34,499 bases of DNA, taken from positions 1 to 34,499 of the forward strand of contig JAIDOW010000090.1 of assembly GCA_029063085.1 (NCBI GenBank), written 5' to 3'. The translations under genes and the position numbers were made by a program. Of the stretch, positions 1-34,499 are shown in pieces. Below the pieces are notes generated by a model. The model saw only the letters and a program-made list of their open reading frames with translations, did not search any database and was not told the origin of the DNA. Source of the stretch: Lachnospiraceae bacterium (GTDB lineage: Bacteria; Bacillota; Clostridia; Lachnospirales; Lachnospiraceae). Numbering within the stretch: position 1 is the first letter of the stretch; the number at the start of each line of letters is the position of its first letter.

Positions 1-22
1 GGGTGAAATCACTGCCGGCTGC

Positions 23-985
23 TTAGCTGGCGGATTGTCTCATTTTAATTTGTGCTAAATCTTGACATAGGACCATACCACCATTTGTAGGAGTCACCCC
101 ATATTCATCAGCAACACTTCCTGCTATATCCTTCGCTGTTTCTTTCACTGCATTTTTTGCTGCCTCTTTTTTAGCGGCATTGGCGGCTTCTTTTGCCGTC
201 TCTGCTTCCTTTTTGGCGACTTCTGCTGTTTCTTTTGCTCTCTCTGCCCTTCTTGCCTTTTTGGCGGTTTTTGCAGATTTTCTTGCCGCTCTCGACTTGC
301 TGGCCGCCCTTCTTGCCTTATCTGCTGCCTTTTCTGCCTGCTTTGCCGCTTTTGTCGCTTTCTGTGTTGCTTCTTTTGCCGCCGTAGATGCTACCTTTGC
401 AGCCTTGATACCTTTAGCTATATTCCTTGCCAGAGCAAAAACAGATACCAAATCCATTGCAAGAAATATAAAGTCCACTAGGACACCCATTATTTCATCA
501 ACGGTAAAGGGAGACCCATCATCATGCTTATCACACAACCTTTTTACATCTTTAATAATCTGTCTCATATCTGCAATACAATTTAGTCCCGGAATAAAAC
601 CCAATATTGTCCAGATCATCTCTTCTGTTTCATTTTCTTCCGATTCAGCTTTATCTTCAGACCCGTCAGTTCCCTCATCTCCTGATTTATCATCTGTTGT
701 GTTCTGCACTACACTTTCCTTCGTTATATTCTTTTCTGCGGTTTCATACTGAACAATAACTTCATTCAGCTTTGAAGAAAATAATACGAGATTAGTACTC
801 TCTGTTCTTACATCCTTAGATATAGTTTGTAATGTTTTCTTAATGGAAGCCGTTGAACGATCCAGTGATATTTGTGTAGCAATTTTATCAATTTCTTCTA
901 CATACTTACTTAATGTTTGAGCTTCCTGACTCATCGTTTCACACTCATTTTTTAATGCCCTTGTATGTATCGTAAAACTTGCCAT
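23..985 (-). CDS. Putative type VII secretion effector (WXG/pre-toxin-like)
   Basis: A 320-residue protein. Residues 1-90 are predicted helical without cysteine-rich or enzymatic motifs, like the N-terminal targeting region of WXG100/LXG-type T7SS substrates. Residues 91-122 form a Ser/Glu/Asp-rich acidic linker. Residues 123-195 are hydrophobic (IPGLNCIADMRQIIKDVK, then DFIFLAMDLVSVFALA) and resemble the pre-toxin segments that precede toxin domains. Residues 196-300 are a long Ala/Lys/Glu-rich helical, probably coiled-coil stretch. The C-terminal 20 residues show no recognised toxin fold. It lies 14 bp downstream of a DUF4176 gene, the usual companion of exported LXG-type proteins. The start has an AGGAGG-type site just upstream. 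No toxin activity can be assigned. It could be a non-toxic structural substrate, or the toxin or immunity gene may lie beyond the left edge. Family assignment is inference. Confidence 0.55.
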   Translation of the reverse strand: MASFTIHTRALKNECETMSQEAQTLSKYVEEIDKIATQISLDRSTASIKKTLQTISKDVRTESTNLVLFSSKLNEVIVQYETAEKNITKESVVQNTTDDKSGDEGTDGSEDKAESEENETEEMIWTILGFIPGLNCIADMRQIIKDVKRLCDKHDDGSPFTVDEIMGVLVDFIFLAMDLVSVFALARNIAKGIKAAKVASTAAKEATQKATKAAKQAEKAADKARRAASKSRAARKSAKTAKKARRAERAKETAEVAKKEAETAKEAANAAKKEAAKNAVKETAKDIAGSVADEYGVTPTNGGMVLCQDLAQIKMRQSAS

Positions 986-999
986 AATATCCTCCTTTT

Positions 1000-1290
1000 C
1001 TATTCCTCATCCTCGTTTCCGTTTTTCAATTCATCAACTATCAGAAGTCTTTGATGTATCTCATCCAAATCCTGATAACCCAAAAAGTAAACCATTAATA
1101 TATTATCTGCATCAAACAATAGCACATCTTCATTATCTATTCCTTTGGGATAAACGCAGCCAAGGTAATCATATTCCACTTGCTCTTCCAAATCAATCTG
1201 TTGCCTGCCGCATATCATTATTTTCTCTTTCTTGTTTACTAATTGAACAACTGTGCCAATTGGTAATAACTTTTTCGTAATATTATTCAT
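1000..1290 (-). CDS. DUF4176 domain protein (T7SS-associated)
   Basis: A 96-residue protein with the typical DUF4176 pattern: an opening LLPIGTVVQL, a MICGRQ strand, YDYLGCVYPKG in the middle and a closing VYFLGYQDLDE. This family is found in LXG/T7SS substrate loci, where members are thought to help target substrates for export. That function is known from the family and is not visible in the sequence. It is the first gene of a two-gene unit with the putative effector downstream. The start ATG is preceded by AAGGAGAG at good spacing. A possible -10 (TACAAT on the minus strand, 1337-1342) with no good -35, and a tandem repeat at 1387-1426, lie upstream and may control the unit. Confidence 0.8.
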   Translation of the reverse strand: MNNITKKLLPIGTVVQLVNKKEKIMICGRQQIDLEEQVEYDYLGCVYPKGIDNEDVLLFDADNILMVYFLGYQDLDEIHQRLLIVDELKNGNEDEE

Positions 1291-1386
1291 TTCTCATCTC
1301 TCCTTTTCTGTGTGATTTTTATAGATGTTTTACACTATTGTATGTACCATATATATCATATTTTTAAGCTTATGATTCATTTTGCA

Positions 1387-1426
1387 GACGAATAACCAGT
1401 TTTTCGGATGAATAACCAGTTTTACG
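1387..1426. repeat. Two-copy 20-bp tandem repeat, VirR/LytTR-box-like
   Basis: Two adjacent 20-bp copies (1387-1406 and 1407-1426) share the core GAATAACCAGTTTT and differ at two positions. On the plus strand each contains CCAGTTTT(T/A)CG, close to the C. perfringens VirR box CCAGTTNTNCAC. On the minus strand each reads CTGGTTATTC. The pair lies about 45-85 bp upstream of a possible -10 for the DUF4176/effector unit, a plausible distance for activator sites. The binding role is inference. Confidence 0.45.
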
Positions 1427-1566
1427 CCCTTTCTGCAACATTTGGGAATGAATGGGGCTATCACAATCTATTATTATGTTGTTGCAAAGTACTTAATTTG
1501 ATGATATTTCACAGTTAATCAGATTCACCAAACATGGGCTAACAAAATTTCTGTATGGGGAATTTA

Positions 1567-1600
1567 AAAAACGGTATAGCCACCTGACCATACCGCATTT
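1567..1600 (-). terminator. Terminator of the sigma/ABC operon
   Basis: On the minus strand an inverted repeat (CGGTAT/ATACCG, 1572-1577 with 1590-1595, 12-nt loop) is followed by TTTTTT. Flanking A/T pairs extend the stem. It sits about 80 bp after the permease stop codon. Confidence 0.65.
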
Positions 1601-1678
1601 AATATAAAATTGCCCTCGTTCCTCCACTCTTCTATATGAAAAAGACAATTTTTTCCTTTATTGCTCCAGTATTTCTAC

Positions 1679-2905
1679 CTACTTCACCTCCGCCTGCCGG
1701 TACACCTGATAAATAACCGGGCAAAGGATAACAGACAAGACCGTGTAAACCGGAAATAGTATACTCAGTGTCCCGGTCACTTTTCCGCCAATCTCCACCA
1801 GACTAAACGTTTTCACTACTGCATCAAGCTCCATCAGTCTGTCCGGCAAAGCAGCCAGAATCTGGTTTAAAAGATGATGATTTCCCCCGCTTAAAAAAGA
1901 CGGTATGAGCAAAAGGATAAATGGAATCATTACCGAAATCACCGCAGATTTTGTCTTTGCCGATACCAGCATGGTCAGCAGTGAGATGAACAACGTACCA
2001 AGATAGCCGCCAAACAGAATCAGCAGATACCTTTGTAAAAAAGTAATATTGTAAAAGCTTTTCCAGCCACCTAAGCTGATCTGAATCATGCAGTCTGCAC
2101 CGTCTGTACCAAGAGCTCCCAATACGATCGCAGAATATACGAGCATGACACCCCAGTAAATTCCTGTTACAATGACCAATCCCGCTGCAAGCTTTGCCAT
2201 CACTCCCTTCCTGCGTCCATGATAAGCAGAAAAGAAAATGGAATCCGCTTTTAATTTTGTCTCATTGGAAAATATCCCTGCCAGTAAAAACCCGAAAATC
2301 AGGCACATCAGCATAATAATGATGGACATATTATATGTAGCCTGATACCACCCTGTAAAATCATCATATTTTAATGGTACTTCCATATCAGCATACTGTT
2401 CTATTAAAAACTGCTTTTCCTTTTCAGAAAACTGCTCCGCCTCCGGGGAAGCAAGATATTCCTTTAAGCTTTCCGTCCGGTTGGAATAAAAACTTCCTGC
2501 GTCCTCCGGTTTCAGATAATCTATCATATAATAATCATGTTCCTGAAATCCACCATACGAATTGGCGATCATGCTGCGGATATCCTGAAGTCCCTGCCCC
2601 TGACTGTACGCAACCTCTTTTTGCTGCATATCCCTTGAACGTGCCTCCGGAGTTGCCTGAATCCTCGCATTTTCTGCTATCGCCTCCTTAAGTCTTTCTT
2701 CCGTAAGCTGCCCTGCCCACTCCTTTTTCATCTCTTTTAATTTGTGGGCAGCTGAAATCCCATACTCCTTATTCCCTTCCTCATTTACGTATTCCACATG
2801 AACGGCAAAACCAGTCATTAATCCCAGCAAAACCAATATAAGCAAAACGGCTATCTTATTGCTTGTCTTGGAAAACACCTTTTTAATCTCATAATATACC
2901 ATCAT
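1679..2905 (-). CDS. ABC transporter permease (ABC-2 type)
   Basis: About 408 residues. There is one membrane segment near the N-terminus (IAVLLILVLLGLMTGF), then a roughly 150-residue polar, probably extracellular region, then about five hydrophobic segments in the second half (IIIMLMCLIFGFLLAGIF, LVIVTGIYWGVMLVYSAIVL, YLLILFGGYLGTLFISLLTML, IPFILLLIPSFL and a last one near the C-terminus). This layout is typical of ABC-2 permeases paired with the ATPase directly upstream. Start choice: the longest frame begins at 2944, but GGAGG abuts that ATG with no spacing, whereas tandem ATGs at 2905/2902 follow GGGTGAAG. The gene therefore overlaps the ATPase gene by about 15 bp, suggesting translational coupling. 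The substrate is unknown; peptide, antibiotic or envelope-stress cargo are all possible. Confidence 0.8.
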   Translation of the reverse strand: MMVYYEIKKVFSKTSNKIAVLLILVLLGLMTGFAVHVEYVNEEGNKEYGISAAHKLKEMKKEWAGQLTEERLKEAIAENARIQATPEARSRDMQQKEVAYSQGQGLQDIRSMIANSYGGFQEHDYYMIDYLKPEDAGSFYSNRTESLKEYLASPEAEQFSEKEKQFLIEQYADMEVPLKYDDFTGWYQATYNMSIIIMLMCLIFGFLLAGIFSNETKLKADSIFFSAYHGRRKGVMAKLAAGLVIVTGIYWGVMLVYSAIVLGALGTDGADCMIQISLGGWKSFYNITFLQRYLLILFGGYLGTLFISLLTMLVSAKTKSAVISVMIPFILLLIPSFLSGGNHHLLNQILAALPDRLMELDAVVKTFSLVEIGGKVTGTLSILFPVYTVLSVILCPVIYQVYRQAEVK

Positions 2906-3776
2906 CTTCACCCGCTTTCTCACCAAAGTAATATAAAAATACATCCTCCAAGGTTACTTCTTCCTCCACTGCATCCGGATTCGGCATCTGTTCCGATAAG
3001 ATTCTAAGCTGCACACCCTCCGGAAGTGTTTTCACATTGGTACACTGGTACCGCTTTAAATATCCATCTGCCTCTGTTTTCCCTACTCTCACGTTCCATA
3101 CCTTTTCCGGAATGGATGAAACCAGCTCATATACTGTACCAGAATGAGCAAATTCCCCATTCCTCATCAATAAAATTTCGTTTGCAATATACTCCACATC
3201 GGAAACAATATGAGTGGATAACAGAACAATCCTATCCTCTGACAGTTCGCTGATCAGATTCCGGAACCTAATCCTTTCATTGGGGTCTAAGCCTGCTGTC
3301 GGCTCATCTAAAATCAAAATACGGGGATCATTTAACATTGCCTGGGCAATTCCCGCCCTCCGCTTCATTCCACCTGAAAGCTTCTTCATTTTTTTATTCT
3401 TTGCCTTAATGAGACCTACCTTTTCTAGCAGCTCCCTTACCTGCTTGCGCGCTACTGCTGATGGAAGTCCCTTGATGGATGCAATATACATCAGATAATC
3501 CTGTACCGTAAAATCCGGATAATATCCAAAATCCTGCGGCAGATACCCTAAGATTTTCCTGTACTCCCCATCCATCTCAAAAATATCCCTTCCATCATAG
3601 GTAATCTTTCCCTCGGACGGCTTTAATAATGTACATAACATCCTCATGGCAGTGGTTTTCCCCGCTCCATTTACTCCCAAAAGACCGTACACACCGTTAT
3701 GCATGGTATAGCTTATGCCGGACACAGCCTTAAATCTATTAAATTCTTTTGTCACATGTTCCAGTTTTAATTCCAT
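2889..3776 (-). CDS. ABC transporter ATP-binding protein
   Basis: A 295-residue ABC ATPase with a full motif set: Walker A GVNGAGKT (34-41), Q-loop Gln80, signature LSGGM (132-136), Walker B ILILDE (152-157) and H-loop His188. The roughly 80-residue C-terminal extension is usual for ATPases serving ABC-2 permeases. It would power the adjacent permease at the cytoplasmic membrane. The gene overlaps both neighbours (10 bp with the membrane protein upstream, about 15 bp with the permease). A GGGAGG site lies about 10 nt before the start, within the upstream gene. Cargo cannot be deduced. Confidence 0.92.
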   Translation of the reverse strand: MELKLEHVTKEFNRFKAVSGISYTMHNGVYGLLGVNGAGKTTAMRMLCTLLKPSEGKITYDGRDIFEMDGEYRKILGYLPQDFGYYPDFTVQDYLMYIASIKGLPSAVARKQVRELLEKVGLIKAKNKKMKKLSGGMKRRAGIAQAMLNDPRILILDEPTAGLDPNERIRFRNLISELSEDRIVLLSTHIVSDVEYIANEILLMRNGEFAHSGTVYELVSSIPEKVWNVRVGKTEADGYLKRYQCTNVKTLPEGVQLRILSEQMPNPDAVEEEVTLEDVFLYYFGEKAGEDDGIL

Positions 3777-4585
3777 ATCGGATTTACCTCCCAGTAATTT
3801 TCACATTTTTTAAACACCTGCCAGATAACAAGCAGCAGATACACAATGGACATCATAAACAGTCCTGCCCATATCGGCATTACCAGAGACTCATACAGCA
3901 TTTCGTTGAAAACAACCCATCCCCAGACCACACTCCACAGTAAAGAAAGTGCCATCGCCAGATATTCTGAATTTACCCATCTGCTGTATAACAGGCGAAA
4001 ACAGATACAGCAGGTCACATTGAACGGAAGAAAAAACTGAACCAGTACTTCCTTTATCGTAATCTGCACGGAAACAGACACTATACCGAAAAACAGGCTT
4101 AACATCAATATGTCTGCCATCGCAAACAGCAGCATTCTTGCCGCATAGATCTGACGCAGGGAAAAATAGGCTGCCCCTTCTATTTCCATGGAATCATGAC
4201 TACGGTTCTTCCATAACTCCGGTATCAGTAAAATAACAAACACCACAGCCAGAACTCCCATTCCCCTGAATACATACACATTATTTTGAACTGAGCACAA
4301 AATCTTCCACAAAATCAGCAGAACCAGCCCCTGGCACAGCCACCATCTTTTCCTGATATAAGCCATCTGCCCGAATAGAAATTCAAAATGTGATACATTA
4401 TATTTTTTTGCATTTGCATAAAATGCCGTCTTCGCCCTTGACAGCGTCTGCGTTATCTCTTCTTCCTCCACAGACACTTTCCGGCTCTCTCCGCATTCAA
4501 ATAGTTTCTTCTCTAATTCCTGTTCCATAAACCGTTTGTGCTTTCTCTCCTGCCCCAGCGTTACATTTTTCTGGAATTCTGTCAT
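3767..4585 (-). CDS. Membrane protein of the ECF/ABC operon, possible anti-sigma factor
   Basis: A 272-residue protein I do not recognise as a named family. Residues 1-80 are charged and soluble (EQELEKKLFE, VEEEEITQTLSRAK). About six hydrophobic segments follow (near 83-98, 105-122, 148-172, 178-196, 210-226 and 238-260). No zinc anti-sigma HxxxCxxC motif is seen. It overlaps the sigma-factor gene by 4 bp (ATGA) and the ATPase gene by 10 bp, so all four genes are probably made together. A cytosolic N-terminal region plus membrane domain, directly after an ECF sigma factor, fits a membrane sensor or anti-sigma factor. It could equally be a second transporter subunit. The role is inference from position. 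Confidence 0.65.
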   Translation of the reverse strand: MTEFQKNVTLGQERKHKRFMEQELEKKLFECGESRKVSVEEEEITQTLSRAKTAFYANAKKYNVSHFEFLFGQMAYIRKRWWLCQGLVLLILWKILCSVQNNVYVFRGMGVLAVVFVILLIPELWKNRSHDSMEIEGAAYFSLRQIYAARMLLFAMADILMLSLFFGIVSVSVQITIKEVLVQFFLPFNVTCCICFRLLYSRWVNSEYLAMALSLLWSVVWGWVVFNEMLYESLVMPIWAGLFMMSIVYLLLVIWQVFKKCENYWEVNPIWN

Positions 4586-5100
4586 ATCCCTTCCTCCTCT
4601 CCTAACAAAGTCCTCAACTGTTCCTTCGCCTTTTTCATCCTATATTTTACTAACGGAAGCCCAATCTGTAGGATTTGTGCTATTTCTTTTAATTTAATTC
4701 CCTGAAAATAATACAGAATCACCACTTCCGATAACTCATCCGGCAGTCTCCCCACTGCTGTTTCCACATCCAGCTGATTCGGAATCTCTTCTATCGGATT
4801 TTCTTCCTGTTCCGGCAGTTCCCCCATTGCCAGCTCTGTTTTTTTCTGATAAAAGCTTTTACACAAATTGCCTGCAATAACATACAGATAGTTTACTGTC
4901 TTTCCCATGTAACGGTATTCGGGCAGCCTTCCAAAAAATCTCTCAAAGGTTTCCTGGGTAATGTCTTTTGCGTATTCCCTGTCCTCGATATGATATCTGC
5001 AATACTTTAAAACGACCGGATAATACTGCTGCACAAAGCATTCCATAGCTTCTTCGTCTCCGTTTTTCATTTTCCGTATCAGGAAAAAATCCTTGTCCAT
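4582..5100 (-). CDS. ECF-type RNA polymerase sigma factor
   Basis: 172 residues. Region 2 (about 20-90) has DITQETFERFFGRLPEYR, the core-binding and -10 recognition region. A Glu-rich linker follows, then region 4 (about 115-165) with LPDELSEVVILYYFQGIKLKEI and the recognition helix LPLVKYRMKKAKEQL. The length is typical of group IV (ECF) sigma factors. It heads a four-gene overlapping operon with a membrane protein and an ABC transporter, so it probably directs their expression and perhaps other envelope-stress genes. The start has AGGAGG about 4-8 nt upstream. The promoter in front reads as a vegetative sigma-A type, suggesting constitutive supply with post-translational control, although autoregulation is not excluded. 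Confidence 0.92.
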   Translation of the reverse strand: MDKDFFLIRKMKNGDEEAMECFVQQYYPVVLKYCRYHIEDREYAKDITQETFERFFGRLPEYRYMGKTVNYLYVIAGNLCKSFYQKKTELAMGELPEQEENPIEEIPNQLDVETAVGRLPDELSEVVILYYFQGIKLKEIAQILQIGLPLVKYRMKKAKEQLRTLLGEEEGI

Positions 5101-5133
5101 GTTCTCCTCCTTTCTTCCCTATTGAAAGTACTT

Positions 5134-5162
5134 TCTATATGGTATAACCGAATAAATATCAA
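5134..5162 (-). promoter_or_regulatory. Sigma-A-type promoter of the ECF/ABC operon
   Basis: On the minus strand TTGATA (5157-5162) and TATAGA (5134-5139) are separated by 17 bp, about 35 bp ahead of the sigma-factor start codon. Confidence 0.65.
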
Positions 5163-5179
5163 AAAAGATAGTCTGAATA

Positions 5180-5223
5180 AAAAAACTTATCAATTATCTG
5201 AAAATATTCATCCAATTGATAAG
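5180..5223 (-). terminator. AT-rich terminator after the SDR gene
   Basis: A perfect 10-bp inverted repeat (CTTATCAATT/AATTGATAAG, 5186-5195 with 5214-5223) is followed on the minus strand by TTTTTTTATT. It separates the SDR gene from the sigma operon. Confidence 0.7.
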
Positions 5224-5310
5224 CCTTCATTATTATGCTGTTTTATTTTACATGGAATATATATTATTCCCTGTATTATTTTAACTCCTCCGTTTCGGCA
5301 GTCTGATATC

Positions 5311-6075
5311 TCATGCCCTTTCTTCATGCTTTTGCTGCTTGGCAGCCAGCCGTACATAGATATTTCCCGGCAGAAATTTCCCAAAATACATGGCCAATTT
5401 CATAATAAATGCAGGGATAATGACGACCTTCCTCCTTGCCATCTTATTTAGTGCATACCTCACACAGTATCCTGCACTGATCCCCCTCATCAGGAATTTA
5501 ACGTTTGCAACGTGATTAAATTCCGTATTCACCGGACCTGGACACAGACATCCTACATATACATGGCTCCCACACTCCCGCAGTTCCTCGGCTACTGCTC
5601 TTGTAAAGCTTGTTACATATGCTTTGGTGGCATAATATGTCGCCATATAGGGTCCCGCAGGCATCAGTCCTGCACAGGAAGCAACATTCAAAATATATCC
5701 GGAATCTCTTTTTTGCATTTTCTGAAGGATACGTTTGGTGAAAAAGTGAACTGCCTTGATATTTAACTGAATCATATCCATTTCCTTATCCAGTGATGTC
5801 TTTGTGAATCTGCCGCAATCACCGAACCCCGCATTATTGATGAATATATCGATTTCCTTATCCTTTATCAAATCGTATACTCTTGTGCACTCGGACTCTC
5901 TTGTCAGATCTGCCGCGATCACTTCACACTCTGTTTTCAAATGATCTGCCAGCTTTTGCAGGCGTTCCTTTCGTCTGGCGACCAGTATCAGCCGGTATCC
6001 CTTAGCCGATAATCTCTTTGCAAACTCCTCTCCAAGTCCGGCACTTGCTCCAGTAATCACTGCATATTTTTTCAT
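5311..6075 (-). CDS. SDR family NAD(P)-dependent oxidoreductase
   Basis: 254 residues with a classical short-chain dehydrogenase layout: cofactor motif TGASAGLGEEF (8-18), an Arg pair after the second strand (LVARRKER, favouring NADP), NNAG (80-83), catalytic Ser133 and Tyr147-x-x-x-Lys151, and the CPGPVNTEF loop. The C-terminal 40 residues are basic and hydrophobic (VVIIPAFIMKLAMYFGKFLP), as in DltE/YqjQ-like SDRs that sit near membranes. The substrate is unknown. It is the last gene before a terminator and lies 136 bp downstream of the MBL-fold gene. A GGCAGGTG site precedes the ATG. Confidence 0.88.
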   Translation of the reverse strand: MKKYAVITGASAGLGEEFAKRLSAKGYRLILVARRKERLQKLADHLKTECEVIAADLTRESECTRVYDLIKDKEIDIFINNAGFGDCGRFTKTSLDKEMDMIQLNIKAVHFFTKRILQKMQKRDSGYILNVASCAGLMPAGPYMATYYATKAYVTSFTRAVAEELRECGSHVYVGCLCPGPVNTEFNHVANVKFLMRGISAGYCVRYALNKMARRKVVIIPAFIMKLAMYFGKFLPGNIYVRLAAKQQKHEERA

Positions 6076-6211
6076 ATTACACCTGCCTTTTCTTTCTCAT
6101 TCAACCCCTCCCGCTGCAATCAGCAGGACATCAGCCAGTAACGATTCCCGTTCCATAAATTATCAATCTGTCAAACTCTGTGCATATCCGTATAGGCCTA
6201 GCTTGAAACAA

Positions 6212-7030
6212 TCACAAAATTATATCCCCACTATGGATATATACAAGCTGTTCTCCCAAAATGTTCTTCATCACCTCGTATGGATATTCCCCTGTACAAT
6301 GTCCCGTATAAAAAACAGTTTCCGTTTTTTTAAGTTCTCTTGCAGTTTCTTCTATCAAAGCAACATCTTTTTCCGAATAATCCGTTTTTTTACGCATATG
6401 AAATCCGCTGATGACCATATCCGGATTCCTGCCATAAATAGAATGATACCGTTCCATTATATTCAATATTCCGGTATGGGCACAGCCGGATACCAGTATC
6501 TGTTTTCCTTCCTGTTCAATGACAAGATATTGTTCATGTGAAAAATCATCCTGAATAAAGGTGTCTCCCTGTCTGCATTTTAATTCCAGATTCCCCTCCG
6601 GAAATAATCTCTGTCCTTTCACTCTGCTAAACAAAAACAATTCCGAATCTATCCGGAAATCCCCATCAACCATCTCAATCTGCGGAAGTTCAATAATTCT
6701 TTTGTCAATACCGATATATTTTTCTATCTGTCCGTTTTTATGATAATACGCATCTCCTGCGTTGCTTTGCATATATATGGCAGCCTTGGGATTCCTCTTC
6801 GCAAATTCCAAAATTCCGCCTGCATGGTCATAATGCCCATGACTTAGTATAACCAGGTCTATCCCTGTTAAATCAATTCCCAGATTTTTGGCATTTTTAA
6901 TAAATGCATCTGTAGCACCTGTATCCACTAACAGTTTATGTCGTTTGGTTTCAATATAAAAGCTTAATCCATGTTCAAACAGACAATTATTTTTTCCTTT
7001 CGTATTTTCTATCAGATTCAAGATCTTCAT
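6212..7030 (-). CDS. MBL-fold metallo-hydrolase (COG1237-like)
   Basis: 272 residues. The metal-binding HxHxDH motif is intact (His64, His66, Asp68, His69 in LSHGHYDHAGG), with further ligands plausible in GCAHTG and SGFHM. The ordering LVDTG, SHGHYDHAGG, GCAHTGI, VISGFH and YTGHCTG matches COG1237 proteins, related to the archaeal dihydropterin RFA-P synthase-like group. In Firmicutes these are generic hydrolases of unknown substrate. It overlaps the Gfo/Idh gene by 4 bp (ATGA), so the two are translated together. A metabolic role is likely but cannot be specified. Confidence 0.85.
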   Translation of the reverse strand: MKILNLIENTKGKNNCLFEHGLSFYIETKRHKLLVDTGATDAFIKNAKNLGIDLTGIDLVILSHGHYDHAGGILEFAKRNPKAAIYMQSNAGDAYYHKNGQIEKYIGIDKRIIELPQIEMVDGDFRIDSELFLFSRVKGQRLFPEGNLELKCRQGDTFIQDDFSHEQYLVIEQEGKQILVSGCAHTGILNIMERYHSIYGRNPDMVISGFHMRKKTDYSEKDVALIEETARELKKTETVFYTGHCTGEYPYEVMKNILGEQLVYIHSGDIIL

Positions 7031-8013
7031 GATTCACATTCCCCCGGAAAAGTAATCCCCTGCTGCCACCTGGCCTGTTGCATAATTTGAGCAGCAATCT
7101 GGCTTACTTCCAGCATTTCTTCAGCTTTTACAAAATCTCTTTCTTCTATGATTCTGATAAATTCTCTAAATTCATAAAACAGGCGGTGTTCGTCATGATC
7201 AAACCGGCAGGTCTCACCATTTCCTGCAAGCTCCGTGATCTCATACTCCCTTAACTGGTTTACCGGTCCGTCTATCTTAATATATCCTTTCTCGCCCTGA
7301 ATTGTAGAAACCACAGGCGCCTGACAATCCTTTGCTCCGATTGCCGCTGCTTTAAAGCTGCCGTAATCCAGCATCAACATTCCGCTTGTATCAATATTTC
7401 TTTCCACATTTGCAAGATATTGCACCTTGTCCGGCTTCCCAAAAATCCCTGCGATGGCATGCACATTATAGACATTGATATCCATTAAAGCACCACCTGC
7501 CTTTTTATAATCAAATGCCGGTAGAATCTCTCCCCTTTTAAAAGCATCATATCGGGAAGAATACTGACTGAAATTAAAACTCACAATCTTTATTTTCCCC
7601 AATGATTCCACTTTTTCTTTCAGAGACTGAAATGCAGGAAGATAATGAATATTCATTGCTTCTAAAATAATTACATTTTTTTCATTTGCAAGTTCAATCA
7701 GTTGAGCCAGCTCGTCTGCATTGGCTGCAACAGGCTTTTCTATAATTACATGCTTTCCCTGCTGTAAGGCCTTTTTTGCAAATTCATAATGCAGAAAATT
7801 AGGTAATGCCACATAAACCGTATCAATATCTGTATGTAACATTTCTTCATAATCAAAATAATATCCGTCTAAATGGTACTTACAGCACAAATCCTTTGTT
7901 TTTTCCATAGATTTCTCTGTACCCAAAATATACACCGCCTCCAGATTCAGACGGTTTATCATCTGTAATACTTCCTGTACGATCATTCCCGTACCTAAAA
8001 TTCCTAATTTCAT
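7027..8013 (-). CDS. Gfo/Idh/MocA family oxidoreductase
   Basis: About 328 residues. The N-terminal Rossmann motif GILGTGMIV is followed by the EKPVAAN loop, where the Lys contacts NAD(P) and substrate in this family, then the C-terminal alpha/beta domain (GGALMDINVYNVHAIAGIFG). Such enzymes oxidise or reduce sugars, inositols or related hydroxyl compounds. A frame extends upstream to a TTG at 8028, but GGAGGA at 8021-8026 sits 7 nt before the ATG at 8013, which decides the start. It is first in a two-gene operon with the MBL-fold protein. A paralogous enzyme is encoded at 15894-16916. Confidence 0.88.
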   Translation of the reverse strand: MKLGILGTGMIVQEVLQMINRLNLEAVYILGTEKSMEKTKDLCCKYHLDGYYFDYEEMLHTDIDTVYVALPNFLHYEFAKKALQQGKHVIIEKPVAANADELAQLIELANEKNVIILEAMNIHYLPAFQSLKEKVESLGKIKIVSFNFSQYSSRYDAFKRGEILPAFDYKKAGGALMDINVYNVHAIAGIFGKPDKVQYLANVERNIDTSGMLMLDYGSFKAAAIGAKDCQAPVVSTIQGEKGYIKIDGPVNQLREYEITELAGNGETCRFDHDEHRLFYEFREFIRIIEERDFVKAEEMLEVSQIAAQIMQQARWQQGITFPGECES

Positions 8014-8222
8014 ATGGATATCCTCCAAATTTTATACTAATTTTCGTACATACGATGCCTAAATCAGACACATATTCGTTATAGATAAGCGCCATATCTT
8101 ATAAACCACTTGCTGCTACCTTATTTGCCCTTGATTCCCCTATCAGTTGTTTTTTATGATACCATTTTCTTATAAAAAAGTAAATTTATACCCAGAGAAT
8201 TTCCCTGGATTTTTAACATTAA

Positions 8223-8252
8223 TTTCCAAAAATTGATTTCTTATGCTATAAT
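8223..8252 (+). promoter_or_regulatory. Extended -10 promoter of the hydrogenase-MCP gene
   Basis: TGCTATAAT (extended -10, hexamer 8247-8252) with a weak -35 TTTCCA (8223-8228) at 18-bp spacing. The start codon lies 50 bp downstream, with a GAGGTGAG ribosome binding site. Confidence 0.6.
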
Positions 8253-8301
8253 GCTATTATCAAGGGGTTTTAACAATAGCAAAATTATATGAGGTGAGAG
8301 T

Positions 8302-10254
8302 ATGACAAAGGAAAATGAATCTTTAGTTTTCACTAATGACAAATGTATTGGGTGCAATAAGTGTATCAGTGTATGCAGCTGCACCGGTGCATGTGTCTCC
8401 CGTGAAGTAGACGGTATAAACCGTATTGACGTTGACGGCAGCAAATGTGTTGCCTGCGGTGCCTGTTTTGATGTCTGTGAGCATGGTGCCAGAGAATACC
8501 GGGATGATACGGAACGATTTTTTGAAGATTTGAAACGAGGTGAACCCATTTCTATCCTGATTGCTCCGGCATTTAAGGCAAATTATCCAAAGGAATATGA
8601 GAGTGTACTCGGAGGCTTAAAAAAGCTTGGCGTGAACCGCATGATCAGCGTTTCTTTCGGTGCTGACATTACAACCTGGGGCTATCTTAACTATGTAAAA
8701 AAACATAAATTTTTAGGAGGTATTTCCCAGCCTTGTCCCGCAGTGGTAGGTTATATAGAACGCAATCTGCCGGAATTATTGCCAAAGCTTTTTCCTGTAC
8801 AAAGTCCAATGATGTGTGCTGCTATTTATGCAAAGAAGGAAATGGGAATCCGGGACAAGCTTGCATTTATCAGCCCTTGCATTGCAAAGAAAATGGAGAT
8901 TGATGATCCCAATAATAAAGGCTATATTTCTTATAATGTAACCTTTGACCATTTAATGAAATACATTCATGAACATCCTGTTTCCGGTGAATTACAATCA
9001 GATGAAATCGAATATGGTCTGGGTTCCATTTATCCTATGCCCGGTGGACTCAAAGAAAATGTATACTGGTTTCTCGGTGAAAGTGTATTTATCCGCCAGA
9101 TAGAAGGCGAAAAACATATGTATCATTATCTGGAGCAGAATAAAGAACGGATTGCCGAAAGCAAAACACCTTATCTCTTTATTGATGCCCTCAACTGTTC
9201 CTCCGGCTGTATTTACGGAACCGGCTGTGAAGCCGAAAAAGGAAAGACAGACGATCCTCTCTGTAATCTCCTCTCAATCCGTGAAGCATCCAAAAAAGAT
9301 AACCGCCGGAGTGCATGGTCCAAAAAACTCACGCCGGAACAGCGTTTAAAACAGTTAAACCAGCAGTTCCATAACCTTAACTTAGAAGATTATCTTCGCT
9401 CCTACACGGATCGTTCTACGGAATGTACCTATCAAAAACCAACGGTCGCTGAGCGAAATACCATATTTGAAGAAATGAACAAATACACACAGACAGAACG
9501 TACCATCAACTGCTCCTGCTGTGGTTATGATTCCTGTATGCAGATGGCTGATGCCATTTTCAACGGCTTCAACCAGAAAACAAACTGCATCTACTATATT
9601 AAAAAGGAAGTGGAAGCTCAAAAAGAAATGGCTGAAACGTTAGCCTCCCAATTAGAGACTGACAAGCAGATCATTGAAAACCAGCATCAGCTGATCATCA
9701 ATACCATTCAGGGTATCAATGAGGAATTCACAAACCTCTACCGTTCCGTAGATGATATGGCAGCAAGAAATGAAAGCAATGCGGCAGAAAGTTCCGAGAT
9801 TTCTCAACATATAACAAATGTAACTTATTTCTGTGAGGAATTATCGCAATCTATGACTGAAATCAGCTCTTTTCTGGATGAGTTATCACAGAACAATGCA
9901 GAAGTTGTCAGCATCGCCGCCCAGACCAATATGCTTGCTCTAAATGCCAGTATTGAGGCCGCCCGTGCCGGGGAAAGCGGAAGAGGATTTGCGGTAGTTG
10001 CCGGGGAAATCAATAATCTCGCCAGCGAATCCAGGGAAACTGCCAACCGCAGTAACCAAAGCCAGGAAAAGATTATGAATTCCGTAGGCACAATCTTGGA
10101 GGACACCCAAAAGCTCCATGAGATTATAGATGCAGTAAATGGAAGAACTGTAAATCTTGCAGCCTCCAGCGAAGAAATTGCAGCTTCTGTCACCAGCATC
10201 CTCCACACTGCAAACGAGATCAAAGAAAAACTGAACGCATTAGGCGACTCGTAA
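8302..10254 (+). CDS. Sensory [FeFe]-hydrogenase-like / chemoreceptor signalling fusion
   Basis: 650 residues. Two 4Fe-4S ferredoxin motifs lie at about 15-31 ([17 protein letters not shown]) and 49-60 ([11 protein letters not shown]). Residues 80-320 are an iron-only hydrogenase domain with altered H-cluster loops: SQPCPA (Cys145), [10 protein letters not shown] (Cys193) and [12 protein letters not shown] (Cys299, 303, 309), unlike the catalytic TSCCPxW form. A further Fe-S motif, CSCCGYDSC, lies at 404-412. A coiled coil leads to a methyl-accepting signalling hairpin at about 535-572 ([17 protein letters not shown]). There is no membrane segment, so the protein is cytosolic. Such sensory-type hydrogenases are proposed to sense H2 or redox state and pass the signal to an output domain, here the CheA-binding tip. 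The gene is monocistronic, between a divergent oxidoreductase operon and a strong terminator. The sensing role is inference. Confidence 0.88.
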
Positions 10255-10264
10255 AAATAAAGTA

Positions 10265-10307
10265 ACTGCCGCAAAAGAATATTTTTCTTAATGCGGCAGT
10301 CATTTTT
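10265..10307. terminator. Bidirectional terminator between convergent genes
   Basis: A 9-bp stem (ACTGCCGCA with TGCGGCAGT, 10265-10273 and 10292-10300) is followed by a T-rich stretch on the plus strand and preceded by A-rich sequence. It serves the hydrogenase-MCP gene and probably the convergent NYN gene. Confidence 0.85.
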
Positions 10308-11315
10308 CTAATATATCGTAAATCCTATTTCTTCTAAAAAAGAACTCAATTTTTTGTATCCGTAATTTTTATAATTGAACTCTGGAAACTGACTATGCAG
10401 ACGCCTGCCCAGAGCAGCTACTTCATGCTCTCCTATCACCTTTTTCGGAAACAGATCAATGATAAACCGACATACATTCTCTAACTCGGTATTTCTCCTG
10501 CCAGAAACAACATACGTATGTTTCCCGTCCTGATACACCTCAAATTTGGTTTCCTTATCAATCAATTCCCGGATAGTCTTATACCCATAATCTTCTTCAT
10601 CAAATCCCGGATATCTCAATTGAATACGGCTTTTAATCCCGCCCAGATCAGCATACTTGCCTGCATTTTCATCCTGCTGTACCAGTTCATTCAAAGCCAT
10701 CTTGATATTTTTTAACGGCTCTTTCTTTTTCCGGGATTCCTTTTTTCCTGACTCTTTTTTTCCTTTTCCAAATACCTTTTTAATTTCTTTTTTGCCATTA
10801 TCGGCATGATTATCATTCAAGGAATGACTGTCCTTTTTCTTTTTATCAGATTTTCTGTCAGTCTTTTTCTCCTCTGAGCCTCCCAGATTTTCAAGTTCAT
10901 AATAACTGCTGCATGCTTTTCTCAGTCTGGGTGAAGCATCCGACTTACCGATTCCGATTACTTCAATTGTCTCTTTCCTGATTCTCTCTACAAGACTCGT
11001 AAAATCCCCATCGGATGTAACAATACAAAAAATATCAGCCGGATTTTCTTTATGTAAAAAGTCCATGGCATCAATAACTAATGCTATATCCGCTGCATTC
11101 TTGCCTGCTTTGGTAGTATCCGCCTGATACCTCTGGAGATTATGTACAACTGCTTTGCTGTTCCATTTTTTTGTATTATCATTATCCAGAAAATCACCAT
11201 AAATCTGGGCACTAATGATATCCCCCTGCTGTTCCAGGTAATGTATAATATTGTCCGCATATTTTGCACTGGTATTTTCTGCATCTATTAATAATACAAT
11301 CTTCTTCTCATCCAT
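10308..11315 (-). CDS. NYN (PIN-like) ribonuclease with two OST-HTH/LOTUS domains
   Basis: About 335 residues. Residues 1-143 are a NYN/LabA-type PIN-like domain with acidic residues expected for metal-dependent RNase activity (LLIDAEN, Asp11; ADIALVIDAMD, Asp76; VTSDGDF, Asp102/104). Residues 145-200 are a Lys-rich linker. Two OST-HTH/LOTUS domains follow, at about 203-268 (ending FEVYQDGKHTYVV) and 276-335 (FPEFNYKNYGYKKLSSFLE). In other organisms the LOTUS fold binds RNA or partner proteins. Start choice: the frame extends to 11348, but the ATG at 11315 begins the conserved domain and has GGGAT 8-10 nt upstream. Both sites are weak. The target RNA is unknown. The gene stands alone. Confidence 0.85.
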   Translation of the reverse strand: MDEKKIVLLIDAENTSAKYADNIIHYLEQQGDIISAQIYGDFLDNDNTKKWNSKAVVHNLQRYQADTTKAGKNAADIALVIDAMDFLHKENPADIFCIVTSDGDFTSLVERIRKETIEVIGIGKSDASPRLRKACSSYYELENLGGSEEKKTDRKSDKKKKDSHSLNDNHADNGKKEIKKVFGKGKKESGKKESRKKKEPLKNIKMALNELVQQDENAGKYADLGGIKSRIQLRYPGFDEEDYGYKTIRELIDKETKFEVYQDGKHTYVVSGRRNTELENVCRFIIDLFPKKVIGEHEVAALGRRLHSQFPEFNYKNYGYKKLSSFLEEIGFTIY

Positions 11316-11494
11316 AATTTTATCCCGACAAACAATATTTCCCAACATAATTCCAATGTATGGAAATACTATATTTCCTTCCTCACCACGCTCATTTTTA
11401 TCCTGCCCTTATAATTCATTTTTCCTGATTTTACCATTTCGCAGAATAAATCATATGTATTATACTATACAACTACCTTTTTATGCAAGCAAAT

Positions 11495-11541
11495 GGAGCT
11501 GCTGCATTAAAGATTTCTTTTTCCTTTAATGCAACAGCCCC
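11495..11541. other. 18-bp hairpin without a U-tract
   Basis: An inverted repeat with two mismatched positions (11495-11512 with 11524-11541) and an 11-nt T-rich loop, in the gap between the SCP2 gene (upstream on the minus strand) and the NYN gene. No run of T follows the stem on either strand, so it is a poor intrinsic terminator. It could be an RNA-processing or stabilising structure, or an old terminator. Confidence 0.6.
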
Positions 11542-11602
11542 ATCCAAAATCATACATCAATTATCTATGAATCTGGAAAACAGCAATTGTTTCCATTTGC
11601 AA

Positions 11603-11923
11603 TTATTTCATCAACTCTTTGATTTTCAGAGCCTTATCAATATTGCCTTCCACCTTCAGCTTCCCAAAAGTGAAAGCTTTTACAGGATCTAATTCGCCTG
11701 AAATAATCTTGAACAGATTATCTGCCGAACAGATAAACAGTGCATCTCTGTCAAAGTATTCATATGGCTCAATAGATAACTTACCATCCTTTACCTCTGC
11801 ATAAAAGGCACCTTCACCTTCTCCCGTAATATTAAACTGATATGCCAAATGTTCTTTTACTTTACTTACATCTGCATCCTTGAACATATCCTTAAATTTT
11901 GTAAAAACCTCATCGTATGTCAT
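11603..11923 (-). CDS. SCP2 sterol-binding domain protein
   Basis: A 106-residue single-domain protein with the SCP2 pattern: an amphipathic N-terminus (FTKFKDMFKD), central beta strands (YQFNITGEGEGAFYAEVKDG) and the C-terminal DPVKAFTFGKLKVEGNIDKAL. The fold binds hydrophobic ligands such as fatty acyl groups. In Clostridia the ligand and partner are unknown. AGGAGG lies 9 nt before the ATG. It is probably monocistronic. Confidence 0.88.
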   Translation of the reverse strand: MTYDEVFTKFKDMFKDADVSKVKEHLAYQFNITGEGEGAFYAEVKDGKLSIEPYEYFDRDALFICSADNLFKIISGELDPVKAFTFGKLKVEGNIDKALKIKELMK

Positions 11924-12049
11924 AGTCTTATACCTCCTTCGAAACGATTAAACGCTCATTTTGTCGAAATATATGTTTAATCAACCTTAATTATATAACC
12001 GTCTATCATTTTATCATGATATCCATTAGGATTCAAGACTATATTTATT

Positions 12050-14035
12050 TTATTTGATTACTGCTGTTTTAACTGAAGTAAAACTTCCATACAATTTTTT
12101 CTTGCCGGATGTTTTGTATGGACGCATTTTCACATAATATGTCTTAGCTGCCAGCTTCTTGCTATAAGAAGTTTTTGTGCCCTTTGAAATGGTTGCCAGC
12201 TTCTTATATTTACCATCCTTGCTGGTTGAATAATAAATTTCATAACCATTCGCTGCACTGTTTTTCTTCCATTTCACCGTTAATTTCTTACCGCCCGATA
12301 CCTTAAAATTCCCTACCTTAGACGGTCCTACAGTAACCTTGCACTTCAATGTCTTTTTCTTGGCACCACCCATAAAGGTTGCGGAAATTGTCGCAGTACC
12401 ATAAGATTTTCCTTTCACTGCTCCCTTGCTGTTTACTGATGCAACCTTACTATTGGAAGACTTCCAGGTAACCTTTCGATACACGTTCGCTGCACTCTTT
12501 AAAGACAGCTTCTGGGAAGAGCCCTTCGATACGCCAAGGCTGGAACCACTTAATTTAAAATTGGATTTCACCCTTGTCACATCCGTATATGCTTTAATTC
12601 TTGTATTCGCACTTAACTCCGTGCTAACATCATACCACTTTCCACGCACTTTCATAAAAGACTGGTTTTTCCCTGTGTTAGAAATAAAGCTAATCCAATT
12701 ATTCCGGTAAGAAGCATCCATTCCAACATAAGCATTACTTCCTGATGACTCCGTCACCCTCACTAATATGGCAAAATTCTCTCCCGCCGTTAATGATACA
12801 GGTTTGGGCAGTGTAATCGTCTGAAATCCTGCATCCTTAAGTGTACCTTTCGCAGATAATGCCTTTGTTCCACTTGTAGGTTTACTTGAACTGGTCAATC
12901 CTGTATATACCTGAACCTCATAAGAAGTATTGGCTGAAAGCAGATAAACTCCAATCGCTTTTAACTCCTCGTTATAACCGGAAGCCCCCTTCGCTTTAAA
13001 CACATTTGCATACCATTCAGCCCCTTTATAGCTATATGCCGGATTGGCAGTACCGTCATGCTGATAATTATTATCATACTGTTCTGCTGCTGTCACTGCC
13101 TCAAATGCAATGAATTCAGATAATGACCGGTCCTCATAGGACACATAATTATATCCCTTATCCAGATATTTTTCCGTTGTGCCATAGCTGTTTTTTACGA
13201 TCCAGGCTCCGTTTGATGACGGTTTATTGACGAAATTATTTCTGGAATAATTATCATCCCATCCCACGATCGCAACAGCGTGATTACCATTCTCCTCTGT
13301 ACAGTTATAGGACGCATTATCATAATTAAGATATTTTGCATCCATATAAATTCCACAGGCTACTGCACCGTGGTCTAAAATAGCCTGCTTAACCGTTGTC
13401 ACGGAACGGTTGAGATTTCTTACATCATAATCATATAAATATACATTCTTTATTGAATAATCTGATGCATAACACAGAGAAGGTGACGGCTTCGTAAGAT
13501 ATGGTGATTTGCTCTCTGTTGTCACCCCTGCCCACGTTGCAAGTGCCAATGCCGTTCCCTGAAGGGTTCCACCAGCTTGTAGATAATCCCCCCTAGTTGT
13601 CAGATTATAATCCCCTGCTGTATATCCCAATTTATCTGTCTGCCTGTTATAAAAGAAATATGCCAGCTGGTTTTCGGACAAGTCAATTGCACTGGTCGCC
13701 CTTCCGTTTTTGATCAGATTACTCTCTATTGCTGCTATGGAAGAAAAAGCCCAACAGCTTTCATATGCTCCCTGATCCTTTACCGGTGTCACCCAGCCCT
13801 GCTCTCTGGCATCAAATCTGGTGGGTAACGCAGCACCTCTTTTTACAATTTCATCACTGTCGGAATTATATATCTTGGCAGGCTCCAGCCAGTTTTCACT
13901 GACAACAAACGGTGATTCGGTCTTCGCATAGACCCCTGACATTCCGGTGCCACCGCTTAACATACTTATTCCCAAGATACTTACCAGAGCTGCTGCACAT
14001 AGCTTTTTCACTCTGGAAAAAAGTTGTTTCTTCAT
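12050..14035 (-). CDS. Secreted C1 (papain-like) cysteine protease with Ig-like and FN3 domains
   Basis: 661 residues. A signal peptide spans 1-37 (KK start, hydrophobic core, cleavage likely after VYA). The C1 peptidase domain (about 65-300) has oxyanion Gln88 and nucleophile Cys94 in VKDQGAYESCWAFSS, His252 in GNHAVAIVGWDD and Asn282 in WIVKNSYG: a complete catalytic set. Residues 305-490 match the lectin-like domain seen in clostridial C1 peptidases. A BIG2-like repeat (493-568, SSNSKVASVNSKGAVKG) and a Lys-rich FN3-like repeat (570-660) follow. There is no LPxTG anchor, so the protein is released or held by charge to the wall. No long propeptide is visible between the signal and the catalytic core. 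Likely substrates are host or dietary proteins (inference). The ATG follows AGGAGG, and a good promoter lies about 107 bp upstream. Confidence 0.93.
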   Translation of the reverse strand: MKKQLFSRVKKLCAAALVSILGISMLSGGTGMSGVYAKTESPFVVSENWLEPAKIYNSDSDEIVKRGAALPTRFDAREQGWVTPVKDQGAYESCWAFSSIAAIESNLIKNGRATSAIDLSENQLAYFFYNRQTDKLGYTAGDYNLTTRGDYLQAGGTLQGTALALATWAGVTTESKSPYLTKPSPSLCYASDYSIKNVYLYDYDVRNLNRSVTTVKQAILDHGAVACGIYMDAKYLNYDNASYNCTEENGNHAVAIVGWDDNYSRNNFVNKPSSNGAWIVKNSYGTTEKYLDKGYNYVSYEDRSLSEFIAFEAVTAAEQYDNNYQHDGTANPAYSYKGAEWYANVFKAKGASGYNEELKAIGVYLLSANTSYEVQVYTGLTSSSKPTSGTKALSAKGTLKDAGFQTITLPKPVSLTAGENFAILVRVTESSGSNAYVGMDASYRNNWISFISNTGKNQSFMKVRGKWYDVSTELSANTRIKAYTDVTRVKSNFKLSGSSLGVSKGSSQKLSLKSAANVYRKVTWKSSNSKVASVNSKGAVKGKSYGTATISATFMGGAKKKTLKCKVTVGPSKVGNFKVSGGKKLTVKWKKNSAANGYEIYYSTSKDGKYKKLATISKGTKTSYSKKLAAKTYYVKMRPYKTSGKKKLYGSFTSVKTAVIK

Positions 14036-14141
14036 CCTATATCCTCCTTATGATTATGTAGCACTAGGCATTTCACTATATCACCATATTGAATGTATAA
14101 AGCAAATGATGTAGCATCCTGCACTATCAATAATAACTTTT

Positions 14142-14170
14142 ATTATATCGGTTATTTCAATTTTAATCAA
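14142..14170 (-). promoter_or_regulatory. Promoter of the secreted protease
   Basis: On the minus strand TTGATT (14165-14170), 17 bp, TATAAT (14142-14147). It implies a roughly 100-nt leader before the protease start. Confidence 0.65.
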
Positions 14171-14233
14171 TGCAGATTTTTTTGTATATTTTCCCTTTGG
14201 TGCAGCGACTTGTAATCCGGTCCTATTCCCTGC

Positions 14234-15700
14234 CTAAAGCCGCTTTTCAATCTCTTTTATCAAAATCTTTAATGCTTTTACCCTTGCATACTTTTTATCA
14301 TTAGATTCCAGCACATGCCAGGGTGCAAAAGTAGTACTGGTCTTTTGCAGCATTTCGTCTACTGCGTCTTCATAAAGATCCCATTTTTCCCGGTTGCGCC
14401 AGTCTTCATCCGTAATCTTCCACTGCTTTTCCGGTGTATTCTGACGAAGCGTAAAACGCTCTAGCTGGGTTTCTTTATCAATCTGTACCCAGAACTTTAT
14501 CACTACTGCCCCCCAGTCAGAAAGTTCTTTTTCAAATTCATTGATCTCGTTATAGGCACGCTGCCAGTCATTTTCACCGCAAAATCCTTCCAGCCGCTCT
14601 ACCATCACGCGTCCATACCATGTACGGTCAAAAATGGCAATATGTCCGTCTTTGGGCAGACGATTCCAAAAACGCCACAAATAATGTCTCGCCTTCTCAT
14701 GGGGCTCAGGACTGGCAATCGGATGTACTTCATAACCTCTCGGATCCAAAGCTGCGGCAATCCGCTTGATATTGCCTCCTTTTCCCGCAGCGTCCCATCC
14801 CTCATAAGCGATGACAACCGGTATCTTTTTGCGGTACAATTCATTATGTAATTGCCGGAGCCTTTTCTGACATGCCTTAAGCTGCTGATCATATTCTTCT
14901 TCTGACAGTTCTTTGTCCAAAGGAATCTCCGACAGTCTGGGTATTGCTTTTAGTGGGAATATATTCTGTAAAATCGGAACGGCAAGGGAACTGTTCATTA
15001 ATGCCGTATCAATACCGCTGATCAATATCTCCAGCATCTGCAATTCCGCCCATTTTTTACTTTTCGAATCAATCAGATACCAGGGTGCCATGGAATGGTT
15101 CGTATCAAAAAGATACTGGTCATATACTGTCAGGCATTTGTCATAATTTTTGTTCTGCCATAAATCATCCTCTCCGACACGCCATCTGGTATTTTTATCT
15201 TCTAATAAACCTTCTATCCTTTTCTTTTGTTCCTTTTCATCAATATGAAAGAAAAACTTCATCACAAGATATCCGTTATCCGTAAGCTGCCGTTCAAAAT
15301 TCTTAATACTTACCACACGTTCTTTATACTGGTTTTCTGTGATATTTCCGTGTAAATATGCCCTTGTGACTTCATCCATCCAGCCACCGTCAAAAAACAT
15401 AAACTTCCCTGCCTGCGGTATTTTTACAAAATGACGGTATAAAAATGGTTTTCTCAGTTCCTCTTCCGTGGGCTGCTTCATCGCTGCTACCTTAAAAAAA
15501 CGAGGGTCCATATTTTTAATCACTTTTCCCAGTATACTTCCTTTACCGGCAGCACCCCAGCCCTCTAACAAAATCAATACAGGCAGATTTCTCTCTTTAA
15601 TAGTCATCTGTCTGGCAGCAAGCCTCACCCTCGCTTCTTTTAATCGTTTTTCAAGTTCTTCCTCTTCCGGTTTTTCTCCTTTACACCATTCTTTCAGCAT
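14234..15700 (-). CDS. pap: Polyphosphate:AMP phosphotransferase (two PPK2 domains)
   Basis: About 488 residues with two tandem PPK2 domains. The first P-loop is EGWGAAGKGS and the second EGWDAAGKGGN, about 250 residues apart. The second domain keeps the full family signature (FDRTWYGRVMVER, then APWHVLESND), whereas the first has FDGGWMDEV in place of FDRSWY. This is the known architecture of class II PPK2 enzymes, which phosphorylate AMP to ADP using polyphosphate; only the C-terminal half is expected to be catalytic. Start choice: two ATGs lie 6 nt apart (15706 and 15700). The second has AGGAG at about 9 nt, whereas the first would have only 3 nt. A TATAAT at 15776-15781 (minus strand) may be the -10. 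No ppk1 is in this window. Confidence 0.88.
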   Translation of the reverse strand: MLKEWCKGEKPEEEELEKRLKEARVRLAARQMTIKERNLPVLILLEGWGAAGKGSILGKVIKNMDPRFFKVAAMKQPTEEELRKPFLYRHFVKIPQAGKFMFFDGGWMDEVTRAYLHGNITENQYKERVVSIKNFERQLTDNGYLVMKFFFHIDEKEQKKRIEGLLEDKNTRWRVGEDDLWQNKNYDKCLTVYDQYLFDTNHSMAPWYLIDSKSKKWAELQMLEILISGIDTALMNSSLAVPILQNIFPLKAIPRLSEIPLDKELSEEEYDQQLKACQKRLRQLHNELYRKKIPVVIAYEGWDAAGKGGNIKRIAAALDPRGYEVHPIASPEPHEKARHYLWRFWNRLPKDGHIAIFDRTWYGRVMVERLEGFCGENDWQRAYNEINEFEKELSDWGAVVIKFWVQIDKETQLERFTLRQNTPEKQWKITDEDWRNREKWDLYEDAVDEMLQKTSTTFAPWHVLESNDKKYARVKALKILIKEIEKRL

Positions 15701-15851
15701 ATACATCCTCTCCTTTCATAATAAATTTATGCTTAGGTAATTACAAAACCCGAAAAGCTATCGTTTATTATTGATATTATATCTCATAAACCACTGTTTT
15801 TCTACATATTTTTATAATATAAAAGGAGAAAATCTATTGTATTTAACATTA

Positions 15852-15880
15852 AAAACCGTAAGATTCAGCAGTACCGTTTT
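15852..15880 (-). terminator. Possible terminator after the second Gfo/Idh gene
   Basis: On the minus strand AAAACGGTA pairs with TACGGTTTT with one G-G mismatch, ending in a short T run, 14 bp after the stop codon. The stem is weak. Confidence 0.35.
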
Positions 15881-15893
15881 GCAGACAATCATC

Positions 15894-16916
15894 TCACTCA
15901 CAAGGGTATTTCATGCCCCACTCTTCCCGAATCCGGTCCAAGAGCTTCATCACCCGCAATGTCTCACTATGGGGCATCTCTTCACATTCCGTTTTTCCTT
16001 CCTCTAACGCCTTCATGCAGGAAAGTACTTCATATTCATATCCGTTTATCTGTTCCGGTACTTTATGGCAGGCAATCATTTGATGCTCCAAATCAAATAT
16101 ACAGATTTTTTCACAGTTATTGATATTATGCACCTCAATATAGCCTTTCTCTCCGTAAATGATTCCCAGGCGGTCCGTTGCAGACAGCATACTGCTGTGG
16201 AGAACCGCCATTTTCCCATCCTCAAATACCAAAGTAACACTGTTCAGCCAATCTAATCCTTTGGGTGATAAGACTGCTGTGGTGTCAATCTTCTTTATCT
16301 CTTTGCGAAATACCATCAATGCAAAATTGATCGGATATACACCTACATCCAGTAAGGCGCCTCCTGCCAGTTCAGGATTTTGCAGACGCTCTTTTTTTGC
16401 CATTGCATAACCCAGATTTGCTGTTAACGAAATTGGTTCCCCAATCATTCCGCTGGCAATGATATCATCTATCATTTTCCTGCTCGGCATATATCTTGTC
16501 CAGATTGCTTCCGCCAATAAAAGCTTATTCTCTCTTGCAAGGTTTATCAATACTTCTGCCTGCTTTGCATTTACAGTAAATGCTTTTTCTAACAGAACGT
16601 TTTTACCATGTTCCAAACACATTTTGGCATGACAGTAATGATGGGAATGGGGTGAGGCAACATACACAAGTTCTACGTCTTCATCCTCCAGCATCTCTTC
16701 ATATGAGCCATAAGCCTTCTCGAACCCCCATTGCTTTGCAAACTCTTTTGCACGTTCATAATCCCTGGATGCAACTGCATAAAGTTCCAACTGCATTTCT
16801 TCTACTGGCTGCTGCCCTCCTTTTGTCCTTCTTAAATCTAACCCCTTCTTCAACTCTGCTACTGCTTTTGCCATGCTCTGGGCAATTTTTCCCGGTGCTA
16901 AAATTGCAAATTTCAT
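15894..16916 (-). CDS. Gfo/Idh/MocA family oxidoreductase
   Basis: About 340 residues. An N-terminal Rossmann segment (FAILAPGKIAQSMAKAV) is followed by VYVASPHSHHYCHAKMCLEHGK, the NAD(P)/substrate loop NVLLEKAFTVNA, and the C-terminal domain (GGALLDVGVYPINFALMVF). It belongs to the same superfamily as 7027-8013 but is a distinct paralogue, closer to trans-dihydrobenzenediol dehydrogenase-like members (EKAF in place of EKPV). The frame runs on to 17222, but GGAGGA 6-7 nt before the ATG at 16916 and the start of the domain fix the start; the extension overlaps carB and its promoter. It is transcribed divergently from carB. The substrate is unknown. Confidence 0.88.
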   Translation of the reverse strand: MKFAILAPGKIAQSMAKAVAELKKGLDLRRTKGGQQPVEEMQLELYAVASRDYERAKEFAKQWGFEKAYGSYEEMLEDEDVELVYVASPHSHHYCHAKMCLEHGKNVLLEKAFTVNAKQAEVLINLARENKLLLAEAIWTRYMPSRKMIDDIIASGMIGEPISLTANLGYAMAKKERLQNPELAGGALLDVGVYPINFALMVFRKEIKKIDTTAVLSPKGLDWLNSVTLVFEDGKMAVLHSSMLSATDRLGIIYGEKGYIEVHNINNCEKICIFDLEHQMIACHKVPEQINGYEYEVLSCMKALEEGKTECEEMPHSETLRVMKLLDRIREEWGMKYPCE

Positions 16917-17109
16917 AAAATTCCTCCTTTTCCCATCATAACTAAATTGTTTTACAGTCACTATATAATTTCGGGTATTTCCAATGCCATAAACGCATAA
17001 TAAATATGATAATATTCCATTATCAGTGTACAACATAACCACTATACAATAACATATACATATAATCCATATTTTCCTTAAAAAATTTAAATTCCCACCC
17101 AAAAAACCC

Positions 17110-17137
17110 TTGTGCTTTTTTCCATTTCCTATATAAT
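17110..17137 (+). promoter_or_regulatory. carB promoter
   Basis: TTGTGC (17110-17115), 16 bp, TATAAT (17132-17137), followed by AAAGGAGG (17151-17158) and the ATG at 17167. The leader is short (about 23 nt), leaving no room for a PyrR attenuator or riboswitch. Confidence 0.7.
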
Positions 17138-17166
17138 ACTCTATAGAATTAAAGGAGGACATTTTT

Positions 17167-20100
17167 ATGCCAAAAAGAACAGATATACACAAGGTACTCA
17201 TCATCGGTTCCGGTCCTATCATTATCGGACAGGCATGTGAGTTTGATTATTCCGGTACTCAGGCATGTAAAGCACTTAAGAAATTAGGCTACGAAATCGT
17301 ACTGGTTAATTCCAATCCTGCCACTATTATGACAGACCCTGAAACAGCTGATGTCACCTACATTGAACCATTAAATGTGAGCCGTCTGGAACAGATTATC
17401 AAGAAAGAACGTCCGGATGCTCTTCTTCCAAACCTTGGCGGACAATCAGGACTCAACCTTTGTTCAGAGTTATACAAAGCAGGAGTTTTAGATAAATATA
17501 ATGTAAAGGTAATTGGTGTACAGGTAGATGCCATTGAACGTGGTGAAGACCGGATTGAATTTAAGAAAACCATGGACAGCCTCGGCATCGAAATGGCACG
17601 CAGTGAAGTTGCATACAGTGTGGAAGAAGCACTTGGTATTGCAGAAAAACTCGGCTATCCGGTAGTGCTCCGTCCTGCTTATACCATGGGTGGTGCCGGC
17701 GGCGGACTGGTATATAATAAAGAAGAATTAAAGACCGTCTGTGCCAGAGGTCTACAGGCAAGTCTGGTGGGACAGGTTCTGGTAGAAGAATCCATTCTCG
17801 GCTGGGAAGAATTAGAGCTTGAAGTAGTCCGCGATGCAGAAGGGAATATGATCACTGTCTGCTTTATTGAAAACATTGATCCGCTAGGAGTACATACAGG
17901 TGATTCTTTCTGTTCCGCTCCTATGCTTACCATTTCCGAAGAATGCCAGCAGCGTTTACAGGAACAGGCATATAAGATTGTAGACTCCGTACAGGTTATC
18001 GGCGGTACCAACGTACAGTTCGCTCATGATCCAGTAACTGACCGTATTATCGTTATTGAGATCAACCCACGTACTTCCCGTTCCTCGGCCCTGGCTTCCA
18101 AAGCTACCGGTTTCCCGATTGCTTTGGTCTCTGCCATGCTTGCAACAGGGCTTACATTAAAAGATATCCCCTGCGGCAAATACGGAACACTTGATAAATA
18201 TGTCCCGGATGGCGACTATGTGGTAATTAAGTTTGCCCGCTGGGCATTTGAAAAATTCAAGGGTGTAGAGGACAAACTGGGAACCCAGATGCGTGCTGTT
18301 GGTGAGGTTATGAGTATCGGTAAGACTTACAAGGAAGCATTTCAAAAAGCTATCCGCAGTCTGGAAACTGGGCGCTACGGTCTGGGTCATGCCGGTAACT
18401 TTGATTCCCTGACAAAAGAAGAACTGTTACAGCGTTTGATCACCCCTTCCAGCGAGCGTCATTTTGTCATGTATGAGGCTCTTCGCAAAGGTGCCACACC
18501 AGATGAGATTTTTGAACTTACTAAAGTAAAACACTATTTTATTGAGCAGATGAAGGAACTGGTAGACGAGGAAGAAGAACTGCTGAAGGCAAAAGGCTCT
18601 CTCCCCTCTGATGAATTACTGATTTCCGCTAAGAAAGATGGATTTTCCGATAAGTATTTAAGCCAGTTATTGGAGATTCCTGAAGAGGATATCCGCAATC
18701 ACCGTATCAGTCTTGGTGTAGAAGAAGCCTGGGAAGGAGTTCATGTAAGCGGAACCGAAGACAGTGCTTATTATTACTCTACTTATAACGCGAAAGACAG
18801 TAATCCGGTTTCAGAGAATAAGAAGATCATGATTCTCGGCGGCGGTCCGAACCGTATCGGACAAGGTATCGAGTTTGACTACTGCTGTGTACATGCCGCA
18901 CTTGCCCTCAAGAAATTAGGATTTGAAACCATTATCGTGAACTGTAATCCTGAAACCGTGTCTACAGATTATGATACCTCTGATAAATTATATTTTGAAC
19001 CTCTTACTTTAGAGGATGTCTTAAGTATATACAAGAAAGAAAAACCGCTTGGCGTCATCGCACAATTTGGTGGTCAGACTCCTCTTAACCTGGCAGCAGA
19101 GCTTGAGAAAAACGGTGTCAAGATTCTTGGTACTTCTCCTTCTGTTATCGATCTGGCAGAAGACCGTGATCTGTTCCGTGCCATGATGGAAAAATTAGAG
19201 ATTCCTATGCCGGAATCCGGAATGGCTACCACAGTGGAAGAGGCAACAGCCATTGCAGAGCAAATCGGTTATCCGGTTATGGTACGCCCTTCTTATGTAC
19301 TTGGCGGCCGGGGCATGGAGGTTGTGTATGATGAGGAAAGCATGACTGGTTATATGAATGCGGCAGTAGGTGTAACACCTGACCGTCCAATTCTAATCGA
19401 CCGTTTCTTAAACCACGCATTAGAGTGTGAGGCTGATGCCATCAGTGACGGAACCCACGCATTTGTTCCCGCTGTTATGGAGCATATTGAGCTTGCCGGT
19501 GTACATTCCGGAGATTCCGCCTGCATCATTCCTTCTGTCCATATTTCAGCAGAGAATGTTGCAACGATCAAGGAATACACCAGGAAGATTGCAGAAGAAA
19601 TGCATGTCAAAGGGCTTATGAATATGCAGTATGCAATAGAAAATGACAAGGTATACGTATTGGAGGCTAATCCACGTGCTTCCCGTACCGTTCCTCTGGT
19701 ATCCAAGGTTTGTAATATCCGTATGGTACCGTTAGCTACTGATATCATTACCAGTGAACTGACCGGAAGACCTTCCCCGGTTCCTGATTTGAAAGAACAG
19801 AGCATCCCGTATTATGGTGTGAAAGAAGCTGCTTTCCCATTTAATATGTTCCAGGAAGTGGATCCGGTACTCGGACCTGAAATGCGTTCTACCGGTGAAG
19901 TATTAGGGCTATCTCCTTCTTATGGTGAAGCATTTTATAAGGCACAGGAAGCTGTGCAGTCTACACTTCCACTGGAAGGAACCGTACTTATTTCCGTAAA
20001 CCGAAAAGATAAAGCAGAAGTCGTAGAGATTGCCAGAAGCTTTTCCGAAGACGGTTTTAATATCATCGCTACTGGTAACACCTATGAACTGATCAGCGGT

Positions 20101-20391
20101 GCCGGCATTCCTGCAAAGAAAGTGAAAAAACTTTATGAAGGCCGCCCCAATATTCTGGATATGATCACCAACGGAGATATTGACCTGATCATCAATTCTC
20201 CTGTTGGAAAGGATAGTGTAAATGACGACAGCTACTTAAGAAAAGCTGCAATTAAGGCAAAAGTTCCATATATGACAACCATTGCAGCCGCCAAGGCCAC
20301 TGCCGACGGCATTCATTATCTAAAGACTCACCCTACCAGCGAGATTAAATCATTACAAATCCTGCACAGCGAGATTACGGATAAGGCATAA
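17167..20391 (+). CDS. carB: Carbamoyl-phosphate synthase large subunit
   Basis: 1074 residues, the normal family length. Two homologous ATP-grasp halves are visible: the first opens with KVLIIGSGPIIIGQACEFDY and the second, near residue 555, with KIMILGGGPNRIGQGIEFDY. NPRTSRSSAL and NPRASRTVPL are the matching metal/ATP-site strands. The C-terminal about 130 residues form the allosteric MGS-like domain (LISVNRKDKAEVVEIARSF). It makes carbamoyl phosphate for pyrimidine and arginine synthesis from bicarbonate, ATP and ammonia delivered by the small subunit CarA. No carA or pyr/arg gene is adjacent, so its partner must be encoded elsewhere. It has its own promoter and a strong terminator, so it is monocistronic. 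Confidence 0.98.
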   Translation: MPKRTDIHKVLIIGSGPIIIGQACEFDYSGTQACKALKKLGYEIVLVNSNPATIMTDPETADVTYIEPLNVSRLEQIIKKERPDALLPNLGGQSGLNLCSELYKAGVLDKYNVKVIGVQVDAIERGEDRIEFKKTMDSLGIEMARSEVAYSVEEALGIAEKLGYPVVLRPAYTMGGAGGGLVYNKEELKTVCARGLQASLVGQVLVEESILGWEELELEVVRDAEGNMITVCFIENIDPLGVHTGDSFCSAPMLTISEECQQRLQEQAYKIVDSVQVIGGTNVQFAHDPVTDRIIVIEINPRTSRSSALASKATGFPIALVSAMLATGLTLKDIPCGKYGTLDKYVPDGDYVVIKFARWAFEKFKGVEDKLGTQMRAVGEVMSIGKTYKEAFQKAIRSLETGRYGLGHAGNFDSLTKEELLQRLITPSSERHFVMYEALRKGATPDEIFELTKVKHYFIEQMKELVDEEEELLKAKGSLPSDELLISAKKDGFSDKYLSQLLEIPEEDIRNHRISLGVEEAWEGVHVSGTEDSAYYYSTYNAKDSNPVSENKKIMILGGGPNRIGQGIEFDYCCVHAALALKKLGFETIIVNCNPETVSTDYDTSDKLYFEPLTLEDVLSIYKKEKPLGVIAQFGGQTPLNLAAELEKNGVKILGTSPSVIDLAEDRDLFRAMMEKLEIPMPESGMATTVEEATAIAEQIGYPVMVRPSYVLGGRGMEVVYDEESMTGYMNAAVGVTPDRPILIDRFLNHALECEADAISDGTHAFVPAVMEHIELAGVHSGDSACIIPSVHISAENVATIKEYTRKIAEEMHVKGLMNMQYAIENDKVYVLEANPRASRTVPLVSKVCNIRMVPLATDIITSELTGRPSPVPDLKEQSIPYYGVKEAAFPFNMFQEVDPVLGPEMRSTGEVLGLSPSYGEAFYKAQEAVQSTLPLEGTVLISVNRKDKAEVVEIARSFSEDGFNIIATGNTYELISGAGIPAKKVKKLYEGRPNILDMITNGDIDLIINSPVGKDSVNDDSYLRKAAIKAKVPYMTTIAAAKATADGIHYLKTHPTSEIKSLQILHSEITDKA

Positions 20392-20406
20392 CAAAAAATA
20401 TACTGC

Positions 20407-20455
20407 AAAGGGTCAACAGCCCCGCCGCAAACGGCAGGGCTGTTGACCCTTTATA
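20407..20455. terminator. Strong bidirectional terminator between carB and ogg
   Basis: A 16-bp perfect outer stem (20407-20422 with 20437-20452) plus a 4-bp inner GCCG/CGGC stem closing a CAAA loop. The outer arm ends in CCCTTT on the plus strand and is A-rich at the other side, so it can act for both convergent genes. Confidence 0.88.
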
Positions 20456-20572
20456 ACATTACCAGATATCCATGCAGCCTTCACGCTCCTATGAATAATT
20501 TATAACGATATGTCTCTTTTTATCTAATTTTTATTTCCCTAAAAAACCTTTTCTTCTATGTCAATTGATATC

Positions 20573-21391
20573 CTATGCTTTACTCTGTCCCTGCAATTCA
20601 TAATAGAATATGTACTGCTGTAATACTCCTTCAAACCCCTGATACCTTCTCTTAGGAAATCCCTGCTTATAGTGCTTTTCCAATGCCTGATTAATATGGG
20701 TATCCACCGGAAATGCCTGTAAGTGATGCAGTGCAAAAAGACAGATACAATCTGCCACCTTTTTACCTACTCCATACAACTTTAACAGTTCTTCTTTTGC
20801 CTGTGGATAAGGCATCTGCCGAATTTCATCCAGATTCACCTCTCCTGACACAATACTTCTTGCCGTACGAACCACATATCTGCTTCGGTATCCCAGATTG
20901 CATTCTTTTAAGGCATCTTCGTCTAAGCCTGCCAGCCGCTCCGGAGCTGGAAATGTGTAATAAACCTCCCCATATGCATTGATACGTTCTTCACCATACT
21001 GCCGGCATATATTCTGTATGCATCGGCGGATTCTTGCGATATTGTTCTGCTGGGAAATCAAAAAGGATACTATCATTTCCCATAAATCCTGCTGCAAAAT
21101 CCGTATACCACATCCAAATTCCGCCGCATGCTTCAGATACAAATCCTTGGGATGAATCCGGCTGATATAAAAACCATAATCCTCCTCCAGATTAAAATAG
21201 GTCTTCCAGAATTCCTCAAATTCTGCCTCTTCACAATCAAAAATGTATTCTCCGTCCTGCCAGGCCACCTTCAGATAACGCTCTCCTGCAATCACACTAT
21301 ATGTGTTCTCATTTTGGGACTGCATCCTGAAGCACTGCCCCGACTCACAAATCTGAGCGATATCAAAATTATCAATTGTTCTCCTAACCAT
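20573..21391 (-). CDS. ogg: 8-oxoguanine DNA glycosylase/AP lyase (OGG1-like)
   Basis: 272 residues. The N-terminal OGG-type domain has SGQCFR (17-22). The HhH-GPD motif spans about 195-232 (LLKLYGVGKKVADCICLFALH), with catalytic Lys211 and Asp230 in FPVDTHI, equivalent to Lys249 and Asp268 of human OGG1. It removes 8-oxoguanine opposite C and nicks the abasic site. No FeCl cluster cysteines (as in MutY/Nth) are present, which suits OGG1. It lies 52 bp after the FabG-like SDR, beyond an AT-rich hairpin. The start has only a weak AAGAAG site. Confidence 0.88.
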   Translation of the reverse strand: MVRRTIDNFDIAQICESGQCFRMQSQNENTYSVIAGERYLKVAWQDGEYIFDCEEAEFEEFWKTYFNLEEDYGFYISRIHPKDLYLKHAAEFGCGIRILQQDLWEMIVSFLISQQNNIARIRRCIQNICRQYGEERINAYGEVYYTFPAPERLAGLDEDALKECNLGYRSRYVVRTARSIVSGEVNLDEIRQMPYPQAKEELLKLYGVGKKVADCICLFALHHLQAFPVDTHINQALEKHYKQGFPKRRYQGFEGVLQQYIFYYELQGQSKA

Positions 21392-21414
21392 ACCGGTTAT
21401 CTTCTTTCTATCGT

Positions 21415-21443
21415 ATAAAAATTTAATAGCAGCAAATTTTTAT
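21415..21443 (-). terminator. AT-rich terminator-like hairpin after the FabG-like SDR
   Basis: A perfect 10-bp inverted repeat (ATAAAAATTT with AAATTTTTAT, 21415-21424 and 21434-21443), directly after the stop codon, with a T-rich 3' arm on the minus strand. Confidence 0.5.
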
Positions 21444-22187
21444 CTATGCTTTGGACGCACCATCCACAGATAAAATCTCTCCTGTCACATAGCTTGCCAT
21501 ATCACTTGCCAGATAAAGGAATGCATCTGCTACTTCCTCCGGCTCACCAGGTCTTCCAATAGGGATACCGGCAGAAATTCTTTGTACAACCTGTTCCGGC
21601 AATGCTGCCACCATGTCGGTCTTAGTCACACCTGGTGCCACTGCATTAACACGGATATTGTCCCTTCCAAGCTCCCTTGCCAGAGAGATCGTCAAACCGT
21701 TTACTGCAAATTTGCTGGTAGGATATCCTACACCTGCCGGCTGACCGGAAATACTTACCATGGAACTGGTGTTGATAATACACCCGCCACCTTGCTCCTT
21801 CATGATCTTTGCAGCCGGTAAAATAGCATAAAAAACTGCCTTTACATTCAAATCAATGACCTTATCAAATTCTTCTGCCTTATAATCATATAACGGTGTG
21901 CTTTGGGAAATTCCTGCATTATTCACCAGAATATCAATCTTTCCAAACTTATCCTTTACTTCTAAAATTGCTTTTTCCACTTCTGCTGCATCTGTAAGCT
22001 TTGGAAACTTTCCCTCCACTTCCCATTCTGCATTCTCCTCCTTCAGCTGCTTTAATGCCTTATCCACTGATTCCTGTCTGGAACCAAATAATACAACCTT
22101 TGCACCATTCGCAAGATATTTGCGCACAACCTCAAAACCAATCCCTCTTGTTCCTCCTGTTACAACCGCTACTTTTCCTTTTAACAT
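21444..22187 (-). CDS. SDR oxidoreductase, FabG-like
   Basis: About 247 residues, the usual FabG length. TGGTRGIG (10-17), NNAG (89-92), Ser142, Tyr155 and Lys159 (YPTSK), and the C-terminal YLASDMASYVTGEILSVDGA are all canonical. It could be a 3-oxoacyl-ACP reductase or another SDR acting on a sugar or hydroxy-acid; no fab genes are nearby, so fatty acid synthesis is not supported by context. The frame extends to 22268, but AAGGAAGG before the ATG at 22187 and the domain start decide. A good promoter lies 53-81 bp upstream. Confidence 0.88.
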   Translation of the reverse strand: MLKGKVAVVTGGTRGIGFEVVRKYLANGAKVVLFGSRQESVDKALKQLKEENAEWEVEGKFPKLTDAAEVEKAILEVKDKFGKIDILVNNAGISQSTPLYDYKAEEFDKVIDLNVKAVFYAILPAAKIMKEQGGGCIINTSSMVSISGQPAGVGYPTSKFAVNGLTISLARELGRDNIRVNAVAPGVTKTDMVAALPEQVVQRISAGIPIGRPGEPEEVADAFLYLASDMASYVTGEILSVDGASKA

Positions 22188-22239
22188 AAATCTACCTTCC
22201 TTTCCTGCTCTATCACTGCCTGTCACAACAGCTATGTTT

Positions 22240-22268
22240 ATTGTATAACATAAAAGCGTTTTCTTCAA
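22240..22268 (-). promoter_or_regulatory. Promoter of the FabG-like SDR
   Basis: On the minus strand TTGAAG (22263-22268), 17 bp, TACAAT (22240-22245). Confidence 0.65.
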
Positions 22269-22291
22269 CTTCTAACGCATCATACCGGAAG

Positions 22292-23470
22292 TTAATATGC
22301 ACGCAGTAATTTTACAAAACAGCGGACAATCTTATATACCGGTCCCTCCAGCTTCTTTCTCCCATTTTTTAACTCTTGCCGAATTGGGATATGCTGCGGG
22401 CAATGCCGTTCACATTTACCACACCCAATACAATTAGATGCCGCAGAAGGGGTGCTCCGCATTGCTGTACACATGATATACTCCCGCCAAGCCACCATTT
22501 TCCCTTCTGTATAATACCTGTTATATGCAGCAAATGTTCCCGGAATATCCACATTTTGAGGACAGGGCATACAATACCCGCATCCGGTACAACCTACCTT
22601 CATTCTGGCATTCAATGCCTGAACAACACGCTTTAACATCTGTTCTTCCTCTGTGCCCAACTCGCCTGCCTTAACTGTTGATGCCGTATTTATATTATCT
22701 TCTACCATTTCAATAGAATTCATACCGGACAACACACAAGTCACCTCTGGCTGGTTCCACAGCCATCGAAACGCCCACTGAGCCGGTGTATATTTCTTCG
22801 GATAATCATGAAAAATCCGAAGAGCTTCCTCCGGCAGCCTGTTCACCAGCTTACCACCCCGGAGAGGTTCCATAATGATGACCGGAAGTCCTTTCTCACT
22901 CGCATACTGAAGCCCCCTTCTTCCCGCCTGAGAATTTTCATCCATATAATTATATTGAATCTGGCAAAAATCCCAGTCATACGCATCAATCAACTGGCAG
23001 AACATATCAGAATTGCCATGATAAGAAAACCCCACCTGCCGGATTGCTCCACTCTGCTTTTTTTCCTCTAACCATTCAAGGATTCCCAGTCCTTTTAACC
23101 GCTCCCAGGTCTTCACATCCGTAAGCATATGCATCAGATAATAGTCCACGTAATCGGTCCTTAAACGTGCTAACTGCTCCTTAAAATATTTTTCCATGCT
23201 GTCTGCATTTTTAATCAGATAATGGGGCAGTTTTGTTGCAATCTTTATCTTTTCCCGAATCTGATTTTTTGCAAGGATTTCCCCGAGTGCGACTTCACTT
23301 CCCGGGTACACATAAGCCGTATCGTAATAATTGACACCTGCCTTAAATGCCGCCATAATCTCCCGTTCTGCTTTTTCCATATCAATTTTGCCACCATTCT
23401 GGGTAAACCGCATACATCCGTATCCGAGAATGGATATTTCATTTCCGTATCTGTCTTTACGATAATTCAT
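22292..23470 (-). CDS. Aldo/keto reductase with C-terminal 4Fe-4S ferredoxin domain
   Basis: 392 residues. The AKR tetrad is visible: Asp50 (NYYDTAYVY), Tyr55, Lys80 (IATKLPH) and His114 (DYYLMHM). The C-terminal about 100 residues carry two Cys clusters, CTGCGYCMPCPQNVDIP and CIGCGKCERHCPQHIPI, giving two 4Fe-4S sites. Ferredoxin-tailed AKRs are common in anaerobes and may pass electrons from ferredoxin rather than NADPH; the substrate is unknown. It is separated from the NERD gene upstream by 39 bp and could be cotranscribed. The start has AAAAGGAG about 10 nt upstream. Confidence 0.9.
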   Translation of the reverse strand: MNYRKDRYGNEISILGYGCMRFTQNGGKIDMEKAEREIMAAFKAGVNYYDTAYVYPGSEVALGEILAKNQIREKIKIATKLPHYLIKNADSMEKYFKEQLARLRTDYVDYYLMHMLTDVKTWERLKGLGILEWLEEKKQSGAIRQVGFSYHGNSDMFCQLIDAYDWDFCQIQYNYMDENSQAGRRGLQYASEKGLPVIIMEPLRGGKLVNRLPEEALRIFHDYPKKYTPAQWAFRWLWNQPEVTCVLSGMNSIEMVEDNINTASTVKAGELGTEEEQMLKRVVQALNARMKVGCTGCGYCMPCPQNVDIPGTFAAYNRYYTEGKMVAWREYIMCTAMRSTPSAASNCIGCGKCERHCPQHIPIRQELKNGRKKLEGPVYKIVRCFVKLLRAY

Positions 23471-23509
23471 TGGGTTGTTTTCTCCTTTTGCAGTGCTATT
23501 AGATGGTAT

Positions 23510-24583
23510 TCATTTATTATTTAAAATCTCTATTATGGCATCTCCATATTTTTCTATTTTTATTTTGCCAAAACCAGAAACCTTTAATAATTCTTCCTTA
23601 TTCTGAGGCTTTTGGTCTATCAAATCATTCATTTGCGCATTATTAAATATAAAATACGGTCTTACATTCTCATTTTGGCTCTGTTCCCTCCGAAAATCCT
23701 TTAAACGTTTTTCTAACTCCGCCCTATCAATAGTATCATTTATGCTTTCTCTTATCGTATTTTCTTCAAAAATCAAATCCACTGTCTCTTTGGCATCCTC
23801 TATGCAATCCAAGTGTTCCAAATTCTCTACTGCCTGTATCATCTCTTCATATTTTTTGACATAATCTGATTTATTTGGTTGACTATGGTCTAAATAGAAT
23901 TGTGCCAGCTCCCTCATCTCCTCTACACCCATATTACTATCTTTTTTTAAATTGTCCAAATCTTTTATATAAGTAATTAGCTGATCTGCATGAATAACCT
24001 GCTGTTTGATTACTTTTTTCGCAAATCTATCATTTAAACAGGTTTTGGAGTTAGTCAATACAACTACTGATTTATAATTATCTTCAAAAGATTTTTCAAA
24101 TATCAGCTTAGTCAAAAAATTCCCTTTATTGCTTTTTCTAACTTCCTTTAAAACCAGTAAATGTTTCTGGTTCTGTGTAATCGGTGAATACATTTTCTCC
24201 CTGACACGTTTACCAGACAATTCATAATCGCGAATAAAATTTCCTCTATTATTAATTTCAATATTGCCAATCAAATTTTTACATTCTAACACATAGATAT
24301 GCTTTCGTGTTATGACTATGTAATCAATTTGTGCTGATAAATCTCCAATCTCAAGATAAATATCCCGTAATACATACATATCTATCCCGCTGTTTTTCAA
24401 CTCAAAAGCAACATTATTTTCTCCAATTTCACCATAGGAAGCAAATTTAATTTGCGTTTCTATTTCCTTTTTTATTTCTTCTGGCGCACTTTCCATTAAC
24501 CCTTGCAACTTTTCAATAAAAATACCTGTATCACTTGTTTCCTTTAAAAAAACCGTTCCTATCTTTTTTGTGAATAATCCCAT
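23510..24583 (-). CDS. NERD nuclease-related domain + HRDC domain protein
   Basis: 357 residues. The NERD domain (about 48-165) has GEIGENNVAFEL, Asp87 in QIDYIVI and Glu100-x-Lys102 in VLECKN, a PD-(D/E)XK-like set. Residues about 200-280 are helical and Glu-rich. The last 65 residues form an HRDC-like fold (IFNNAQMNDLI, LLKVSGFGKIKIEKYGDAIIEIL), which binds DNA in RecQ-type helicases. A nuclease acting on DNA is likely (inference from family). It has its own promoter and a GGAGGAG site before the ATG. It is the leftmost gene of the island. Confidence 0.85.
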   Translation of the reverse strand: MGLFTKKIGTVFLKETSDTGIFIEKLQGLMESAPEEIKKEIETQIKFASYGEIGENNVAFELKNSGIDMYVLRDIYLEIGDLSAQIDYIVITRKHIYVLECKNLIGNIEINNRGNFIRDYELSGKRVREKMYSPITQNQKHLLVLKEVRKSNKGNFLTKLIFEKSFEDNYKSVVVLTNSKTCLNDRFAKKVIKQQVIHADQLITYIKDLDNLKKDSNMGVEEMRELAQFYLDHSQPNKSDYVKKYEEMIQAVENLEHLDCIEDAKETVDLIFEENTIRESINDTIDRAELEKRLKDFRREQSQNENVRPYFIFNNAQMNDLIDQKPQNKEELLKVSGFGKIKIEKYGDAIIEILNNK

Positions 24584-24684
24584 CGGACTCCTCCATGTAT
24601 CAATATTTTATTAGTACTTTTATTTCATTTCTCTCATTAACATAAGATTATTAACTTTTTGCCCGCTAACAACATTATTACTAT

Positions 24685-24713
24685 AGTTTATCATCCAATT
24701 TTACTTGAGTCAA
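24685..24713 (-). promoter_or_regulatory. Promoter of the NERD-HRDC gene
   Basis: On the minus strand TTGACT (24708-24713), 17 bp, TAAACT (24685-24690). A TATAGT lies 2-3 bp further downstream and may contribute. Confidence 0.5.
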
Positions 24714-24760
24714 TTAATACATACAAAAATCATATCACTTTATTTTTTGTAACAATGAAA

Positions 24761-24790
24761 AAATGGAAGATTTGCACCTTCCATTTCTAC
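24761..24790 (-). terminator. Terminator after the Nudix gene
   Basis: A 9-bp stem (AAATGGAAG with CTTCCATTT, 24761-24769 and 24778-24786) is followed by TTTTTT on the minus strand, immediately after the Nudix stop codon. Confidence 0.75.
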
Positions 24791-25177
24791 CTATAATATT
24801 TTCTTTAATTTATCAATCAAACCTTCATCTGCCGGTAACCAGTCCACACTATCTAGTGTTTCTTTGGTTAGCCATCTCGCCGCTTCATGTTCCTTCAATG
24901 TTAAATCACCGGATATAACCTGACAAAGGAAACAATGCATTGTTAAATGGAACTGGGGGTAATCATATTCTACAGTATCAATTTGCTTTCCAACTGTAAT
25001 CTCTGTATCCAACTCTTCTTTGATTTCCCGAACAAGTGCTTCCGCAGGCATTTCTCCCTGTTCTATCTTGCCTCCTGGGAATTCCCATCCGTCCTTAAAC
25101 TCTCCATATCCACGCTGGGTTGCAAATATTTTGTCCCCATCCTGTATAATTGCTGCTACTACTTCCACTATTTTCAT
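24791..25177 (-). CDS. Nudix hydrolase, MutT/(deoxy)NTP pyrophosphohydrolase type
   Basis: 128 residues with an intact Nudix box, GKIEQGEMPAEALVREIKEE, matching GX5EX7REUXEEXGU up to the final Gly position. The N-terminal VVAAIIQDGDKIFATQRGYGEFKDGWEFPGGK and C-terminal EHEAARWLTKETLDSVDWLPAD are typical of 8-oxo-dGTPase MutT/CTP-pyrophosphohydrolase proteins. It would hydrolyse (deoxy)nucleoside triphosphates to monophosphates. It lies 77 bp after the PLD/DEAD helicase gene with no terminator between, so the two are probably one transcript. Sanitising the nucleotide pool or depleting modified dNTPs are both possible. Confidence 0.9.
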   Translation of the reverse strand: MKIVEVVAAIIQDGDKIFATQRGYGEFKDGWEFPGGKIEQGEMPAEALVREIKEELDTEITVGKQIDTVEYDYPQFHLTMHCFLCQVISGDLTLKEHEAARWLTKETLDSVDWLPADEGLIDKLKKIL

Positions 25178-25254
25178 ATCCTTGGTCCCCTGTAAATATT
25201 CTCTTTCAATAGTCTTTCTACCATGTTCAAACTCTAATTTAAAATAAAGACTCC

Positions 25255-28179
25255 CTACCCTTCTGTTATGTAGTCATAAATATCATCCCGAACAGGCACG
25301 TCCAACTGGTAAGTTATCTCAAAAGCATCATCGTTTGTAGATTCCATGTGAATTGGTTCCGGTTCTCCTACTGCATATATTTCTCCAAGAAAATAAAATT
25401 CTTTTGCTTCTTTATCATTCTTATTTTTCCGCACAAACAAAAATATTCTGTTCTCCTTATCTTCCTGAGTTTTCTTATATATGTGTAACACATCACTGGA
25501 AGTAACTTTCCTTGGATGCTTAGATAATGCGATCAACTCATTTTTTGAAATAAATCGATCCTCATAAGCAATAGCATCCTCCGATTTTTCATAGTTGATA
25601 AATACTGGCAATGTCTTTGTAAATGCATCATAAAAATAACCACCTATATTTTGTGCATTCATATTTTTCTTCCAGTTCAATAATCGACAAACATCCTCAT
25701 AGGTGTATTTCTGATAAAGCTGGAAATTGGTATCCTTATATCGCTTAGAATAATATTTTTCATACCGTCCCATACCAAAATCCACCAATTCATAAACCAT
25801 ATTGGCAAACACCTTATTTTCTAACATATTTTTAAACCGTCTGCTAATTTGATAATTCTCCTTGTTGTCTGCTTCCACAAATACACAGCTCTCAAATTTT
25901 TTCTTTTCCTCTTCTTTGGGAAATGCGTTTGTCAAGTTTAAAATAACTGATTCCTGCTCTTGTTCTGTAAGGTTGATTCCATACTTTTTTATTAGTGATG
26001 TTTTGAAAAAATTCATGACATTTGTTTTAGCAAGTCTTAAGTCCCGTAACATTTCCAATTCATGAATTCTTTTTCCCTTTGCAATTTTTCTTGACAAATA
26101 TTCAATTATAGCTTCTTCCGCAGAAGATAATTCTATCGCATATTCATCTTCATATTTTGCCAAAAACGCATGATAAGAACCTAATTTTTCAAAAATCTTT
26201 GTAATGTCAATCTCCCCATATTCTCCAAAATCCTTAATAGATGGTATCCGTCCTAATTTGTATTTCAGTTTTTGATAAGATTCTTTGATTAATCTCATAT
26301 CATTTGTTTTTGCAGTATCAATTGATGCATAAATCCGTTTTTTCGAAACCTCGTCAAAATGAATTGTAGAACTTCCTGGAATCACTTTAGATCCTTCCCT
26401 GACATATCGACGAATAGTGTCCTTATTATAGGAACGGTCACCTGAAAGAGCAATTGGAATCATAAAATTGTTCATATAATTGCCAATAAAATCTAAAATA
26501 ACAACATATTCCTTCCCTTCCGCTTTCCGCAATCCTCTTCCCAACTGTTGAATAAATACAATCGGACTTTCCGTTGGACGAAGCATAATCACCTGATTAA
26601 TCTCGGGTATATCTACACCCTCATTAAAAATATCTATTGTAAAAATATAATCAAGCTTGTCTTCTCTATTATCATCTGTTAATCTCTCAATACATTCCTC
26701 CCTCTTATTTTGGGAATCATCTCCACAAAGAAATTCTGTATGATATCCACGTTCATTAAATTTTTTGGATAATTCAATCGCCTCTTCTTTTCTACTACAA
26801 AATATTAAACCTTTCACACGGTCACCACTATATCCGTAATAATTTGCTTTTTCTATTACATAGTCAACACGGTCATCACAAATCAGATTCATAAAATTAC
26901 GCACACCTGTATTGTCATCAAATACTTCACCATTAATTTCCAAATCAGTAATACCAAAATAGTGAAATGGACAAAGCAAGTTTTCTTCCAACGCCTGCTG
27001 TAAACGAATCTCATAGGCGATATTATGATCAAAGAGCTGATAGATATCAAAATCATCTGTACGGTCTGGACTAGCTGTCATCCCCAGCCAAAACTTTGGT
27101 TTAAAGTATTGAATAATTCGTTGATAACTATCTGCTCCTGCACGATGCACTTCATCAATAATAATAGTATCAAATTCGTCCGGCTTAAAGTGTTCTAAAG
27201 TATCCTTTTTTGCCATCGTCTGCATAGTAGAAAACACATAATCCGTCTTGTAGTTTTTGAAATTACCAGAAAGAAGACCGAACGTCTTTGTATCTCCAAA
27301 TACTTTTTGATAGCTATTCATTGCCTGCTTTGCAATCTGTTCCCTATGCACTAAGAATAATGCTTTTTTCGGATTATCCTCTCGAAGTGCAAAAGCAGAA
27401 GCATATGTTTTTCCTGTACCAGTAGCAGAAATCAATAATGCCCTTTTTGCACCATCATTTCGTAACTTTTGTAAATTATGAATAAATGCCAGCTGCATGG
27501 AATTAGGTTGTAATCGATACTGGTCAATAGATGGTATTTCAGCTTGCTTTGCAATCCTCTTCTGCTTTTTGATCAACTCATAATTCAAGCGATACCGTTG
27601 AATAAAATCACCATAGGTTGATGTATATTCTGATTCCCACAGTTCTCTAAACTCTTCTATAATTTCCTTTGCATATTCACCTTGTTCCGTTGATACAAGT
27701 CTCGTGTTCCACTCTTTATTCTTCGTAAGTGCACTGAGTGTCATATTGGAACTTCCAACAATAATACGATAAATTTCCTCTTCTCTAAAAATATATCCCT
27801 TTGTATGAAAACCAATATTGGAATCATTTGCTGAATACATTCTAATTTCAATATTTTTTAATCCTGCCAGCTTATCTAATGCCCTCGGTTCACTAAAATT
27901 CAAATAATCTGTCGTTAAAATCCTACCTGGAATCTGTTTACGCTCTAGCTCCTCTAAAATCTGTAATAATGGTGTAATTCCACCCATTGTAATAAAAGCA
28001 ACACTAATTGAAAATTCGTCACAATTTGATAATTCGTTTTCGATGGAAGATAAAACCTTGCGTCCTTCCTTGTAATTATTAGAAATAAATTGTGGCTTAT
28101 AAGCAAGGTTAGAGGGAATAGTGGAATCTATAAATGCGGTTGTGAGGGATTTTTGAAATTGACGTGTATGTTGATTCAT
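25255..28179 (-). CDS. PLD-nuclease / DEAD-DEAH helicase / DUF3427 protein
   Basis: About 974 residues. Residues 30-165 form a phospholipase-D-type nuclease domain with one HKD half-site (His125, Lys127, then SSN 143-145). An SF2 helicase follows, with Walker A SATGTGKT (251-258), DEVH (342-345) and TASPDR (368-373); the second helicase lobe has FIQQLGRGLRKAEG and VILDFIGNY. The C-terminal about 350 residues match DUF3427 (SSDVLHIYKKTQEDKENRIFLFV). These proteins are found in restriction-like and defence loci. Likely role: translocate on DNA and cut it. The frame runs to 28218, but AGGAG about 10 nt before the ATG at 28179 sets the start. It is followed by the Nudix gene on the same strand. 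Confidence 0.9.
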   Translation of the reverse strand: MNQHTRQFQKSLTTAFIDSTIPSNLAYKPQFISNNYKEGRKVLSSIENELSNCDEFSISVAFITMGGITPLLQILEELERKQIPGRILTTDYLNFSEPRALDKLAGLKNIEIRMYSANDSNIGFHTKGYIFREEEIYRIIVGSSNMTLSALTKNKEWNTRLVSTEQGEYAKEIIEEFRELWESEYTSTYGDFIQRYRLNYELIKKQKRIAKQAEIPSIDQYRLQPNSMQLAFIHNLQKLRNDGAKRALLISATGTGKTYASAFALREDNPKKALFLVHREQIAKQAMNSYQKVFGDTKTFGLLSGNFKNYKTDYVFSTMQTMAKKDTLEHFKPDEFDTIIIDEVHRAGADSYQRIIQYFKPKFWLGMTASPDRTDDFDIYQLFDHNIAYEIRLQQALEENLLCPFHYFGITDLEINGEVFDDNTGVRNFMNLICDDRVDYVIEKANYYGYSGDRVKGLIFCSRKEEAIELSKKFNERGYHTEFLCGDDSQNKREECIERLTDDNREDKLDYIFTIDIFNEGVDIPEINQVIMLRPTESPIVFIQQLGRGLRKAEGKEYVVILDFIGNYMNNFMIPIALSGDRSYNKDTIRRYVREGSKVIPGSSTIHFDEVSKKRIYASIDTAKTNDMRLIKESYQKLKYKLGRIPSIKDFGEYGEIDITKIFEKLGSYHAFLAKYEDEYAIELSSAEEAIIEYLSRKIAKGKRIHELEMLRDLRLAKTNVMNFFKTSLIKKYGINLTEQEQESVILNLTNAFPKEEEKKKFESCVFVEADNKENYQISRRFKNMLENKVFANMVYELVDFGMGRYEKYYSKRYKDTNFQLYQKYTYEDVCRLLNWKKNMNAQNIGGYFYDAFTKTLPVFINYEKSEDAIAYEDRFISKNELIALSKHPRKVTSSDVLHIYKKTQEDKENRIFLFVRKNKNDKEAKEFYFLGEIYAVGEPEPIHMESTNDDAFEITYQLDVPVRDDIYDYITEG

Positions 28180-28226
28180 TTGTCTTCTTCTCCTAATTAT
28201 TCTATGCTTAATTATCATAAGGAAAA

Positions 28227-28249
28227 GGCAGATTCAAATAAAATCCGCC
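28227..28249 (-). terminator. Weak terminator-like hairpin between the unknown gene and the helicase
   Basis: An 8-bp stem with one mismatch (28227-28234 with 28242-28249), followed by TTTTCCTT on the minus strand. It may partly separate the dGTPase unit from the helicase-Nudix unit. Confidence 0.4.
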
Positions 28250-28271
28250 CTATCTTAATAATAATTCTTTG

Positions 28272-28859
28272 CTATACTGTTCTCGCCTCATAAAAGACTA
28301 AATATTTTTCTCCAACTGCCTGTTTCTTAAAATTACAATCATATGCGAAACTCCATTCAAGCAATATACTTTTTCCCTCTGTTATTTCATCCCTAAACAA
28401 TCTTTTTATTGAATTTATATTACTTAACAATTCCTCTATCTCTTTTTCATTTAGGAAATCAGGATTTCCATCTGTAATCAATTTATCGCCAATATATCTA
28501 AGCGTAACATCCCTGTCCGAATATGTTACCATATTCCACAAATCCTCTTTAACTGCTTCAATAATAATCTCATTTGATTTAACTTCAAGCGTTCCACTCT
28601 TTTCTGCTATAAAATATGGATAATATATAACAATACCTCTATCTCGCAATTCTCCAGATAAATTATTAGCAAATTCCCAAGCATCCTTTGCATTAGCCCC
28701 CACCTTACGTGGCAAGTTTAAGTCATCACCTTGATATACAGCAGAACGAATTGTCCATAATTTTTTATCATCAAAAACAATATTATTATTAAACTCATTC
28801 CACTTAATGGTAGGTAATCCTGAATGCTTTAATTCAAAAAATCCCAATAATTTATTCAT
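28272..28859 (-). CDS. Unknown 195-residue protein downstream of the dGTPase-like gene
   Basis: 195 residues, not recognised. It has no signal peptide or membrane segment and mixes strands and helices: FFELKHSGLPTIKW, a central LWTIRSAVYQGDDLNLPRKVG, IVIYYPYFIAEKSGTLEV, an acidic-basic middle (EAVKEDLWNMVTYSDRDVTL) and a C-terminal SILLEWSFAYDCNF. No nuclease or NTPase motif is evident. It starts 23 bp after the dGTPase-like gene stops, with AAGGGG about 8 nt upstream, so the two are surely cotranscribed. An accessory or regulatory partner (inhibitor, activator or sensor) of the HD hydrolase is the simplest guess. Confidence 0.8.
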   Translation of the reverse strand: MNKLLGFFELKHSGLPTIKWNEFNNNIVFDDKKLWTIRSAVYQGDDLNLPRKVGANAKDAWEFANNLSGELRDRGIVIYYPYFIAEKSGTLEVKSNEIIIEAVKEDLWNMVTYSDRDVTLRYIGDKLITDGNPDFLNEKEIEELLSNINSIKRLFRDEITEGKSILLEWSFAYDCNFKKQAVGEKYLVFYEARTV

Positions 28860-28882
28860 ATATAAACCCCTTGATATTATAA

Positions 28883-30184
28883 CTATTTTTTTATAAATTT
28901 CTCGTAAACAGTTTTTACATATTCGTCCATCATGCCAGATATATAATCTACAATTAATCTCTTTTGCAAATCTACTTCATTTATTGTATCATATCTAGGT
29001 TTATATTGTCTAACAATATTTGATACTCTATATTCCGGCGGTAAATATTGCGTATTTTCCACAAAAAAATAAAACAATGCTTCTAGCATCTCTTTTCCTT
29101 TTGCTTCATACGCATATACCTCATCTTTATTGGTCACACACTCAAATATTGTTTTCTTTAAACCACTTGCAAGTTCTTTGTATCTTACAAATCCTATTTC
29201 CTCATCTTTTTGAGTTCCTCGTATCTTCTTCTCCTTTTTAGTTAAATTAACAATACCTATATCATTTATTAATGTATTAATAATCCGAGAGGTTATCTCT
29301 TTTCGATACAATTTTGAAAACTCTGCTGAATCAACACCCCTTTTTTTGAATCCCGCATTTTTTTTACTTTTATTAATTATTTTGTCAAGTTTTTTTATAC
29401 TTTCAACGCTATCTATCTTTGTAGAAAATTCATGAAAGATTTCATCAACTGTAAACACTCCTAATCTTAATCCATCTTCAAAATCATGTGCAGCATATGC
29501 TATCTCATCTGCAATATCCACTATTTGAACATCTAAAGTACGCAACTCTACTTTTGTGTCATCAATAATTTTACTAACTAGATTATAGTCACTTTCATAT
29601 AAAAATTTATCATATCTCAGCTTACTATTTTGAAGAATTTGAAATGGATTATAATATTTCAGAATACCCAACAACGTCCTATTTGTCAAATTTAGTCCTT
29701 GATAAGAGTGCCGCTTTTGTTCAACAGTTGTTAAAATTCTAAAAGTTTGTGCATTTCCTTCAAACCCCCCAAACTCTTTACACAACTCATTTAAAAACTT
29801 TTCCCCTGCATGTCCAAAGGGTGGATTTCCAATATCATGAGCTAATGCACACGCTTCAACAATATACATTTCCTTCCTTTTATATTTAATTGCTGTTGCA
29901 ATTGATCTAGCTATTTGTGCTACCTCTAAACTATGAGTCAATCTATTCCTTATAAACTGATCACTCTCTATTCCATAAAGTTGCATTTTACCTTGTAAGC
30001 GCCTAAACGATGATGAATATAAAACTCTTGTATAATCTCGCTGAAACTCTCCATCCAGCCTTTTTCGATCTCCTTTGGAATCATATTGTCTTTTTTCTAA
30101 TTCCTTGTTATTAGTAAGTGGCATAAGAAATTTTTCTCTAATTTCTTCACTTTGCAATTCTAATGTTGTTTTTTCTTTATCCAT
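28883..30184 (-). CDS. dGTPase-like HD-domain dNTP triphosphohydrolase
   Basis: 433 residues. The N-terminal QRDYTRVLYSSSFRRLQGKMQ is a hallmark of the dGTPase family. Metal ligands are complete: His84 (RLTHSLEVAQ), His116-Asp117 (ALAHDIGNPPFGHAGE) and Asp226 (DIADEIAYAAHDFEDG). GNAQTFRI follows the HD motif as expected. It would hydrolyse dGTP or other dNTPs to the nucleoside and triphosphate. Some members of this family defend against phage by dNTP depletion (established for other systems). GGAGGA precedes the ATG. It is the first gene of a pair with the 195-residue unknown. A decayed IS3 element lies directly upstream and may have disturbed its promoter. Confidence 0.9.
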   Translation of the reverse strand: MDKEKTTLELQSEEIREKFLMPLTNNKELEKRQYDSKGDRKRLDGEFQRDYTRVLYSSSFRRLQGKMQLYGIESDQFIRNRLTHSLEVAQIARSIATAIKYKRKEMYIVEACALAHDIGNPPFGHAGEKFLNELCKEFGGFEGNAQTFRILTTVEQKRHSYQGLNLTNRTLLGILKYYNPFQILQNSKLRYDKFLYESDYNLVSKIIDDTKVELRTLDVQIVDIADEIAYAAHDFEDGLRLGVFTVDEIFHEFSTKIDSVESIKKLDKIINKSKKNAGFKKRGVDSAEFSKLYRKEITSRIINTLINDIGIVNLTKKEKKIRGTQKDEEIGFVRYKELASGLKKTIFECVTNKDEVYAYEAKGKEMLEALFYFFVENTQYLPPEYRVSNIVRQYKPRYDTINEVDLQKRLIVDYISGMMDEYVKTVYEKFIKK

Positions 30185-30230
30185 AATAATCCTCCGTAAC
30201 TACTATACTATATTCATTCTCTTAAATCTT

Positions 30231-30932
30231 TGGAGTTATGCTAAAAACGACACGCCAAGTAAACATACCCTCGTCAACCTGTATCAATCCAGCGGCAAAT
30301 CTCAAGCAGCTCTCTATAAAGAATACGGTATATCTGCCACTGCTCTCGCCCGTTGGATCAAACAATACTCAACTGTTGAAACCGATGATGGCGAAGTCCT
30401 GACCGCCAGGCAAGCAAAAGAACTTCAAAAACGCAACGCCCAACTTGAACAGGAACTTCTCATACTAAAAAAGCTATTGCCATCTTCTTGCCACACTCAA
30501 ACAGCGGTTAGAGGCTGTTACAAGCTCAGCTTCCAACATGGCATTAAGCTTCTCTGCAAAGTCTTGATGACAAACTCGTAATGACTGCGTTTAAAAAGCT
30601 TATGATAGACGAAACCAACCAACAGGTCTTATGTTCCACTCTGATCGAGGATCTCAATATACTACTTTTACATTCAAGCAGTTATTAGATACTCTTAATG
30701 TGATGCAATCATTTTCAAAGAAAGGCTATTCCTTCGATAATACCTGAACGAATGTTTCTTCAAATATCTCAAAAAAGAAGAAGCCAACAGGAAAACTTAT
30801 CACTTTTTACAAGAGTTCCAGTTATACAATTTTGAGTATATTGAGAAATTCTACAACTTCAGGAGACTGCATGGTTCTCTCGGAATGTTAACACCTGCCA
30901 ATAAAGAACCTCTCTTCTGCGATCAGGCTTAA
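30231..30932 (+). pseudogene. Decayed IS3-family (IS150-like) transposase genes
   Basis: Remnants of orfA and orfB. orfA keeps its SD (TGGAG) and HTH region (ALYKEYGISATALARWIKQY, then LTARQAKELQKRNAQLEQE) but has lost one base at the ATG (30238) and one A in the ILKK run near 30467. In orfB the segment LSFQHGIKLLCKVL is followed by a large deletion removing the first catalytic Asp. GLMFHSDRGSQYTTF holds the second Asp, and after a further frameshift near 30747 NECFFKYLKKEEANRK holds the Glu. The reading frame ends at a TAA at 30930-30932. Terminal inverted repeats were not identified with confidence. The element cannot transpose by itself. It lies between two defence-type units and opposes their direction. 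Confidence 0.85.
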
Positions 30933-30962
30933 TCCTGTTTCCAAAAAGTTTTTCTAATAATA

Positions 30963-33338
30963 CTACTCCCTCCGTATCACCCCAATCACAACCCCACTGA
31001 TATAAAAATCCTCTACCTGTATCACAATATCCTGATACTTAGGATTCCCTGGATGCAGAATAATTTTATTCTCCCCTACATAATGAAACTGCTTCACAGT
31101 AGCTTCATTTGTTGTCAAATCCCCCCCCACAATAATATTACCTTCCTTTGCAAAAGATTGTTTCCTTACCACTATTTTATCGCCATTTAATATATTAAAA
31201 TTAATCATACTATCACCAGACACTTCCAATATAAATTTCATATCTGGTCCACTTATCGCTTCTAACGGAACCATTTCCTTCCTGTCATACTCTTCATTTA
31301 CGTATTTGAGATTTCCCGCTGCAACACTGCCTTTTACCGGAAGACAAGTATAGTCAAGTGCTGTATTATTTTCCTTGTTTCGCAGGCAAGACTCTCCGGC
31401 AGTTGTCTGCTTATATTCCATCTGTCTGCCGTGTACAAAATCAAAATACCTAAAAATCTCATATTCTCCCACTTCCATTTGACAGACCGGTATATCATCG
31501 CAGGCGACAAATGTTCCATCCATATATTTTTTGACAATCTGCTTTTTTCCATCCGTCACTACAATATACTCTGGAGCATTGCCAGGCACAATATAACATT
31601 TAACCTGTCTCAGTGCTTCTGCCAAATCTGACCCTGAACTTTTTGTTTCCACATAAATAAAAGGAACTTCCCTTTCATCATCCTTGTATACCCCAATATC
31701 CACAAAAAAAGTTTTACTTCCACATTTTACACAAACCTCTGATTGCATACGGCGGATCGGATATCCATACCGGGTCTGAAGCTGATTTAAATACCATTGT
31801 CTTACCTTTTCTTCCTCATTATTTATCGTTTTCTCTACCCTATCAAAAAATTGGTAATCTTCTATCGAAAGGGAAAAACATTCTTCTTCCTCATCATCCG
31901 AAAGCCTCAGATATTTAGATTCAATTTCACCTATATATACTGATTCCTTCTTACTACTGGTTACATACAGCATCTCCTTTGCTCGGGTCATTCCGACATA
32001 CAGTAATTTTCGTTCCACAGATAACATTTCGGTTGAATACGGCAAAATTCCATCATTTACCCCAGCAATAAATACAACCGAAGCTTCCAAACCCTTAATT
32101 GAATGTAATGTAAACAGCTTAATCTTATCCACACAAAAAGGGGATATCTCTGATTTCTCCAATTCTTTTGCCAATTCTGCATCAATTCCATGTTTCAAAA
32201 AATAATCCTTTAAAGTCTCCAGATATCCCTTATTTCTTGCCACAACAACAATCTCACCAAGTCGATACCTGATTGCACATTTCTTTATCTCCTCTGTAAT
32301 ATAGGCAAACTCCTTCACCTGCTCTTCAAAATGACGATACTGCGGTCTTGCCCCATTTCGTTCTATAGATTCTGGTTCCACATAATCACTACTCATTTTC
32401 AAATCCTTGTCATTGTTAATAAGAGAATATGCCGCCAGTGCAATTTCTTTGGTCGTCCTATAATTCTTTGATAACACATTGGATTTGCCAGACATATCAA
32501 ACCCAACACTTTTAAAGCTCTGCTTCGAAAGCCATGACTGAGAATAAATACTCTGTGCAACATCTGCGATAAAAATAATATTGCTCTTCTCCGATTCTTC
32601 ATACAGATTTCGTATAATCTCCAATTGGGCACGAGATAAATCCTGACTTTCATCCACAATAATATATCTGTATTTTTTAGGCCTTATCTCACCACTTTTC
32701 ATTTTATTAAGTGCTCTGACTGCTCTTGTGGTATAATCTATTAAATTTGCTTTCCTAAGCAATTTCTCATACATTACAAACGTATCAAAAATAGCTGCAC
32801 GATTTTCGGAACGTTTTAAAAGTCGCATACGGTTTTCCCCTATACTATTCCGACCTAAGCGATCTACATCCATATATTCTTCCTTTTTCAAATACATGCA
32901 TCCTTTGATCCACTCTATCTCTTCTAACAGAAACTGCACATTTTTATCTTGAAGTATCGTACTGTTTGGATGCTGTTCCTGCACTTTCTGTATTGCAAGC
33001 TTCATTTTCTCCCTTTTCACACCGTCTTTTGCAATAGGAATTTTCTTTATATCCTCTGGCAGTACGGAATAAATCACACTGTCTATTGTCTTAACCGAAA
33101 CTTTTTTGTCATCAATGGAGACCCCATATTCCTGACATAAGTATGTCATATATTTAATCAATGTTTTATTATATGTAACAACTAATACTTTTTCATTTTG
33201 CATCTCCTTTAACTGCTGCATCGCTACCAGTTTAAAAAGTGCGACCGTCGTCTTTCCGCTTCCCGCAACTCCTTTAATCAGGCTTTGTCCTGATGTCTTA
33301 CTGTTGATAATTCGTATTTGATCTACACTTAAATCCAT
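30963..33338 (-). CDS. SF1 helicase / HsdR-type nuclease / LexA-type autoprotease fusion
   Basis: 791 residues. The SF1 (UvrD-like) helicase has Walker A GVAGSGKTT (23-31), DESQD (229-233), FTLHSIKGLE (409-418) and VGMTRAKEMLYV (448-459). Residues about 524-605 match the HsdR N-terminal type of PD-(D/E)XK nuclease: Asp547, Glu564-x-Lys566 and DLAEALRQVKCYI. Residues 664-791 align with the C-terminal domain of LexA: cleavage site SVAAG (Ala674-Gly675), VSGDSM (Ser710), NGDKIVVRK, EATVK (Lys749) and ISGVVIGVIR. There is no HTH. LexA-type domains cleave themselves when RecA filaments form. Here cleavage would cut off about 117 C-terminal residues and might switch the enzyme (inference). The gene starts 17 bp after the DUF2075 gene. 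Confidence 0.9.
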   Translation of the reverse strand: MDLSVDQIRIINSKTSGQSLIKGVAGSGKTTVALFKLVAMQQLKEMQNEKVLVVTYNKTLIKYMTYLCQEYGVSIDDKKVSVKTIDSVIYSVLPEDIKKIPIAKDGVKREKMKLAIQKVQEQHPNSTILQDKNVQFLLEEIEWIKGCMYLKKEEYMDVDRLGRNSIGENRMRLLKRSENRAAIFDTFVMYEKLLRKANLIDYTTRAVRALNKMKSGEIRPKKYRYIIVDESQDLSRAQLEIIRNLYEESEKSNIIFIADVAQSIYSQSWLSKQSFKSVGFDMSGKSNVLSKNYRTTKEIALAAYSLINNDKDLKMSSDYVEPESIERNGARPQYRHFEEQVKEFAYITEEIKKCAIRYRLGEIVVVARNKGYLETLKDYFLKHGIDAELAKELEKSEISPFCVDKIKLFTLHSIKGLEASVVFIAGVNDGILPYSTEMLSVERKLLYVGMTRAKEMLYVTSSKKESVYIGEIESKYLRLSDDEEEECFSLSIEDYQFFDRVEKTINNEEEKVRQWYLNQLQTRYGYPIRRMQSEVCVKCGSKTFFVDIGVYKDDEREVPFIYVETKSSGSDLAEALRQVKCYIVPGNAPEYIVVTDGKKQIVKKYMDGTFVACDDIPVCQMEVGEYEIFRYFDFVHGRQMEYKQTTAGESCLRNKENNTALDYTCLPVKGSVAAGNLKYVNEEYDRKEMVPLEAISGPDMKFILEVSGDSMINFNILNGDKIVVRKQSFAKEGNIIVGGDLTTNEATVKQFHYVGENKIILHPGNPKYQDIVIQVEDFYISGVVIGVIRRE

Positions 33339-33355
33339 CCTTAGCCTCCTTAATC

Positions 33356-34468
33356 TTAATAACTATCAATACACCTATACTGGATTGCATTTATCTTTTC
33401 AAATAATTCTTTATTTTCTACCACAAGAATACATAATTTTTCTCTTGCCCTTGTAACTGCCTGATAAAACAGTTTCGGAAACAAATAGTCTGGATTAGGA
33501 TGTTGTATCGCTTGTAAATCGCCATTTTCTCCATATTGAAAATTATTATCCATCATAATCATGACATTATCAAATTCTTGTCCTATTGCATGATGTGTAT
33601 TAATATCACCGCCATAATGATCAATTGAATTTGAATAATATCTTGACTGTGTATATCCAATAAATACATAGTTCTTATTGTCTCTATAATAGGATATAAT
33701 TTTTACAGCTTCTTTGAAATTATTCGCATATAACAGTTCTATATTGCTATATCTATATTTAATCTTTGATGCCTCTTTTAAATTCAGCATTGATGCAATA
33801 AAATATGTAATCTCCTTGTTTACTCGTATCCTGACTGATAATTCAAATTCATTAAAATTACTTTTACTATTTAATACCAAAGGTATATTTCTGTTTTTTT
33901 CTTTATTAGATAACACTTGTGTAAAATCATATGAAAATACACATGGTATCTTCTTTTGATAAGAAGTTTTCAATATTGTATCTAAATCCTCATAATAGAT
34001 TCGTTGCGTTTCATCAACAAATATAAATTGATAATTTCCTAATATTTCTTCTTTTAAATCCTTGGCAGCAATTATGTCCATTCTGTGTAAATATGCATTT
34101 AAATAATTGTGTCCTTCACATATAATTCCACAATGTATCATACAACATTTTCCATATTGGCAACATTTTTTTGCTAAATCATATAACAACAATGTTTTTC
34201 CTGTTCCTGCATGTCCCTTTATCCCATATAATAAATTACCATTTCTATTAATTAGAAAAGATAGTATTTTCTTTTCAATATCTTCTTGTTGTTGAGTCAA
34301 GAAATATTTTTCTGAAAGAAATCTTTCTGGTGAATTCAATGGTGAAATCAAAAAATCTTTTGCACAAAACAAATCATCTATATCTTTTGCAATATAATCA
34401 TTAATTTCTTTTATAGCATTTACCAAATCCTGTATAGAACACTTTTGCATATTACCAGTTTCTAGCAT
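33356..34468 (-). CDS. DUF2075-type P-loop helicase/ATPase
   Basis: 370 residues. An N-terminal helical stretch (1-75) is followed by Walker A GHAGTGKT (85-92), Walker B FIFVDETQR (148-156), SYDFTQ (179-184), an ELSVRIRVNKEI motif, and near the C-terminus HHAIGQEFDNVMI and QAVTRAREKLCIL, the SF1-type motifs V and VI. This set fits DUF2075/Schlafen-like nucleic-acid ATPases. AAGGAA precedes the ATG by about 6 nt. It is followed after 17 bp by the helicase-nuclease-LexA fusion, so they are one operon. The right window edge lies 31 bp beyond its start, so upstream operon members cannot be excluded. The function is probably DNA or RNA remodelling (inference). Confidence 0.85.
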   Translation of the reverse strand: MLETGNMQKCSIQDLVNAIKEINDYIAKDIDDLFCAKDFLISPLNSPERFLSEKYFLTQQQEDIEKKILSFLINRNGNLLYGIKGHAGTGKTLLLYDLAKKCCQYGKCCMIHCGIICEGHNYLNAYLHRMDIIAAKDLKEEILGNYQFIFVDETQRIYYEDLDTILKTSYQKKIPCVFSYDFTQVLSNKEKNRNIPLVLNSKSNFNEFELSVRIRVNKEITYFIASMLNLKEASKIKYRYSNIELLYANNFKEAVKIISYYRDNKNYVFIGYTQSRYYSNSIDHYGGDINTHHAIGQEFDNVMIMMDNNFQYGENGDLQAIQHPNPDYLFPKLFYQAVTRAREKLCILVVENKELFEKINAIQYRCIDSY

Positions 34469-34499
34469 AAACAGTTCCTTTGTATCTTTTACAAAAGTA

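Follow-up and report, generated by a model that had tools for sequence, protein, structure and literature searches.

Can a self-cleaving domain of the LexA type sit directly on a DNA-processing enzyme, and what would its cleavage do to that enzyme? The question is raised by one gene in the window, by which we mean the whole stretch of DNA analysed, an entire contig of 34,499 bases from a 3.3 Mb assembly that is 96% complete. The initial annotation had read its product as a LexA-type catalytic domain fused to an SF1 helicase and an HsdR-like nuclease, and had interpreted the protein as an SOS-type, RecA-dependent switch set directly on an enzyme. The architecture was confirmed to be real and conserved, and the interpretation as a switch was partly supported.

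Domain architecture and conserved residues

The gene has an AGGAGG ribosome-binding-like site immediately 5' of its ATG, and the 791-residue product matched the Pfam families UvrD-helicase (2.3e-23), UvrD_C (1.1e-28), HSDR_N_2 (PF13588; 4.1e-20, residues 509–617) and Peptidase_S24 (2.9e-21, residues 668–785), all with scores exceeding the curated cut-offs (Table 1). Conservation was assessed in an alignment of 70 rows, comprising 63 intact family loci and seven others, which correspond to 67 distinct homologues once three identical copies are set aside. The SF1 motifs Walker A, DExQD, Q, NYRTT, TxHxxKGLE and VGMTRA were all found in the helicase part, with the key residues (one per motif, seven in all) invariant in all 70 rows, and the Foldseek list for this part was headed by UvrD, PcrA and Rep. 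The helicase had been described as a full one, which holds for the SF1 motifs but not for the 2B subdomain, most of which is missing: as judged from sequence alignment, it comprises 15 residues (388–402) versus 177 (379–555) in PcrA. The proposed PD-(D/E)XK nuclease was borne out both by its Pfam match and by the D…ExK and QxxxY signatures, as D547, E564, K566, Q578 and Y582 were invariant in 70/70 rows (the D, E and K each in 67/67 distinct homologues).

The C-terminal domain was matched by the NCBIfam LexA model TIGR00498 with an E-value of 7.6e-26 and 91 bits, against a cut-off of 110.95, and over model positions 79–201 of 203 only. As this match is confined to the C-terminal domain of the model, the protein lacks an HTH, in line with the initial annotation; it has neither the N-terminal DNA-binding domain nor the full-length TIGR00498 score of a LexA orthologue. 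Structure prediction returned the S24 fold expected for residues 664–791, and the predicted domain was most similar to LexA in RecA filaments. The predicted scissile bond A674–G675, in the loop preceding the dyad and of the Ala-Gly kind that along with Cys-Gly is typical of the LexA/S24 family, and the catalytic residues S710 and K749 sit where they had first been placed. Their conservation across homologues held throughout for Ser and Lys but not entirely for Ala-Gly, which is missing in the fusobacterial members seen; in non-fusobacterial members, all three elements are kept (65/65 distinct). Among the 67 distinct homologues, the majority residues of the Ala-Ala-Gly at the cut reach frequencies of 0.90, 0.97 and 0.97, and residues 655–671 lie mostly at 0.2–0.4, with P667 and G670 at 0.67. 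The conservation of domain, catalytic residues and bond makes it very likely that the S24 domain can cleave itself.

Table 1 Features of the fusion gene, its product and the neighbouring genes in the window.
Feature	Position	Strand	Basis or remark
Helicase/HsdR-type nuclease/LexA-type S24 autoprotease fusion gene (P0001)	30963..33338	minus	791 aa, ORF
SF1 (UvrD/PcrA-like) helicase, residues 6–466, without most of the 2B subdomain	31941..33323	minus	Pfam, Foldseek, alignment
Walker A GVAGSGKTT, residues 23–31	33246..33272	minus	Lys29 invariant in 70/70 aligned rows
HSDR_N_2 PD-(D/E)XK nuclease, residues 509–617	31488..31814	minus	Pfam and alignment
Nuclease D547	31698–31700	minus	Alignment
Nuclease active site E564-T-K566	31641..31649	minus	Alignment
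Predicted beta-strand stretch, residues 626–654, between nuclease and S24 domain	31377..31463	minus	Prediction
LexA-type S24 autoprotease domain, residues 664–791	30966..31349	minus	Pfam, NCBIfam, predicted fold
Predicted self-cleavage bond A674-G675 (in VAAG)	31314..31319	minus	Conserved in 65/67 distinct homologues
Catalytic Ser710 (VSGDSM)	31209..31211	minus	67/67 distinct homologues
Catalytic Lys749	31092..31094	minus	67/67 distinct homologues
Nhi/AbiO-like defence protein, C-terminal part	33356..34468	minus	Frame open to contig end (33356–34498); stop 17 bp before fusion start
Transposase N-terminal fragment	30075–30581	plus	HTH_Tnp_1 4.3e-06; between dGTPase and fusion gene
dGTPase	28883..30184	minus	PADLOC dGTPase 7.6e-109
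195-aa protein	28272..28859	minus	No family match (Pfam, NCBIfam, PADLOC)
PLD + SF2 helicase + DUF3427 protein	25255..28218	minus	PADLOC mREase_IV 1e-211
MutT-like NUDIX hydrolase	24791..25177	minus	Homologues near 2/79 other family loci
NERD-HRDC protein	23510..24583	minus	Family search

Distribution and integrity of the family

Within the same taxonomic family (397 genomes), nine matches were obtained at an E-value of 1e-30, six of them full length (the window's own included) and three to the helicase only, and 398 genomes of the phylum yielded 18 matches at 1e-60, of which 15 were full length, again with the window's own. A scan of contigs from named genomes gave no match with the single window protein as query; an alignment query (A2), built from seven homologues over their motif region, did match and recovered at least 206 relatives among at least 588 candidates, of which the best 80 were taken. 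The combination of SF1 helicase, HSDR_N and Peptidase_S24 sought by HMM search was thus found at full length in many homologues, being intact in 63 of these best 80, all 63 with the S24 part. Its occurrence in 63/80 named-genome loci, complete genomes among them, rules out a single-sequence fusion or assembly artefact.

Of the best 80 of the at least 206 relatives, most belong to Clostridia and Bacilli (Lachnospiraceae, Clostridium, Planococcus, Carnobacterium and Bacillaceae), alongside two from Fusobacteriota, one from Desulfosarcina and a few from MAG contigs with other labels; the fusion arrangement is found in dozens of bacterial species. The nearest named rows to the window protein on the tree were from Lachnospiraceae. 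Averaged over all pairs of the 70 rows, sequence identity was similar in the three parts (helicase 48%, nuclease 46%, S24 part 44%), and the distance matrices of the helicase and S24 parts were correlated with an r of 0.92, where 999 shuffles reached at most 0.16. The simplest reading of these sequence comparisons is that there was one old fusion, all three parts of which would be under selection.

The 17 loci of the best 80 that are not intact comprise one without the N-terminal part (L023), five interrupted by contig ends (L036, L038, L080, L087 and L088), one fragment (L095), two of different architecture (L098 and L099), and seven broken over two or three reading frames (L033, L034, L045, L060, L077, L086 and L093) by either sequencing errors or real inactivation. 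The remaining one, an Evansella copy (L059, 7302–9215), has an altered N-terminus and stops after the nuclease; no S24 remnant was found downstream, and it is either a natural form without S24 domain or a decayed gene. Helicase-only relatives (L011, L012, L013 and L099) have a different N-terminal extension that appears RelE/ParE-like by eye.

Evidence was found against both a phage gene and a plasmid gene: phages (3 records matched) and ten viral-contig relatives held no full-length copy, and the single full-length copy in plasmids (35 records matched) is on an Ilyobacter megaplasmid. An unverified phage record (L151, 2267–3613) encodes an HTH-S24 protein that shares 44.6% identity with the window protein in the S24 part; the protein after it has an HEXXH motif, recognized by eye. 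In five genomes of one genus (g469), the family gene lies at most about 34 kb from the start of contig C1, one match being partial with a stop; as seen by eye, a peroxiredoxin-like gene adjoins the family gene in all three regions viewed (L117, L118 and L119), with gyrase-like genes near it in one.

Genomic neighbourhood

The Nhi/AbiO-like protein upstream of the fusion gene lacks about 126 N-terminal profile positions. On the other side of the transposase fragment, the dGTPase, the 195-aa protein, the PLD/SF2/DUF3427 protein and the NUDIX hydrolase follow one another on the minus strand (24791–30184), with the NERD-HRDC gene beyond them; the set includes two nucleotide-cleaning enzymes and a restriction-like helicase, and the genes from 24791 to 30184 form a probable operon. 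Counted over 79 other family loci (L014 and L020–L097), homologues of the PLD/SF2 protein were found near 10, and those of the NERD-HRDC protein near eight, in five of which they lie directly upstream of the family gene. A DUF3427 gene is present in 17 of 60 family genomes, in one copy each, and by our own arithmetic would fall within 8 kb by chance at about 0.2% of loci; the excess of PLD/SF2 proteins is indicative only, as the ten may include relatives without DUF3427 and the loci are related.

PADLOC searches at 1e-15 matched 179 models among 130 neighbours of 20 carrier loci and eight models among 133 proteins of 19 control regions, hand-placed in 15 of the carrier genomes; these counts are of models rather than proteins, and helicases match many models. 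No model matched more than four carrier neighbours (mREase_IV and others) or more than three control proteins. McrC and GmrSD were found among the carrier neighbours by Pfam. Two loci have an AAA_13 ATPase downstream: in one (L020, 9743–12091) it lies 29 bp from the family gene (PF13166, 6.5e-37), and in the other (L050, 10056–12410) a clustered homologue belongs to a cluster common to four loci.

A same-strand neighbour within 100 bp was seen upstream in only 10 of 61 loci and downstream in only 19 of 60, which rules out a fixed operon partner; among the 59 loci with both neighbours visible (ORFs of at least 100 aa), 37 had none on either side. The Ilyobacter gene is surrounded by housekeeping genes. 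The family gene is a stand-alone one, often in defence neighbourhoods and not tied to them. A defence role of the fusion is plausible and, since some carriers have it among housekeeping genes and 37/59 loci lack a close same-strand neighbour, it is not general across the family.

A candidate SOS-linked switch on a helicase-nuclease

Upstream regions were scored against an eight-position consensus that we take to represent the LexA box. The best match upstream of the window gene covered only 5/8 positions, and 7/8 were reached in three of 70 family upstream regions (two being copies of one) versus 7% of 1400 control windows; control of the fusion gene by LexA was ruled out, as these boxes are no better than those of control windows. 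LexA itself was not found in the window's own assembly, where the sole LexA-like match was the fusion. The organism has RecA, and since its recA carries a LexA-type palindrome (GAACAAATGTTC) directly 5' of the start, an assembly gap is the likelier explanation of the missing LexA; genome-wide, such palindromes were not enriched in this assembly (20 vs 32 for the control). A role of the fusion as LexA substitute in LexA-less hosts was not supported, as LexA is present in five out of five other carriers of the same taxonomic family, all with an intact Ala-Gly. The same applies to the Planococcus, Clostridium uliginosum and Desulfosarcina carriers, so that 8/8 of the intact-Ala-Gly carriers examined, the window's own aside, have LexA.

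The two rows without Ala-Gly, from Ilyobacter (L014) and a fusobacterial MAG (L090), retain Ser and Lys. Among 80 Fusobacteriota genomes (G790 and G795–G873), none had a LexA match over the NCBIfam cut-off; as just 6 of 14 control genomes gave a match over it, a divergent LexA could escape. At 1e-20, six LexA-like matches were obtained in these genomes, and three were helicase-nuclease fusions, i.e. Ilyobacter again and two new members, both also without Ala-Gly; in a fifth fusobacterial locus (L087), the contig end precedes the S24 part. The four members formed one clade in a tree of helicase and nuclease (SH-aLRT 99), and the loss of Ala-Gly therefore counts as one event. Retention of the bond alongside LexA, and its loss where none was detected, is what would be expected of a RecA/SOS-dependent cut, and as a single coincidence it cannot prove one. 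The retention of Ser and Lys in Fusobacteriota without Ala-Gly is unexpected under pure loss of function.

Repressors and UmuD are known to undergo self-cleavage stimulated by RecA. This homology, along with the fact that the bond is lost in a phylum where no LexA was detected, suggests that RecA filaments probably trigger cleavage of the fusion as well. Our tentative reading is a helicase-nuclease that carries its own SOS off-switch: RecA-triggered self-cleavage would be followed by degradation. In an undamaged cell, the intact protein would act on DNA, most likely foreign DNA and possibly in repair. Damage to the host would give rise to RecA-ssDNA filaments, to which the C-terminal LexA-type domain would bind; the loop would enter the Ser710/Lys749 site and the A674–G675 bond would be cut in cis. 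The fragment 1–674 would end in -VAA and lose the S24 domain, probably a dimerisation module, and the helicase-nuclease would then be destroyed by ClpXP. The enzyme would be removed when the host's own recombination intermediates are at risk, which would amount to restriction alleviation within the enzyme.

The predicted N-terminal products end in V-A-A (35) or I-A-A (25) in 60/67 distinct homologues, -SVAA in the window protein, and a -YAA end is seen in the tag that the tmRNA of the same genome encodes. It is this -AA end, together with known LexA-like proteins, that points to a degron and to the OFF direction: E. coli LexA and streptococcal IrvR carry a hidden ClpXP degron at the same place, exposed by cleavage (PMC5742171, PMC7101444). 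The Ala at P2 may be nothing more than a legacy of LexA. According to PMC11109961, ClpXP depletes the HsdR protein of EcoKI during restriction alleviation and LexA cleavage is not needed for it, so that the parallel with the fusion lies in the logic and not in the pathway.

With modest confidence we regard an off-switch as more likely than an on-switch, the OFF direction being the least certain step. As an on-switch, the S24 domain would inhibit the helicase or the nuclease, either through packing or by forcing the protein to dimerise, and cleavage stimulated by RecA would free an active helicase-nuclease to attack DNA once phage or damage exposes ssDNA. The conserved catalytic set would be equally expected, helicase and nuclease would remain joined in the N-terminal product, the neighbours are of defence type, and UmuD, in which cleavage activates, offers a precedent. 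Activation nevertheless seems possible but less likely, as a helicase-nuclease loosed at every RecA filament would damage the host's own repair and as the product would carry the LexA-like -VAA/-IAA end that is a ClpXP target in LexA and IrvR.

Two further readings would dispense with the switch. Not every S24 protein needs RecA for its cleavage, IrvR providing a precedent from within Bacillota (PMC7101444), and slow constitutive cleavage of this kind would make the fusion a short-lived enzyme whose level tracks its synthesis. The lack of a detected LexA box upstream of the fusion gene and of any other LexA-like match in the window's assembly would fit such turnover, which is made rather improbable by the resemblance of the predicted domain to LexA in RecA filaments, by LexA in the eight intact-Ala-Gly carriers and by the loss of Ala-Gly in a phylum without detected LexA. 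A slightly less probable reading still is that the S24 domain is a docking or dimer module only, tethering the helicase to RecA filaments (e.g. for stripping) or dimerising it, with cleavage incidental. Fusobacterial members do retain the domain without Ala-Gly, and the Foldseek neighbours of the helicase include UvrD and FBH1, helicases known to remove recombinases; UvrD-type helicases can strip RecA filaments. Docking alone, however, would not demand conserved Ser, Lys and Ala-Gly, which all 65 distinct non-fusobacterial members keep despite a mean S24 identity of 44% (70 rows).

Compared to known systems, the fusion differs from the LexA repressor (TIGR00498, PF00717) in having no HTH or repressor architecture and in the helicase-nuclease that precedes the cut. 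UmuD, a polymerase subunit, and the phage CI repressors belong to the same S24 self-cleavage family and match in fold; unlike the fusion protein, neither is, to our knowledge, fused with such an enzyme. The motor of HsdR is of the SF2 type and the protein acts with HsdM and HsdS; the fusion differs from HsdR and from type IIG enzymes such as BsaXI by its SF1 motor, its mostly stand-alone gene and its built-in protease, and none of the six neighbouring proteins scanned matched HsdM or HsdS (Pfam, PADLOC). AddAB, AdnAB and RecB, which are among the Foldseek matches of the helicase, share with it an SF1A helicase followed in the same chain by a PD-(D/E)XK nuclease. The fusion has a nuclease of another subfamily, no partner subunit was seen, and we know of no S24 domain in those helicase-nucleases. 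With PADLOC, the helicase part was matched best by Gabija GajB and NERD+UvrD (C3a187), and these matches are confined to the helicase; GajA had no match among the six neighbours scanned, the contig ending 1.2 kb upstream of the fusion gene, and the best 25 of 40 PADLOC matches to the fusion covered helicase or nuclease only, none being full length.

No description of a helicase-nuclease/LexA fusion was found in the literature searched, most subscription-journal papers lying outside its scope, and terms for it did not occur in PMC12984324, PMC7159879, PMC10853773, PMC12839542 and PMC11090510. We consider it possible, and put it forward with reserve, that this is a widespread undescribed family of restriction-type helicase-nucleases under the direct control of RecA filaments, exerted via a fused LexA autoprotease, a cis-acting restriction alleviation by self-destruction. 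If so, the SOS response would reach beyond transcription to direct enzyme control, with its output on an enzyme instead of a promoter, and the sparing of a cell's own repair intermediates from a DNA-attacking enzyme would have a simple molecular answer.

In three named carriers (Planococcus, Clostridium and Desulfosarcina), the S24 part alone tops the NCBIfam LexA cut-off, and the Ilyobacter member is annotated merely as 'S24 family peptidase'; automatic annotation can thus conceal a helicase-nuclease enzyme behind its S24 part.
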